From positions 434,001 to 498,000 of the forward strand of contig NZ_CP087184.1 in assembly GCF_024749045.1 (NCBI RefSeq): DNA of 64,000 nt, read 5' to 3'. The notes beneath the pieces are model-generated. The model was not told the origin of the DNA and did not search any database. It was given only the letters and a program-made list of their open reading frames with translations. Origin of the DNA: Pseudomonas sp. B21-028 (GTDB taxonomy: Bacteria > Pseudomonadota > Gammaproteobacteria > Pseudomonadales > Pseudomonadaceae). This document shows positions 1-64,000 of this stretch, one piece after another. The position numbers were made by a program, and so were the translations under genes. The stretch's first letter is position 1, and each line of letters begins with the position of its first letter.

Positions 1-701
1 CCGGCCTCGACCATCATCGACTTCAGGGTCTCCTGGTCCGGGTGCATGCGGATCGATTCGGCCAGGTAGCGATAGCTTTCCGCATCGTTGGTAATCAGCT
101 TGCCCATCAGCGGCATGAAAGCGAACGAGTAGGCGTCGTAGGCCTTGGACATCAGCGCGTTGGTGGGCTTGGAGAATTCCAGCACCAGCAGGCGGCCACC
201 GGGCTTGAGCACCCGCAGCATCGAGCGCAGGGCGTCTTCCTTGTGGGTAACGTTGCGTAGGCCGAAGGCGATGGTCACGCAATCGAAATGGTTGTCCGGG
301 AACGGCAGTTTCTCGGCGTCGGCCTGGACGAACTCGACATTGCCAGCCACGCCCAGGTCCAGCAGGCGGTCGCGACCGACCTTGAGCATGGATTCGTTGA
401 TGTCGGCGAGCACCACATGGCCGGTCGGTCCGACGATGTGGGAGAACTTCTTCGTCAGGTCGCCCGTGCCGCCAGCGATGTCCAGCACGCGATTGCCGCT
501 GCGCACGCCCGACAATTCGATTGCGAAGCGCTTCCACAGACGGTGCATGCCGCCCGAGAGCAGATCGTTCATCAAGTCGTATTTGGCGGCTACCGAGTGG
601 AAAACCTCAGCGACTTTTTCCGCCTTCTGGCTTTCCGGCACGTTCTTGAAGCCGAAGTGAGTGGTGGGTTCGGCATCGCTGCCTTTGCGCTGATCAGTCA
701 T
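1..701 (-). CDS. ubiE: UbiE, ubiquinone/menaquinone C-methyltransferase (partial, C-terminus outside window)
   Basis: Reading the minus strand from an ATG at 701 gives a protein starting [19 protein letters not shown] and continuing open to the window edge, about 233 residues of a family usually near 256. It carries the class I SAM-methyltransferase glycine motif ([11 protein letters not shown]) and the UbiE signatures [17 protein letters not shown] and [13 protein letters not shown]. The enzyme C-methylates the benzoquinol ring in ubiquinone synthesis (DDMQH2 to DMQH2) at the inner face of the cytoplasmic membrane. It is divergent from the small PHA-system gene at 842, and the 140-bp gap between them must hold both promoters. 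The last ~20 residues lie outside the window. Confidence 0.95.
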
Positions 702-841
702 ATCGCTGTCACCAAAAAAGAATGCGGGACATTCTAATCCCGGTGGAGGGCTTTGTCTTGGCAAGGCTGAAGGTAAGATGAACCACCGCCGGGACGTTTT
801 GACGCAGTCCGGGCAATTGCCGATATAACAGGAGTCAGCAA

Positions 842-1117
842 ATGGCCAAAATCAGTGTTGAGCGTACCCATGATCTGGGCAAGGAAGCGGCCCGCGCGAA
901 GGCCGACCAGTTGGCGCAGAAATTATCCGACAGCTATGGCCTGAAGCCGCAGTGGGCAGGCGACACGCTGGAGTTCAAGGGGTCTGGAGTGGAGGGCAAG
1001 GTGGCGGTTGGCGAGGACCTGATCCGCGTCGACGTGAAGCTGGGCCTGTTGATGTCGGCCATGAGTGGAATGATCAAGACGGAAATCGAAAAGGCGCTGG
1101 ACAAGGCGTTGGCCTGA
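842..1117 (+). CDS. Polyhydroxyalkanoic acid system family protein, 91 aa
   Basis: This is a 91-residue acidic/basic mixed protein with no signal peptide or membrane segment. Its pattern ([18 protein letters not shown] at the start, a central [15 protein letters not shown], then GLLMSAM and a terminal amphipathic helix) matches the small PHA granule-region family (TIGR02610-like) found beside Pseudomonas PHA genes. Its biochemical role is not established. The ATG at 842 is preceded by aggagtcag, a good ribosome-binding site. It sits between ubiE and the phasin genes, and a REP doublet separates it from phaI, so it is probably transcribed on its own. Confidence 0.8.
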
Positions 1118-1143
1118 CACCGAACTCATGCTGGTACTCCCTC

Positions 1144-1231
1144 TGTGGGAGCGAGCCTGCTCGCGATAGCGGTGGGGCATTCAACGATGATGTTGACGGT
1201 GATATCGCCATCGCGAGCAGGCTCGCTCCCA
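1144..1231. repeat. REP doublet (inverted pair)
   Basis: Two copies of the fluorescent-pseudomonad REP core (tgtgggagcgagcctgctcg and its complement) face each other around a ~35-base non-conserved centre. The doublet lies between the small PHA-system gene and phaI and can fold into a long hairpin. Confidence 0.9.
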
Positions 1232-1363
1232 TAAGAAAGAAGTCAGTGCTTTCAAGATTGTGTGGCTTGTTAGGGTGCCGTTTCTAATTATTCTCCCTAC
1301 TTTGTGCCTGAGCCCGTCCGCATGCGGGCAGTTCCTCCAACCCGTTTTCGAGTGAGGTGCACC

Positions 1364-1786
1364 ATGGCCAAAGTTATTCTGAAGAAAAAAACCGACGTTG
1401 AATCTTCCACGCTTGGCGGCGTGAAAACGTACGCGCGCAAGATCTGGCTGGCGGGCCTGGGCGCATACGCCAAGGTCGGTCAGGAAGGCAGCGAGTACTT
1501 CCAGGAGTTGGTCAAGGCTGGCGAAGTAGTTGAAACCAAAGGTAAAAAGAACATTGCCGGAAAACTTGAAGCGGCCAACAGCGAACTGATTGAAGCCAGG
1601 GCCGACGTCAATACATTCAAGGCCCGGGTTGAAGTACAACTCGATAAAGTCGAGAAGGTATTCGACGCCCGTGTTGCAAGTGCCTTGAATCGTATCGGCA
1701 TTCCGTCTAAACATGACGTTGAGGCACTCTCTGCCAAGCTCGATGAGCTGACGGCACTGCTCGAACGTGTGACGCGTAAACATTAA
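1364..1786 (+). CDS. phaI: PhaI, PHA granule-associated phasin
   Basis: This 140-residue phasin coats medium-chain-length polyhydroxyalkanoate granules. The start was set at the ATG at 1364 (MAKVILKKK), which follows gtgaggtg and gives the usual PhaI length; an in-frame upstream ATG at 1304 would add 20 atypical residues. The motif TYARKIWLAGLGAYAKVGQEG is the phasin_2 signature and is repeated in PhaF downstream. A long heptad-like helix covers the middle, and the end (IGIPSKHDVEALSAKLDELTALLERV) is a short leucine-zipper-like coiled coil. It lies 10 bases upstream of phaF, so the two form an operon that converges on phaC1ZC2D. Confidence 0.93.
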   Translation: MAKVILKKKTDVESSTLGGVKTYARKIWLAGLGAYAKVGQEGSEYFQELVKAGEVVETKGKKNIAGKLEAANSELIEARADVNTFKARVEVQLDKVEKVFDARVASALNRIGIPSKHDVEALSAKLDELTALLERVTRKH

Positions 1787-1796
1787 GGAGAACGGG

Positions 1797-2732
1797 ATGG
1801 CTGGCAAAAAAACAACCGAAAAAGAAAGCAGCTCGTGGGCCGGGAAGATTGAAAAATATTCCCGCAAAATCTGGCTTGCTGGTTTAGGCGTGTACTCGAA
1901 GATCGACACTGACGGCAGCAAACTCTTCGAGTCCCTGGTTAAGGACGGCGAGAAGGCCGAAAAGCTCACCAAGACAGCGGTTGGCAAGCAAGTCGATGCC
2001 GCCAAGGACTCTGCCGGGTCCGCCAAGTCGCGAATGAGCGGCGTGAAGGATCGTGCAATGGGCAAGTGGGACGAACTGGAAGGGGCTTTCGACAAGCGCC
2101 TGAACAGTGCGATCTCTCGCCTTGGCGTGCCAAGCCGCAATGAAGTCAAGGCACTGCACAGCAAGGTCGACACCCTGACCAAACAGATCGAGAAACTCAC
2201 CGGGGCCAAGGTCGCACCGGTGGCAGCCAAGACTGCAGCGGCCAAGCCGGCCACCAAGACAGCAGCCAAGCCATTGGTTAAAGCAGCGGCAAAAGCCGTT
2301 GCCAAACCTGCGGTGAAAGCCGCGGCCAAGCCTGTGGCAAAAACCGCTGCGGCCAAGCCTGCAGTCAAGGCAGCGGCCAAGCCGGTAGCGGCTAAAGCGG
2401 CAGCCAAGCCTGCCGCGAAGACTGCGGCGAAACCTGCGGCAAAAACCGCGGCGGCCAAACCAGTTGCGGCCAAACCGGCAGCGAAACCCGCGGCCAAACC
2501 AGCAGTCAAGGCAGCGGCCAAGCCGGCAGTAAAAGCGGCAGCCAAACCTGCCGCCGCGAAGAAGCCTGCCGTGAAGAAAGCGGCTGCGCCAAAAGCAGCG
2601 GCACCCAAGGCTCCGGCAGCCGTCGCAAAACCGGCCACCCCGACGAGCACGGCAAACTCCGTCTCGGCGCCGACCCCGGTGGCCACCCCGACTCCAGCGC
2701 CGGCTCCATCGACGCCTACCAGTCAGTCCTGA
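1797..2732 (+). CDS. phaF: PhaF, phasin with histone H1-like AAKP tail
   Basis: PhaF is 311 residues. The N-terminal ~140 residues are a phasin domain (KIEKYSRKIWLAGLGVYSKI) ending in a coiled coil (VPSRNEVKALHSKVDTLTKQ). The C-terminal half is a low-complexity, lysine/alanine/proline repeat (AAAKPAxK units) resembling eukaryotic histone H1 and AlgP. In P. putida this tail binds DNA and helps position granules on the nucleoid at division. The ATG at 1797 follows aaggagaacggg. The repeat tail is a natural site for length variation. An intrinsic terminator follows directly. Confidence 0.95.
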   Translation: MAGKKTTEKESSSWAGKIEKYSRKIWLAGLGVYSKIDTDGSKLFESLVKDGEKAEKLTKTAVGKQVDAAKDSAGSAKSRMSGVKDRAMGKWDELEGAFDKRLNSAISRLGVPSRNEVKALHSKVDTLTKQIEKLTGAKVAPVAAKTAAAKPATKTAAKPLVKAAAKAVAKPAVKAAAKPVAKTAAAKPAVKAAAKPVAAKAAAKPAAKTAAKPAAKTAAAKPVAAKPAAKPAAKPAVKAAAKPAVKAAAKPAAAKKPAVKKAAAPKAAAPKAPAAVAKPATPTSTANSVSAPTPVATPTPAPAPSTPTSQS

Positions 2733-2750
2733 TTTTTCAGGGCACACAAG

Positions 2751-2783
2751 AAAACGCCCGGCCTGTGAAGGTCGGGCGTTTTT
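2751..2783 (+). terminator. Intrinsic terminator after phaF
   Basis: A stem aacgcccg/cgggcgtt with a short loop is followed by a T run, 19 bases after the phaF stop. The A run in front would give a U tract on the opposite strand too, so it may also stop transcription arriving from phaD. Confidence 0.88.
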
Positions 2784-2806
2784 GTTCATGAGTGTCACAG
2801 GGCCCT

Positions 2807-2894
2807 TGTGGGAGCGAGCCTGCTCGCGATAGCGGTGCATCAGTGACATCCATGCTGCTGATCCAACGCCTTCGCGAGCAGGCTCGCTCCCACA
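2807..2894. repeat. REP doublet between convergent phaF and phaD
   Basis: This inverted REP pair has the same core as the copy at 1144 (gtgggagcgagcctgctcgc and complement). It sits directly in front of the phaD stop codon, between two converging transcription units. Confidence 0.9.
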
Positions 2895-2903
2895 GGGGAA
2901 GGG

Positions 2904-3524
2904 TTATTCGTGGTCTTCCAGATACCGCAACGCCAACCGTTCGGTCGCTACCTTGGCCGCCGGCAGCAAGTGCGGGGCCACCAGCATCATGATCTGATAG
3001 ACCACCAGCCGCACCTCTCCTTGGCGATCAAGAATCCGCTGGTAGTCCAGCGAGAACAGCAACGTCAGAGTGATCTGTTCCACCAGTTGCCCCAGGGCCT
3101 GGGTGCCGCTGACCAGGAATCCCTGGGCCTTGAGTTGCGCCAGCAGGGACGCCAGGGTGCGCTTCAGGGCATTGAGCAACTGGCGGATACCCTTGGCCAG
3201 TTTCGGCAGACGCCCGGCCAGGTTCGACAAGTCCTGGAAGAGGAACCTGTATTGGGCCAGGCGTTCGACGATCAGGTGCAGGAACAACCAGTAATCCTCC
3301 GGCGCCAGTTGCGCGTCGGCGGGGGGATCCAGCAGCGGTGACAGTGCTGCCTGGAAGTGCTCGAACAGCCCAAGGACAAGGGGTTCCTTGCCATGGAAGT
3401 GGTAATAGAGATTGCCGGGGCTGATGCCCATTTCATTGGCGATCTCCAGGGTAGAGACGTTCGGTTCGCCCTTTTCATTGAACAGATGCAGGGCGCATTC
3501 AAGAATGCGGTCGCGGGTTTTCAT
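2904..3524 (-). CDS. phaD: PhaD, TetR-family activator of the PHA locus
   Basis: This 206-residue regulator has an N-terminal TetR helix-turn-helix (residues ~5-50: RILECALHLFNEKG, then VSTLEIANEMGISPGNLYYHF) and a C-terminal all-helical ligand domain. In P. putida, PhaD is atypical for TetR proteins: it activates the phaC1 and phaI promoters, probably in response to a CoA intermediate of fatty-acid degradation. It is the last gene of phaC1-phaZ-phaC2-phaD, 60 bases after phaC2, and converges with phaF. Confidence 0.92.
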   Translation of the reverse strand: MKTRDRILECALHLFNEKGEPNVSTLEIANEMGISPGNLYYHFHGKEPLVLGLFEHFQAALSPLLDPPADAQLAPEDYWLFLHLIVERLAQYRFLFQDLSNLAGRLPKLAKGIRQLLNALKRTLASLLAQLKAQGFLVSGTQALGQLVEQITLTLLFSLDYQRILDRQGEVRLVVYQIMMLVAPHLLPAAKVATERLALRYLEDHE

Positions 3525-3584
3525 CCGGTTTTCTTAATGGTGGAGTCGTGCCACGGCCGGCGGCTCGACCGTGGAGTGGGCCGT

Positions 3585-5267
3585 TCAACGCACGCGTACA
3601 TAGGTTCCGGGTGCAGCCTCCAGCGGTGGGTATTTGGCATTGCCCAGGGTCATCCGGGTTTCATGTCGGGCACCGGAGCGCGCCTGAATCCACTCCAGCC
3701 ATTGAGGCCACCAGCTGCCATCGACGTGTTTGCCGTCGTAGTACCAGGCCCGCGGGTCGCCGCTCAATTGCGGGTTCTCGACGTAATTGGCCTTGGGATT
3801 GCCCGGTGGGTTGATGATGCTCTGGATATGGCCGCTGTTGGAGAGCACGAAGCGTCGCTCGCCTCCCAGCAGCAACGTCGACCGATACACCGAGTCCCAC
3901 GGGGTGATGTGGTCGTTTATGCCGGCCACGCTGAAGCTGTCCACTGTCACCTTCTGCAGGTCGATCGGCGTGCCGCACACTTCCAGCGCCCCGGGGCGGG
4001 TCAGTGGGTTGTGTTTGAAAAGGTCCAGCAGTTCGCCGTGATAGGCCGCCGGCAGTCGGGTGGAGTCGTTGTTCCAATAGAGGATGTCGAAGGCCGGCGG
4101 CTCCTTGCCCAGCAAGTAGTTATTGATGAAGTAATTCCACACCAGGTCGTTGGGCCGCATCCAGGCGAATACCCGGGCCATGTCACGGCCATCGAGAATG
4201 CCTTTCTGGTAGGAGCGGCGCTTGGCGGCTTCGAGGGCCTGTTCGTCGAGGAACAGGGTGGCGGCGCTGTCGATCTCGCAGTCCAGCAGGCTCACCAGGT
4301 ACGTGGCGCTGGCGACCCGGCGCAGCTGGCGCTTGGCTTGCAGATGGCCCTGCAGGGCGGCGATGGTCGTGCCGCCAGCGCAGGCCCCCATCAGGTTGAC
4401 CTCACGGGCGCCGGTGATCGCCCGGCAGACGTTCATGGCTTCTTCGGTCGCCTGCACATAACTGGACAGGCCCCATTCTCGGTGGCGCACATCCGGGTTG
4501 CGCCAACTGATGATGAACACCTGCAGGCCATTCTTCAGGGCGTACTGGACGACGCTGTTGGAAGGGGTCAGGTCGAAAACGTAGAACTTGTTGATCTGCG
4601 GCGGCACGATCAGCAACGGCTTGGCGTATTGCTTTTCGCTCATGGGCCGGTATTGGATCAGCTCCAGCAGTTCATTGCGGAAGACCACCGCACCGGGTGT
4701 GATCGCCAGGGTCTTGCCGACCTCGAAGGCATGGGGCGTGATCTGCCGCGGCATCCCATCGTTGTGCAGCACGTCGTCGACCAGGTGACTGATGCCGCGG
4801 ATCAGGCTGGTGCCGCCGGAGTTGAAGAACTCCTTGACCGCCAGCGGGTTGAGCAAGGTGTTCGAGGGCGCCATGGCGTCGTTGAGCAAGGAGAAGGCGA
4901 AGTGCGCGCGTGCATGATCATCAGGCGTCATGTCGCAATCGTCGATCCAGCTCCTGACCTGTTTCTGCCAGGCCAGGTAGGCCTGCAGGCTGCGACGGTA
5001 GAAGGGGTTGAGCTCCCAGGTCGGATCAGCGAAGCGCTTGTCCTTGGGATTGGTGGGGTGCAGGGTTTCCCCCAACAACACACAGCCCAGCTGGCCGCCC
5101 AGCTTCAACGCGTGGCGGGCACTGTTCACCGGGTTGCGCAAGCCGTAGGCGGCAACGTCGCGCAAGGTGGACAACAAGTCCCTGCCGCGCAGGCCGGTGA
5201 CCGCACTTTGCGCGCTGGTGACGCTGGCAGGGGCGGGCGTGGAACCCTTCGCCGGTTTGTCGCGCAT
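3585..5267 (-). CDS. phaC2: PhaC2, class II PHA synthase
   Basis: PhaC2 polymerises medium-chain 3-hydroxyacyl-CoA into PHA at the granule surface. The 560-residue length is standard. The alpha/beta-hydrolase lipase-like box is GACAGG, with the nucleophile at Cys296, and the triad is completed by Asp451 (GINDHITPW) and His479 (NSGHIQS). Position 130, which influences class II substrate preference, is Asp here and Glu in PhaC1. The start is an ATG at 5267 (MRDKPAKG). It lies between phaZ and phaD in one minus-strand operon. The paralogue at 6459-8138 has identical catalytic numbering. Confidence 0.96.
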   Translation of the reverse strand: MRDKPAKGSTPAPASVTSAQSAVTGLRGRDLLSTLRDVAAYGLRNPVNSARHALKLGGQLGCVLLGETLHPTNPKDKRFADPTWELNPFYRRSLQAYLAWQKQVRSWIDDCDMTPDDHARAHFAFSLLNDAMAPSNTLLNPLAVKEFFNSGGTSLIRGISHLVDDVLHNDGMPRQITPHAFEVGKTLAITPGAVVFRNELLELIQYRPMSEKQYAKPLLIVPPQINKFYVFDLTPSNSVVQYALKNGLQVFIISWRNPDVRHREWGLSSYVQATEEAMNVCRAITGAREVNLMGACAGGTTIAALQGHLQAKRQLRRVASATYLVSLLDCEIDSAATLFLDEQALEAAKRRSYQKGILDGRDMARVFAWMRPNDLVWNYFINNYLLGKEPPAFDILYWNNDSTRLPAAYHGELLDLFKHNPLTRPGALEVCGTPIDLQKVTVDSFSVAGINDHITPWDSVYRSTLLLGGERRFVLSNSGHIQSIINPPGNPKANYVENPQLSGDPRAWYYDGKHVDGSWWPQWLEWIQARSGARHETRMTLGNAKYPPLEAAPGTYVRVR

Positions 5268-5376
5268 GAGTCAACTCCTTCATCATCAAGCTAAAAACAG
5301 ACACACCGAACCAGACAACATAGTCGCTGTTTCGGAAGTTGCGCGTTCCGGCTTCCTGCCAGGCGCGATGGGACTG

Positions 5377-6234
5377 TCAGCCGCTACCTTGCGGCGTGGG
5401 ACGCGGATGCATGACCGCGCGCTGACGCTCTTCCTCCAGGAATTTCATGATGATGGGCGCCACGGCCTCGGCCCGGGTGATCAGGAACAGATGGCCGTCA
5501 TCGATGATGTGCAGCTGGGAGTTGGGAATGCGCCAGGCCAGCATGCGCATGTTGATCAATGGGATCAACGGATCATCGTCGCCGGCCAGGATCAGGGTCG
5601 GCTGATGGATCTTGTGCAGCCAGTGGATACTGGTCCAGCCCAGGCCGGCAAACAGTTGCCAGTAATACCCGAGCTTGCCCGCCGAGCGGACCCTGGCCGC
5701 GTGGCTGGTCGCTAGGCTCGGGTCGCGGCGGAACGAGCCGCCATAGATCAGCGGCGCGATGCGCAGCACATGGGAGGGCTGCACGTAGCGCCTGGGGCTG
5801 GCCATCATCCACAGAACCTTCGGCTTGCCCGGCACCATCACCGCTCCGGCGGCCGTGGCCGCCAATATCAGCTTCTTGCAGCGCTCCGGGTAGTCGTGGG
5901 CGAACTGCTGGGCCAGGGCTCCGCCCCAAGACACACCGACCACGCTGACCTGCCCATAGTCGAGGTAATCGAGCATGCGTGCGGCAAGCTTTGCCAGGCC
6001 GGGAAAGCGATAGGGCCGGCTGGGTGTCGATGAACCGCCGACACCGGGCACGTCGAAGGCGATGACTTCCAGGTCCGGGTCCAGGGCCTCGATGAACGGG
6101 AACAACAGCTCCAGGTTGGCGCCGATGCCGTTGAAGATCAGCAGGGGCGTCAAGTGAGGCTTGCCGGGGCGTACCGCGGTGCGCAAGGTCTGGCCATCCA
6201 GATCGACGGTACGGAAAATGTACGGTTGCGGCAT
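5377..6234 (-). CDS. phaZ: PhaZ, intracellular medium-chain-length PHA depolymerase
   Basis: This 285-residue alpha/beta hydrolase mobilises stored PHA. The lipase box GVSWGG places the nucleophile at Ser102. Asp221 (AGDDDPLIP) and His248 (DDGHLF) complete the triad at the positions known for P. putida PhaZ. The loop HG-equivalent FNGIGAN forms the oxyanion region. No signal peptide is present, consistent with action on intracellular granules. It sits between the two synthase genes. A REP doublet separates it from phaC1, which could reduce read-through or stabilise the upstream transcript. Confidence 0.96.
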   Translation of the reverse strand: MPQPYIFRTVDLDGQTLRTAVRPGKPHLTPLLIFNGIGANLELLFPFIEALDPDLEVIAFDVPGVGGSSTPSRPYRFPGLAKLAARMLDYLDYGQVSVVGVSWGGALAQQFAHDYPERCKKLILAATAAGAVMVPGKPKVLWMMASPRRYVQPSHVLRIAPLIYGGSFRRDPSLATSHAARVRSAGKLGYYWQLFAGLGWTSIHWLHKIHQPTLILAGDDDPLIPLINMRMLAWRIPNSQLHIIDDGHLFLITRAEAVAPIIMKFLEEERQRAVMHPRPTPQGSG

Positions 6235-6285
6235 GCTTCAAGCCCTGTGGGTTATGTCGCGATCTTTCACTTTTTCCCGATTCCT

Positions 6286-6374
6286 TGTGGGAGCGAGCCT
6301 GCTCGCGATAGCGCCAGGCCAGTCAAATCCATACCGACTGACCCGACGCCATCGCGAGCAGGCTCGCTCCCACA
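6286..6374. repeat. REP doublet inside the pha operon (phaC1-phaZ gap)
   Basis: An inverted pair of REP cores (tgtgggagcgagcctgctcg and complement) lies between two genes normally cotranscribed. Folding in the mRNA would place a stable hairpin at the 3' end of the phaC1 message. Confidence 0.9.
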
Positions 6375-6458
6375 GGGGATTTGCTGCGGGTATGGGGTTG
6401 GGTTCGCAGCGGGCGAGCCCTGCATCACATCAGGGTATCGGCAGGCCAGTCGCATCCG

Positions 6459-8138
6459 TTACCGCTCATGCACATACGTACCGGGTGCCGCTTCACCCGC
6501 CACGTAGGTCTTGTTGCCCAGCACGGTAGGCGCCTTTTTCAGTTTGCCCGAGCGCTCGGCCTGCCAGGCTTGCCAGTGCAACCACCAGGAGTCGGTGTGC
6601 TTGGTGGAGTTTTCCTGCCAGTCCTCGGCCTTGGCGGGCATGTCTTCACTGGTCATGTAGCGCGACTTGGGGTTGCCCGGCGGGTTGAGGATGCTCTGGA
6701 TATGACCGCTGCTCGACAGCACGAAATCAACTTTGCCGCCGAACAGTTGCGCCGACTTGTAGCAGGACTTCCACGGCGTGATGTGGTCGTTGGTGCCTGC
6801 CAGGGCAAAGATGTCGGCGGTGACCTGCTTGAGGTCGATCGGCGTGCCGCACACTTCCAGTGCATTGGGCCGGGTCAACGGGTTGGTCTTGAACATTTCG
6901 ATGAGGTCGCCGTGGAACGCCGCCGGAAGCCTCGTGGTGTCGTTGTTCCAGAAGAGAATGTCGAATACCGGCGGCTCGTTGCCCAGCAGGTAGTTGTTGA
7001 CCCAGTAGTTCCAGATCAGGTCGTTGGGGCGCATCCAGGCGAAGACCTTTGCCATGTCGCGGCCTTCGAGTACTCCCGCCTGGTACGAGTGGCGCTTGGC
7101 GGCTTCGAGGGTCTGCTCGTCGACGAACAGCGCCACGTCGGTGTCCAGGGTGGTGTCGAGCACGCTCACCAGCAGGGTCAGGGCGTTGACTTTCTTCTCG
7201 CCGAGCGCGGCGTAATGGCCCAGCAGCGCGGTGCAGGTGATGCCACCCGAGCAGGCGCCCAGCATGTTCACGTCCTTGCTGCCGGTGATGGCCGTGACCA
7301 CATCCACCGCTTCCTTGAGCGCCTCGATGTAGGTCGACAGGCCCCATTCGCGCTGTTCCTTGGTGGGGTTGCGCCAGCTGACAATGAAGGTCTGCACATT
7401 GCTGCGCAGGCAGAAGCGCGCCAGGCTCTTGTCCGGGCTCAGATCGAATACGTAGAACTTGTTGATCTGCGGCGGCACCACCAGCAGGGGGCGTTCATGG
7501 ACCTGCTCGGTGATGGGACGGTACTGGATCAGCTCCAGCACGTCGTTGCGAAACACCACGGCACCTTCGGTCACGCCCAGGCTCTTGCCGACTTCGAATG
7601 CGCCCATGTCCACCTGGCTCGGCATCCCGCCGTTGTGCACCAGGTCCTTGGCCAGGTGGGACAGGCCGTCCAGCAGGCTCTTGCCGCCGGTTTCGAAGAA
7701 GCGCTTGACCGCCGCCGGGTTGGCCGCCGAGTTGGTCGGCGACATGGCCTCGGTCATCAGGTTGATCACGAAATGCCCGCGGCTGATGTCCTGGGGCGTC
7801 AGGTTGCTGTCATCGATCCAGGCGTGCAATTCCTTGCGCCAGGCCAGGTAGGTCTGCATGTAGCGTTTGTAGAGCGGGTTCTGGTTCCACGCCGGGTCGT
7901 TGAAGCGGCGGTCATCGGCGGCTGGTTGCAGCGCGGATTTGCCAAACAGGACGTTCTTGAGTTCGGCACCGAAATGGGCGACGTGCCTGGCGCTGTGCAG
8001 CGGTTGCTTGAGAGTCTGGGTCAGCACCATGCGAGCAGAGGCCAGCAGGTCTTTTCTGCGCAAGCCGACGACGGGATTCAACCCCAGGGTATTTTCCGAG
8101 GCCTGGTACTTCAGGTCATCGTTGTTCTTGTTGCTCAT
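6459..8138 (-). CDS. phaC1: PhaC1, class II PHA synthase
   Basis: PhaC1 is the first and main synthase of the locus and has 559 residues. The lipase-like box GACSGG holds Cys296, and Asp451 (GTNDHITPW) and His479 (SSGHIQS) complete the triad. Residues Glu130, Ser325, Ser477 and Gln481, which govern substrate range in class II synthases, have the usual medium-chain-length identities. It is the head of phaC1-phaZ-phaC2-phaD on the minus strand. A close match to a sigma-54 promoter lies ~140 bases upstream. A 270-base gap separates it from the DUF971 gene behind it. Confidence 0.97.
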   Translation of the reverse strand: MSNKNNDDLKYQASENTLGLNPVVGLRRKDLLASARMVLTQTLKQPLHSARHVAHFGAELKNVLFGKSALQPAADDRRFNDPAWNQNPLYKRYMQTYLAWRKELHAWIDDSNLTPQDISRGHFVINLMTEAMSPTNSAANPAAVKRFFETGGKSLLDGLSHLAKDLVHNGGMPSQVDMGAFEVGKSLGVTEGAVVFRNDVLELIQYRPITEQVHERPLLVVPPQINKFYVFDLSPDKSLARFCLRSNVQTFIVSWRNPTKEQREWGLSTYIEALKEAVDVVTAITGSKDVNMLGACSGGITCTALLGHYAALGEKKVNALTLLVSVLDTTLDTDVALFVDEQTLEAAKRHSYQAGVLEGRDMAKVFAWMRPNDLIWNYWVNNYLLGNEPPVFDILFWNNDTTRLPAAFHGDLIEMFKTNPLTRPNALEVCGTPIDLKQVTADIFALAGTNDHITPWKSCYKSAQLFGGKVDFVLSSSGHIQSILNPPGNPKSRYMTSEDMPAKAEDWQENSTKHTDSWWLHWQAWQAERSGKLKKAPTVLGNKTYVAGEAAPGTYVHER

Positions 8139-8279
8139 CTACGACGCTCCATTGTCAGACGAGTACCGGGGCCGTGCCATAAAGCCACACAGCCAATACC
8201 AGGTACGCTGCTCGGGTGACCGTTAATTCCGCATCGTGGCCAATGAGGAAACATGTGCAAGGGCACTCGCAGGTTCCTT

Positions 8280-8295
8280 TGCAGGGAACTTGCCA
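8280..8295 (-). promoter_or_regulatory. Candidate sigma-54 promoter of phaC1
   Basis: On the minus strand the sequence reads TGGCAAGTTCCCTGCA, with the -24 GG and -12 GC dinucleotides exactly ten bases apart, as sigma-54 requires. It lies about 142 bases upstream of the phaC1 ATG. Sigma-54-type sequences have been reported upstream of phaC1 in several pseudomonads. No enhancer-binding site was identified. Confidence 0.6.
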
Positions 8296-8411
8296 GCACC
8301 ATTGGTTACCCGAGTTTAATTTTTTTCGCAAGCAGGCCAGTCATTGACCTTGTCGGAGGACATTCAAGCAGATGAGTCTAGAAAGTTCGCCCTAAAGCGC
8401 CAGCCCTTGAG

Positions 8412-8789
8412 CTAGAGCATCAGCTTGACGACGGACTCGTTCGGATCCCGGGTTTTTCCGGCGGCCTTGAGCTCGGCAAGATAATCGCTCCACAGGTCGT
8501 CCTGGCGCACGGCCAACTGGTAAAGGTACTCCCAGGTGAACAGTCCGCTGTCATGGCCGTCGTCGAAGGTCAATTTCAGTGCGTACTGGCCGGCGGGTTC
8601 GATCTTGGACAAGCCGACGTTGAGCTTGCCGTATTGCAGGATGGGCTTGCCGTGGCCCTGGACCTCGGCGGAAGGCGAATGCACCCGCAGGAATTCGGCG
8701 GGCAGGTGGTATTCCTCGTCCGGCGCGTATCTCAGCGTCAGGGTCTTCGAGGCTTTGTGCAGGTTGATGGCGGTGGGGAGTCTGGTCAT
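8412..8789 (-). CDS. DUF971 / gamma-butyrobetaine hydroxylase-like N-terminal domain protein, 125 aa
   Basis: The protein is a single DUF971 (GBBH-like N-terminal) domain: an N-terminal strand pair (INLHKASKTLTLRYAPDEEYHLPAEFLRVHSPSA) and the signature FDDGHDSGLFTWEYLYQL. In larger enzymes this domain precedes a 2-oxoglutarate dioxygenase; stand-alone versions have been linked to iron-sulfur carrier functions, but no role is shown here. The gene sits between hslU and phaC1, as in P. aeruginosa. A heptamer repeat separates it from hslU. The ATG at 8789 is the only good start. Confidence 0.8.
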   Translation of the reverse strand: MTRLPTAINLHKASKTLTLRYAPDEEYHLPAEFLRVHSPSAEVQGHGKPILQYGKLNVGLSKIEPAGQYALKLTFDDGHDSGLFTWEYLYQLAVRQDDLWSDYLAELKAAGKTRDPNESVVKLML

Positions 8790-8792
8790 GAA

Positions 8793-8891
8793 AGCAGCTT
8801 AAAGCTACAAGCTACAAGCTACAAGCTACAAGCGGATCACCCCCCGCTTGCAGCTTGCAGCTTGCAGCTTGCAGCTCGAAGCTTGCCGCTT
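8793..8891. repeat. Heptamer tandem repeats forming an inverted repeat
   Basis: Four copies of ctacaag are followed, after a ~9-base centre, by four copies of cttgcag, giving an imperfect long hairpin that runs up to the hslU stop codon. The flanks (ccgcttgc, gaagcttgccgc) match the palindrome at 18741-18829, so this is a second intergenic repeat family, distinct from the tgtgggagc REPs. Confidence 0.85.
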
Positions 8892-10229
8892 TTAGAGGAT
8901 ATACCGCGACAGGTCTTCGTTCTGCGCCAATTCACCCAAGTGGCTGTTGACGTACTCGGCGTCGATGAGGATCGGCGCTTCGTCGTGTTTGCTCGCCAGG
9001 TCGCCGGCGCTGAACGACACTTCCTCGAGCAGACGCTCAAGCAGCGTGTGCAGGCGGCGGGCACCGATGTTCTCGGTCTTCTCGTTGACCTGCCAGGCGA
9101 TCTGCGCCAGGCGCTTGATGCCCTCCGGCGTGAACTCGATGTTCAGGCCTTCGGTCTTGAGCAGCGCGCAATACTGTTCGGTCAGGGAGGCGTGGGGCTC
9201 GCTCAGGATGCGTTCGAAGTCTTCCGGCGACAGCGCCTTGAGTTCCACACGGATCGGCAGGCGACCTTGCAGTTCCGGCACCAGGTCACTTGGCTTGCTC
9301 AGGTGGAAAGCACCGGAGGCGATGAACAGGATGTGGTCGGTCTTGACCATGCCCAGCTTGGTGTTGACCGTGCAACCTTCGATCAGCGGCAGCAGGTCCC
9401 GTTGCACGCCCTCGCGGGAGACGTCGGCACCGCCGACATTACCGCGCTTGGCAACCTTGTCGATTTCGTCGATGAACACGATGCCGTGTTGTTCGACGGC
9501 TTCCAGAGCCTTGGCCTTCAGTTCTTCCTCGTTGACCAAGCGGCTGGCTTCTTCATCGCGCACCAGTTTCAGCGCTTCCTTGACCTTGAGCTTGCGGCTT
9601 TTCTTCTTGCCCTTGCCCATGTTGGCGAACAGGCTCTGCAGCTGGTTGGTCATCTCTTCCATGCCCGGCGGCGCGGAAATATCGACGCCGGCCATTTCGG
9701 CCACTTCGATCTCGATTTCCTTGTCGTCCAGCTGGCCTTCGCGCAGGCGCTTGCGGAACAGCTGGCGGGTGTTGGAATCCTGGGTCGCGGCGGAGTCGGC
9801 ATTGAAGCCCATGCGCGCCGGTGGCAGCAGGGCATCGAGGATGCGCTCTTCGGCCGCGTCTTCGGCGCGGTGGCGGACCTTGGTGATTTCCTGTTCACGC
9901 AGCAGCTTGATGGCTGCATCGGCCAGGTCACGGATGATCGACTCGACGTCACGGCCGACATAGCCGACTTCGGTGAACTTGGTGGCCTCGACCTTGATGA
10001 ACGGCGCGTTGGCGAGTTTCGCCAGGCGACGGGCGATCTCGGTTTTACCGACACCGGTCGGGCCGATCATCAGGATGTTCTTGGGGGTTACTTCGACGCG
10101 CAGCTCTTCGGGCAGCTGCATCCGCCGCCAGCGGTTACGCAGGGCAATGGCGACGGCGCGCTTGGCATCGTCCTGGCCGATGATGTGGCGGTTGAGTTCG
10201 TGGACGATTTCGCGGGGAGTCATGGACAT
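8892..10229 (-). CDS. hslU: HslU (ClpY), ATPase subunit of the HslUV protease
   Basis: HslU is a 445-residue AAA+ unfoldase that feeds substrates to the HslV peptidase in the cytoplasm. Walker A is GPTGVGKT (residues 56-63), Walker B/DEID is IVFIDEIDK, and the C-terminal tail ends SRYIL, the conserved tail that docks into HslV. The I-domain insertion is present in the middle (the K-rich [15 protein letters not shown] region). A second in-frame ATG two codons on (MTPREIV) is an alternative start. It lies 44 bases downstream of hslV and is cotranscribed with it from the heat-shock promoter. Confidence 0.97.
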
Positions 10230-10273
10230 AGTAGTTGGCGGTCCTCAAGCAAGAATGAGCCGGGGTACGGGCT

Positions 10274-10804
10274 TCATTCCGCGAGATCCTGCTCCTCAAT
10301 GGTTTGGGTGTGGTTGGTGAAGACACAGATGTCGGCGGCGATGCCCAGGGCGGTCTCGACGATTTCACGGGCCGACAGATCGGTCTTTTTCAGCAGTGCA
10401 CTGGCGGCGGCCTGGGCGTACGCGCCCCCGGATCCCATGGCGATCAGGCCGTCTTCGGGCTCAACCACATCGCCGTTGCCGGTGATGATCAGCGAGGCGT
10501 CCTTGTTGGCGACCGCGAGCATGGCTTCGAGGCGGCTGAGGGAACGGTCGGTGCGCCACTCCTTGGCCAGTTCCACGGCGGCCCGGATCAGATGGCCCTG
10601 GTGTTTTTCCAACTGGCCTTCGAAACGTTCGAACAGGGTAAAAGCGTCGGCGGTAGCCCCGGCGAAGCCGGCGATGACCTGGCCGTGATACAGGCGGCGG
10701 ACTTTCTTCGCATTGCCTTTCATCACGGTGTTGCCCAGTGAAACCTGGCCGTCGCCGCCCATGACGACTTTGCCGTGACGGCGGACTGAAACGATGGTGG
10801 TCAA
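10274..10804 (-). CDS. hslV: HslV (ClpQ), threonine peptidase subunit
   Basis: HslV is the Ntn-hydrolase peptidase of HslUV. The start is best placed at a TTG at 10804, preceded nine bases upstream by GGAG. This gives [20 protein letters not shown] and 176 residues, so that removing Met exposes the catalytic Thr1. The longest reading frame begins at a GTG at 10819 and would bury Thr1 behind six extra residues, which is incompatible with the mechanism. The conserved [14 protein letters not shown] and [11 protein letters not shown] segments are intact. It is the first gene of hslVU. Confidence 0.96.
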
Positions 10805-10851
10805 GGGAAGAGTCTCCACGCAGCGGGGCGAAAATGCCCGGATGAAAACTC

Positions 10852-10879
10852 ATATGGGGGTGGCGTGGGTTTTTTCAAC
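10852..10879 (-). promoter_or_regulatory. Sigma-32 (RpoH) heat-shock promoter of hslVU
   Basis: The minus strand carries GTTGAAA (-35) and CCCCATAT (-10) separated by 13 bases, a near-consensus sigma-32 promoter. The -10 box lies ~48 bases upstream of the hslV TTG start. This matches the known heat-shock control of hslVU. Confidence 0.85.
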
Positions 10880-10916
10880 TGCGGGGGGGCGATGGTGACA
10901 AGCGGTGCGCTTTGCC

Positions 10917-11005
10917 TGTGGGAGCAAGGCTTGCCCGCGATGAAGTCAACGCGGTTTGCCTTGGGCGCGCAGGCGTCTGCGTCGCGGGCAAGCCTTGCTC
11001 CCACA
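10917..11005. repeat. REP doublet (gcaaggcttgcc variant)
   Basis: An inverted pair of tgtgggagcaaggcttgccc cores, a sequence variant of the common REP, lies between the SPOR-domain gene and the hslVU promoter. Confidence 0.9.
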
Positions 11006-11025
11006 GAGATCCGGTGCCTGTGCGT

Positions 11026-11721
11026 TCAGCGGCTCTGGCGTTGTTGTAACAACAGGTTGCTGAAGCCGCTGCTGGCCAGTTGTTTCTGCGCCTTGGTCAG
11101 CTCCTCGCGGTTGCTGAACGGGCCGACCATGACCCGGTACCAGGTTTCGTCCTTCACGGTCCCGGACTCAACCGACACGGACTGGCCCTGCAGGATGATC
11201 TGCGCCCGGACCTTGTCGGCGTCGGCTTCCTTGCGGAACGAGCCGGCCTGCAGGAAGAACTTCGTCACCGGCGCGGCTTTCTGCACCGGTGGCGCCGGCG
11301 GCGGCGTGATCCCGGCCAGAGCGGCCTGGGCGCGGGCGGTGTCGATCTTCGCGGCTTCGGCCGGCGTGACCGGGGTGGCGGGCACTTGTGGCGTCGGCAG
11401 GGTCTTTTCCGGTACCGCATCGGGCGGCACGATGACTTCCGATTCCGGCAGCAGGGTGTAGAAGTCGTATTTCGGCTTCACCGGTTGCGTCGGGCTCGGC
11501 GGGGTCTTGTTGGCCTCGGCGATGCGCGTGGCCTTCTGCTGTTCCTGGCGGACGCGTTTGACGTCATCGCCCTGGCCCGGCTCCAGTTTCATCAGGAACA
11601 CGATGAAGGCGCCGACGCTCAGGCCGATCGCCATCCACAACCAACCCGGAATCGGCTTTTTGGCCGGGGGCTGGTAACGACTGGCGCCGCGTTTGGGTGC
11701 AGGTTTTTTCTTGGCGGCCAA
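11026..11721 (-). CDS. FtsN-like SPOR-domain membrane protein, 231 aa
   Basis: A basic cytoplasmic N-terminus (MAAKKKPAPKRGASRYQPP) is followed by one membrane helix (residues ~26-44, WLWMAIGLSVGAFIVFLMK), a proline-rich periplasmic linker and a C-terminal SPOR domain (~150-225, VTKFFLQAGSFRKEADADKV...). SPOR domains bind denuded septal glycan strands, so a role at the division site like FtsN is likely. The start is a TTG one base after the argS stop codon, with GGAG inside the end of argS, which implies translational coupling. The length and position match P. aeruginosa PA5052. Confidence 0.88.
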   Translation of the reverse strand: MAAKKKPAPKRGASRYQPPAKKPIPGWLWMAIGLSVGAFIVFLMKLEPGQGDDVKRVRQEQQKATRIAEANKTPPSPTQPVKPKYDFYTLLPESEVIVPPDAVPEKTLPTPQVPATPVTPAEAAKIDTARAQAALAGITPPPAPPVQKAAPVTKFFLQAGSFRKEADADKVRAQIILQGQSVSVESGTVKDETWYRVMVGPFSNREELTKAQKQLASSGFSNLLLQQRQSR

Positions 11722-11722
11722 C

Positions 11723-13459
11723 TTACATGCGCTCCAGCGTTTCCAGGCCCAGCAGTTCCAGGCCTTGCTTGAGTGTGCGTCCGGTCAGCGCGGCGAGGCG
11801 CAGGCGGCTCTGCATTTGCTCCGGGGTATCGGCGCTGAGGATCGGGCAGTTCTCGTAGAAGCTGGAGAACAGGCCGGCCACGTCATACAGGTACGCGCAC
11901 AGGGTGTGAGGCGTGCCCTTCTCGGCGACGTTGTTCAGCACTTCGCCGAACTGCGCCAGTCTCGCGGCCAGCTCCTGTTCGTGGGCGGCTTGCAGGACAA
12001 TCCGGCCCTCCACCTCATCGAAGCTTTTGCCGAGCTTGCGGAATACTCCGGCCACGCGGGTGTACGCGTACAGCAGGTACGGCGCGGTGTTGCCTTCGAA
12101 GTTGAGCATCAGGTCGAAGTTGAAGCTGTAGTCGCTGGTGCGGTGCTTGGACAGGTCGGCGTATTTCACCGCGTCGATGCCCACGACCTTGGCGATCTGG
12201 CGCAGCTCCTCTTCGGCCAGGTCGGGGTTCTTGCCCTTGACCAAGGTGTAGGCACGCTCCTGGGCTTCGGTCAGCAGGTCGATCAGCTTCACCGTGCCGC
12301 CGTCGCGGGTCTTGAACGGACGGCCATCGGCGCCGTTCATGGTGCCGAAGCCCATGTGCTCCATTTCCATCGGGCGCGGTACGAAGCCGGCCAGGCGAGC
12401 CACTTCGAACACCTGCTGGAAGTGCAGAGCCTGGCGCTGGTCGACGAAGTACAGGACCCGATCCGCCTGCAGCACACCGTTGCGATAGCGCACGGCCGCC
12501 AGGTCGGTGGTGGCGTAGAGGTAGCCGCCGTCGGCCTTGACGATGATCACCGGCAGCGGCTCGCCGTCGGCGGTCTTGAACTGGTCGAGGAACACGCACT
12601 GGGCGCCGTTGCTCTCTACCAGCATGCCTTTGGCCCGAAGGTCGTTGACTACGTTGACCAGATCGTCGTTGTAGGCGCTTTCACCCATCACGTCGGCCAT
12701 GGTCAGCTTGACGTTCAGCAGTTCGTAGATTTTCTGGCAGTGGGACAGGGAGATGTCCTTGAACCGGGTCCACAGGGCCAGGCACTCGGCATCGCCGGCC
12801 TGCAGCTTGACCACCAGGCCACGGGCGCGGTCGGCGAACTCCGGCGACTCGTCGAAGCGTTGCTTGGCGGCGCGGTAGAAGTTCTCCAGGTCCGACAGTT
12901 CGTCGCTGGTGATTGGGTTTTCCTGCAGATAGGCCATCAGCATGCCGAACTGGGTGCCCCAGTCGCCGACGTGGTTCTGTCGGATCACAGTATCGCCGAG
13001 GAACTCCAGGACCCGGGCCACGCCATCGCCGATGATGGTCGAGCGCAGGTGGCCAACGTGCATTTCCTTGGCGAGGTTCGGCGCGGACAGGTCGACCACC
13101 GTGCGCTGCACCGGGCCGGCCTTGCGTACGCCGAGGCGTTCATCGGCCAGGGCGGCGTCCAGGCGCGAGGCCAGGGCCTGGGTGTTCTGGAAAAAGTTGA
13201 TGAACCCGGGGCCGGCGATGTCCGCCTTGGCGACGTTGTCGTCAGCCGGCAGCGCGGCGATGATTTTCTCGGCCAGGTCCCGTGGTTTCATGCCAGCCGG
13301 TTTCGCCAGCATCATCGCAATGTTGCTGGCGAAGTCGCCGTGGGTCTTGTCGCGGGTGTTTTCGACCTGAATCGCCGGCGACAGGCCTTCTGGCAAAACA
13401 CCTTCAGCGACGAGTTGGGTGATGGCTTGCTGGATGAGCTGGCGAATGGTGTCTTTCAT
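11723..13459 (-). CDS. argS: ArgS, arginyl-tRNA synthetase
   Basis: ArgS is a 578-residue class I synthetase that charges tRNA-Arg. The HIGH-type motif is HVGH in [18 protein letters not shown]. The family lacks a canonical KMSK. The N-terminal Add-1 domain and the C-terminal anticodon-binding helical domain (ending [12 protein letters not shown]) are complete. The ATG at 13459 (MKDTIRQ) is preferred over a TTG five codons upstream (MKEKT...). It is cotranscribed with the SPOR gene downstream, and a REP doublet separates it from priA. Confidence 0.96.
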
Positions 13460-13587
13460 TGTCTTCTCTTTCAACCGCAGGCGCGGCGGCGCTTCGATGC
13501 GCTGGTGGAAAAACTGGGCATTATCCGTGGGGAAGACGGGCTTGCCAACTGTAGCGGGTCGGTTGGGGTCTTGTCGTACCCAGATCC

Positions 13588-13680
13588 CTGTGGGAGCGAG
13601 CTTGCTCGCGATAGCGTTATATCAGGCACCAGTGAGGGTGAATGTGATGTCCTCATCGCGAGCAGGCTCGCTCCCACAGG
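13588..13680. repeat. REP doublet between priA and argS
   Basis: An inverted pair with cores ctgtgggagcgagcttgctc and its complement lies just after the priA stop codon. Confidence 0.9.
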
Positions 13681-13689
13681 GTAAGGGGA

Positions 13690-15909
13690 TCAATACAAAT
13701 CCACCGGATCCACATCCAGCGACCAGCGTACCGCTCGTCCGCTGGGCATCTGTTCCAGTACCAGCAGCCAAGCGCTCAGCAGGCGATGCAGCGGCGCCCG
13801 GGCATTGGCTTGTAACAAGAGTTGCGCCCGATAACGCCCCGCCCGCCGTTCCATCGGAGCCGGCACGGGGCCGAGCAGTTCGATGCCTGTCAGGTTCTGC
13901 TCGGCCAGCAAGCGCTCGGCCTCGCTGCAGGCGTCGTCAAGAAAGCCTTCGGCCTGCCCCGGCTTGTGGGCCTCGGCCCGCAACAGCGCCAGATGGGCAA
14001 ACGGCGGCAGGCCGGCACTGCGGCGTTCGCTCAAGGCCTGCTCGGCGAAGGCGAAGTAGCCTTGCTCGGTCAGTTGTATCAGCAGCGGATGGTCCGCCAG
14101 GTGGGTCTGGATAATCACCTTGCCCGGCTCCTCGGCCCGTCCGGCCCGGCCGGCGACCTGAACGATCAACTGCGCCATGCGTTCGCTGGCGCGGAAGTCT
14201 CCGGAGAACAACCCGCCGTCGGCGTCCAGGATCGACACCAGCGTGACCCGGGGGAAGTGGTGTCCCTTGGCGAGCATCTGCGTGCCCACCAGGATGCAGG
14301 GCTGGCCCTTCTGGATCGTGGCGAACAACTGGTTCATCGCGTCCTTGCGCGAGGTGCTGTCGCGATCCACCCGCAGCACCGGGTAATCGGGAAAGAGAAT
14401 GCCCAGCCGTTCTTCGGCGCGCTCAGTGCCTGCGCCGACCGGGCGCAGGTCCACTTTGCCGCACTGCGGGCAATGCCTCGGCACCCGCTCGGTGTGGCCG
14501 CAGTGGTGGCAACGCAGCTCGCCGTAGCGTTGATGCACGGTCATCCGCGCGTCGCAGCGTTCGCAGCCGGACATCCAGCCGCAGTCATGGCACAGCAGGG
14601 TCGGGGCGAACCCGCGGCGGTTGAGAAACACCAGGACCTGTTGGCCGGCAGCCAGCGTCTGGCCGATGGCTTGCTGCATTGGCCCGGAAATGCCGCTGTC
14701 CAGTGGGCGGCTCTTCACGTCCAGGCGCAGGAACCGCGGCTGTTTGGCGCCACCGGCCCGTTCGTTCAGGCGCAGGAGCCCGTAGCGACCGGTGTAGGCG
14801 TTGTGCAGGCTCTCCAGGGAGGGCGTCGCCGAGCCGAGGACAATGGGAATGTCTTCCTGGCGGGCCCGCACTAGGGCCAGGTCGCGGGCGTGGTAGCGCA
14901 GGCCTTCCTGCTGTTTATACGAGCCGTCATGTTCTTCGTCGATGATGATCAGGCCGGGATTCTTCATCGGGGTGAACAGGGCCGAGCGGGTGCCGATAAT
15001 GATGTCGGCCTCGCCGTCCCGGGCGGCCAGCCAGGCTTCCAGCCGCTCGCGGTCATTGACCGCCGAGTGCACCAGGGCGATCCGGGCGTTGAAACGCTGT
15101 TCGAAGCGCGCGAGGGTTTGCGGGCCAAGGTTGATTTCCGGAATCAGCACCAGGGCCTGCTTGCCCGCTTCCAGGGTCTGGCGGATGAGCTGGAGATAGA
15201 CTTCGGTCTTGCCGCTACCGGTGACGCCCGCCAGCAGAAAGGCGTGATAACTGTCGAAGCCCGCGCGGATCGCTTCGCAAGCCGCTCGTTGTTCGGCATT
15301 GAGCGGCAGTTCCGGCTGGGCCAGCCAATGTTCATGGCGAGCGTCCGGGGCATGCCGGCGGACTTCCACCTGAACCAGGTCCTTGGCCAGCAGCAGGTCG
15401 AGGCTGTCCTTGCTGAGCATCAGCTTGCTCAGCAACTGATGCGCCACGCCGTGGGGATGCTGGGCCAGCGTCGCCAGGGCTTCGCGTTGACGCGGGGCGC
15501 GGGCGATGCGCGGGTCATCCAGCGAAGCCCCCGGCGCCACCGACCAGAACCGCTCCTGGCGTGCTTCGGCCGGTTCACCCTGGCGCAGCAACACCGGCAA
15601 CGCCCAGCTCAGGGTGTCGCCGAGGCTGTGCTGGTAATACTGGGCGGTCCACAGGCACAGCTTGAACAGCGAGGCCGGCAGCGGCGGCGTGGCATCGAGC
15701 AACGCCAGGGCCGGCTTGAGCTTGTCGGCCGGGACCTCGCTGTGGTCGGTGACTTCCACCAGAATGCCGATCATTTCCCGCCGACCGAAGGGCACCCGCA
15801 AGCGCATGCCCGGTTGCAGCCGGGCACGCGGGACTCCGGCCGGGGCACGATAGTCGAACAGGCGGCGCAGGGGCGAAGGCAAGGCGAGGCGCAGGATGGC
15901 GTCGGGCAC
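13690..15909 (-). CDS. priA: PriA, primosomal replication-restart helicase
   Basis: PriA (739 residues) recognises stalled forks and reloads the replicative helicase. The N-terminal 3'-DNA-binding domain is followed by a superfamily 2 helicase core: Walker A GVTGSGKT (residues 228-235) and a DEEH box (~323-326). The zinc-binding insert contains paired cysteines (CHDCGWMSGCERCDAR, CHHCGHTERVPRHCPQCG). All key residues are present. It is a single-gene unit flanked on both sides by REP doublets and is divergent from rpmE. Confidence 0.97.
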   Translation of the reverse strand: MPDAILRLALPSPLRRLFDYRAPAGVPRARLQPGMRLRVPFGRREMIGILVEVTDHSEVPADKLKPALALLDATPPLPASLFKLCLWTAQYYQHSLGDTLSWALPVLLRQGEPAEARQERFWSVAPGASLDDPRIARAPRQREALATLAQHPHGVAHQLLSKLMLSKDSLDLLLAKDLVQVEVRRHAPDARHEHWLAQPELPLNAEQRAACEAIRAGFDSYHAFLLAGVTGSGKTEVYLQLIRQTLEAGKQALVLIPEINLGPQTLARFEQRFNARIALVHSAVNDRERLEAWLAARDGEADIIIGTRSALFTPMKNPGLIIIDEEHDGSYKQQEGLRYHARDLALVRARQEDIPIVLGSATPSLESLHNAYTGRYGLLRLNERAGGAKQPRFLRLDVKSRPLDSGISGPMQQAIGQTLAAGQQVLVFLNRRGFAPTLLCHDCGWMSGCERCDARMTVHQRYGELRCHHCGHTERVPRHCPQCGKVDLRPVGAGTERAEERLGILFPDYPVLRVDRDSTSRKDAMNQLFATIQKGQPCILVGTQMLAKGHHFPRVTLVSILDADGGLFSGDFRASERMAQLIVQVAGRAGRAEEPGKVIIQTHLADHPLLIQLTEQGYFAFAEQALSERRSAGLPPFAHLALLRAEAHKPGQAEGFLDDACSEAERLLAEQNLTGIELLGPVPAPMERRAGRYRAQLLLQANARAPLHRLLSAWLLVLEQMPSGRAVRWSLDVDPVDLY

Positions 15910-15956
15910 GCGGGGATCTCAATGACAGGCATGTTCAAAAGGCTAGGCACAATCCC

Positions 15957-16046
15957 TGTGGGAGCGGGCTTGCTCGTGAAAGCGGTGGCACAGTCGGCAT
16001 TACTGCAAACTGATTCACCGCCTTCGCGAGCAAGCCCGCTCCCACA
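15957..16046. repeat. REP doublet between priA and rpmE
   Basis: An inverted pair with cores tgtgggagcgggcttgctcg and its complement occupies the divergent gap, upstream of the rpmE promoter. Confidence 0.9.
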
Positions 16047-16100
16047 TTGGTATCGTGCTTGAGGCCGGGAGCCTAGCAGACGGTTGGTACAAGGCATAGC

Positions 16101-16128
16101 TTGCGTGATCGTCGATGTCTGGTAGAAT
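16101..16128 (+). promoter_or_regulatory. Sigma-70 promoter of rpmE
   Basis: TTGCGT and TAGAAT are separated by 16 bases. The -10 box ends 70 bases before the rpmE ATG. Confidence 0.65.
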
Positions 16129-16198
16129 CCGCGGCCTAATTACGTGCGGTATTCAACAATAGTGTTGGGTGGCGGCACGCTAGCCTGAGGAAAACACC

Positions 16199-16417
16199 AT
16201 GAAAGCCGATATCCATCCGGAATACCCAGCCATCGCTGTAACCTGCAGCTGCGGCAACAAGTTCGAAACCCGTTCGACCTACGGCAAAGCCCTGGCGATC
16301 GACGTTTGCAACGAATGCCACCCGTTCTACACCGGTAAGCAAAAGACTCTGGATACCGGTGGTCGCGTTCAGAAGTTCGCCGACCGTTTCGGTGCTTTCG
16401 GCGCCAAAAAGGCCTGA
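16199..16417 (+). CDS. rpmE: Ribosomal protein L31 (zinc-binding type)
   Basis: This 72-residue L31 of the 50S subunit is the zinc-containing (C+) form. Cys16, Cys18, Cys37 and Cys40 (CSC and CNEC) are all present. Zinc-free paralogues replace it under zinc starvation in many bacteria, but none is visible here. The ATG at 16199 follows tgaggaaaacacc. A strong intrinsic terminator follows at 16462 and overlaps the next gene. Confidence 0.97.
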
Positions 16418-16458
16418 GACTGATCATTTTGGCGGGTCGTTTCGGCGGCTGCGAAGTG

Positions 16459-17238
16459 ATGAAAAAGGCGTCCCTTGTGGGCGCCTTTTTTGTGTCCGCG
16501 ATTTGGCTGACCGGCGCCCAGGCCTTCTGCCCGGCGCCCACGGGCGCGACCGAGGTGGCGGTCCGGCGGGTGGTGGATGGCGATACCCTGCGCCTGGAAG
16601 ATGGCCGCAGCGTGCGCCTGATTGGGCTCAATACACCTGAGTTGGGCCGGCAGGGGCGTTCCGACGAGCCCCTTGCCGTTGCGGCCCGCCGTCGCCTGGA
16701 AGCCTTGGTGGCTGCCAATGACGGGCGTGTAGGGTTGGTTTCCGGCAGGGAAAGCAAGGATCGCTATGGCCGGACACTGGCCCATGCCTATGGCGCCGAT
16801 GGCCGCAATCTCGAAGCGCAGATGCTCGCCGAGGGCCTGGGCTTCCAAGTGGCAGTGGCACCGAATGTCAGCCTGGCGGGCTGCCAGCGGGCGGCCGAAC
16901 GTCAGGCGCGTGAGGCGCGTCTCGGGCTGTGGGGGCGTTCGCCCGTGCTCAAGGCCGGGCAGATCAAGGCATCCGGCTTCGCCGTGCTCAGCGGCCGCGT
17001 CAACGCGGTCAAGCGCAATCGTGGCGGTGTTTGGCTGCAATTGGACGATTCGGTTGTATTGCGTATTGCGCCCAATCTACTGGACCGCTTCGATTTGGCT
17101 TCGCTCGAGCGCCTTGTCGGCAGGCAGGTCGAGGCGCGGGGTTGGGTGGTTGACCGATCGCGACGTGGGAACACCGGGCAAGGACGATGGCTGCTGCCAT
17201 TGACCGATCCGGCGATGCTGAGCCCAATGCCGGGGTAA
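16459..17238 (+). CDS. Secreted staphylococcal-nuclease-like thermonuclease
   Basis: This 259-residue protein has a signal peptide (MKKASLVGAFFVSAIWLTGAQA) and an SNase domain: VVDGDTLRLEDGRSVRLIGLNTPE carries the metal-binding Asp and first catalytic Arg, and SKDRYGRTLAHAY carries the second. A C-terminal OB-like extension (~175-255) follows. It probably degrades nucleic acid in the periplasm or outside the cell. The ATG at 16459 was chosen because it opens the signal peptide; a start at 16429 adds ten non-signal residues. The first codons overlap the rpmE terminator hairpin. The position matches P. aeruginosa PA5048. Confidence 0.85.
   Translation: MKKASLVGAFFVSAIWLTGAQAFCPAPTGATEVAVRRVVDGDTLRLEDGRSVRLIGLNTPELGRQGRSDEPLAVAARRRLEALVAANDGRVGLVSGRESKDRYGRTLAHAYGADGRNLEAQMLAEGLGFQVAVAPNVSLAGCQRAAERQAREARLGLWGRSPVLKAGQIKASGFAVLSGRVNAVKRNRGGVWLQLDDSVVLRIAPNLLDRFDLASLERLVGRQVEARGWVVDRSRRGNTGQGRWLLPLTDPAMLSPMPG
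16462..16491 (+). terminator. rpmE intrinsic terminator embedded in the nuclease signal-peptide codons
   Basis: aaaaaggcg pairs perfectly with cgcctttttt, with an inner ccc/ggg stem, and ends in six Ts. It starts 44 bases after the rpmE stop. The whole hairpin is inside codons 2-11 of the downstream nuclease gene. Confidence 0.85.
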
Positions 17239-17418
17239 AAAATTGTAGACATTTTTCTTGTTGATTGTATGCAGTGAGCCCTTGTGTTTCGCGGCTCTTG
17301 GCCCAAAGTCGTAGGGCAGGGCGCTTGACAGGGGTGACCGGTCAGTCTTGTAGGGACTTTGCGAGGCGCGTATCCTCGGCGGTCCGTCTGTCCAACACAG
17401 TAAAAGCGGAATGCCCAC

Positions 17419-18687
17419 ATGTCTGATCTGAAAACTGCCGCTCTCGAATATCACGCTAATCCTCGTCCAGGAAAGCTGAGTGTCGAGCTCACCAAGGCCA
17501 CCGCTACTGCCCGCGACCTGTCGCTGGCCTACAGCCCCGGCGTAGCCGAACCAGTCCGCGAAATCGCTCGCGACCCTGAACTGGCCTACAGATACACCGG
17601 CAAGGGCAACCTGGTTGCAGTCATTTCCGATGGCACCGCGATTCTCGGCCTGGGTGATCTGGGTCCACTGGCCTCCAAGCCCGTCATGGAAGGCAAGGGT
17701 GTGCTGTTCAAGCGTTTCGCCGGCATCGACGTGTTCGACATCGAAGTCGACTCCGAAAGCCCGCAAGCCTTCATCGACACCGTCAAGCGCATCTCCATCA
17801 CCTTCGGCGGTATCAACCTGGAAGACATCAAGGCGCCCGAGTGCTTTGAGATCGAACGCGCCCTGATCGAACAGTGCGATATTCCGGTGTTCCACGACGA
17901 CCAGCACGGTACCGCCATCGTGACCGCGGCCGGCATGATCAACGCCCTGGAAATCGCCGGCAAAACCTTGCCGGAAGCCAAGATCGTCTGCCTGGGCGCC
18001 GGCGCTGCGGCCATCTCCTGCATGAAATTGCTGGTGAGCATGGGCGCCAAGATCGAAAACATCTTCATGGTCGACCGTACCGGTGTGATCCACTCTGGTC
18101 GTAGCGATCTGAACCAGTACAAGGCCGTCTTCGCTCACGCGACCGACAAGCGCACCCTGGCGGACGCATTGGACGGCGCCGACGTATTCGTCGGCCTGTC
18201 GGGCCCGAACCTGCTGAGCCCGGAAAACCTGCTGCGCATGGCGCCGAACCCGATCGTGTTCGCCTGCTCGAACCCGGATCCGGAAATCTCCCCGGAACTG
18301 GCTCACGCCACCCGCAACGACGTGATCATGGCGACTGGCCGTTCGGACTACCCGAACCAGGTCAACAACGTATTGGGCTTCCCATTCATCTTCCGCGGTG
18401 CCCTGGACGTTCGCGCCAAGCGCATCAACGAAGAGATGAAAGTCGCGGCCGCCAACGCCCTGCGCGAACTGGCCAAGCTGCCGGTGCCTCAGGAAGTCTG
18501 TGACGCCTACGGCGGCATCAAGTTGGAGTTCGGTCGTGAGTACATCATTCCGAAGCCAATGGACGCCCGCCTGATCACCCTGATCTCCGACGCCGTGGCC
18601 AAGGCTGCGATCGAGACCGGCGTGGCAACCCTGCCGTACCCGAAAAACTACCCGCTCAAGAGCGTGGATGATGTGTTCAACGGTTAA
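17419..18687 (+). CDS. maeB: Malic enzyme, short form (no phosphotransacetylase domain)
   Basis: This enzyme oxidatively decarboxylates malate to pyruvate, producing NAD(P)H. The 422 residues cover the malic N-domain (YSPGVAEPV, catalytic Tyr; GKGVLFKRFAGIDVFDIEV) and the NAD-binding domain (CLGAGAAAISC). The divalent-metal acidic cluster is FHDDQHGTA. E. coli MaeB is ~760 residues because of a C-terminal PTA-like domain, which is absent here. Cofactor preference cannot be read from the sequence. It is monocistronic, with a strong terminator shared with ponA. A weak TTGTAG/TATCCT promoter (17-base spacer, 17348-17376) lies upstream. Confidence 0.93.
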   Translation: MSDLKTAALEYHANPRPGKLSVELTKATATARDLSLAYSPGVAEPVREIARDPELAYRYTGKGNLVAVISDGTAILGLGDLGPLASKPVMEGKGVLFKRFAGIDVFDIEVDSESPQAFIDTVKRISITFGGINLEDIKAPECFEIERALIEQCDIPVFHDDQHGTAIVTAAGMINALEIAGKTLPEAKIVCLGAGAAAISCMKLLVSMGAKIENIFMVDRTGVIHSGRSDLNQYKAVFAHATDKRTLADALDGADVFVGLSGPNLLSPENLLRMAPNPIVFACSNPDPEISPELAHATRNDVIMATGRSDYPNQVNNVLGFPFIFRGALDVRAKRINEEMKVAAANALRELAKLPVPQEVCDAYGGIKLEFGREYIIPKPMDARLITLISDAVAKAAIETGVATLPYPKNYPLKSVDDVFNG

Positions 18688-18700
18688 CAGCAGCCGCCCA

Positions 18701-18733
18701 TAAAAAAACCTGGCCTCGGCCAGGTTTTTTTAT
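18701..18733. terminator. Bidirectional terminator between malic enzyme gene and ponA
   Basis: aaaaaaacctggcc pairs perfectly with ggccaggttttttt around a tc-rich loop. A runs on one side and T runs on the other let it work for both convergent genes. Confidence 0.92.
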
Positions 18734-18740
18734 GGGCTTC

Positions 18741-18829
18741 GAGCGGCAAGCTTCAAGCTGCAAGTAGAGGCGAGGCCTACCGTGCTTGCTTTGGCTTTAC
18801 TTGAAGCTTGCGGCTTGACGCTCGCCGCT
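18741..18829. repeat. gcaagcttcaagc-type palindrome
   Basis: The arms gcggcaagcttcaagctgc and acttgaagcttgcggcttg form an inverted repeat with flanks gagcggc and gccgctg. It belongs to the same family as the heptamer repeat at 8793-8891 and ends at the ponA stop. Confidence 0.8.
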
Positions 18830-18835
18830 GCTTTC

Positions 18836-21304
18836 CTAGAACAGATCGATCGGCGCCGCTTCATCCGCCGGCAGCGGGCTGCCCGGCGCAACGCCATTGC
18901 CCAGTTCGTTGATCGACGGCGGGGTGTCTTCGCTCTTGAACAGCTCGAAGTACGCCCCCGGGGTGCCTGGCGTGGCCGCGCGGCCGCTGACCGGGTCGAC
19001 CCGCAGGCTGAGGATGCCTTCCGGTTCCGGCTGGGTATGCGGCGGCTTGTCCTTGAGGGCGGCGGCCATGTAGTTCATCCAGATAGGCAGCGCCACGGTG
19101 CCACCGAACTCGCGGCGACCCAGGCTCTCGGGCTGGTCGAAACCGGTCCAGACGGTGGTCACGTAATCGGCGTTGTAGCCGGAGAACCAGGCGTCCTTGG
19201 ATTCGTTGGTGGTGCCGGTCTTGCCCGCCAGGTCGGTACGTCCCAGGGCCAGTGCGCGACGGCCGGTGCCGAGCTTGATCACGTCCTCCAGCATGCTGTT
19301 GAGGATGTAGGTGGTGCGCCCGTCAACGATGCGTTCGGCGACAGCGGGTGCCTGGGGCGCTGCAGTGGCGGTGCTGGCTTCGCCCGGAGTCGGGTTCACC
19401 GTGAACGTCTCGGCGGACGGTGCGGCGACGCCGTCGCTGGCCTGCTCGCCGGTAGGCACCCGCGCCGGGTTGGCCACGAACAGTGTCTCGCCGTTGCGGC
19501 TTTCGATCCTGTCGATGAGGTACGGGGTGATCTTGTACCCACCGTTGGCGAATGTGCTCCAGCCCGTGGCGATTTCCATCGGGGTCAGGGTCGCGGTGCC
19601 CAGGGCCAGTGACAGGTTGCGGGGCAGGTCCTGTTTGTTGAAGCCGAACCGGGCGATGTAGTCGATGGTGCGATCCACCCCCAGCGCCTGCAACAGGCGG
19701 ATCGACACCAGGTTGCGCGACTTGTACAGCGCCTCGCGCAGACGGATCGGGCCGAGGAAGGTGTTGGTGTCGTTCTTCGGTCGCCAGACCTTGTCCAGGT
19801 ACTCGTCGACGAACACGATAGGCGCGTCGTTCACCAGGCTGGCGGCGGTATAGCCGTTATCCAGGGCGGCGCTGTAGACGAACGGCTTGAAGCTCGAGCC
19901 TGGCTGGCGCTTGGCCTGCAATGCACGGTTGTAGTTGCTCTGTTCGAAGGCGAAACCACCCACCAGGGAGCGGATCGCGCCGTCCTGCGGATCGAGGGAC
20001 ACCAGTGCGCCTTGTGCGGCCGGGATCTGGCTGAACTTGAGGGCATTGTCCGGCTGGCGCTGCACCCGGATCAGGTCGCCGACCTGGGCCACGTCCGACG
20101 GCTGTCGGGGGGTGGGGCCCATGCTGTTGGTGTTGAGGAACGGACGGGCCCATTTCATGGTGTCCCATTTCACCTGTTCCTCAAGCTCGCCGTTGCGCGT
20201 CAGCACCTTGATCTCGTCCTTGTCCACCTGGGTGACGATCGCCGGCTCCAGGCCACTGATGGTGCGTTGCTTGGTCAGCTCCAGGGCCCAGGCCTCCTTG
20301 GTCTTGCCCGGCAGGCGCGATTCCGGGCCGCGGTAGCCGTGGCGCTGATCGTAGGTCATCAGGCCTTCGTGCAGCGCGGTGTTGGCCATTTCCTGCAAGT
20401 TGCTCGGCACCGTGGTGGTGACGCGGAACCCTTCGGTATAGGCATCGCTGCCGTAGCGTCCGACCATCTCGGCCCGGGCCATTTCAGCGATGTACGGGGC
20501 GTTCACTTCCGGCGTCTGCACGTGATAGCTGGCGTTCAATGGCTCGTTGATCGCGGCGGTGTAGTCGGCTTCGCTGATCTTGCCGAGCTTGTACATGCGC
20601 CCCAGGATCCAGTCGCGACGCTCCTTGCTGCGCGCCGGGTTGGCCAGCGGGTTGAAGCGCGACGGCGCCTTGGGCAGGCCGGCAATCATCGCCATCTGCG
20701 CCAGGCTCACGTCACGGATCGACTTGCCGTAGTACACCTGGGCCGCCGCCTCGATGCCATAGGCGCGGTTGCCCAGGTAGATCTTGTTCACGTACAGCTC
20801 GAGGATTTCATCCTTGGTCAGCTGCCGTTCGATCTGCAGGGCCAGGAGAATCTCGGTGGTCTTGCGCGAGAAGCTGCGCTCGCTGGTCAGGAAGAAGTTC
20901 TTGGCCACCTGCATGGTAATGGTGCTGCCGCCGGACTGGATGTGCCCGCTCCGGACCAACTGGCTGGCGGCACGCATCAGGCTGCCCGGATCGACGCCAT
21001 AGTGGTTGGCGAAATTGTCGTCTTCGGCGCTGAGTAACGCATTGATGAAATTGGGCGGGATGTCGGCGAAGCGGATCGGCGTGCGGCGCATCTCGCCAAA
21101 TTCGGCAATCAGCTTGTTGTCGCTGCTGTATATCCGCAAAGGAATCTGCAACTGAATACTTCTCAGCGCCTCCACGGATGGCAATCCCGGACTAAGGTAA
21201 AGAAACGCACCGCTCAGACCCAGGAGCAGTCCGCAGAAAACGGCGATGATGGACCATCCGAAAAATTTCAGCAGACGAATCAAGGCTTTTGGATATCCAG
21301 GCAA
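18836..21304 (-). CDS. ponA: PBP1A, bifunctional peptidoglycan synthase
   Basis: This is an 822-residue class A penicillin-binding protein. One N-terminal membrane helix (~12-34) is followed by a glycosyltransferase domain (EDDNFANHYGVD, GGSTITMQVAKN, KDEILELYVNKIYLGNRAYG), an OB-like insertion and a transpeptidase domain with SSFK (active Ser), SRN and KTGTT. It polymerises and cross-links cell wall. The start at 21304 is a TTG; another TTG at 21283 (LIRLLKFFGW) matches the shorter N-terminus of the P. aeruginosa protein and may be the true one. It is divergent from pilM, the usual Pseudomonas arrangement. Confidence 0.95.
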   Translation of the reverse strand: MPGYPKALIRLLKFFGWSIIAVFCGLLLGLSGAFLYLSPGLPSVEALRSIQLQIPLRIYSSDNKLIAEFGEMRRTPIRFADIPPNFINALLSAEDDNFANHYGVDPGSLMRAASQLVRSGHIQSGGSTITMQVAKNFFLTSERSFSRKTTEILLALQIERQLTKDEILELYVNKIYLGNRAYGIEAAAQVYYGKSIRDVSLAQMAMIAGLPKAPSRFNPLANPARSKERRDWILGRMYKLGKISEADYTAAINEPLNASYHVQTPEVNAPYIAEMARAEMVGRYGSDAYTEGFRVTTTVPSNLQEMANTALHEGLMTYDQRHGYRGPESRLPGKTKEAWALELTKQRTISGLEPAIVTQVDKDEIKVLTRNGELEEQVKWDTMKWARPFLNTNSMGPTPRQPSDVAQVGDLIRVQRQPDNALKFSQIPAAQGALVSLDPQDGAIRSLVGGFAFEQSNYNRALQAKRQPGSSFKPFVYSAALDNGYTAASLVNDAPIVFVDEYLDKVWRPKNDTNTFLGPIRLREALYKSRNLVSIRLLQALGVDRTIDYIARFGFNKQDLPRNLSLALGTATLTPMEIATGWSTFANGGYKITPYLIDRIESRNGETLFVANPARVPTGEQASDGVAAPSAETFTVNPTPGEASTATAAPQAPAVAERIVDGRTTYILNSMLEDVIKLGTGRRALALGRTDLAGKTGTTNESKDAWFSGYNADYVTTVWTGFDQPESLGRREFGGTVALPIWMNYMAAALKDKPPHTQPEPEGILSLRVDPVSGRAATPGTPGAYFELFKSEDTPPSINELGNGVAPGSPLPADEAAPIDLF

Positions 21305-21461
21305 AGAATGAAAAAAGGCGTCAGGTGCAGGGAAAGACCCGTGCTTGCAGCAAAGCGAAAAAAACGCTGCGCATTATAAGCATTTTTTTCCGTCGCAAAC
21401 GTCATCCGGACGTCCGTCGGGCTGGGGTGATTGAACGCAATGCGTATTAGAGAGTCCGTAA

Positions 21462-22552
<1,091 letters not shown>

Positions 22553-22553
<1 letters not shown>

Positions 22554-23119
22554 TGGCACGGATCAACCTTCTTCCCTGGCGCGAAGAGCTGCGTGAAGAG
22601 CGCCGCAAGCGCTTCCTGCTGGCATTGGTGGGGGCGCTGGTCGGGGCGGTGGGGGTGACCTTGATCGGGGTTCAGTACCTGCACAGCGCCATCAACCACC
22701 AACTGGCGCGTAACGGGCATATTTCCGAGCAGATAGCGGTACTGGACGAGCGCATCAAGCAGATCAGCGAGCTGAAAGCCCGTCGCCAACAATTGCTGGA
22801 GCGCATGCGCATCATCCAGGACCTGCAGGGAAACCGCCCGGTCAGCGGGCGCATCTTCGACCAATTGGTGCGCACATTGCCGGACGGGGTGTATTTCACC
22901 GAAGTGAAAATGGAGGACAAGACGCTCTCCATCAAGGGCGCCGCGGAGTCCAACAACCGGGTCTCGGACCTGATGCGCAACCTGGACGCGTCGGATCTCT
23001 TTGACGCGCCCAGCCTGACGGAAGTCAAGGCCACGACGGCCGGGCAGCTCGACCAGGCCAACGTGTTCCAGCTGACGGTTCGCCAGACCCGGCCGGCCGA
23101 CGCGGAGGACGCCCAATGA
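22553..23119 (+). CDS. pilN: PilN, type IV pilus inner-membrane alignment protein
   Basis: PilN has 188 residues. Its N-terminal cytoplasmic motif INLLPWRE (residues 4-11) is the PilM-binding peptide. One membrane helix (~22-43) is followed by a coiled coil and a periplasmic ferredoxin-like domain that pairs with PilO. The ATG overlaps the pilM stop (TGATG). An upstream in-frame start at 22523 would overlap pilM without reason. Confidence 0.95.
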
Positions 23120-23739
23120 GGCCGGGAGAGTGGCTCGACGCACTGCGCAAGATCGACTTCAGTGATCTGGACACCAACAACGTCGGCTCCTGGCCGATGC
23201 CGGTCAAATGGCTGGCCGGCGTCCTGCTGGTGGTCCTGGTCCTGGGGTTGGGCTACAACTTTGCCGTGAGCGACCTGGAAAATCAGTTGCAGCAGGTGCG
23301 CGAGGAGGAAAATACCCTCAAGGCGCAGTTCGCGGGCAAGGCCCACATGGCCGCGAACCTGGAACGCTACACCGAGCAGATGAAGCAGATGGAAACCTCC
23401 TTTGGCGTGCTGTTGCGGCAATTGCCCAGCGACACCGAGGTGCCTGGGCTGCTGGAAGACATCACCCGCACTGGCCTGGGCAGCGGCCTGGAGTTCGAAG
23501 AGATCAAGCTGCTGCCCGAAGTGACCCAGCCGTTCTACATCGAGCTGCCGATCCAGATCACCGTGACCGGTGACTACCATGATTTGGCGACATTCGTCAG
23601 CGGTGTTGCCGGGCTGCCCCGCATTGTCACACTGCACGATTTTGACATCGCCCCGGCGGACCCCGAGGCGGGATCGAAGCTGCGCATGAGCATCCAGGCC
23701 AAGACCTACCGGTACAACGAGCAGGGGGCGCAACCATGA
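23116..23739 (+). CDS. pilO: PilO, type IV pilus inner-membrane alignment protein
   Basis: PilO has 207 residues: a cytoplasmic N-terminus, one membrane helix (~34-55, WLAGVLLVVLVLGLGYNFAV), a periplasmic coiled coil (LENQLQQVREEENTLKAQF) and a C-terminal ferredoxin-like domain. It forms heterodimers with PilN and contacts PilP. The ATG overlaps the pilN stop by four bases. Confidence 0.95.
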   Translation: MRPGEWLDALRKIDFSDLDTNNVGSWPMPVKWLAGVLLVVLVLGLGYNFAVSDLENQLQQVREEENTLKAQFAGKAHMAANLERYTEQMKQMETSFGVLLRQLPSDTEVPGLLEDITRTGLGSGLEFEEIKLLPEVTQPFYIELPIQITVTGDYHDLATFVSGVAGLPRIVTLHDFDIAPADPEAGSKLRMSIQAKTYRYNEQGAQP

Positions 23740-24278
23740 AGCCGCTCCGCTGCATGGGCCTGCTGGCCGGGCTGGTTGTGCTGGCCGGCTGTAACTACAA
23801 CAGTGGCTTCGACGACCTGGACGCCTACATGAATGAAGTGCGGTTGCGCCCACCCGGCAAGATCGAGCCGACGCCGACCTTCAAGCCAAATGAAACCTTT
23901 ACCTACAGCGCGTCCGACCTGCGCAGCCCGTTCTCGCGGCAGGTCCGGGTGGACCAGGCCGAACGGCAAAAAGGCTCGCGCAATGTCCGGCCTGATCCGA
24001 ACCGGGTCAAGCAGTACCTCGAAGGCTTCAACATCGAACAGTTTGAAATGGTTGGCACGATCGCCAATGCCAGTGGCTCCTATGCGCTGCTACGCGGCGC
24101 GGGCGGGGTGCACCGGCTCAAGGTCGGTGACTACCTGGGGCGCAACGACGGGCGAATCGTCGCCATCGGTGCCACCCAGGTCGATGTGGTCGAAATCGTT
24201 CCCGATGGCGATGGTGCCTGGCTGGAGCGACCACGGACCATTCCTTTGAAAGAGCACTCAGTGGAACTCGAACAATGA
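23736..24278 (+). CDS. pilP: PilP, type IV pilus lipoprotein
   Basis: PilP (180 residues) is an inner-membrane lipoprotein: the lipobox LAGC puts the lipidated residue at Cys19. After a flexible region, a small beta-sandwich domain (~95-170, EMVGTIANASGSYALLR...HRLKVGDYLGRNDGRI) binds the PilQ N-domains and joins the inner-membrane ring to the secretin. Start and stop codons overlap with pilO and pilQ by four bases each. Confidence 0.95.
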   Translation: MKPLRCMGLLAGLVVLAGCNYNSGFDDLDAYMNEVRLRPPGKIEPTPTFKPNETFTYSASDLRSPFSRQVRVDQAERQKGSRNVRPDPNRVKQYLEGFNIEQFEMVGTIANASGSYALLRGAGGVHRLKVGDYLGRNDGRIVAIGATQVDVVEIVPDGDGAWLERPRTIPLKEHSVELEQ

Positions 24279-26347
24279 ACAGGATTTTTACCGCCTTCGG
24301 TGTTTCGCTATGGATGGCGCTGATGTCACCGATGGTGCTTGGGGCGAGCCTGAAGACGCTGGATGTCGCGGCTTTGCCGGGGGACCGGGTCGAGTTGAAG
24401 CTTTCTTTCGATGGGCCACCGCCGACGCCCCGTGGCTATACCACCGAACAACCGGCCCGGATTGCCCTGGACCTGCCAGGGGTGACCAATCAGCTGGCGC
24501 GCAAGACCCAGGACCTGGGCAGCGGCAATGCACGCAGCGCCACCGTGGTCGAGGCGGGGGACCGTACCCGGCTGATCATCGGCCTCACCCAGTTGGTGCC
24601 GTATAACGCTCGGGTCGAAGGTAATAATCTGTTCGTGGTGGTCGGTAAGGGCGCGGAGCCGAAATCTACCGCCCAGGCCCCACGTCCGGCGGCTGCCGGT
24701 GTGGTGCCAGCCAGGAGCAACGCGCCGGTGGGCCGGGCCATTCGTGGCGTGGACTTCCAGCGCGGGACCCAGGGTGAAGGCAACGTGGTGATCGACCTGT
24801 CCGACCCGTCCATTGCGCCGGATATCCAGGAGCGGGAAGGCAAGATCATTCTCAACTTCGCCAGGACCCAATTGCCCGAACCGTTGCGGGTGCGCCTGGA
24901 CGTCAAGGACTTCGCCACCCCGGTGCAGTTCGTCAACGCCAGCGCCGGTTCCGACCGGGCCACCGTCAGCATCGAGCCCGGCGGTACCTTCGATTATTCG
25001 ACCTACCAGACCGACAACAAGCTGACCGTCAGCGTCCGGCCCATGACGGTCGAGGACTTGCGCAAGCGCGATACCGACCGTGCGGCCTACAACGGTGAAA
25101 AGCTGTCCCTGAATTTTCAGGACATCGAAGTGCGCTCGGTCCTGCAGCTGATTGCCGATTTCACCAACCTGAACCTGGTGGCAAGCGACACGGTGCAGGG
25201 CGGTATCACCTTGCGGTTGCAGAATGTTCCCTGGGACCAGGCGCTGGACCTGGTGCTGAAGACCAAGGGGCTGGACAAGCGCAAGGTCGGCAATGTGCTG
25301 TTGGTGGCCCCCGCCGATGAGATTGCGGCTCGCGAGCGCCAGGAACTGGAATCCCAGAAGCAGATTGCCGACCTGGCGCCGCTGCGGCGAGAGCTGTTGC
25401 AGGTCAACTATGCGAAGGCGGCGGACATCGCCAAGCTGTTCCAGTCGGTGACCAGCGCCGAAGCGAAAGCCGATGAGCGCGGTACGATCACGGTGGATGA
25501 GCGAACCAATAACATCATTGCCTACCAGACCCAGGACCGGCTCGACGAATTGCGCCGGATCGTGGCGCAGCTGGATATTCCGGTGCGCCAGGTAATGATC
25601 GAGGCCCGGATCGTTGAGGCCAACGTCGATTACGATAAAAGCCTGGGCGTGCGTTGGGGCGGCTCGGTGCAGAACAAGGGCAACTGGAACACTTCGGGCG
25701 TGACCAACGGCAGCTCCACCACCATCGGCACGCCGGGCAGCACCAGCACCAACCAGCCGTTCGTCGACATGGGCGCGTCGGGCAATACCTCGGGTATCGG
25801 CATTGCGTTCATCACCGACAACGTACTGCTGGATCTGGAACTGACAGCCATGGAAAAAACCGGTAACGGGGAAATCGTTTCCCAGCCCAAGGTAGTGACC
25901 TCCGACAAGGAGACCGCAAAAATCCTCAAGGGCACGGAAATTCCCTACCAGGAAGCCAGTTCCAGTGGGGCCACCTCGGTGTCGTTCAAGGAAGCCTCGC
26001 TATCGCTGGAGGTCACCCCGCAAATCACACCGGACAACCGCATCATCATGGAGGTCAAGGTCACCAAGGATGAGCCGGACTACCTGAACAAGGTCCAGGA
26101 AGTACCACCGATCAAGAAGAACGAAGTCAACGCCAAGGTGTTGGTCAATGATGGCGAGACCATTGTGATTGGCGGGGTTTTCTCAAATACTCAGAGCAAG
26201 GTTGTAGATAAGGTGCCATTTCTTGGCGATGTGCCGTATCTTGGCCGCCTTTTCCGGCGTGATCTGGTTTCGGAGAAAAAATCCGAGCTGCTGGTATTCC
26301 TCACTCCGCGTATCATGAATAACCAGGCGATTGCTGTGAGTCGTTGA
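24275..26347 (+). CDS. pilQ: PilQ, type IV pilus secretin
   Basis: This 690-residue outer-membrane secretin forms the pore for pilus exit and DNA uptake. It shows a signal peptide (to ~residue 24), AMIN-type peptidoglycan-binding domains in the first ~270 residues, an STN/N0 domain ([24 protein letters not shown]), N1 ([18 protein letters not shown]) and a C-terminal secretin core ([25 protein letters not shown], ending [15 protein letters not shown]). It is the last gene of the pil operon, four bases before aroK. Confidence 0.97.
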
Positions 26348-26351
26348 TTCT

Positions 26352-26870
26352 GTGCGAAATTTGATTCTTGTTGGGCCGATGGGCGCTGGAAAAAGCACCA
26401 TCGGCCGTTTGCTGGCCAAAGAGCTGCGCCTGCCGTTCAAAGATTCCGACAAGGAAATTGAATTGCGCACGGGCGCCAATATCCCGTGGATTTTCGACAA
26501 GGAAGGCGAACCAGGCTTTCGTGATCGCGAGCAGGCGATGATCGCCGAGCTGTGCGCGTTCGAAGGTGTGGTGCTGGCCACCGGTGGCGGCGCCGTGATG
26601 CGCGAAGCCAACCGTCGGGCGCTGCATGCTGGCGGACGGGTGGTCTACCTGCACGCCTCCGTCGAACAGCAGGTCGGCCGTACCGCCCGGGACCGCAACC
26701 GTCCGCTGTTGCGCACCGCCGATCCGGCCAAGACCCTGCGGGACCTGCTGGAGCTGCGTGATCCGCTGTACCGGGAGATCGCCGATCTGGTGGTGGAAAC
26801 CGACGAACGGCCTCCGAGGATGGTGGTGCTGGACATTCTCGAACGTCTGCAGCAGCTGCCTCCCCGTTAA
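26352..26870 (+). CDS. aroK: Shikimate kinase
   Basis: This 172-residue kinase phosphorylates shikimate in the common aromatic pathway. The Walker [10 protein letters not shown] (residues 8-16), the shikimate-binding DSD (FKDSDKEIE) and GGGAV motifs, and the lid region RDRNRPLL are all present. The start is a GTG four bases after the pilQ stop. It is placed as in other pseudomonads, between pilQ and aroB, and is probably cotranscribed with both. Confidence 0.96.
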
Positions 26871-27018
26871 TGCACCACGGGAAATGCGCTATCCTCGGCG
26901 TCTCGCCGTCATCCGCCGGGGCGTGGCGGATGGCCGTCGAGTGGCGTCACAGCAGACACCGTGGACTTTTCGTTAATTGCAGGCAGGACGCCTGATTCCA
27001 TCTTCACCGTGGGGACAC

Positions 27019-28119
27019 ATGCAGACACTAAAGGTTGACCTGGGCGAGCGCAGCTACCCGATTCACATTGGCGAAGGCTTGCTGGACCAGCCGCAACTGC
27101 TGGTGCCACATATCGCTGGGCGGCAAGTCGCGATCATCTCCAACGAAACCGTCGCGCCGTTGTATCTGGAGCGCCTGACCCGCAGCCTGTCAGCCTTTTC
27201 GGTCATTTCCGTGGTGTTGCCCGACGGCGAGGCGTTCAAGAACTGGGAAACCCTGCAATTGATTTTCGACGGCCTGCTGACCGCGCGGCATGACCGTCGC
27301 ACCACGGTGGTGGCCCTGGGCGGTGGCGTGATCGGCGACATGGCCGGTTTTGCCGCGGCCTGCTACCAGCGTGGCGTCGACTTCATCCAGATTCCTACCA
27401 CGTTGCTGTCCCAGGTCGACTCGTCGGTGGGCGGCAAAACCGGGATCAACCATCCACTGGGCAAGAACATGGTTGGCGCTTTCTATCAGCCCAACGTGGT
27501 GCTGATCGATACCGCTACCCTCAATACCTTGCCGGCCCGTGAGTTGTCCGCGGGGCTCGCGGAGGTCATCAAGTACGGGCTGATCTGCGACGAGCCGTTC
27601 CTGGGCTGGCTTGAAGAGAACGTCGATCGCCTGCGGGCGCTGGACCAGGCAGCCCTGACCTACGCCATCGAGCGCTCCTGCGCGGCCAAGGCCGCGGTGG
27701 TCGGTGCCGATGAGCGGGAGTCGGGTGTGCGGGCCACGCTCAACCTGGGCCACACCTTTGGGCACGCCATCGAGACCCACATGGGGTATGGTGTCTGGCT
27801 ACATGGCGAGGCGGTCGCGGCCGGCACGGTCATGGCCCTGGAAATGTCCGCGCGCCTGGGCTGGATCAGCGAGCAGGAGCGTGATCGCGGCATTCGTCTC
27901 TTCCAGCGCGCCGGGCTACCGGTGGTGCCTCCCGAGGAAATGACCGAGGCCGATTTCCTCGAACACATGGCAATCGACAAGAAAGTGATCGATGGTCGTC
28001 TGCGTCTGGTGCTGCTGCGCCGCATGGGCGAAGCGGTGGTGACCGACGATTATCCGAAAGAGGTTCTACAGGCCACGCTGGGCGCGGATTACCACGCCCT
28101 GGCTCAGCTTAAAGGTTAA
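27019..28119 (+). CDS. aroB: 3-dehydroquinate synthase
   Basis: AroB converts DAHP to 3-dehydroquinate using NAD and a metal ion. The ATG at 27019 ([18 protein letters not shown]) follows gtggggac and gives 366 residues; an upstream in-frame start at 26977 adds 14 atypical residues. NAD-binding [13 protein letters not shown] and metal-binding residues in GHTFGHAIE and the LHGEAVA segment are present. A ~150-base gap after aroK may hold an extra promoter. Confidence 0.96.
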
Positions 28120-28129
28120 TAAGATTCCG

Positions 28130-29689
28130 ATGACTAGTTTGCATGCCGACGAGGCTTTCCTCGGCCATTTCCAGTTGAGTCACGACCCCTTCGCGCCACG
28201 GGTCCCCGGCTTCAAGTTCTTCCCGGCCCAGCGCAAGCCGGTGCTGGGTCAGTTGCATCACCTGGCGCGCTACAGCCAATTGCTGCTGGTCGTCACCGGT
28301 CCCCAGGGCAGTGGCAAGACCTTGCTGCGCCAGGCCCTGGTGGCCAGCACCAACAAGCAATCGGTGCAAAGCGTGGTGGTCTCGGCCCGTGGTGCCGGCG
28401 ATGCCGCCGGCGTGCTGCGCCAGGTCGCCCAGGCGCTGAACCTGGCCCAGGCCGAAGTGGGCGTGATTCTCGACCAGATCGTCCAGTTGGCGCTGACCGG
28501 GCAGGAAGTCTACCTGCTGGTGGATGACGCCGAGCAGCTCGACGAGTCGGCCCTGGAAGCCTTGCTGGCGCTGGCGGCCGGTGCGCCGGAAGGGCGTCCC
28601 CATGTGTTCCTGTTTGGCGAGTCGTCGTTGATCGCCGATCTGGACCAGCTGGAACTCGAGGAGGAGCGTTTCCATGTCATCGAACTGGCGCCCTACACCG
28701 AAGAAGAGACCCGTGAATACCTGGATCAGCGTCTTGAAGGTGCGGGCCGGGGTATCGAACTTTTTACCGCCGATCAGATCTCTGAGATTCACGAAGGCTC
28801 CGGCGGCTGGCCTGGCAACATCAACCAGGTCGCTCGTGATGCCTTGATCGAAGTCATGATTGCCAGCCGCTCAGCGGTGAAGCGTCCAACCATGGGGTTC
28901 AACATGCCGAAGAAACACGTATTGGCGATTTCCGCCGTCGTCGTGGTCGCGGTCGTCGCGGCCTGGCTGATGCCGGGTCACAACAAGGCGCCGACGACCG
29001 GCGCACCTGCCAACGAACAGGCACAACTGCCCCTCGGCCAAGAGGCGCCGAAACCCAATGGCGGCGCGCCGGCGGTGGAATTTGCCGGCAGCACCCAGCC
29101 GATGCCGTTGCCGCTGGTCGGCCAGTCGCAACCGGTCATGCGCGGGCCCCTGGCCGAAGCCGCCGGTGGAATCACCGAGGGCGACGATGGCGCGGCGCCA
29201 CCGATCGACGACGGCGACACGCCGCCAACCGTGACCACCACGGCGCCGCCTGAGGGTGTACCAGCTGGCCCGGCACCCGCTCCGGCCGCCAAGCCGACCC
29301 CGGCTCCGACCCAGGTGGCGACGGCCAAGCCTGCTCCGGCGCCGGCTGCCAAACCGACGCCTGCCCCGGCGGCCAAGCCTGCTGCACCGGCCAAGGCCGC
29401 GGGTGGCAACTGGTATGCCGGCCAGGCACCGGGCAACTACGTCGTACAGATTCTCGGCACCAGCTCCGAAGCTTCCGCGCAGAACTTCGTCAAGCAGCAG
29501 GGCGGCGAGTATCGTTATTTCAAGAAAATCCTCAACGGCAAGCCGCTGTATGTCATCACCTACGGCAGCTTTGCCAGCCATGATGCAGCCGTTTCCGCCA
29601 TCAAGGCCTTGCCAGCGAAGGTCCAGGCTGGTAAACCTTGGCCTCGCACTGTCGCCAGCGTCCAACAGGAACTGGCTGCAACTCGCTGA
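28130..29689 (+). CDS. DamX-like AAA-ATPase/SPOR-domain membrane protein
   Basis: The 519-residue protein has an N-terminal ExeA-like AAA ATPase (Walker A GPQGSGKT at residues 57-64; YLLVDDAEQLD as Walker B), a single membrane helix (~263-281, HVLAISAVVVVAVVAAWLM), a long alanine/proline-rich periplasmic linker and a C-terminal SPOR domain (~432-510, NYVVQILGTSSEASAQNFV). SPOR proteins of the DamX type accumulate at the division septum. The gene follows aroB by 10 bases, the aroK-aroB-damX order typical of gammaproteobacteria. Two GC-rich hairpins follow. Confidence 0.87.
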   Translation: MTSLHADEAFLGHFQLSHDPFAPRVPGFKFFPAQRKPVLGQLHHLARYSQLLLVVTGPQGSGKTLLRQALVASTNKQSVQSVVVSARGAGDAAGVLRQVAQALNLAQAEVGVILDQIVQLALTGQEVYLLVDDAEQLDESALEALLALAAGAPEGRPHVFLFGESSLIADLDQLELEEERFHVIELAPYTEEETREYLDQRLEGAGRGIELFTADQISEIHEGSGGWPGNINQVARDALIEVMIASRSAVKRPTMGFNMPKKHVLAISAVVVVAVVAAWLMPGHNKAPTTGAPANEQAQLPLGQEAPKPNGGAPAVEFAGSTQPMPLPLVGQSQPVMRGPLAEAAGGITEGDDGAAPPIDDGDTPPTVTTTAPPEGVPAGPAPAPAAKPTPAPTQVATAKPAPAPAAKPTPAPAAKPAAPAKAAGGNWYAGQAPGNYVVQILGTSSEASAQNFVKQQGGEYRYFKKILNGKPLYVITYGSFASHDAAVSAIKALPAKVQAGKPWPRTVASVQQELAATR

Positions 29690-29695
29690 AGATTC

Positions 29696-29716
29696 GGCGG
29701 CCTTACCCAGGCCGCC
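29696..29716 (+). terminator. Hairpin after the damX-like gene
   Basis: GGCGGCC and GGCCGCC pair perfectly around the loop ttaccca, seven bases after the stop. There is no T run. A second perfect stem (gcggcc/ggccgc) lies at 29751-29766. Together they probably end the aroKB-damX transcript, perhaps with Rho. The rest of the 349-base gap before gltB holds only the gltB promoter region. Confidence 0.5.
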
Positions 29717-29900
29717 TCTCCCGGCAACCTCAATATTTCTGCAAGAGCGAGCGGCCTTTCGGCCGCGCGCCTTGTGGTGTCTGCGTCACAGTAGCGTTTG
29801 AGTCGTAGCGGTCGAACCCAAAAAAGTTTTGACTAGCACAGCATATAGCTTTAAACCTTTCACAAATGCGACATGAATTTGCGACGTTTCGTCGTCAAAT

Positions 29901-29929
29901 TTGTGGGTGTCTGTGTCGGCATGTACAAT
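29901..29929 (+). promoter_or_regulatory. Candidate sigma-70 promoter of gltBD
   Basis: TTGTGG and TACAAT are separated by exactly 17 bases, giving a leader of ~100 bases before gltB. Just upstream is a small hairpin (gacg ttt cgtc) and an AT-rich stretch. Confidence 0.5.
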
Positions 29930-30038
29930 GACCTTCCTTTTGCCCCCGCAAAGCCGGCGTACGTTCGGCGCGACATGCAACTGGCTGAATTGAAAAGAAA
30001 TTTGTCTCGATAAGAGGCAGCCTGGTGAGAAAGTGTCT

Positions 30039-33000
30039 ATGAAAGCAGGTCTGTACCAACCAGATGAATTCAAGGATAACTGTGGTTTTGGCCTGATAGC
30101 CCACATGCAGGGCGAGCCCAGCCACACCCTTTTGCAAACGGCCATTGAGGCCCTGACCTGCATGACCCACCGTGGTGGGATCAACGCCGACGGCAAGACC
30201 GGTGATGGTTGTGGCTTGCTGATTCAAAAGCCTGATGAATTCCTGCGTGCCATTGCCCAGGAAACGTTTGGCGTTACCCTGCCCAAGCAGTACGCCGTGG
30301 GCATGGTGTTCTTCAACCAGGACCCGGTGAAAGCCCAGGCCGCTCGCGAAAACATGGACCGCGAGATCCTGGCCGCCGGCCTGCAACTGGTCGGCTGGCG
30401 CAAAGTGCCGATCGACACCAGTGTCCTCGGTAGCCTGGCCCTGGCGCGCCTGCCGCAGATCGAACAAGTGTTCATCGCCGGCGAAGGCCTGAGCGACCAG
30501 GAAATGGCGATCAAGCTGTTCAGCTCCCGTCGTCGCTCGTCCGTGGCCAACGCCGCCGACACCGACCACTACATCTGCAGCTTTTCCAACAAGACCATCA
30601 TCTATAAAGGCCTGATGATGCCGGCGGACCTGACCGCCTTCTATCCGGACCTGAGCGACGAGCGCCTGAAAACCGCGATCTGCGTGTTCCACCAGCGCTT
30701 CTCCACCAACACCCTGCCGAAATGGCCGCTGGCCCAGCCATTCCGCTTCCTCGCCCACAACGGCGAGATCAACACCATCACCGGCAACCGCAACTGGGCC
30801 CTGGCCCGTCGCACCAAGTTCGCCAACGACCTGATGCCCGATCTCGAAGAACTCGGCCCGCTGGTCAACCGCGTGGGCTCGGACTCCTCGAGCATGGACA
30901 ACATGCTCGAACTGATGGTGACCGGTGGCATCGACCTGTTCCGTGGCGTGCGCATGCTGGTTCCGCCGGCATGGCAGAACGTCGAGACCATGGACCCGGA
31001 CCTGCGGGCGTTCTACGAATACAACTCCATGCACATGGAGCCGTGGGACGGCCCGGCCGGTATCGTCATGACCGACGGCCGCTATGCCGTGTGCCTGCTG
31101 GACCGTAATGGTCTGCGCCCGGCGCGCTGGGTCACCACCACCAACGGTTTCATCACCCTGGCTTCGGAAATCGGCGTCTGGAACTACCAGCCCGAAGACG
31201 TCATCGCCAAGGGCCGCGTCGGCCCGGGCCAGATCTTTGCCGTGGACACCGAAACCGGCCAGATCCTTGACACCGACGCCATCGACAACCGCCTCAAGTC
31301 CCGTCATCCATACAAGCAATGGCTGCGCAAGAACGCCCTGCGCATCCAGGCGACCATGGAAGACAACGACCACGGCTCGGCTTTCTACGACGTCGATCAG
31401 CTCAAGCAGTACATGAAGATGTACCAGGTGACGTTCGAAGAGCGTGACCAGGTGCTGCGTCCGCTGGGCGAGCAGGGCTACGAAGCGGTCGGCTCCATGG
31501 GCGACGACACGCCGATGGCGGTGCTGTCGCAGCGCGTGCGCACACCGTACGACTATTTCCGCCAGCAGTTCGCCCAGGTGACCAACCCGCCGATCGACCC
31601 GCTGCGCGAAGCGATCGTGATGTCCTTGGAAATCTGCCTGGGCGCCGAGCGCAACATCTTCCAGGAGTCGCCGGAACACGCCTCGCGGGTGATCCTCAGC
31701 TCGCCGGTCATCTCCCCGGCCAAGTGGCGTTCGCTGACCAACCTCGACCGTCCGGGCTTCGCGCGTCAGGTCATCGACCTGAACTACGACGAAAGCGTCG
31801 GCCTCGAAGCGGCTATCCGCAATGTGGCCGATCAGGCTGAAGAAGCCGCGCGCGCCGGTCGTACCCAGATCGTGCTCAGCGACCGTCACATTGCGCCGGG
31901 CAAGTTGCCGATCCACGCATCCCTGGCCACCGGTGCGGTGCACCATCGTCTGACCGAAAAAGGCCTGCGCTGCGATTCCAACATCCTTGTCGAAACCGCC
32001 ACCGCCCGTGACCCGCATCACTTTGCGGTGTTGATCGGTTTTGGCGCTTCGGCGGTGTATCCGTTCCTGGCCTACGAAGTGCTCGGCGACCTGATCCGTA
32101 CCGGTGAAGTGCTGGGCGATCTCTATGAGGTGTTCAAGAACTACCGCAGGGGCATCACCAAGGGGCTGCTCAAGATCCTCTCGAAGATGGGCATCTCGAC
32201 CATCGCCTCGTACCGTGGCGCGCAACTGTTCGAGGCTATCGGCCTGTCCGAAGAAGTCTGCGAACTGAGCTTCCGTGGCGTGCCGAGCCGCATCAAGGGT
32301 GCGCGCTTCGTCGACATCGAAGCCGAACAGAAGGCCCTCGCAGCTGAAGCCTGGAGTCCGCGCAAGCCGATCCAGCAAGGCGGCCTGCTGAAGTTCGTCC
32401 ACGGCGGCGAATACCACGCCTACAACCCGGACGTCGTGAACACCCTGCAAGCCGCCGTGCAGCAGGGTGACTACGGCAAGTTCAAGGAATACACGGCGTT
32501 GGTGGACAACCGCCCGGTGTCGATGATCCGCGACCTGCTCAAGGTCAAGACCCTGGACACGCCGCTGGACATCAACGAAGTGGAACCCCTGGAGTCGGTG
32601 CTCAAGCGCTTCGACTCCGCCGGTATTTCCCTGGGTGCCCTGTCCCCGGAAGCCCACGAAGCCCTGGCCGAAGCCATGAACCGCCTCGGTGCGCGTTCCA
32701 ACTCCGGTGAGGGCGGCGAAGATCCGGCGCGCTACGGCACCATCAAGAGCTCGAAAATCAAGCAGGTGGCCACGGGCCGCTTCGGTGTGACGCCGGAGTA
32801 TCTGGTCAACGCCGAAGTGCTGCAGATCAAGGTTGCCCAAGGCGCCAAGCCCGGTGAAGGCGGCCAGTTGCCCGGCGGCAAGGTCAACGGCCTGATCGCC
32901 AAGCTGCGTTACGCGGTTCCCGGCGTGACCCTGATTTCGCCACCGCCGCATCACGACATCTACTCGATCGAAGACTTGTCGCAACTGATCTTCGACCTCA

Positions 33001-34487
33001 AGCAGGTGAACCCGCAGGCACTGGTTTCGGTGAAGCTGGTGGCGGAAGCCGGGGTCGGCACCATCGCCGCCGGCGTGGCCAAGGCCTACGCCGACCTGAT
33101 CACCATCTCCGGCTACGACGGCGGCACCGGTGCATCGCCGCTGACCTCGATCAAGTACGCCGGTGCGCCGTGGGAGCTGGGTCTGGCTGAAACTCACCAG
33201 ACTCTGCGCGGCAACGACTTGCGCGGCAAGGTCCGGGTGCAGACCGACGGTGGCCTGAAGACCGGCCTCGACGTGATCAAGGCCGCCATCCTCGGCGCCG
33301 AGAGCTTCGGCTTCGGCACCGCGCCGATGATCGCCCTGGGCTGCAAATACCTGCGCATCTGCCACCTGAACAACTGCGCCACCGGCGTGGCGACCCAGAA
33401 CGAGAAGCTGCGCAAGGACCATTACATCGGCACCGTCGACATGGTGGTGAACTTCTTCACCTACGTGGCCGAAGAAACCCGCGAGTGGCTGGCGAAGCTG
33501 GGCGTGCGCTCCCTCGAAGAGCTGATCGGCCGTACCGATCTGCTGGACGTGATCGAAGGGCAGACCGCCAAGCAGCATCACCTGGACCTGACCCCGTTGC
33601 TGGGCAGCGATCTGATCCCGGCGGACAAGCCACAGTTCTGCCAGGTCGACCGCAACCCGCCGTTCGACAAGGGCGAGCTGGCCGAGAAGATGGTCGACAT
33701 GGCCGCTTCGGCGATCAACGACCTGAGCGGTGCCGAGTTCAGCCTGGACATCTGCAACTGCGACCGTTCCATCGGCGCGCGGATCTCCGGCGAAATCGCC
33801 CGCAAGCATGGCAACCAGGGCATGGCCCAAGCGCCGATCACGTTCCGCTTCAAGGGGACCGCCGGCCAGAGCTTCGGTGTCTGGAACGCTGGCGGCCTGA
33901 ACATGTACCTGGAAGGCGATGCCAACGACTACGTGGGCAAGGGCATGACCGGCGGCAAGCTGGTCATCGTTCCGCCCAAGGGCAGCGCCTACAAGACCCA
34001 GGACAGTGCCATCATCGGCAACACCTGCCTCTACGGCGCCACCGGCGGCAAACTGTTCGCCGCCGGCACCGCGGGCGAGCGTTTTGCCGTGCGTAACTCC
34101 GGGACCCACACCGTGGTGGAAGGTACCGGGGATCACTGCTGCGAATACATGACCGGTGGTTTCGTCTGTGTTCTGGGCAAGACCGGTTACAACTTCGGCT
34201 CTGGCATGACCGGTGGTTTCGCCTACGTGCTCGACCAGGACAACAGCTTCGTTGACCGGGTCAACCACGAACTGGTGGAAATCCAGCGGATCAGCGGCGA
34301 AGCGATGGAAGCCTACCGCAGCCACCTGCAACGCGTGCTGAATGAGTACGTCGAGGAAACCGACAGCGAGTGGGGTCGTGAACTCGCCGAGAACCTCGAT
34401 GACTACGTGCGTCGTTTCTGGCTGGTCAAGCCGAAGGCTGCCAACCTGAAGTCGTTGCTTTCCAGCACTCGTGCCAACCCGCAGTGA
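30039..34487 (+). CDS. gltB: Glutamate synthase large (alpha) subunit
   Basis: GltB (1482 residues) transfers the glutamine amide to 2-oxoglutarate. The ATG at 30039 ([18 protein letters not shown]) has ggtgag at good spacing; a GTG two codons upstream is the alternative. Cleavage before Cys15 would expose the Ntn amidotransferase nucleophile. The central and FMN-binding synthase domains follow ([27 protein letters not shown]), then the [3Fe-4S] cysteines in [15 protein letters not shown] and the C-terminal beta-helix (GG-rich repeats ~1250-1420). It is cotranscribed with gltD, 33 bases downstream. Confidence 0.97.
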
Positions 34488-35939
<1,452 letters not shown>

Positions 35940-35957
35940 CCAGGCGACACACAACCC

Positions 35958-36075
35958 TGTGGGAGCGAGCTTTTGTGGGAGCAAAGCTTGCTCGCGATCC
36001 AGGCGCCGCGGTACTCAAGAGACCGCGGTGTTCTCATCGCGGGCAAGCCTTGCTCCCACAAAAGCTGCTCCCACA
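35958..36075. repeat. Nested REP doublet
   Basis: A tgtgggagcgagc half-core is interrupted by a complete inverted REP pair (tgtgggagcaaagcttgctc ... gggcaagccttgctcccaca), and the outer complement (gctgctcccacag) follows. This gives a hairpin within a hairpin of ~118 bases. Confidence 0.85.
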
Positions 36076-36132
36076 GTCGTTTGGTAGTGTTGAGTAGGCC
36101 GTGTTGCACCGCGACAAATTGCCCCGATAGAT

Positions 36133-36160
36133 AAAAGGCACGGCTCTTGCCGTGCCTTTT
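36133..36160 (+). terminator. Intrinsic terminator between gltD and hemE
   Basis: aaaaggcacggc pairs perfectly with gccgtgcctttt around the loop tctt, ending in Ts. It lies 48 bases upstream of the hemE start, so hemE transcription must begin at or after it, or read through. Confidence 0.85.
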
Positions 36161-36207
36161 GCGTCGCGCTCTGAGAAAATGCCCGCACTTTTTTTCCGGA
36201 TGCCGAC

Positions 36208-37278
36208 ATGACTGCCCTGAAGAACGACCGTTTCCTGCGCGCCCTGCTCAAGCAACCCGTAGACGTTACCCCGGTGTGGATGATGCGCCAGGCGGGCCGC
36301 TACCTGCCGGAGTACCGCGCCAGTCGCGCCAAGGCCGGCGACTTCATGAGCCTGTGCATGAACCCCCAGTTTGCCTGCGAAGTGACCATGCAGCCGCTGG
36401 ATCGCTACCCGCAGCTGGACGCGGCCATTCTGTTCTCCGACATCCTCACCATTCCCGACGCCATGGGCCAGGGTCTGTACTTCGAGACGGGCGAAGGCCC
36501 GCGCTTCAAGAAAGTCATCAGCACCCTGGCCGATATCGAAGCGCTGCCGATTCCCGATCCGCAGAAAGACCTGGGCTACGTCATGGACGCGGTCAGCACC
36601 ATCCGCCGCGAACTCAATGGCCGCGTGCCGCTGATCGGCTTCTCCGGCAGCCCATGGACCCTGGCCACCTACATGGTCGAGGGCGGCTCTTCGAAGGATT
36701 TCCGCAAGACCAAGGCCATGCTCTACGACAACCCGCAAGCCATGCACCTGTTGCTGGACAAGCTGGCGCAGTCGGTGACGGCCTACCTCAACGGCCAGAT
36801 CCTGGCCGGTGCGCAAGCGGTGCAGATCTTCGATACCTGGGGTGGCAACCTGTCGGCGGCGGCGTACCAGGAGTTCTCCCTGGCCTACATGCGCAAGATT
36901 GTCAGCGGCCTGATCCGCGAACATGAGGGGCGCAAGGTCCCGGTGATCCTGTTTACCAAGAACGGCGGCCTGTGGCTGGAAAGCATCGCCGATGCCGGTG
37001 CCGACGCCCTGGGTCTGGACTGGACCTGCGACATCGGCAACGCTCGCGAACGGGTCGGTCACAAGGTCGCGCTGCAAGGCAACATGGACCCGACCGTACT
37101 CTACGCCAAGCCCGAAGCCATTCGCGCTGAAGTCGGGCGTATCCTCGCCAGTTATGGCAAGGGCAGCGGCCATGTGTTCAACCTCGGCCATGGCATTACC
37201 CCGGAGGTCGATCCGGAACATGCCGGTGCATTCCTGCGGGCGGTGCATGAGCTGTCGGCGCAATATCATGCCCAGTGA
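36208..37278 (+). CDS. hemE: Uroporphyrinogen decarboxylase
   Basis: HemE (356 residues) removes four acetate carboxyls from uroporphyrinogen III to make coproporphyrinogen III. The signatures [16 protein letters not shown] (catalytic Arg), [14 protein letters not shown] (catalytic Asp), [17 protein letters not shown] and [13 protein letters not shown] are intact. It is monocistronic, with a terminator 67 bases downstream, and is the last conserved core gene before the accessory region. Confidence 0.97.
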
Positions 37279-37344
37279 TCTGTATGGCTAATTCCCTGCA
37301 CTCGGGTTAATCGCGCAGGTCATCAGTCCCATCCCGCTCAAGCA

Positions 37345-37377
37345 GCCTGTCCGGCCCGGCGTCGGACAGGCTTTTTT
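37345..37377 (+). terminator. hemE intrinsic terminator
   Basis: GCCTGTCCG pairs with CGGACAGGC around a nine-base loop and is followed by six Ts. Confidence 0.92.
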
Positions 37378-37662
37378 GTATGTGCTGTTTATCTATTCAA
37401 CATCAACTAGTCAGTTGTTTGGTCCGACGTGTTTGTTGTTTATGTCGGCTGGCTTCTTATGTGTAAGAGATTTCTTTCGCCATGTAAGAAAAATAGATTC
37501 AGAGATCCTTCCTTCTTCCTAGAGAGATTTACCCTACATAGCAAACTTTGAGTTTTCTATAAGGTTCGGCGCTTGAAAGGTACGGCGCTGAGCACTCCTG
37601 CATGCCTTTCAAGATGACGGTGATACGTCTCCCCAATCTCGAATGACTAGCCTGGAACTTAT
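37378..37662. other. AT-rich intergenic region upstream of the LPMO gene
   Basis: About 200 bases (37380-37580) are markedly AT-richer than the surrounding coding DNA (runs such as tgtttgttgtttatg and aagaaaaatagattc). No ORF, REP or clear promoter was found, although it must hold the promoter of the LPMO gene. It marks the junction between core genes and the accessory block. Confidence 0.6.
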
Positions 37663-39129
37663 ATGAGAAACAACTTCAACAAGAGCACGGTATTGACGGG
37701 ATGTGCTTCCTCCCTGGTTCTCTTGTCGACCTTGATAGTGTCCCAGGGCGCGCTTGCCCATGGTTTCCTGGAAGTACCGCCCTCGCGTGCGCTGTTGTGC
37801 CAGAAAGGTGAAAACAAGAACTGCGGCGGCGCGCAATACGAACCCCAGAGCACGGGTGAAACCTTCAAGGGTTTCCCCAACGGAGCAGGCGGGGCGCCCC
37901 TGCAAGGGCCCATCGACGGAAAAATTGCCAGCGGTGGTCATCCGCTGTTTTCCGCCCTTGATGCGCAGTCGGCCACGCGCTGGCATCAAACCGAGATCCG
38001 CGACCGCAATATTGCCTTCCAGTGGCAATACACCGCCGTGCACCCGGCGACCCGGCATGAGTATTTCATTACCCGCGATGGCTGGAACCCGAACGAAGGG
38101 CTCAAGCGTGCCGCGTTCGACAGTACGCCGTTCTGCACGGTGGATGGCGGCAACCAGACCCCGAAACCGGGTGCCCGGCACAACTGCGTCATACCCGACA
38201 GCAAGTCGGGACATCATGTGATCCTGGCGGTCTGGACGGTGGGTGACACCGACAATGCCTTCTACGACCCGGCGGACGTGAACATCCTCGCTGAAGCCGC
38301 GCTGCCGGGGGGCTGGTCGCCGGTGGGCAGCATTGCATCGTCGACCCCACTGCTGGTTGGCGACAGGGTCAAGGCGCGAGCGTTCTCCGCCACCGGCGAA
38401 AATCCTTCCTACAGCGTGACGATCGGCATCGACTCCGCCGAGGAGGGCAGGCCTGAAAACTGGTCGTTCAAACTGGCCGAAGCCATCAACCAGGCCCATC
38501 CGCTGATTCGTGCAGGTATTCGCGACGATGAAGGCAATATCACTCCGGTCCGCGGCACCAACAACCTGTACGCCCAGAAAGAAAGCGGTGTGAGCCGGTA
38601 TGAAGTGCAACTGGACATGCAGGAAGACGCTGGCGCCAGCATGACGATTGCGTCCTTGCAGCCGGAATATGTACTCGACAAGGGGCGCGTCAACATGACG
38701 TTCGCGGCGCAGACAAATCGCCGGATGAACCTGGAAGCCACGTTGCTCGATGAGAAGAACAAGCCGGTCGGGGTCGTGAGCCAATCCGCGGGTGAAGGCA
38801 ACACCGGGCTGAGCATGGACGTGCGCAGTGCCCCGGGTGCCCACACCCTGACGCTGGTAGGCACCACCGAGGACGGGCGGACCACGCGCCAGGAGACTCG
38901 CAGTGTCACCCTGACCGGTGAAGGCGCAGACGTCGAATACGATTTCGTGTTCCCTGAAAGTCTCGGAGAGTACACCGCCGGTACGAAGGTGCTGCAGCCC
39001 AAGACCAACGAGGTCTTCGAGTGCAAACCGTTCCCCGCGTCCGGTTACTGCAAGCAGTACAGCCCGACGGCGAACGGCTTCGAGCCCGGTGTCGGTGCTT
39101 CCTGGCAAAGCGCCTGGGACAAGCTGTAA
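37663..39129 (+). CDS. GbpA-like chitin-active lytic polysaccharide monooxygenase (AA10), secreted
   Basis: The 488-residue protein has a signal peptide cut after ALA (residue 32), exposing His33, the obligatory N-terminal copper ligand of LPMOs. His127 (YTAVHPATRHEYF) is the second ligand of the histidine brace, and the axial Phe is in DNAFYDP. The AA10 domain (~33-210) is followed by two GbpA-type domains (~215-420) and a C-terminal chitin-binding CBM73-like module (ending KPFPASGYCKQYSPTANGFEPGVGASWQSAWDKL). Length and order match Vibrio GbpA. It would cleave or bind chitin outside the cell. It lies 66 bases upstream of the type II secretion operon on the same strand, so it is the likely cargo. 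Confidence 0.9.
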   Translation: MRNNFNKSTVLTGCASSLVLLSTLIVSQGALAHGFLEVPPSRALLCQKGENKNCGGAQYEPQSTGETFKGFPNGAGGAPLQGPIDGKIASGGHPLFSALDAQSATRWHQTEIRDRNIAFQWQYTAVHPATRHEYFITRDGWNPNEGLKRAAFDSTPFCTVDGGNQTPKPGARHNCVIPDSKSGHHVILAVWTVGDTDNAFYDPADVNILAEAALPGGWSPVGSIASSTPLLVGDRVKARAFSATGENPSYSVTIGIDSAEEGRPENWSFKLAEAINQAHPLIRAGIRDDEGNITPVRGTNNLYAQKESGVSRYEVQLDMQEDAGASMTIASLQPEYVLDKGRVNMTFAAQTNRRMNLEATLLDEKNKPVGVVSQSAGEGNTGLSMDVRSAPGAHTLTLVGTTEDGRTTRQETRSVTLTGEGADVEYDFVFPESLGEYTAGTKVLQPKTNEVFECKPFPASGYCKQYSPTANGFEPGVGASWQSAWDKL

Positions 39130-39195
39130 GTCCTGACAGGAATGGTTTCAGGCAATCCGCACGGGTTGCCTTAAGCCTTCAAGCGAGAGTGCGTG

Positions 39196-39711
39196 ATGTA
39201 TTCAAGTTATTTCTTCGCACGACACGCATTGTGGCTCGTGCCGCTGTTGCATGGCGTATTCCTGGCCGGGCAGGAATGGCGTTTTCGCCAAGCGTTGGGT
39301 CGTGAAGTGCCGGTGGTTGGCGAATCGCCGGTCGTTGCGGTTGAGCGCTCGCCCAACGTCCAAGCCGTGGCTACCGTGCTCGGCCTCGCGCCTGCGGGCG
39401 CGCACTTGCCCAGTGCCGAGCCGATGACCTTGCAAGCCAGTTTTGTCGTCACCCACGACTTGTCGCGGGCATTGCTGGCTGACACCGCGGGCGCGCGCAT
39501 CTACCGGGTGGGCGAGCGCTTGCCCAGTGGCAGCGTGCTGCGCCGGGTGGAGGCCGATCATGTGACGTTGTGGCGCAACGGGCGTGAAGAACGCCTGGCC
39601 CTGCAACAAGAGGCAAAGCCCTGGTTGCGCCGGTTGAGCCCTGAAGATGAGCGCCCTGCAACGGCTCATTCCTCGCAATACATACGCCCGGTGGCCGGGC
39701 ATTCAGAGTGA
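39196..39711 (+). CDS. gspC: GspC, type II secretion inner-membrane connector (short)
   Basis: The 172-residue protein has an N-terminal membrane helix (~11-25) and a periplasmic homology-region domain (~85-140, SFVVTHDLSRALLADTAGARIYRVGERLPSGSVLRRVEADHVTL), the part of GspC that contacts the secretin N0 domain. It lacks the PDZ or coiled-coil tail found in longer family members. A GTG one codon upstream (39193) is an alternative start. It is the first gene of the operon, and its stop overlaps the gspD start. Confidence 0.8.
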   Translation: MYSSYFFARHALWLVPLLHGVFLAGQEWRFRQALGREVPVVGESPVVAVERSPNVQAVATVLGLAPAGAHLPSAEPMTLQASFVVTHDLSRALLADTAGARIYRVGERLPSGSVLRRVEADHVTLWRNGREERLALQQEAKPWLRRLSPEDERPATAHSSQYIRPVAGHSE

Positions 39712-41636
39712 TCGAATTCATGAACAGCGTTATCCGCAGCCGTGTCTCCCACGTGTTGCTCTGCCTTGCCGTGTCCTGTCCGCTGGTGTTTGCCGACGTG
39801 GCGCGGGCCGAGGAGGCACGTTGGCAGCTGGCGATGAACAATGCCGAATTGCGCGACGTGGTCGAAGAAATGTCCGCGATCCTGGACAAGACCGTGGTGC
39901 TCGATCCGAGGGTGTCGGGACGCATCTCCGTCATGTCCCGCGAAGCGTTGGATCGCGAAGGCGTGCGTCGGTTGTTCTATTCGGTGCTCGATGCCCACAA
40001 CTTCACCGTGATCGATGAAGGCGAGCGGATCCTGATCACCCCGGTTACCGATGGAAGGACCCGGGCCGGTGCCGACAACACGAAGGACCCGGCGCCCTCG
40101 CAGTTCGTCACCCGGGTCATCGACTTGCAGTCGAGCGTTGCGGCCGACGTTGCCGGACTGATTCGCCCTCTGGTATCGGGCGCTGGCTACATCGGGCCCT
40201 CGGTTTCCTCCAACGCGCTGGTGGTGACCGACACGGCCGCCAATGTGCAGCGCATCACCCGGGTCGCGCAGCAGCTGGACTCGGGGCGCAACCGCAATCA
40301 TGAGGTGGTGCAGTTGCGTCATGCCAGGGCCGGGGATGTTGCGTCGATCCTGGACGCTTCCGGCAGTAAGCGCGAGGCCGACACCGCAGGCTCGGTGATC
40401 GCCGACGCGCGCGGCAATCGCCTGGTGATCATCGGCGCGCCTCGGGTGCGTCAACGCCTGGCCGGGCTGGCCCGGACCCTGGACGTTCCGGCCTCTGCGG
40501 TCGAGGACACTGCACGGGTCATCCGCTTGCGCCACAGCGACGCCAAGCAACTGGCCGCGGTGCTGGAAGGCGTCGGGCAAGACAAGAAGGCCGTACCGGC
40601 TCAGGCCGGCCTGCGGGAAAGCGCTGGCGCCAACCCGTTCATGATCAAGGCCGACGAAAGCCAGAATGCCCTGGTGTTGATCGCCGAACCGGCCCAGGTC
40701 CGCACCATCGAGAATATCGTCCGGGAGCTGGACCAACCCCGGGCCCAGGTGCTCATCCACGCCGCCATCGTTGAAATTTCCGGAGACATTGCCGAAGCGC
40801 TGGGAGTGCAGTGGGGGATCAACAGTGGCAGCGCGACGGGGGTCATCAGTTTTTCGGGGACCAACACTCCGATCCTCGGCGAGCTGAACCCCAAGGACGT
40901 CGATGGCGTGCTCCTGCGGTTGGGGGGCGATCGCTTCAGTGCACTGATATCGGCGCTGGCGAGCAATACCCGCAGCAACCTGCTGTCCACGCCCAGCCTG
41001 CTGACCCTGGATAACCAGGAAGCGGAGATCATTGTCGGCAAGAACGTGCCGTTCAAGACCGGCTCCTACGCCACCAACGGCAGCGGTGCGGACAATCCCT
41101 TTACCACGGTGGAGCGCAAGGACGTCGGCATCAGTCTCAAGATCAAGCCCTACATCAATCAAGGTTCCTCCCTGCGCCTGGAGGTCCAGCAGGAAGTTTC
41201 GGACATTGCCCCGTCTGTTGCCGGCGTGGACTCCTCGGACCTGATCACCAACAAGCGGGCCCTGAAGAGCACGATCCTGGCGGACGATGGCGAAATCATC
41301 GTGATCGGCGGCCTGATCCGCGACGATGTCCGCTCCCAGGAAAGCGGCGTGCCGTTGTTGCGCGGCATTCCGTACCTGGGTGCCCTGTTTCGCTGGACCC
41401 GCGACACCCAGACCAAAAGCAACCTGATGGTGTTCCTGCGGCCCACTATCGTGCGTGGCAAGGAAGACCTGGCGGATGTCAGTCGCCAGCGCTACGACGC
41501 GCTCCGGGAGCTGAGCAAGCCGGGCTCGCGACAGAATAATTCGCTGTTGCTGCCCCGCGACGCTCGCCAGTTGTTCGAGTCCTCCAGGGAGGCTTCGTCG
41601 GCAGATCCGTTGCCGCAGAGTCGGGGTGACCTGTGA
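39708..41636 (+). CDS. gspD: GspD, type II secretion secretin
   Basis: GspD forms the outer-membrane channel. After a signal peptide (cut near ADVARA, residue ~34) come an N0 domain (WQLAMNNAELRDVVEEMSAIL), N1-N3 domains (VIDLQSSVAADVAGLIRPL; VVQLRHARAGDVASIL; VIRLRHSDAKQLAAVLEG) and the secretin core (QVLIHAAIVEISGDIAEALG, ending VPLLRGIPYLGALFRW). The GTG at 39708 overlaps the gspC stop (GTGA); an ATG at 39720 is an alternative. No pilotin-binding S-domain or pilotin gene is evident. Confidence 0.94.
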   Translation: MIEFMNSVIRSRVSHVLLCLAVSCPLVFADVARAEEARWQLAMNNAELRDVVEEMSAILDKTVVLDPRVSGRISVMSREALDREGVRRLFYSVLDAHNFTVIDEGERILITPVTDGRTRAGADNTKDPAPSQFVTRVIDLQSSVAADVAGLIRPLVSGAGYIGPSVSSNALVVTDTAANVQRITRVAQQLDSGRNRNHEVVQLRHARAGDVASILDASGSKREADTAGSVIADARGNRLVIIGAPRVRQRLAGLARTLDVPASAVEDTARVIRLRHSDAKQLAAVLEGVGQDKKAVPAQAGLRESAGANPFMIKADESQNALVLIAEPAQVRTIENIVRELDQPRAQVLIHAAIVEISGDIAEALGVQWGINSGSATGVISFSGTNTPILGELNPKDVDGVLLRLGGDRFSALISALASNTRSNLLSTPSLLTLDNQEAEIIVGKNVPFKTGSYATNGSGADNPFTTVERKDVGISLKIKPYINQGSSLRLEVQQEVSDIAPSVAGVDSSDLITNKRALKSTILADDGEIIVIGGLIRDDVRSQESGVPLLRGIPYLGALFRWTRDTQTKSNLMVFLRPTIVRGKEDLADVSRQRYDALRELSKPGSRQNNSLLLPRDARQLFESSREASSADPLPQSRGDL

Positions 41637-43105
41637 GCGAGTCCCAGGCCCCGCTACCCTTCGGCTTTGCCCGGCGCCACGGCGTGCTGCTGGACGGCGA
41701 AGGGGCTGCCGTGAGCCTGGTGATGCGTTGCGACGCGCCGCTGACTGCACTGGCCGAGGTTCGCCGGCTATGCGGCCGGGAACTGCCGATCCAGGTGCTG
41801 GAGCCCGCGCAATTCGCCACGCGTCTGGCCTGTGTCTATCGCCAGGGCCAGAGCGCTGCCGAACAGGTGGCCCAGGGGCTGGACGAGGAACTGGACTTGC
41901 TCAGCCTGGCCGATCAGCTGCCGCAGACCGCCGATTTGCTGGAGCAGCAGGGCGATGCGCCGATTATCCGCTTGATCAACGCGCTGCTCAGCGAAGCGGT
42001 CCGCGAACAGGCGTCGGACGTGCACCTGGAAACGTACGAGCAATACCTGTCGGTCCGCATGCGAGTCGACGGCCAGCTGCGAGAAATGCTCCGTCCGCGC
42101 CGGGAGCTGGCCAGCCTGCTGGTATCGCGGATCAAGGTCATGGCGCACCTGGATATCGCTGAAAAGCGAGTCCCTCAAGACGGCCGGATGGCGTTGCGGC
42201 TGGCCGGGCATGAGGTCGATGTACGGGTCTCGACCTTACCGTCGGCCCATGGCGAGCGCGTGGTGTTGCGCCTGCTCGACAAGCAGGCCGGGCGCCTGGA
42301 ACTGCCACGCCTGGGCCTGCCGGACGATACCCTGGCGAGCCTGCTTCGGTTGCTCGCCAAACCCCACGGTATCGTGTTGGTGACCGGGCCCACGGGCTCG
42401 GGGAAAACCACCAGCCTGTACGCGGCGCTCAGCAGCCTCAACCACCAGAGCCGCAACATCCTCACCGTCGAAGACCCGATCGAATATCACCTGCCGGGCA
42501 TCGGCCAGATGCCGGTCAACCCGAAGGTCGACATGACCTTCGCCCGTGGCTTGCGAGCCATTTTGCGCCAGGACCCGGACGTGGTGATGGTGGGCGAGAT
42601 CCGTGACCGCGAGACGGCGGAAATCGCAGTCCAGGCCTCCCTGACCGGTCACCTGGTGCTGTCGACCCTGCACACCAACAGCGCCGTCGGCGCGATCACG
42701 CGTCTGGTGGACATGGGCGTGGATGCCTATCTGCTGGCCTCGTCCCTGGCCGGCATCGTCGCCCAACGGTTGTTGCGGGCCCTGTGTCCGTCCTGCAAGA
42801 CCGCCTATGTCGCCGACGCCGCCACCTGTCGGCGCCTCGGGCTCGACGCCGACGCCGGGCCTCGGCTGTTCAGGGCCCGGGGCTGCGATGAATGCCAGGC
42901 AGGTTACCGGGGGCGTTTCGGCATCTATGAGCTGATCAGTGTCAGCAGTCCGTTGTCGCAGCTGATTCATCAGGGGGCTACCGAACAGGCGCTGGCGTTC
43001 GAGGCACGCAAGACCTCCCGCAGTCTGTTTCAGGACGGACGCCAGCGGGTCCTGGAAGGCCTGACCAGTGTCGATGAACTGCTGCGCATCACCCAGGAGG
43101 ATTAG
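41633..43105 (+). CDS. gspE: GspE, type II secretion ATPase
   Basis: This 490-residue cytoplasmic ATPase powers pseudopilus assembly. The N1E/N2E region (~1-140) is followed by the ATPase core: Walker A GPTGSGKTTS, an Asp box (NILTVEDPIEYHL), Walker B (VVMVGEIRDRETAEIA) and a His box (TGHLVLSTLHTN). The C-terminal zinc motif has four cysteines (CPSCK ... CDECQ). The GTG start overlaps the gspD stop by four bases. Confidence 0.96.
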   Translation: MSESQAPLPFGFARRHGVLLDGEGAAVSLVMRCDAPLTALAEVRRLCGRELPIQVLEPAQFATRLACVYRQGQSAAEQVAQGLDEELDLLSLADQLPQTADLLEQQGDAPIIRLINALLSEAVREQASDVHLETYEQYLSVRMRVDGQLREMLRPRRELASLLVSRIKVMAHLDIAEKRVPQDGRMALRLAGHEVDVRVSTLPSAHGERVVLRLLDKQAGRLELPRLGLPDDTLASLLRLLAKPHGIVLVTGPTGSGKTTSLYAALSSLNHQSRNILTVEDPIEYHLPGIGQMPVNPKVDMTFARGLRAILRQDPDVVMVGEIRDRETAEIAVQASLTGHLVLSTLHTNSAVGAITRLVDMGVDAYLLASSLAGIVAQRLLRALCPSCKTAYVADAATCRRLGLDADAGPRLFRARGCDECQAGYRGRFGIYELISVSSPLSQLIHQGATEQALAFEARKTSRSLFQDGRQRVLEGLTSVDELLRITQED

Positions 43106-43109
43106 CGCG

Positions 43110-44318
43110 ATGCCGACTTTCGACTATCGGGCCGAAGACACCCAGGGCCGGCGCCGCAAGGGACGGGTGGACGCCGACAGCGCCCGTCATGCCCGTCGGT
43201 TATTGCGCGAGCGCGGGTTGCTGCCCTGGGAATTGCGCGAGGGCGAGGCGCAAGCCAGCCTGGGCGCCCGCTTTGCCGGGGGACGCCTGAGCCCGGCCGA
43301 CCTGGCGTTGTTGACGTTGCAGCTCTCGACGCTGATCCAGGCCGGGTTACCTCTTGAAGAATCCCTGCGAGCCGTGGCGCAACAGAGCCAGAAGCGTCGC
43401 GTCGTCCACTTGTTGTCGGCGGTGCGCACGCGGGTCATGGAAGGCCACGCATTGGCCACGGCACTGAAAGCGTTCCCCCAGGCGTTCCCCGAACTGTTCT
43501 GCGCCACCGTCGCGGCGGGCGAACAATCCGGTCACCTGGGCCAGGTGCTGGAGCAACTGGCGACTTACACCCAGGCACGTCAGGCGTCTCGCCAGCGTAT
43601 TCAATTGGCGCTGGTGTACCCGCTGATTCTGCTGCTGGCCTGCGTTGCGATTGTCGCGTTTCTGCTGGGCTATGTGGTGCCGGATGTGGTGAGGATTTTC
43701 ATCGACAGTGGCCAGCCGTTGCCTTGGCTCACCCAGGCGCTGATCGCGCTGAGCGATGGGGTGCGCCGCTATGGGGCGCTGATGCTGGTAGCCCTGGCCG
43801 GGATGTTCGGGCTGTGGCGCTGGAGTCTGCGCCAGGCGGTGTGGCGCCTGCGCTGGCATCGCCTGCTGCTCAGGCTGCCGCTGTTGGGCGACGTGTTGCG
43901 GGCGATGGAAGCCGCCCGATTCGCCAGCACCCTGGCGATCCTGAGCCAGAGCGCCGTGCCCCTGGTCGAGGCTTTGCACATCGCCGCACAGGTCATCGGC
44001 AACCTGACCATCCGCGCCCGCATGGCCGACGTTGCCCGTTCGGTGCGCGAGGGCGGGACCCTGACCCGAGGCCTGGAACTGGGCGGCGATATTCCACCGC
44101 TGATGCTGCACATGATCGCCAGTGGTGAACGGGTCGGCGAGCTGGATCGCATGCTGGCCCGTGCCGCCGAACAACAGGAGGCCAGCCTCGCGGCGCGGAT
44201 CGCGCTGGTGGTGAGCCTTTTCGAACCGGCCATGTTGGTGGTGATGGGCAGCGTTGTGTTGCTGATCGTCATGGCCATTCTCCTGCCTATCTTGAGCCTC
44301 AACCAATTGGTGAATTGA
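43110..44318 (+). CDS. gspF: GspF, type II secretion inner-membrane platform protein
   Basis: This 402-residue polytopic protein has two repeated T2SSF cytoplasmic domains (LLTLQLSTLIQAGLPLEESL and FASTLAILSQSAVPLVEALH) and three membrane helices (~170-192, ~222-242, ~370-395). It anchors GspE and pseudopilin assembly. The ATG at 43110 follows aggaggattagcg. An upstream in-frame start at 43068 lies inside gspE and was rejected. Confidence 0.95.
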   Translation: MPTFDYRAEDTQGRRRKGRVDADSARHARRLLRERGLLPWELREGEAQASLGARFAGGRLSPADLALLTLQLSTLIQAGLPLEESLRAVAQQSQKRRVVHLLSAVRTRVMEGHALATALKAFPQAFPELFCATVAAGEQSGHLGQVLEQLATYTQARQASRQRIQLALVYPLILLLACVAIVAFLLGYVVPDVVRIFIDSGQPLPWLTQALIALSDGVRRYGALMLVALAGMFGLWRWSLRQAVWRLRWHRLLLRLPLLGDVLRAMEAARFASTLAILSQSAVPLVEALHIAAQVIGNLTIRARMADVARSVREGGTLTRGLELGGDIPPLMLHMIASGERVGELDRMLARAAEQQEASLAARIALVVSLFEPAMLVVMGSVVLLIVMAILLPILSLNQLVN

Positions 44319-44321
44319 TCG

Positions 44322-44777
44322 ATGAAACTTCAAAACTACCGGCCCGCACGCCTGCAACGCGGCTTTACGCTGATCGAAATCATGGTGGTAGTGGTCATCA
44401 TCGGCGTGCTGGGCGCCATGGTGGTGCCGCAGTTCATGAGCCGGCCCGATCAAGCCAAGGTCACGGCGGCCCGCACCGATATCCAGGCGATTGCCACCGC
44501 GCTGGAAATGTACCGGCTCGACAATTTCCATTACCCGTCGACCCGACAGGGCCTCGAGGCACTGAGCAAACGTCCGTCCGGCACGCCAGTGGCAAGAAAC
44601 TGGAACCCCAAGGGCTATCTGAAAAGCCTGCCGATCGATCCCTGGGGCACGCCCTATCAATATCTCCACCCTGGCCTCAAGGCTGCCGATGGCAGCTACG
44701 ACCTGTACTCGCTGGGTGCCGATGGCGAGCCGGGCGGTGAGGGCGTGGCGGCCGATATCGGCAACTGGGTCGAATGA
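44322..44777 (+). CDS. gspG: GspG, major pseudopilin
   Basis: The 151-residue major pseudopilin has a short basic leader ending RG before FTLIEIMVVVVIIGVLGAMV, with Phe+1 and Glu+5 as prepilin peptidase and pilus assembly require. The C-terminal domain has the usual calcium-site loop region (YLHPGLKAADGSYDLYSLGADGEPGGEG). The closest gene for a prepilin peptidase is not in this window. Confidence 0.97.
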   Translation: MKLQNYRPARLQRGFTLIEIMVVVVIIGVLGAMVVPQFMSRPDQAKVTAARTDIQAIATALEMYRLDNFHYPSTRQGLEALSKRPSGTPVARNWNPKGYLKSLPIDPWGTPYQYLHPGLKAADGSYDLYSLGADGEPGGEGVAADIGNWVE

Positions 44778-45247
44778 GCATGGGCCGGCGCTGCTGGGGC
44801 TTCACGTTGCTTGAACTGATGGTCGTCATTGTCCTGATCGGGGTATTGGCAGGCATGGTCAGCCTCGCCATCGGGCCAAGCCCGGCGCGTGAGGCGAGGC
44901 AGCAGGCACAGGACTTCATCCGTGTGGTGCAGCGGTTGCGCGAGCGAGCGGTGCTGGATGGGCTGGAATACGGTGTGCGGGTACAGCCTCGCGGCTATCA
45001 GGCGTTGCGACTCGGCCCCCGGGGGTGGACCGCCGTGGCGCCCATGCACCGGTTACCTGAAGGCATGACGCTGGGGCTGGAGCAGGACGGTCATGCCTGG
45101 GTCCTCGACGACACGCCAGGCACACCGCAATTGCTGATGCTCAGCAGCGATGAGATCAGCCCGTTCAGGTTGCTGGTGAAAATCGCCGGCCAGCGTATTG
45201 CGCGGGTGTCGAGCGATGGCCTGGCGGAGCCGTCGATTGATGAGTGA
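44774..45247 (+). CDS. gspH: GspH, minor pseudopilin
   Basis: The 157-residue minor pseudopilin has a very short leader (MSMGRRCWG) before FTLLELMVVIVLIGVLAGMV and a beta-rich C-terminal domain. Glu+5 is present. The start overlaps the gspG stop by four bases, and it overlaps gspI at the other end by eight. Confidence 0.9.
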   Translation: MSMGRRCWGFTLLELMVVIVLIGVLAGMVSLAIGPSPAREARQQAQDFIRVVQRLRERAVLDGLEYGVRVQPRGYQALRLGPRGWTAVAPMHRLPEGMTLGLEQDGHAWVLDDTPGTPQLLMLSSDEISPFRLLVKIAGQRIARVSSDGLAEPSIDE

Positions 45248-45623
45248 GTTTCGCCGACCGGCCGCCTGCCAGGGATTTACCTTGCTGGAGGTCATGATCG
45301 CCCTGTCGATTTTTGCCACGGTGGCAGCGGCGGCGCTGTCGGCCAGCCAGTTCGTGCTCAGGCAAAGTGTCGCGCTCGAGGACCGCCTGTTCGGTGCCTG
45401 GCTGGCCGACAACCAGTTGAGCGAGCTGCGCCTGCAAGCCGCCACTGCGCCGGGCCGACAGCACCTGACCCGGTCTATGGATCGTCGCGACTGGACCCTG
45501 CAACAGCGTATCGCCCCGGCCCGCGACCCCCGTCTGCTTCACGTCGAGATCCAGGTCGGCCGCGCTGGCAGCGCATCCGTCGTACACCGAATGACCGGGT
45601 GGATCCGCAACCGTCATGAATAG
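45240..45623 (+). CDS. gspI: GspI, minor pseudopilin
   Basis: The 127-residue minor pseudopilin has its ATG at 45240 (MSEFRRPAACQG), just before cleavage ahead of FTLLEVMIALSIFATVAAAAL. An upstream in-frame start at 45198 would lengthen the leader to an unlikely 26 residues. GspI nucleates the I-J-K pseudopilus tip. It overlaps gspH and gspJ by eight bases each. Confidence 0.92.
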   Translation: MSEFRRPAACQGFTLLEVMIALSIFATVAAAALSASQFVLRQSVALEDRLFGAWLADNQLSELRLQAATAPGRQHLTRSMDRRDWTLQQRIAPARDPRLLHVEIQVGRAGSASVVHRMTGWIRNRHE

Positions 45624-46149
45624 GCAGTCGGGGTTCACCTTGCTGGAATTGGTTATCGCCATCGCCCTCTTTGCGCTGCTCGGCCTCGCCGGTTGGCGTC
45701 TGTTCGACGCTGTCGTACGTACCCAGCAAGGGGCCGGTCAGCATGAGCGGGAAATCAGGGCCTTGCAGCGCGCCGTGGGCGTGATCGAGCGCGATGCCTG
45801 GCAGGCCGTGGCCGGGTCTGTCGTACTCGCCCCGGGGCGCCTGCAATTGCAGCGCAGCCATTGGCGCAATCCACTGGACCAGCCCCGCAGCGAACGGCAG
45901 ACGGTGAGCTATCGGCTCGAAGGCGCAGCGTTGTGGCGCGATAGCTTTGGCGAGGGAACGGCCACCCTGCAGCGGCAGAAACTGCTCGATGATGTCCGCA
46001 GTTTGAGCTGGCGCCTGTTTGACCCGCAGCAGGGTTGGCAAGGCGAAACCGCGGACGACGGCTGGCCGCTGGCATTGGAACTCATCGTGTCGGCGGGGCG
46101 CTTCGAACGGATCCGTCGGGTGCTGCTGTTGCCGGGAGCGCTGCCATGA
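45616..46149 (+). CDS. gspJ: GspJ, minor pseudopilin
   Basis: The 177-residue protein has leader MNRQSG before FTLLELVIAIALFALLGLAGWRL, with Glu+5 present. The conserved GspJ segment RAVGVIERDAWQAV follows the helix. It overlaps gspI by eight bases and gspK by four. Confidence 0.92.
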   Translation: MNRQSGFTLLELVIAIALFALLGLAGWRLFDAVVRTQQGAGQHEREIRALQRAVGVIERDAWQAVAGSVVLAPGRLQLQRSHWRNPLDQPRSERQTVSYRLEGAALWRDSFGEGTATLQRQKLLDDVRSLSWRLFDPQQGWQGETADDGWPLALELIVSAGRFERIRRVLLLPGALP

Positions 46150-46991
46150 CGCATCAACGCGGAGTGGCATTGATCAGTGTGCTGCTGGTGCTGAGCCTGG
46201 CGTTGCTGCTGGTCGGTGGAATGCTGCGCAGCCATCGCCTGTTGCTGCACAGCAGCGCGCAGCAACTGCAACAGGTCCAGTTGCGCCAACTGGGCCTGGC
46301 CGCTGAAGCCTGGGCGCGCGCCGTATTGGAAGGCAGCGTGGACAATCAGGCCGGGTCCATTGACCTGAGCCAGGACTGGGCCCGGCTGGCGTCTGCCCTG
46401 ACGCTGGACGACGCCGGGATCGAGGTTGATATCGAAGACCTGTCCGGGCGTCTGAACCTCAATCCGTTGTTGACCCGTGGGCAGATCGATCAAGTGACCT
46501 TGGGACGGTGGGCCCGGTTGCTCACCCTGCTGGATTTACCGGCGCTGTCGTTGCCCCAGGTCGGAGCTGTTCAGGAGTTGAGTCAGCTGCGTCTGTTGCC
46601 CGGCATCGACGGTCAGACCCTGCAACGCCTGGAACCCTGGGTGGCAGTGCTACCCGTGGACGCGCGGCTGAATATCAATACCGCACCGCAGCGTGTCCTG
46701 ATGGCCCTGGACGACATGGACGCCGGCGCTGCAAACGCCGTGATCGAGCGACGCTCCGACTCCCCCTACGCCAGTGTCCAGGCCTTCACCGGCGACCCGT
46801 TGTTGTCCGGCCTGGGCCTGAGCAGCCATGGCCTGGGGGTGAGCAGCCGCTGGTTCCGGATCACCGTGAGCGTGACTCAAGCGGACCGCCACCTGCGCCT
46901 GGCCTCGGACATCGAGCGTGATCCCGTGACCGGGCACTGGAGTGTTCGCCAGCGCCGTTTCTTACCCCTCAGCCCCAGTGAGCTTCCTTGA
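46146..46991 (+). CDS. gspK: GspK, tip minor pseudopilin
   Basis: GspK has 281 residues. Its hydrophobic N-terminal helix after RG (VALISVLLVLSLALLLVGGML) lacks Glu at +5, as is normal for this tip subunit. The large globular domain contains IEDLSGRLNLNPLL and the helix-hairpin region LNINTAPQRVLMAL. The ATG at 46146 overlaps the gspJ stop. The upstream in-frame extension from 46035 lies within gspJ and was rejected. Confidence 0.92.
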   Translation: MTHQRGVALISVLLVLSLALLLVGGMLRSHRLLLHSSAQQLQQVQLRQLGLAAEAWARAVLEGSVDNQAGSIDLSQDWARLASALTLDDAGIEVDIEDLSGRLNLNPLLTRGQIDQVTLGRWARLLTLLDLPALSLPQVGAVQELSQLRLLPGIDGQTLQRLEPWVAVLPVDARLNINTAPQRVLMALDDMDAGAANAVIERRSDSPYASVQAFTGDPLLSGLGLSSHGLGVSSRWFRITVSVTQADRHLRLASDIERDPVTGHWSVRQRRFLPLSPSELP

Positions 46992-48094
46992 TGAAAACCT
47001 GGCTTTACCTGACCGCCGAAGGCGCGGGCGCCCCTTGTGCCAATTGGCGTTGTTGCGTGTGGTCGCCCTCGGGTGAACGCCATTGTCTGCCGTTGCACGA
47101 AGCCGCTCGCGAGTTGCACGGGCGGGTGGTCGATGTGCTGTTGCCGATGGAAATGTGCAGCTGGATGCGTAGCGATCCCTGGCCCTCTCGACGCCAGCCC
47201 CGACCCCAGGCCCTGGCATTCGCCATCGAAGAGCAGTTGAGCGAGAACCTCGAAGCGCTGCACATCGGCATCGGTCTACGGGATCGTCAACAGTGCTATC
47301 CGCTGCTGGTGATCCAGCGGGCCCGACTCCAGGCGCTACTGGCGCTGCTCGACGATCATGACATCGATGTCCGGGCGATACATGTCGATGCCGAACTGAT
47401 CGCCGAGGACAAGGCTTTCGGGGTGCGCTGGTTCGGTCGCTGGCTGTTGGGCGGGGCGTTGCCGGCGCGGATGGCGCTGTCGGCCCAAACCTTGGCAACA
47501 CTCAAACCGAGCCTGCCCGGGGACATCCACTGGCTGGACGAGGCCACCGACCGCCCGGGCATCGACGAGTGGCTACTGAGTACCGAGGGACATCCCATCA
47601 ACCTGTTGCAAGGCGAGTTCCGACGGCGTCGTCAGCGTCTGCCCTGGCGCGGTGTGGCGACGGCCGCGCTGGGGATGTTCCTGCTTGCCTGGGCGTTCGA
47701 TGAAGCCCGCATCGGTTTTCTGCACAACGAAACCCGCCGTCTGCATGCGCAAGCCGAGCAGCAATTCAGGTCGCTGTATCCCGGGCAGGATCACCTTGTT
47801 GATCTGGCGGCGCAGTTCCAGGCATTGCAGCAGCGTCGCGGTCAACACCAACTCACCCAGGTCGGTCGGCTGGTCCGCCTGACGGAACAAGTGATTGGCG
47901 CCAGTCCTGTCGAGGTGCAGCAGATCGAGTTCCGAGAGCACGAAGGCTGGAAAATCCAACTGATGGCCAGCAACTTCATCGAGCTTGAACAGCTGCGTGA
48001 GCGCGGACAGCAAAACGGCCTGCCCGTCACCTTGGGCAGCGCCAGCAAGCAGAACAACCGGGTACAGGCGACCCTTACCCTGGAGGACAGTTGA
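46991..48094 (+). CDS. gspL: GspL, type II secretion inner-membrane platform protein
   Basis: The 367-residue protein has a cytoplasmic actin-like domain (~1-210) that binds GspE, a membrane helix (~220-236, LPWRGVATAALGMFLLAWAF) and a periplasmic ferredoxin-like domain that pairs with GspM. The ATG overlaps the gspK stop by one base; a TTG one codon upstream is also in frame. Confidence 0.9.
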   Translation: MKTWLYLTAEGAGAPCANWRCCVWSPSGERHCLPLHEAARELHGRVVDVLLPMEMCSWMRSDPWPSRRQPRPQALAFAIEEQLSENLEALHIGIGLRDRQQCYPLLVIQRARLQALLALLDDHDIDVRAIHVDAELIAEDKAFGVRWFGRWLLGGALPARMALSAQTLATLKPSLPGDIHWLDEATDRPGIDEWLLSTEGHPINLLQGEFRRRRQRLPWRGVATAALGMFLLAWAFDEARIGFLHNETRRLHAQAEQQFRSLYPGQDHLVDLAAQFQALQQRRGQHQLTQVGRLVRLTEQVIGASPVEVQQIEFREHEGWKIQLMASNFIELEQLRERGQQNGLPVTLGSASKQNNRVQATLTLEDS

Positions 48095-48549
48095 TGAGCC
48101 TCAGTGGATGGACACGCCTGAAGCAGGTCTGGGAAAGCATGTCCTGCCGCGAGCAACGGTTATTGCTGGGCCTCGCCGGGCTGACCCTGGTGGTCGTGGG
48201 TTATACCTCGATCTGGCAACCCACCCGCCAACGCCTGGAGATCGCCGAGCGACAATATCGCCAACAGGCACAACTGACCGCACGGATCCAGCGCGCCGAG
48301 CCCGACCGGGACACCAGCGCCGCACTGCGCCCGTTGTCGGTACGAGTCAACGACAGTGCGACAACGGCGGGCTTGGACATCGCCGAAATGGAGATCGAGG
48401 GCGATTCGTTTCGGCTCACCGTCACCGGCGATGCCAATTCGCTGCTCAATTGGTTGGATCGTCACGAGCGGGACGGCGCGGCCGTGCGATCGTTGGCCTT
48501 GGAAGCGCGCGATGGCGTGTTGGAAGCGCGGGTGATGTTGCGTCAGTGA
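48094..48549 (+). CDS. gspM: GspM, type II secretion inner-membrane platform protein
   Basis: The 151-residue protein has a short cytoplasmic tail, one membrane helix (~22-40, LLLGLAGLTLVVVGYTSIW) and a periplasmic ferredoxin-like domain (RPLSVRVNDSATTAGLDIAEMEIEGDSFRLTVTGDANSLLNWL). Its last eight or nine codons (LEARVMLRQ) are the first element of the tandem array that follows. It is the final gene of the operon; no gspN or prepilin peptidase gene follows. Confidence 0.9.
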   Translation: MSLSGWTRLKQVWESMSCREQRLLLGLAGLTLVVVGYTSIWQPTRQRLEIAERQYRQQAQLTARIQRAEPDRDTSAALRPLSVRVNDSATTAGLDIAEMEIEGDSFRLTVTGDANSLLNWLDRHERDGAAVRSLALEARDGVLEARVMLRQ

Positions 48550-49876
48550 TTGGCTGGACATGTGTCCATCATATCCATGGTCAAAACCGAGACCCGTGGC
48601 GAGGGGATTTATCCCCGCTGGGCTGCGAAGCGGCCCCAAGAGCTGTGAATAGATCAGATCGACGGCGAGCGCTGCGCACTCGAACGGGGATAAATCCCCT
48701 CGCCACAGGGGGCTCAGACCGGCATGTTTCCGGGCAACACCGGCAACTTCGCCAGTTTACCGCCACCGACAACGCCACCAGCAGCAACTGGAAGCGCGGG
48801 TGGTGTTGCGTCAGTGACTGGCTGGACATGTGTCCATCATATCCATGGTCAAAACCGAGACCTGTGGCGAGGGGATTTATCCCCGCTGGGCTGCGAAGCG
48901 GCCCCAAGAGCTGTGAATAGATCAGATTGACGGCGAGCGCTGCGCACTCGAACGGGGATAAATCCCCTCGCCACAGGGGGCTCAGACCGGCCTGTTTCCG
49001 GGCAACACCGGCAACGCCACCAGCAGCAACTGGAAGCGCGGGTGGTGTTGCGTCAGTGATTGGCTGGACATGTGTCCATCATATCCATGGTCAAAACCGA
49101 GACCAGTGGCGAGGGGATTTATCCCCGCTGGGCTGCGAAGCGGCCCCAAGAGCTGTAATAGATCCGATTGACGGCGAGCGCTGCGCACTCGAACGGGGAT
49201 AAATCCCCTCGCCACGGGGGCTCAGACCGGCATGTTTCCGGGCAACACCGGCAACTTCGCCAGTTTACCGCCACCGACAACGCCACCAGCAGCAACTGGA
49301 GGCACGGGTGGTGTTGCGTCAGTGATTGGCTGGACATGTGTCCATCATATCCATGGTCAAACCCGGGACCCGTGGCGAGGGGATTTATCCCCGCTGGGCT
49401 GCGAAGCGGCCCCAAGAGCTGTGAATAGATCGGATCGACGGCGAGCGCTGCGCACTCGAACGGGGATAAATCCCCTCGCCACAGGGGGCTCAGACCGGCA
49501 TGTTTCCGGGCAACACCGACAACTTCGCCAGTTTTACCGCCACCCCCAACGCCACCAGCAGCAACTGGAAGCGCGGGTGATGTTGCGTCAGTGATTGGCT
49601 GGACATGTGTCCGTCATATCCATGGTCAAAACCGGGACCTGTGGCGAGGGGATTTATCCCCGCTGGGCTGCGAAGCGGCCCCAAGAGCTGTGAATAGATC
49701 AGATCGACGGCGAGCGCTGCGCACTCGAACGGGGATAAATCCCCTCGCCACGGGGGCTCAGACCGGCATGTTTCCAGGCAACACCGGCAACTTCGCCAGC
49801 TTTACCGCCACCGACAACGCCACCAGCAGCAACTGGAGGCACGGGTGGTGTTGCGTCAGTGACTGGCTGGACATGT
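48526..49876. repeat. Five-fold tandem array of a composite ~242-269 bp unit
   Basis: The landmark ggctggacatgtg recurs at 48552, 48820, 49062, 49328, 49597 and 49865, spacings 268, 242, 266, 269 and 268. Each full unit has three parts: the last ~25 bases of gspM with its stop plus ~45 bases of 3' flank; a ~110-base palindrome with perfect 21-base arms (gtggcgaggggatttatccc and complement) at 48596, 48864, 49106, 49372 and 49641; and ~80 bases identical or nearly so to the 3' end of the convergent MFS gene, stop codon included. The second unit lacks 26 bases of the MFS part. Small differences between units show they are real copies that have begun to diverge. No gene lies here. Confidence 0.93.
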
Positions 49877-49877
49877 G

Positions 49878-50007
49878 CCTGATGCCAGTCAGTTAAAAAT
49901 CAAACGGCGCAAACCCTGTGGGAGCTAAGCTTGCTCGCGATGGGGCAGATCAGCCGACATTGTTGTTGGCTGACTTACCGTAATCGCGAGCAAGCTTTGC
50001 TCCCACA
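49878..50007. repeat. REP doublet with extended left flank, inverted relative to 52370-52496
   Basis: A REP pair (tgtgggagctaagcttgctc at 49917 and complement ending 50007) is preceded by gatgccagtcagttaa and a stretch ending caaacggcgc. The same flank, in inverted orientation, adjoins the REP pair at 52370-52461. Homology therefore extends beyond the REP cores. Confidence 0.85.
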
Positions 50008-50015
50008 GGAGGTGT

Positions 50016-51290
50016 TCAGACCGGCATGTTTCCAGGCAACACCGGTAATTTCGCCAGTTTTACCGCCACCGACAACGCCACCAGCAGCAACACGCCAATG
50101 AACAGGCCGACACCGTTCCACCCACCCAGGTGCCACGCCACGCCGCCGGCGGTGCCGGCCACGCTCGAGCCGGCGTAATAGCTGAACAGATAAAGCGAGG
50201 ATGCCTGTCCCTTGGCGGTGAGGGCACGGCGGCCGATCCAGCTGCTGGCGACCGAGTGGGCGCCGAAGAAGCCGAACGTGAAGACCAGCATGCCCGGGAT
50301 CACCAGCGCCAGGGGCGTCGCCATGGTCAGGGCGAGACCGGCCAGCATCAAGGCAATGGTGGCCCAGAGCATCTTGCGTCGGCCAAGCTTGTCCGCCAGT
50401 GCGCCGACTTTGGCAGAGCTGTAGATGCCCGACAGGTACACCACCGACAACAGTCCAACGAAAGCCTGGTCCAGATGATAAGGCTCGGCCAGCAGACGGT
50501 AGCCGATGTAGTTGAACAGCGTTACGAAGGCGCCCATCAGCACGAAGGCTTCGAGAAACAGCAACGGCAAGCCAGCATCACGAAAGTGCCGGGTGAAGCC
50601 GTCCAGCAAGCTGCGTGGGTGCAACGAGCGTGGGCGGAAGTTGCGTGACTCGGGCAGGATCCTCCAGAACACCGCCGCGGCGATCAGGGCGAGGCCGCCA
50701 ATCACCAGCATCGCGGTGTGCCAGCTGACAAAATCGATCAGCACGCCGGTGATCAGGCGCCCGCACATGCCACCGATGGCGTTGCCAGCGATGTACAGCC
50801 CCATCGCCAGGCCGATGTGCCTGGGATGGATCTCTTCACTCAGGTAGGTCATCGCGACGGCGGCCAATCCGCTCAACGACAGCCCCACCAAGGCCCGGAG
50901 CAGAAGCACGCCATGCCAGGTCGGCATCATGGCGCTGGCCACCGTGCACAGTGCGGCGGCGAACAACGCGGTGACCATCACCGACTTGCGGCCGATGCGA
51001 TCGGAAATCGGCCCGGTGATCAACAGGCCGACGGCGAGCAGGCCGGTCGCCACCGAGAGGATCAGGCTGCTTTGCGCCGCGTTGACGGAAAACTCCCTGG
51101 ATAACAACGGCATCATCGGCTGCACGCAGTACAGCAGGGCGAAGGTTGCAAAGCCACCGCAGAACAGCGCCAGGACCGTGCGCATGAACAACGGCGTGCC
51201 TTTCTCGATGTAGATGTCCTGCAGTTCAGTGACGTCGTCCTGCACGCGGGGTGGTATTTCATGGGCCAGTGGCGCGACAGCAGTTTTCAC
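50016..51290 (-). CDS. MFS transporter, YnfM-like
   Basis: This 424-residue protein has twelve predicted membrane helices starting near residue 37. The MFS motif A GPISDRIGRKSV after helix 2 and GALADKLGRRKM after helix 8 are both present. The pattern resembles the E. coli YnfM / arabinose-efflux-like exporters; the substrate cannot be inferred. The GTG start at 51290 has GAGG seven bases upstream. It is divergent from a LysR regulator, the common arrangement for regulated exporters. Its last ~24 codons are the source of the antisense fragments in the neighbouring array; the gene itself is intact. Confidence 0.88.
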   Translation of the reverse strand: MKTAVAPLAHEIPPRVQDDVTELQDIYIEKGTPLFMRTVLALFCGGFATFALLYCVQPMMPLLSREFSVNAAQSSLILSVATGLLAVGLLITGPISDRIGRKSVMVTALFAAALCTVASAMMPTWHGVLLLRALVGLSLSGLAAVAMTYLSEEIHPRHIGLAMGLYIAGNAIGGMCGRLITGVLIDFVSWHTAMLVIGGLALIAAAVFWRILPESRNFRPRSLHPRSLLDGFTRHFRDAGLPLLFLEAFVLMGAFVTLFNYIGYRLLAEPYHLDQAFVGLLSVVYLSGIYSSAKVGALADKLGRRKMLWATIALMLAGLALTMATPLALVIPGMLVFTFGFFGAHSVASSWIGRRALTAKGQASSLYLFSYYAGSSVAGTAGGVAWHLGGWNGVGLFIGVLLLVALSVAVKLAKLPVLPGNMPV

Positions 51291-51358
51291 GATGGACCTC
51301 GCAGGGCACGATCAGGGCAAGCAATGAAAAAAGCATATAGCCGGCTAATGTTTCTATC

Positions 51359-51368
51359 CAATATATTG
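51359..51368. promoter_or_regulatory. Candidate LysR operator in the divergent gap
   Basis: The perfect palindrome caatatattg lies in the 119-base gap between the MFS and lysR genes, in an AT-rich stretch. Position and symmetry suit LysR-type regulation of both genes, but the sequence was not matched to a known site. Confidence 0.4.
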
Positions 51369-51409
51369 TTCGACCTGTTTAAGACGTTCTACGACCTATT
51401 GGATTGTCC

Positions 51410-52324
51410 ATGGAATTGCGTCACCTTCGTTACTTCATCGCCGTGGCCGAAGAGCTGCATTTCGGCCGCGCCGCGCTGGCATTGGGGATCTCCCAGCCGC
51501 CCCTGAGCCAGCAGATCCAGGCGCTGGAGCAGGAGATCGGCGCGCGGCTGTTCGAACGCACCAATCGTCGGGTCGAGTTGAGCGAAGCCGGGCGGCTGTT
51601 CCTCGAAGAGGCGCGGCGGGTACTGGCCCAGGTTGACAAGGCCGCCGACGTGGCTCGTCGTGCCCAGCAGGGGGAGCTGGGTGAGCTGAAGATCGGTTTC
51701 ACCTCTTCGGCGCCGTTCAACTCCACCATTCCCCAGGCGATTTTTTCGTTTCGCCAACGGTTCCCGGCCGTGCACTTGAACCTGCGGGAAATGAGCAGTA
51801 CCCAGGTGGCCGACGCGTTGCTGGACGAAACGATCGAGATCGGCATCATGCGACCCCTGCCGCTGCCCGACGCCTTGAGCGAAATCGAACTCAGCCGCGA
51901 ACCGCTGGTGGCGGTGCTCAGTGCCAAGCACCCGCTGGCCCAGAACAGTGACGAGGGATTGTTTCTCTCGGCCCTGGCCCAGGAACCCTTCGTGTTCTTC
52001 CCCCGCAGCTACGGCAGCGGCCTTTATGCACAACTGCTGAGCCTGGCCCGCGACGCCGGCTTCAGCCCCCACTTCGCCCAGGAAGCCGGCGAAGCCATGA
52101 CCATCATCGGCCTGGTGGCGGCGGGGCTGGGCGTCTCGGTATTGCCGGCGTCCTACCAGCGGATCCGGGTCGATGGCGTGGTCTACCGGCCATTGCTCGA
52201 CCCGGCGGCGGTGTCGGCGGTGTGGTTGGTGCAGCGTAAGGACCAGCGTTCGCCGATGGCGAAGGCGTTTGTGGAGTTATTGGCTAAAAATACGGGTATT
52301 TCCAATTCTGGAAGGACGGCTTGA
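51410..52324 (+). CDS. LysR-family regulator divergent from the MFS gene
   Basis: The 304-residue protein has an N-terminal winged helix-turn-helix (MELRHLRYFIAVAEELHFGRAALALGISQPPLSQQIQALE) and a periplasmic-binding-protein-like effector domain (~90-295). The ATG at 51410 is two codons into the longest frame (TTG at 51404). It probably controls the adjacent exporter in response to that exporter's substrate. No terminator is visible; a REP doublet lies between its end and the convergent large toxin-like gene. Confidence 0.9.
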   Translation: MELRHLRYFIAVAEELHFGRAALALGISQPPLSQQIQALEQEIGARLFERTNRRVELSEAGRLFLEEARRVLAQVDKAADVARRAQQGELGELKIGFTSSAPFNSTIPQAIFSFRQRFPAVHLNLREMSSTQVADALLDETIEIGIMRPLPLPDALSEIELSREPLVAVLSAKHPLAQNSDEGLFLSALAQEPFVFFPRSYGSGLYAQLLSLARDAGFSPHFAQEAGEAMTIIGLVAAGLGVSVLPASYQRIRVDGVVYRPLLDPAAVSAVWLVQRKDQRSPMAKAFVELLAKNTGISNSGRTA

Positions 52325-52369
52325 AGAAGGGCGCCTTTCGGCTAATGCGGATCAGTTAAGCCACAACCC

Positions 52370-52496
52370 TGTGGGAGCAAAGCTTGCTCGCGATTGCGGT
52401 AAGTCAGTCGGCAACAATGTTGACTGATCTGTCGCAATCGCGAGCAAGCTTTGCTCCCACAGGGTCTGTGCCGTTTTGATCCTTAACTGACTGGCA
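52370..52496. repeat. REP doublet with extended flank next to the toxin-like gene
   Basis: A REP pair (tgtgggagcaaagcttgctc at 52370, complement ending 52461) is followed by ~35 bases reaching the stop codon of the large minus-strand gene. That flank reads tgccagtcagttaaggatca on the minus strand and matches the flank at 49878 in opposite orientation. Confidence 0.85.
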
Positions 52497-55400
52497 TTAC
52501 GCCTTTCGGCGCCTGACCTTCGTCTCAAGACTTTTCACACCGAGCCTAGCCTTCCCAAACCGTCGCAGGGCCATTGGCGTGGTAGTCGTAGAACCCTCGT
52601 AGTATCCAGTTATCGCCCTCGCGTTCAAACGCGGCGCGCCATGCGCCTTTGCCACCGCCCGGGTCAGTTGGGCCATGGTGTACCAGTAATATCGGTTGAT
52701 CTTCTTGGTGGTTATCCTTCCCGCGCGAATATCTTTCGTAATGACTCGGACCCTGGTTTTAGCTGCCTCTGAGAAGCTGGCGTAGGACATCTGGGTTTCG
52801 GCCAATGAGCTGGTGGTAACGGTGAATTTGTCCGATGCCGGCGATGGGCTGGGTAGAGCCGGGGGGGTAACGGTGGACGGCGTACCTTCCACTTTGTGGG
52901 TTCGAGCCTGGGTCACGATCTCGATATCGAACGGTTCGTAGTTGGCCAAAGTTCGGCTAAAGTTCGTGATGTCTTCGCCGGTGAGCAGCATGACGTTGCG
53001 TTGGGTCCGGCCTTTGTTGGCGATGATGTAGGGCACTCGATTGTTTCTGATCTCCGTCAGCAGCCCGGGCTTGTGCCTGCGCTGCTTCTCCTCCCGAAGA
53101 GCAGCCGTCAACTCGTCATAGCATTCGTCCGAGGCCAGGTATTTTTCCCGGGCGGCCTTTGCTTCTGGCTCATTACCCGGGAATAGCGCCTGTGCCTTGG
53201 CAGCCAGCTTGGCCTCCACGGCATTGAGCATTTCCCGGGTGCCTTGCGCGATCTTGTCCATGGCCACCTTCTTCCTGCTTCCTTTGGAGGTGAAGGCCAT
53301 GAATATGGCGCCGGTGATGTTATCCGTGATGATCGTTGTATTGACCCGAATCCGCTCTTCGGTAAAGAACATGCTCCTGTGTGACAGTATCGTGTCGTAG
53401 ATTTTTATTTTCTGAATGTCGTTCAGAGTAACGTTGAATACATTTGCTTCGATGTCCTTACTGCTAAGGACGACGATGCTCCACGTGTTCATCTTGTCTA
53501 ATAATTCCTGCTGGAAGGCTTTGCGCCTGGACAGGTTGCCTCGCCCCTGAGTCCAATCGAGTATTTGGGCGTGGTAGCGGTTTATGTCGAGTGCACCTAT
53601 ATCCGCCATGCTCTCGCGAAGAAGGCGCTCGGCCAATGCTTCAGGCATGGACTGGAAAATGTCCCTGGCGGTGCTGACTGCTTCGAGGGAAGGGTAGCGA
53701 TTCATGACCAGCACGCCCTCCACCAACGCATTGCAGGTTCGTTGTTGCGGGGTTTCCGAGGACCGGTCGAACAGACTCTGGAGCGCACCACCTCCGCGTA
53801 ACCGATACCGCTCTTCAACGCGCCAGCCGTCATTTCCCCAAGTGACTGTCCGCTGGTCCGTGCGATTGTTCGGTGAGTAAATGATTTGCTCGCCTGCCTG
53901 GACCGCCGTTTTGTAGTAACCCTTCCCCAGCTTCAGGTAGCCCTGTCCGCTTGCGTCGCGGTAGCGGTGGCGTCCCTCGGCTGTCAATCCATGTCCGTCA
54001 AACCCTTTGAGACGATAGGGCTCCAGCTCCGGATCCGGCATGCGGGGGATGGAGGAAAGCGTCGGGCGTACCTGGTGCCGGCGGCGTCCCGCGCGGGCCA
54101 TGATCAAATCCTGTCCGGCCTCGGCCATGACCTCTCCCAACCCGCTGATGAAGTCAGAAGTCCACTGGCGAAGGCTGCCATTTTCATCATCTACCGCCGA
54201 CACCGCAGCACCGCCCGCCACTGTCGGCAGGATCGCACGACCCAACAGGCCGCCCAGCCGTCCTACCGGGAACATCGACATGGCGCCGGTCAACAGCATG
54301 ACCCCGTTTCGGCGCCCCTCCTGCGCGGCAGCGCTGTCGCGCTCGGCATTGCTCACCGTCAACATTTCTGTGGTTTTGATCGCGTGGGTTATCTGGGTTT
54401 CATGCAGCACCTGGAGCAGGTTCGCTTCAACCGCGGGCGAAGCGATCTTCCTGGCGAAATCGTTCTGAGCCCGATCCTTCACCCACGCGAAGACGGACTG
54501 CGCGACTTTCTTGATCTTCTGCTCGAATGTCAGATCTTCCGACAGCGGTACCAGGCTCGCAAACTGCTCAGCCTGTTCCAGTAACGGCAACTGCGAGATG
54601 AGCCAGCGGGTCATCTCCGGCGTGGCCGTCAGGGTCTGTACCAGGGTGGTTTCCAAGGTCCGGCTGCTGGTCGCATCCACGTCGCGGAACGTCTTGCCGT
54701 CCGGCGCGCCCGGCGTGTACAGCGTCAGCGAGGGGCGGCTCGCGAGGGCCTTGACCCCAAATGCCAGTATTTCTTTCAGTACGCTATTGCCCCAGTGCAG
54801 TTGATGGACCACCACCTCATGCCCACCAACCTTGCCGCGGCCTGCCGCCGTGGGGCTGTCCAGCGCCGCCAGTACCAGTTTCAGTCCGGTATTGTCACGG
54901 TCGTGCCGCAGGTCGCCGGAGATGTGCGCTGCCCAGACCTGGGCTCGCATCTGCTGTGCTTTCAGGACCATCCAGTGCGCCTGCGTTTGTCGGGCTACGA
55001 TTTGCAGCTCGGTCGGCAGCCGGGCGCCGACGTTGGCCCTTTCGAGGATCTCTACAATCTGCGCAAAACTCAGCGGCCCTTCTACGGTGGGCCGTGGGGC
55101 ATTGCGTTCATCAAGCGTCAGGTTGGACATCGCCCACTCCGTCAGGGAACGGCGGTCATCGATGACTCCCCTCACGCTGCCTTGGGATATCCCGGAGCCA
55201 AACGGCGAACCGCCGGTGGGGGCATGGGGATCGATCACCTGCTTCCTGATAGTCAATGACACGTCTTCAGGGTCGACCGGTGGGTATTTCTCGCGGATGA
55301 CACCGGCCAACAAGGTGCGGGTCCGGGCATGCAGGGCATCCGGGGTCGCCAGCGTCACGGGGTCGGGCGCAGGAACCGCTTCCACCAGGGTGGTCTGCAC

Positions 55401-56564
55401 CGCATGGGTCGCCTGCCACCACGCCAGACGGTCGCTACCGGTGACGTGGGGATTGGCGTGCAACCAGTTATCGAGCTTTTTCAGGCTCAGCCGCAGCTCA
55501 CGCTCATCCATGGCCGCAGCCAGATCCAGTCGATTGCCCAATTCCACCATCGTATCCAGCCGGCCCATCCAGGCGTCGATTTCCTCCGCTTCTGCGGGGC
55601 CGTTGAGAAAAACGCTGCCGACGGCGTTCCTTTGCACCGTCCGCAGTTCGGTGACCAAGCGGGCCAGGAAGTGCTCGGCAATCGGTGTCGTTTCAATCTC
55701 GTCTCCAGGGTCGCCGTCTTCCTGCAGGCTGGCCTTGAGCGCCGCCAGGTCCTCGTGGATGCGCAGCGGTTCGCCCGGACGGTACAGCACCGCACCGCCT
55801 GACTCGCTGGGGCTATCGTGTTGCGTCAGCACCACGGCCATCGGTACCGGCACGCTGACGGACCACCCTTGCGGGATCACGCTCAGGCTATGCACGCCGG
55901 GCCGCTGGTACTGCGGGAGTTGCCCACGAGACGCCGCGTCTGGCGCCAACAAGACGCGCTCCACCAAGGCCTTGTGCATCGACGGGCGCAGCGTGCCGTC
56001 CAGCTTGTGGAGGTCCGCCTGGGCCTTGAGTTGTAGGGCCAATTCTGCGGCCAGCCAGGTGCTGACGCTACGGCCCTGCCTGAAATCGGTGGCTCCGGCC
56101 CAGAAATCGTCCAATGCCTGGGTCAACAGTTGTTTGCACGAGCCCGGCGTGATGCTCAGCAGCTGCTTGAGTTCTTGCTTGGCGTCACTGCTGTTCAGGG
56201 CAGTTGGCATGTCCGTGGCGTCATTCTGATGAATGACGAGGTCAATGTTGTCTGGTTCGTCGAAGAACTCACGGACATTCAACTTACCCGCAATCGCCCG
56301 CCAGAAAAGCGTGCCGAGGCGGGTCGTGGTCCGGCCCTTTTCCTTTCGCCTGCACACGAATATTTCCTTGGCGGTGACGTTGCCAGGCAGGGCGGGGAAG
56401 GTTCTGCTGAACCAGTCATCCAGATACTCCTCCAGCACCCCGGAGGCACGTGGAAAGGCACCGTTCAGGCGGATCATCTGTTGCTGCGAGGTTTCCAGCA
56501 GGTTTATCAGCGGGGTACTCGGGGTTGGCGGGCTATCAGTCCGTGAGGGGGTGTTTTCCAACAT
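52497..56564 (-). CDS. Large dermonecrotic-toxin-like (DUF6543-type) protein, 1355 aa
   Basis: The N-terminal ~600 residues look like the DUF6543 / dermonecrotic toxin N-terminal region of many very large Pseudomonas proteins, including RGVIDDRRSLTEWAMSNLTLDE (~464-486) and SFAQIVEILERANVGARLPTEL. A hydrophobic, glycine-rich segment (~754-790, VMLLTGAMSMFPVGRLGGLL) follows, then a repeat-like module (~855-925, GQGYLKLGKGYYKTAV). The last ~370 residues match nothing I recognise: an AT-rich coded part (~1000-1100), a charged helix, a proline linker (~1226-1245) and a basic tail ending VRRRKA. There is no signal peptide. It stands alone, with no adjacent immunity-like, chaperone or transporter gene. 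Function is inferred from the family only. Confidence 0.7.
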   Translation of the reverse strand: MLENTPSRTDSPPTPSTPLINLLETSQQQMIRLNGAFPRASGVLEEYLDDWFSRTFPALPGNVTAKEIFVCRRKEKGRTTTRLGTLFWRAIAGKLNVREFFDEPDNIDLVIHQNDATDMPTALNSSDAKQELKQLLSITPGSCKQLLTQALDDFWAGATDFRQGRSVSTWLAAELALQLKAQADLHKLDGTLRPSMHKALVERVLLAPDAASRGQLPQYQRPGVHSLSVIPQGWSVSVPVPMAVVLTQHDSPSESGGAVLYRPGEPLRIHEDLAALKASLQEDGDPGDEIETTPIAEHFLARLVTELRTVQRNAVGSVFLNGPAEAEEIDAWMGRLDTMVELGNRLDLAAAMDERELRLSLKKLDNWLHANPHVTGSDRLAWWQATHAVQTTLVEAVPAPDPVTLATPDALHARTRTLLAGVIREKYPPVDPEDVSLTIRKQVIDPHAPTGGSPFGSGISQGSVRGVIDDRRSLTEWAMSNLTLDERNAPRPTVEGPLSFAQIVEILERANVGARLPTELQIVARQTQAHWMVLKAQQMRAQVWAAHISGDLRHDRDNTGLKLVLAALDSPTAAGRGKVGGHEVVVHQLHWGNSVLKEILAFGVKALASRPSLTLYTPGAPDGKTFRDVDATSSRTLETTLVQTLTATPEMTRWLISQLPLLEQAEQFASLVPLSEDLTFEQKIKKVAQSVFAWVKDRAQNDFARKIASPAVEANLLQVLHETQITHAIKTTEMLTVSNAERDSAAAQEGRRNGVMLLTGAMSMFPVGRLGGLLGRAILPTVAGGAAVSAVDDENGSLRQWTSDFISGLGEVMAEAGQDLIMARAGRRRHQVRPTLSSIPRMPDPELEPYRLKGFDGHGLTAEGRHRYRDASGQGYLKLGKGYYKTAVQAGEQIIYSPNNRTDQRTVTWGNDGWRVEERYRLRGGGALQSLFDRSSETPQQRTCNALVEGVLVMNRYPSLEAVSTARDIFQSMPEALAERLLRESMADIGALDINRYHAQILDWTQGRGNLSRRKAFQQELLDKMNTWSIVVLSSKDIEANVFNVTLNDIQKIKIYDTILSHRSMFFTEERIRVNTTIITDNITGAIFMAFTSKGSRKKVAMDKIAQGTREMLNAVEAKLAAKAQALFPGNEPEAKAAREKYLASDECYDELTAALREEKQRRHKPGLLTEIRNNRVPYIIANKGRTQRNVMLLTGEDITNFSRTLANYEPFDIEIVTQARTHKVEGTPSTVTPPALPSPSPASDKFTVTTSSLAETQMSYASFSEAAKTRVRVITKDIRAGRITTKKINRYYWYTMAQLTRAVAKAHGAPRLNARAITGYYEGSTTTTPMALRRFGKARLGVKSLETKVRRRKA

Positions 56565-56682
56565 GTGCTCTTCCTGAGACGTTTTCGGAAGAACAACCTA
56601 TTGAAGAAAGGGGATGACCGGGTGGTAGATAGATACCGCACGTGGCGGTGTCGGGCGGGGTAGGAGGATTGGCATCAATCTC

Positions 56683-56772
56683 TGTGGGAGCGGGCTTGCT
56701 CGCGAAGGCGGCGTACCAGTCGACAAAAATGTTGTCTGGCATACCGCCTTCGCGAGCAGGCTCGCTCCCACA
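56683..56772. repeat. REP doublet upstream of the toxin-like gene
   Basis: An inverted pair with cores tgtgggagcgggcttgctcg and its complement lies in the 312-base gap upstream of the toxin-like gene start. Apart from this and the single REP at 56819, nothing else is seen in that gap. Confidence 0.9.
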
Positions 56773-56818
56773 GTGGATTTTCAGTGAACCAAACATCTGC
56801 GCCGGGCACAGAAACCCT

Positions 56819-56845
56819 TGTGGGAGCGAGCCTGCTCGCGATGAC
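56819..56845. repeat. Single REP
   Basis: One unpaired tgtgggagcgagcctgctcg core lies just after the stop of the small secreted-protein gene. Confidence 0.8.
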
Positions 56846-56876
56846 GGCAGACCAGGCTACATCAATGCCTGAAGGC

Positions 56877-57323
56877 TCACTGCACCTTCGACAGGTCCCC
56901 TTTCAATGCAACCCCAGCCATGATCGCGCCGGCATGGCATTCATAGGTTGTAGCGTCCTTGCGCTCGTTGCTCTTGTAGAAGCTGACGATGTTGGTCACG
57001 GCGTTGGCGCCGGCATTCTTGGCCGCCTGGTGCAGGCTGATCAGCGCCGATTGCAGCACCCACTCGCAGGCCACTTCGTCGGACTTGTTGAAGGCGTTGG
57101 TTTTCTTGTTGGTCACCGCACCAGGACTGATGACGGTGACGTTGCCGGCGGGCTTGTTGCCCGCCAGGTAGAACTTCACGCTGCCATCGATTTTGCCGGT
57201 GCGGATGGCTTCGGCGACGACTTTGTCGAAAGGCAGGTACAGCGCGGTATCACGGGCCTGGCTGAGGGTCGGCAGGGTGCTGAGCAACAGGGCGGCGGTA
57301 ACGGCGATTTTCTTCAGCGACAT
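56877..57323 (-). CDS. Small secreted protein at the end of the aryl-polyene operon
   Basis: The 148-residue protein has a signal peptide (MSLKKIAVTAALLLSTLPTLSQA) and a compact domain with two cysteines (VACEWV and YECHAG) and the segment NAGANAVTNIVSFYKSN. Related proteins are often mislabelled excinuclease ABC subunit A, but nothing here resembles UvrA; it is periplasmic and far too short. The second ATG (57323) has AAGGAG at better spacing than the first (57326). It lies 30 bases after the ketosynthase stop, so it is probably the last gene of the same operon. Role unknown. Confidence 0.8.
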   Translation of the reverse strand: MSLKKIAVTAALLLSTLPTLSQARDTALYLPFDKVVAEAIRTGKIDGSVKFYLAGNKPAGNVTVISPGAVTNKKTNAFNKSDEVACEWVLQSALISLHQAAKNAGANAVTNIVSFYKSNERKDATTYECHAGAIMAGVALKGDLSKVQ

Positions 57324-57353
57324 CATGGTCTCCTTGACCAGAGGGAATGGGAG

Positions 57354-58580
57354 TCAGTGCCAGCGGCGGAAGATCAACGAAGTGTTGACCCCGCCAAAGG
57401 CGAAGTTGTTATTCATCACATACTCGTTGCTCATCGACCGGAACTCGTTGCGCAGGTAATCGAGCTGGCCGCATTGAGGGTCGACTTCGTCGAGATTGCA
57501 GGTATGCACATACCGGTCGCGATTCATCATCTCGATGCTGAACCAGGACTCCAATGCCCCGCAGGCGCCCAAGGTGTGGCCCAGGAAGCTTTTCTGCGAA
57601 CTGATGGGCATGCGTTCACCGAACAGGCTGCTGGTGGCCAGGGTTTCGGCAATGTCGCCCTGTTCGGTGGCGGTGCCGTGCCCGTTGACGTAGCCGATGG
57701 CGGAGGGTTCGAGGCCCGCATCTTCCAGGGCCAGCTCCATGGCCCGGCGCATCGTGACCTGCTCGGGACGGGTGGCATGCTGGCCGTCGGCGTTGCTGCC
57801 GAAGCCGACGATTTCGGCGTGGATTCGCGCGCCGCGGGCCAGGGCATGTTCCAGTTCTTCAAGCACCAGTATGCCGGCGCCTTCACCGATCACCAGACCA
57901 TCGCGGTCTTTGTCGTAAGGGCGTGGGCTGGTTTGCGGCGCATCGTTCTTCAGGCTGGTGGCGTAGAGCGCATCGAAGACCATCGCTTCGGTCGGGCACA
58001 GTTCTTCCGCGCCGCCGGCAATCATCAATGGCAGGCGCCCGAACTTGATCGCCTCGTAGGCATAGCCGATGCCATGGCTGCCACTGGTGCAGGCACTGGA
58101 GGTGGGAATCATCCGTCCGGTAAGCCCGAAGAAAATGCTGATATTGGCCGCCGTGGTATGCGGCATCATCCGCACATAGGAGTTGGCGTTCAGGCCTTCG
58201 GCCACGCTGTTGAGCAGCATGTTGCCGAACGCCTTGACCTCGTCGGTGCTACCGGTGGACGAGCCGCAGGATACGCCCATGCGCCCGTCCTTGATCGACT
58301 CGTCGCCCAACAGGCCGGCGTCGGCCAGGGCCTGTTCCGCCGCGCTCACCGCCAGCCGCGAGACCCGGCCCATGCTGCGCAGTTGCTTGCGCGTCCAGTG
58401 CGCCGGGACCTGGAAATCGTCGATGGGGCCGGCCAGACGGGTGTTCAGTTCAGTGAAACGGTCCCACTCGTCCATGCGCCGGATGCCGCTGCGGTTGGCG
58501 GCGAAGTTGGCGGCGATGGTCGCCCAATCGCTGCCCACGGAGGTGATGCCGGCCATGCCGGTGACGACGACGCGCTTCAT
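57354..58580 (-). CDS. Beta-ketoacyl-ACP synthase (FabF-like) of the aryl-polyene pathway
   Basis: This 408-residue ketosynthase carries a complete triad: Cys164 (SSACTSGSHG), His301 (VNGHGTATEQGD) and His335 (SFLGHTLGACGAL). It should condense malonyl-ACP with a growing polyene chain. The ATG at 58580 overlaps the ketoreductase stop by one base; a GTG two codons earlier is also in frame. By order (lipoprotein, KS, DH, KR, KS) it corresponds to the last ketosynthase of characterised aryl polyene clusters (ApeR position). Confidence 0.9.
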   Translation of the reverse strand: MKRVVVTGMAGITSVGSDWATIAANFAANRSGIRRMDEWDRFTELNTRLAGPIDDFQVPAHWTRKQLRSMGRVSRLAVSAAEQALADAGLLGDESIKDGRMGVSCGSSTGSTDEVKAFGNMLLNSVAEGLNANSYVRMMPHTTAANISIFFGLTGRMIPTSSACTSGSHGIGYAYEAIKFGRLPLMIAGGAEELCPTEAMVFDALYATSLKNDAPQTSPRPYDKDRDGLVIGEGAGILVLEELEHALARGARIHAEIVGFGSNADGQHATRPEQVTMRRAMELALEDAGLEPSAIGYVNGHGTATEQGDIAETLATSSLFGERMPISSQKSFLGHTLGACGALESWFSIEMMNRDRYVHTCNLDEVDPQCGQLDYLRNEFRSMSNEYVMNNNFAFGGVNTSLIFRRWH

Positions 58581-59308
58581 CAGCACAAGCCTCCATTGAC
58601 GGCCAGGACCTGCCGGGTGATGTAGCCGGCTTCGGCGGACATCAGGAAGTTCACCGCGCCGGCCACTTCTTCCGGCGTGCCCATGCGCTGGGCGGGAATC
58701 ATTTTCATCAGTTCTTCCACGGGGACGTTTTCATCGAGCATGGCGGTGTCGATCAGCCCTGGCGCGACGCAATTGACGGTGATCTTGCGCTTGCCGAGCT
58801 CGATTGCCAACGCCTTGGCCGCACCGATCAGCCCGGCCTTCGATGCACTGTAGTTGACCTGGCCGCGGTTGCCGATCAACCCCGAGACCGAGGTGATGCA
58901 GACGATCCGTCCGGCGGCGCGACGACGGATCATCGGCATCATCACCGGATGCAGCACGTTGTAGAAACCGTCGAGGTTGGTGCGCATCACCGTGTCCCAG
59001 TCCTCTTCGCTCAGCGCGGGGAACGCACCGTCGCGGGTCAGGCCTGCGTTGAGCACCACGCCATAGTAAGCGCCGTGGGTTTCGACGTCGGCCTCGAGAA
59101 CGGCTTTGCAGGCGGCACGGTCGGACACGTCGAATTGCAGGACCCGGGCCTGGCGACCGAGGGCCTGGATCTCGGCCTGGACGGCGTCGGCTTCGGCACG
59201 ACCGCTGCGGCAGTGCAGCACGATGTCATGCCCGGCCTGGGCCAGGCGCAGGGCGATGGCGCGGCCGATGCCACGGCTGGAGCCGGTGACCAGTACGGAT
59301 TCAGTCAT
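58580..59308 (-). CDS. 3-oxoacyl-ACP reductase (FabG-like SDR)
   Basis: This 242-residue short-chain dehydrogenase has the NADPH motif TGSSRGIG (8-15), NAG (~88), Asn111, Ser140 and Tyr153-x3-Lys157 (YSASK). It would reduce the beta-keto group in each polyene elongation cycle. The start overlaps the dehydratase stop by four bases, indicating coupled translation. Confidence 0.93.
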   Translation of the reverse strand: MTESVLVTGSSRGIGRAIALRLAQAGHDIVLHCRSGRAEADAVQAEIQALGRQARVLQFDVSDRAACKAVLEADVETHGAYYGVVLNAGLTRDGAFPALSEEDWDTVMRTNLDGFYNVLHPVMMPMIRRRAAGRIVCITSVSGLIGNRGQVNYSASKAGLIGAAKALAIELGKRKITVNCVAPGLIDTAMLDENVPVEELMKMIPAQRMGTPEEVAGAVNFLMSAEAGYITRQVLAVNGGLC

Positions 59309-59772
59309 GGCTGGTTTCCTGTTGCGGACGGTTCATGGAGGTAGTGGGCGGATTGGGGCGGACGGAACACGTTCAGCCGTGCCGTGGCATGGATGCCGGG
59401 CGCTTCGATATGGCACTCGAATACACCCATGCCGTTGTCGTCTTCCAGCGAGCGCACGCCACGGATGTCCAGCTCGGTGCCGACAGGAAAACTATCGACG
59501 TTGCATTCGAACTTGCGGGTGCCGAGCAGGAAGCCCAGTTCAACGGCGTCGCCGCGTCGACGCGCATGGCAACCGGCAAACGCGGCGACGCTCTGGGCCA
59601 TCAGTTCGATGCCGACCCAGGCCGGCAGGCCACCGTCGTCGCGGTTGAACAGGCCACCGGGTTGGACGGTGGCCTGGGTGTGGATCTGTTCGTCATCGAA
59701 GGCCACGACGCGGTCGATGAGGATCATGTCGCCTGCGTGGGGCAGCAGTTCGGCGAGTGGCCAGTCAATCAT
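59305..59772 (-). CDS. Hotdog-fold 3-hydroxyacyl-ACP dehydratase (ApeP-like)
   Basis: The 155-residue protein has a hot-dog fold: PHAGDMILIDRVVAFD near the start supplies the catalytic His12, and LPAWVGIELMAQSVAAFAG supplies the acidic residue Glu56 on the central helix. It would dehydrate 3-hydroxyacyl-ACP to build the conjugated chain. The ATG at 59772 overlaps the upstream ketosynthase stop by four bases. The longer frame to 60156 lies inside that ketosynthase gene and was rejected. Confidence 0.88.
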   Translation of the reverse strand: MIDWPLAELLPHAGDMILIDRVVAFDDEQIHTQATVQPGGLFNRDDGGLPAWVGIELMAQSVAAFAGCHARRRGDAVELGFLLGTRKFECNVDSFPVGTELDIRGVRSLEDDNGMGVFECHIEAPGIHATARLNVFRPPQSAHYLHEPSATGNQP

Positions 59773-60965
59773 GGGGCATCTCCGATAATCAGGCTGACGT
59801 TGTTGCCGCCGAAGGCAAACGAATTGCTCATCAGGCGACGGGGGGCGGTCGGGTTCAGGCGGCTGTCGGCGCGGGTCCAGGCCAGGGCCGGCAGTTCGGG
59901 ATCGGCCTGGCCGTCCCAGACCTGAGGCGGCAGCGCCCCGTCGGGGTTTTCCGCGCTCAGGCTCAACCAGCAGAAGGCCGCTTCCAACGCTCCGGCCGCG
60001 CCCAGGGTGTGGCCCGTCATGGGTTTGGTGGAGGAACAGGGTACCCCGTGGGGAAACAGGCCGGCCACCGCATGGCTTTCCATGGCGTCGTTGTGTTGCG
60101 TGGCGGTGCCGTGCAGGTTCAGGTAGTCGATCTGACTGGCCTCGAGGCTCGCGCAACGCAAGGCTTTTTCCATGGCCTGGCGAGCACCGCGGCCGCTGGG
60201 CTCCGGGGCGGAAATATGATGGGCATCGGAACTGGCGCCATCACCGAGCAAGGCAATCGGCGTTCCATTGCCTGGCGTCTTGCTCATGAGAAACAGCACG
60301 GCCGCCTCGCCGATGTTGATGCCGCTGCGGTTCACCGAAAACGGATTGCAGCGTTCGCTCGATACCGCTTCCAGCGCCGAAAAACCGTTGAGGGTCAGCT
60401 TGCACAGACTGTCCACCCCGCCACAGAGCACCGCATCGCACAGGCCCAGGTCGAGCAGGCGCCGGGCACTCATCAAGGCGCGGGCGCTGGAGGTGCAGGC
60501 GGTGGAGATCACATAGGACGGACCGCTCAGGCCGAGCCAGTCGGAGAGAAAATTGGCCGGTGCGCTGAGTTCCTGCTGCTGGTAGTCGTAACCGTCCGGG
60601 AAGCGCTGTTCGCGCAGGTAATGGGCGATTCCCTGACTGGCCTCGTCGATCCCCGAGGTGCTGGTGCCCAGGACAATGCCGATGCGCGCACGACCATAGG
60701 CCTGGATGGCCCGGTCGATCTCGGCACGGATCTGCAACCCGGCTTCCAGCAGCAACTGATTGTTGCGGCTGCCATGGGCGGCGAGGGTATCGGGGATGGG
60801 TGCCAATGCGCCCGTCACCGAGGCCACCGGCAAGGCACGCTCGGCCACCCACCCGGCTTCGACACGCAGGCCCGAGCAATCGCCGGCGAACAGGTTGCGC
60901 GCCACTTCATGTTTATCGCGGCCCAGGGCACAGATCACCCCGAGGGCATTCAAATAGGCGGTCAT
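59769..60965 (-). CDS. Beta-ketoacyl-ACP synthase (ApeO-like position)
   Basis: This 398-residue ketosynthase has an intact triad, Cys157 (STACTSSARAL), His285 (LNLHGTATQHND) and His319 (MTGHTLGAAGAL), so it is catalytic and not a chain-length factor. It is divergent in sequence from the ketosynthase at 57354. The ATG at 60965 (MTAYLNALGVICALG) overlaps the lipoprotein stop by four bases; the frame extends to 61544 but that part has no ketosynthase character. Confidence 0.9.
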   Translation of the reverse strand: MTAYLNALGVICALGRDKHEVARNLFAGDCSGLRVEAGWVAERALPVASVTGALAPIPDTLAAHGSRNNQLLLEAGLQIRAEIDRAIQAYGRARIGIVLGTSTSGIDEASQGIAHYLREQRFPDGYDYQQQELSAPANFLSDWLGLSGPSYVISTACTSSARALMSARRLLDLGLCDAVLCGGVDSLCKLTLNGFSALEAVSSERCNPFSVNRSGINIGEAAVLFLMSKTPGNGTPIALLGDGASSDAHHISAPEPSGRGARQAMEKALRCASLEASQIDYLNLHGTATQHNDAMESHAVAGLFPHGVPCSSTKPMTGHTLGAAGALEAAFCWLSLSAENPDGALPPQVWDGQADPELPALAWTRADSRLNPTAPRRLMSNSFAFGGNNVSLIIGDAP

Positions 60966-61456
60966 GGCGCGCTCTCGGTCAACGATGTGATGCGGTAGTG
61001 AGGACCTTGGGGCAGGTTCAGTTGAAAATCCAGCGGCTGCTTGTAGCGCACCTGCCAGCGGGAATCCAGGGTTCGTTGCGCAGCCTGTTGCCGGGCGGTC
61101 GGGTAATTGCCGGCCAGCTCGCTTCCAGGGGTCAGGGCGAACAGCAGCGCGGCGAACAGCTCCCGGGCTTCGGCGTTGGGTGGCAGCAGACCGTCGGCTT
61201 GCCACTGGCCGTCGATCAGGCGCTGACGGGCCAGGGGAATACCCAGCGGATCCATCATCGACCAGCGAATGCCGGCGTCTTCGCGCTGGATCACCAGCAA
61301 CCAGTCCTGGCGTTGCCCGGCCAGTTGTCGCTCGATGTGCAATTGCAGCGGCAGCGCCAGGGTGGGCGTGCGCTCGGGCAGTGGCGCGTGGCTGGCGCAG
61401 GCACCGAGCAGCAACAGGCAGCCGATCAGCAGGCCGCCGAGACAGGTACGAATCAT
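60962..61456 (-). CDS. DUF3261 lipoprotein of the aryl-polyene cluster
   Basis: The 164-residue protein has a lipoprotein signal (MIRTCLGGLLIGCLLLLGAC) with the lipobox Cys at residue 20, followed by a beta-rich domain (TLALPLQLHIERQLAGQRQDWLLVIQREDAGIRWSMMDPLGIPLARQRL). DUF3261 lipoproteins are a regular member of aryl polyene clusters and probably help move or place the pigment in the outer membrane. The start overlaps the methyltransferase stop by four bases. Confidence 0.83.
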   Translation of the reverse strand: MIRTCLGGLLIGCLLLLGACASHAPLPERTPTLALPLQLHIERQLAGQRQDWLLVIQREDAGIRWSMMDPLGIPLARQRLIDGQWQADGLLPPNAEARELFAALLFALTPGSELAGNYPTARQQAAQRTLDSRWQVRYKQPLDFQLNLPQGPHYRITSLTESAP

Positions 61457-62190
61457 GTGCCAACCCCTTCGGCGGGCTTGCGGGCCACGACGTTGACCAG
61501 GGTTTCCTCCCGCTCGCCGAACGGCCGGGGGCGGCGCAGGCCAAAACGCTCCAGCAGGCCGAAGTCCTTGGCGCGACTCCACCATAGGTAGGGATAGGAC
61601 ACGTTGCCGGCTTCGAATTGGAACCCTTGCTGGCGAATCATCTCCAGGTACTGCGCGGCACTTTTCTGTACGTGCATGGGATGGCGGAACAGCCAGCGGA
61701 TGACCCAGGTGTCGATGTAGGCCTCGGTGGATTCGGCGAACATCAGATAGCCGCCGGGCTTGAGCACGCGATAGAACTCGGCCAGGGCCTTTTCCTGTTC
61801 CACCAGATGATGGAAGGTCTGGTGACAGAACAACAGGTCGACGCTGGCATCCGGTACCGCCAGGGTTGCGCAGTCGCTGCCGATCAGTTCCACGGCCATG
61901 CCCTGGCGGGCCGCTTCTTCGGCGCTCAGCGCCAGGCTGTGGGGATCGGCATCGACGCCGATCAGCCGTTGTGGTGCGAACACCTGGCGCAGGTACTGGA
62001 ACGACTTGCCCTGGCCGCAACCGGCATCCAGCAGCACCGGGGCGGCCGGCAAGGGTGTGCTGAACAGGCTGCGCAGGTCATTGATCGCCACGCGCAGCAC
62101 ATGATGCTGCCAGGTGTGGCTGCGCAGGAACCAGAAGCCGAAGCGGGTTTCTTCGACGTAGTTGTCGCTCAGGTAGTTCATCTCACTCAT
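61453..62190 (-). CDS. Class I SAM-dependent methyltransferase
   Basis: The 245-residue protein has the SAM-binding motif LLDAGCGQGKSFQYL, the acidic residue in GVDADPHSL and the post-I motif VDLLFCHQTFHHLVEQEKALAEFYRVLKPGG. It probably methylates the aryl head group or an intermediate of the polyene. The ATG at 62190 (MSEMNYLSDNY) lies just inside the end of the FAD oxidoreductase gene (eight-base overlap). The extension to 62274 was rejected. Confidence 0.85.
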   Translation of the reverse strand: MSEMNYLSDNYVEETRFGFWFLRSHTWQHHVLRVAINDLRSLFSTPLPAAPVLLDAGCGQGKSFQYLRQVFAPQRLIGVDADPHSLALSAEEAARQGMAVELIGSDCATLAVPDASVDLLFCHQTFHHLVEQEKALAEFYRVLKPGGYLMFAESTEAYIDTWVIRWLFRHPMHVQKSAAQYLEMIRQQGFQFEAGNVSYPYLWWSRAKDFGLLERFGLRRPRPFGEREETLVNVVARKPAEGVGT

Positions 62191-63433
62191 GGGCCGGGCT
62201 CGCACAGATTTCCGAGAGCATGCGCAGGCGACGCTTGGGTTCGCTGACGAACGGGTTGCGTTGATCCCAGGCATAACCGGCCAGGATCGAGCTGATCATG
62301 CGGCGGATGTCGGAAGAACCTTCGGTATAGAAGATCACGTCCTGGAAGGTGCCGGCGTACCAGCCCTCGACGTAGCAGCGGAAGGTATCGACACCGCGCT
62401 TGAGCGGGTCGGCGAACTCGCTTTGCCAGTCCACGCTTTCACCTTGCAACTGACGATGCAATACGTCAGCCGCCATGCTTGCCGAACGCATGGCGATGGT
62501 CACGCCGGAGGAAAACACCGGGTCGAGGAATTCCGCGGCGTTGCCCAGCAGGGCGAAACCGGGGCCATGCAGGGTTTTGACATTGGCCGAGTAGCCGCCG
62601 ATGGTCCGTGCCGGGGTGTCCCACACGGCGTTGTCCAGCACCTGGGCGAGACTTGGGGTCTCATCGATGAAACCCCGCAGGCAGGCGTCGAGGTCGTCGG
62701 TGCGGCCGGCAAAATGTTCCGCCGCCGCGACCACGCCAACCGAGCAGCGCCCGCCACTGAACGGAATGGTCCAGAACCAGATGTCGCGTTGGGTCGGGTG
62801 GGTGGTGATGAGGATTTTCTCCCGGTCGAAGGCCGGCGCATCGATGCGGTCCTCGACATGGGTGAATACCGCCTGGCGCACCGGGAAATTCGACGGCGCC
62901 TCGAGGTCCAGCAAGCGCGGCAGGACTCGACCGTAGCCACTGGCGTCGAGGACGAAATCGGCCTCGATCCAGTACTCGCTGCCGTCCTCGCGCTGCACGC
63001 ACAGCTGCGGTTTGACGAGGTTGAAATCGACCCTGGCGATGGTTTCGCCATAGCGGATCTCCACCCCTTGCAATGCGGCTTGGTCGGCCAGCAGCTTGTC
63101 GAAGTCGGCGCGTTGTACTTGGAACGTAGTGGGCTTGCCTTCGCTGAAGGTGTCGCCGAAATCGAAGGCGCTGTAGCGCTCGCCCCAGGCGAAAGCCGCC
63201 CCGTTCTTGCGCTGGAAACCCGCGGCATTCACCGCGTCGAGCATGCCGGCCTCTTCGACGAAGTCCAGGCAATGGGACAGCAGGCTCTCGCCGATGGAGA
63301 ACCGGGGGAAATGCTGGCGTTCGATGATCAGCACATCGTGGCCCTTGCGCTTGAGCAGCGCGGCGGCGATGGCGCCGGACGGCCCTGCGCCGATGATGAC
63401 GACCTGGCGACGTTCCATTTCAATTGCAGGCAT
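62183..63433 (-). CDS. FAD-dependent oxidoreductase (halogenase/geranylgeranyl-reductase-like)
   Basis: The 416-residue protein has an N-terminal dinucleotide-binding motif (VVIIGAGPSGAIAAALLKRKGHDVLIIER), the flavin motif around LDASGYGRVLP and a C-terminal FAD motif (GFALLGNAAEFLDPVFSSGV). It lacks the WxWxIP halogenase motif in perfect form (WFWTIPFSGG is close), so halogenation is uncertain. Such oxidoreductases recur in aryl polyene and xanthomonadin clusters. The ATG at 63433 follows AAGGAG at five bases. Confidence 0.83.
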   Translation of the reverse strand: MPAIEMERRQVVIIGAGPSGAIAAALLKRKGHDVLIIERQHFPRFSIGESLLSHCLDFVEEAGMLDAVNAAGFQRKNGAAFAWGERYSAFDFGDTFSEGKPTTFQVQRADFDKLLADQAALQGVEIRYGETIARVDFNLVKPQLCVQREDGSEYWIEADFVLDASGYGRVLPRLLDLEAPSNFPVRQAVFTHVEDRIDAPAFDREKILITTHPTQRDIWFWTIPFSGGRCSVGVVAAAEHFAGRTDDLDACLRGFIDETPSLAQVLDNAVWDTPARTIGGYSANVKTLHGPGFALLGNAAEFLDPVFSSGVTIAMRSASMAADVLHRQLQGESVDWQSEFADPLKRGVDTFRCYVEGWYAGTFQDVIFYTEGSSDIRRMISSILAGYAWDQRNPFVSEPKRRLRMLSEICASPAHE

Positions 63434-63483
63434 TTGGACTCCTTGCCGAGGCAGCGATGTTCGAATAAGAGGAGGGGTAATCA

Positions 63484-64000
63484 TCATGGGGCGGGTTCCA
63501 TCACCGGCGTTGCATGCGCCTGGCGCCCGGCCCACGGGGCCAGCAGGAAGCTGAACGCCAGCCCCAGGCTTACCGCCAGGCCGAAGTTGCTCACTGCCGG
63601 CGTACTGGAAAGCGCCAGCAAGCCGAACGACAGCCAGGTGGTGATCGCCGCGAGCAAGGTGCCCAGCAGACTTACGGCGGCGCCGCCGATCTGCTCGCGC
63701 ATCAGGATCGCGTAATCGACACCGATGGCCGTCACCAGCAACAGACCGAACAGACTGAACAGCGTCAGCGGCTGCCCCAGCCAGCCCAGGCTCGCCAGGC
63801 TGCACAGCGCGGCCAGCAGCGGCAGGACCACGATGCGCAAAGCTGCCCTGACGCCGAACGGCCAGATCAGTACCAGCACGATCAGTACGCAGGAAGCCAG
63901 TTTCAGTTCGGCGGCGCTGATCTGCGTGGCGGCGAACACCCGGTTCAGATCGCCCAGGCGATCCACCAATTGCACACCGGGCAGGTCCACCGCCTGCAAG
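63484..64000 (-). CDS. MMPL-family exporter (partial, C-terminal end only)
   Basis: The frame is open at the window edge and gives the last ~172 residues of an RND/MMPL-type transporter: membrane helices at LASCVLIVLVLIWPFGV, ALRIVVLPLLAALCSLASLGW, FSLFGLLLVTAIGVDYAILM and two more before the C-terminus, with the family signature GVDYAIL. MMPL exporters in aryl polyene clusters are thought to deliver the pigment or its lipid across the inner membrane. It is 50 bases upstream of the FAD oxidoreductase on the same strand. The N-terminal part is outside the window. Confidence 0.85.
   Translation of the reverse strand, partial: LQAVDLPGVQLVDRLGDLNRVFAATQISAAELKLASCVLIVLVLIWPFGVRAALRIVVLPLLAALCSLASLGWLGQPLTLFSLFGLLLVTAIGVDYAILMREQIGGAAVSLLGTLLAAITTWLSFGLLALSSTPAVSNFGLAVSLGLAFSFLLAPWAGRQAHATPVMEPAP

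Follow-up and report, generated by a model that had tools for sequence, protein, structure and literature searches.

Bertels and Rainey (2011, PMC3116915) introduced the term REPIN for inverted pairs of REP sequences. In P. fluorescens SBW25, 16 tandem REPIN clusters 'including the flanking sequences' were described, the largest consisting of four REPINs and one REP, and the ordered arrangement of such clusters was considered to point to a second mechanism of cluster formation (PMC3116915). The same strain carries the tandem REP arrays GI-GIII, in which two REP classes alternate regularly as single REPs (PMC3116915). Large clusters of GTAG-family REPs associated with flanking DNA segments were documented by Di Nocera et al. 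(2013, PMC3733652), and tandem REP doublets located between genes occur in E. coli as BIMEs (named in PMC3686654). Neither the REP class nor the repeat unit of BIMEs is that of the array described below. BIMEs are bound by several proteins, namely IHF, DNA gyrase and Pol I. Tandem duplications able to hold two alleles are represented by the transformation merodiploids of S. pneumoniae, in which the main cases measure at least 107 kb and have their joins at repeats, one very small case being mentioned as well (PMC3784515).

The array found between gspM and an MFS transporter gene in Pseudomonas sp. B21-028 is a further case of a known kind, the tandem REPIN cluster with flanks, for which SBW25 provided the precedent in 2011. 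It lies in a stretch of 64,000 nucleotides (contig NZ_CP087184.1, positions 434,001 to 498,000), hereafter the window. As in the SBW25 clusters, near-identical REPINs follow each other head to tail together with their flanks (f1-REPIN-f2), but the array comprises six units, its flanks are the ends of two convergent genes and its last REPIN belongs to another class; neither of the latter two features is mentioned for the REPIN clusters in the relevant part of PMC3116915. It shares with GI-GIII the presence of two REP classes in one tandem array, except that here five REPINs of one class precede one of the other. In contrast to the GTAG clusters, for which the corresponding part of PMC3733652 gives neither, single-copy alleles from relatives and an analysis of the join points are provided. 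Finally, the units are about 270 bp long and joined without homology, unlike most of the S. pneumoniae merodiploids. What makes this array informative is the class change of its last unit together with the single-copy alleles of relatives, and it bears on how ordered REPIN clusters form.

Organization of the array and its REPIN classes

Tandem Repeats Finder and a repeat search were concordant in resolving positions 48521-50091 into six direct units arranged head to tail (Table 1), in each of which a REPIN, two REPs in inverted orientation, separates a gspM end from an antisense MFS-gene end. The first 29 nt of every unit are the final ones of gspM, TGA stop included, and an antisense MFS end of 75-76 nt, with its stop, closes units 1, 3, 4, 5 and 6 in the alignment. 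Gene ends fall within the unit because REPINs sit tightly between genes. Pairwise differences among units 1-5 amount to 1.5-4.5%, with substitutions in 16 of 269 alignment columns overall and in none of the 42 arm columns, and unit 2 carries an internal deletion.

Table 1. Coordinates and contents of the flanking genes, the array units and the further tandem A-REPIN arrays (window positions unless stated otherwise)
Feature	Position	Strand	Length (bp)	Contents
gspM	48094..48549	+		T2SS protein M, Pfam PF04612; intact; ends in unit 1
Unit 1	48521..48788	+	268	real gspM end, stop 48547-48549; A-type REPIN 48596-48706; antisense MFS end 48714-48788
Unit 2	48789..49030	+	242	A-type REPIN 48864-48974; MFS end 26-27 nt shorter than in the other units
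Unit 3	49031..49296	+	266	A-type REPIN 49106-49215
Unit 4	49297..49565	+	269	A-type REPIN 49372-49482; gspM end in the TGGAGGCACGGG version
Unit 5	49566..49833	+	268	A-type REPIN 49641-49751
Unit 6	49834..50091	+	258	copied gspM end; REPIN of the B type, 49918-50006; real MFS end, starting at 50016
MFS transporter gene	50016..51290	-		MFS_1, PF07690; intact; convergent; ends in unit 6
L053	own genome C1:1301500-1304800, 1226-2170			3 units; convergent gene pair; pieces of both gene ends
L054				4 units; 3' part of upstream gene four times, gene itself counted
L073				3 units; at least 60 nt of upstream gene end three times, gene itself counted
L074	own genome C1:4732000-4735500, 1208-3501			at least 11 units of 210 bp; runs off the stretch examined; longer than the gspM-MFS array
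L075				6 units; short piece of neighbouring gene (by eye)

Units 1-5 contain an A-type REPIN, an inverted pair of GTGGCGAGGGGATTTATCCCC whose perfect 21-nt arms span 110-111 bp in each unit and match the consensus GTGGyGAGGGGATTTATCCCCG of REP class PF5 (Nunvar 2013, PMC3686654). A scan of the 64 kb with up to three mismatches detected 10 arms, all exact (shuffle mean 0.01), and genome-wide the exact 21-mer occurs 428 times (210 on the + strand and 218 on the - strand; control 0). Unit 6 holds a B-type REPIN, of another class (GTGGGAGC...GCTTGCTCGCGAT), and three more B-type or near-B-type inverted pairs occur elsewhere in the window. Both palindromes are predicted to form strong single-strand hairpins, with DNA fold z-scores of -6.97 for the A type (unit 1) and -9.26 for the B type. 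The array combines the elements of a tandem REPIN cluster, i.e. hairpin-forming inverted REP doublets, a high-copy REP and near-identical REPINs in tandem with flanks; unit 6 departs from near identity, since its REPIN differs. Homology between the A and B flanks was considered and found no support, their alignment being no better than that of shuffled sequences (28.5% of 2000 shuffles scored as well). Among four RAYT candidates in the genome (PF01797 matches), PF19 or PF8-like REPs flank two loci, five REP classes having been tried, and no A-type REP was found beside the RAYT gene within the 3.2-3.3 kb searched at each of the four loci (up to three mismatches).

An earlier note on this DNA had described a direct-repeat array following gspM, made of the gspM tail, a palindrome of 110 bases with perfect 21-base arms and the antisense MFS tail, with a different REP class in the last copy. 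The pairwise alignment that it proposed bears this out, the palindrome holding for units 1-5. Its count of five units has to be raised to six, as the copy with the different REP contains the ends of both genes and is thereby a full unit of its own.

Other repeats were recorded in the window, namely tandem repeats of 12, 24, 42 and 51 bp at 2236-2548, with units rich in GCC, GCG, AAG and AAA, and the adjoining heptamer arrays AAGCTAC x4.6 and GCTTGCA x6.6 at 8802-8891. Near the array, positions 52497-56564 encode, on the - strand, a 1355-aa protein with a ToxA_N domain match (PF20178).

Alleles at the site in related species

A GspM scan limited to one genome per species provided 12 related loci, and the gspM-MFS site is single copy in all of them. 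Read by eye, 11 of these sites contain a REP, a REPIN or a remnant of several classes, and no REP was seen at the twelfth (L010). Four of the five closest relatives, P. corrugata (L001), ICMP22404 (L003), P. mediterranea (L004) and PSB18 (L005), carry the B-type REPIN together with the 5' flank of unit 6, and in the fifth, SJZ074 (L002), the A-type flank (GTGTCCATCATATCC) is accompanied by a mere REPIN scrap. The A flank was detected in one of 398 Pseudomonas genomes (up to two mismatches), a sample from which the species of L002, which also has this flank, is evidently absent. Within the genomes searched, the array is private to this genome, in which it stacks two intergenic alleles known elsewhere as single copies. 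The B part of unit 6 (49880-50015) is 93-98% identical to L001, L003, L004 and L005, ordinary species-level distances that would fit vertical descent and an old import alike.

Outside the non-coding part, the two alleles are told apart by one gspM-end site (GTG[A/G]TG) and one MFS-end site only. The gspM end reads GTGATG in L002 versus GTGGTG in L001, L003 and L004; units 1 and 5 have the A-like base, and the B-like base is present in units 2, 3, 4 and 6. At the MFS end (AACTTC in A versus AATTTC in B), units 1, 3, 4 and 5 are A-like and unit 6 is B-like, unit 2 being deleted or unclear. This mosaic, as far as these few sites go, would fit exchange between A and B copies.

Signals of import in the surrounding DNA are conflicting. 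By trees and shared sites, the genome falls between two groups, L001/L003/L005 and L002/L004; the sites conflict and the trees are weakly supported. In the 2 kb to the left of the array, 26 sites are shared with L002 and L004 versus 17 with L001, L003 and L005; the figures are 12 versus 22 farther left and 16 versus 18 to the right. The segment 47293-47592 is 93.0% identical to L002 and L004 versus 88.0-89.3% to L001, L003 and L005, and in the sliding comparison no relative stands out at 47593-48492, which adjoins the array. A clear import tract around the array was therefore not established, given the conflicting sites between the two groups of relatives.

Further tandem arrays and the join points

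The genome contains no fewer than five other arrays of A-REPINs in tandem (Table 1), a lower bound obtained among the first 100 places listed for the 21-mer and by spacing searches for gaps of 178-208 and 230-260. Gene pieces are clear in three of them (L053, L054 and L073) and were recognized by eye in a fourth (L075); none was found in the single test made at L074, an array located upstream of a transporter-like reading frame. The units of L053 contain the last 9 nt of one gene, altered at the stop in one copy, and a longer piece of the other, of some 150 nt or more, the two convergent genes being, we assume, tcdA and sufE. The fuzzy search for gene ends was poorly tuned. A 9-nt end matched everywhere and was disregarded, and for the first L053 gene (20-nt end) and the L054 gene (40- and 60-nt ends) the only matches were the genes themselves, the pieces within the units being shorter or more internal. 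With the 77-nt MFS end, this search recovered four of the six copies, all six being visible in the alignment, and at L075 it returned the gene itself only, the shorter common piece being seen by eye in the same output.

The L053 site also illustrates the fate of REPINs in relatives. One collapsed A palindrome is present at this site in each of L001 and L002, and a REPIN of yet another class in L004. In these sequences (L060 and L063), the L001 remnant is a 28-base palindrome with 13-base arms and a 2-base centre, and that of L002 is the same minus one base. Apparently these collapsed palindromes arose by spacer loss. REPIN turnover is thus visible at this site as well.

As single-copy relatives show the gspM-MFS locus without duplication, its join can be read directly. 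The position of the junction is identical in all five junctions of the array. Microhomology at the join is 0 bp, as in an illegitimate blunt join, a feature common to any blunt tandem duplication; it is 1 bp at L053 and at most 1 bp at L073 (by eye). The three joins examined all lie outside the REPIN, which, as read by eye in all three arrays, is separated from them by 75 and 82 bp in the present array, about 17 and 167 bp at L053 and about 140 and 24 bp at L073. Blunt joins outside the REPIN and at varied distances speak against recombination from REP to REP and against ends set by REPs. Ends fixed by a REP or RAYT transposase are likewise not favoured, because the distances vary. Breakage or template switching near the hairpin is the source of the joins that we infer.

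The earlier note had proposed a constant junction, arising from one founding event followed by unequal exchange. Constancy holds for the position; the sequence on the gspM side occurs in two versions, TGGAAGCGCGGG in three junctions and TGGAGGCACGGG in two. A single founding junction and subsequent unequal exchange are supported by the identical position of all five joins, the 1.5-4.5% divergence and the deletion in unit 2. The search in other genomes that the note had suggested (up to three mismatches) detected the junction in one of the 398 Pseudomonas genomes, the present one, five times.

History of the array and rival explanations

We consider, with a probability of about 0.75, that this tandem REPIN cluster was formed by local blunt duplication and unequal crossing-over, with unit 6 representing the usual allele of the group, a history read from one strain and from one genome per species. 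The starting point would be a REPIN in the gap of a convergent gene pair. Duplicated locally in tandem, with a blunt join inside the ends of both genes and probably through faulty replication or repair near the hairpin, it would have gained a second copy. Unequal crossing-over between copies, presumably dependent on RecA, would then have brought the A-type units to five and mixed their variants, and perhaps deleted part of unit 2. The B-type REPIN and flank usual in the group would persist in unit 6, leaving two alleles side by side, an exchange of DNA with a relative having probably brought A and B together. The earlier note had the intergenic palindrome of the last copy replaced after the amplification. 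That order was probably the reverse: unit 6 most likely keeps the usual state, because four of the five closest species share its REPIN and 5' flank. Most simply, B would be the resident allele; a later import of B is possible and not favoured.

Close to the view of the earlier note is a scenario in which all units were once of the A type, until a B-type relative contributed, by ordinary homologous recombination, a new right part of the last unit along with the beginning of the MFS side. For the left crossover, about 44 bp of homology are available in the conserved gspM end and the CTGGACATGTG stretch, and positions 50300-50399 are 100% identical to L005 versus 90-97% to the other four relatives. 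However, the B part of unit 6 is closer to L004 (97.8%) than to L005 (95.6%), the presence of B in most close species makes an import unnecessary, and units 2-4 pair a B-like gspM-end base with an A-type flank, which would call for later conversion. Such a replacement is possible, yet clearly the less probable history.

Somewhat more doubtful is a founding recombination of the resident B allele with incoming A DNA, by homology at one end and by an illegitimate join at the other, generating an A-B merodiploid of this short segment, whose A half was later amplified. The literature describes merodiploids made by transformation (PMC3784515) as well as homology-facilitated illegitimate recombination, and several features of the locus point the same way: both alleles occur singly in related species, the join is blunt, the gspM ends are a mosaic of A-like and B-like states, and the left side is nearer to L002 and L004, at 47293-47592 and in shared sites. 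Against this scenario, arrays L073-L075 show no B-type arm on the + strand, so that duplication needs no second allele, and the DNA directly beside the array favours no relative, with trees weakly supported.

We infer that the array does nothing that gspM or the MFS gene requires; both genes stay intact. This inference stands against the suggestion by Bertels and Rainey, in the part of PMC3116915 concerned, that ordered REPIN clusters have specific functional roles. With strong predicted hairpins and arms free of substitutions, selection of the array as a barrier to transcription or replication between convergent genes could be envisaged. Yet all 12 relatives lack the array, L010 being without any visible REP, and L073 and L075 lie between reading frames of the same direction. 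No promoter-like or terminator-like site was detected in the array, the terminator scan covering loops of 3-8 nt, which places the REPIN hairpins outside its reach; no Rfam family was found either. Selection as a barrier is thus quite improbable. An assembly artefact, to which tandem repeats are prone, is very unlikely, since the units have distinct substitutions and indels of their own and the genome is a single contig of 6,493,931 bases.

While local duplication with unit 6 as the usual allele remains the preferred history, the array might tentatively be regarded as the fossil of two diverged alleles, A and B, that came from different lineages and were joined bluntly in tandem, only the A half having been amplified while exchanging gene-end pieces with B. 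We hold this to be unlikely. If true, REPIN-bearing gene boundaries in this group would be places where alleles of different species are stacked instead of replacing each other.
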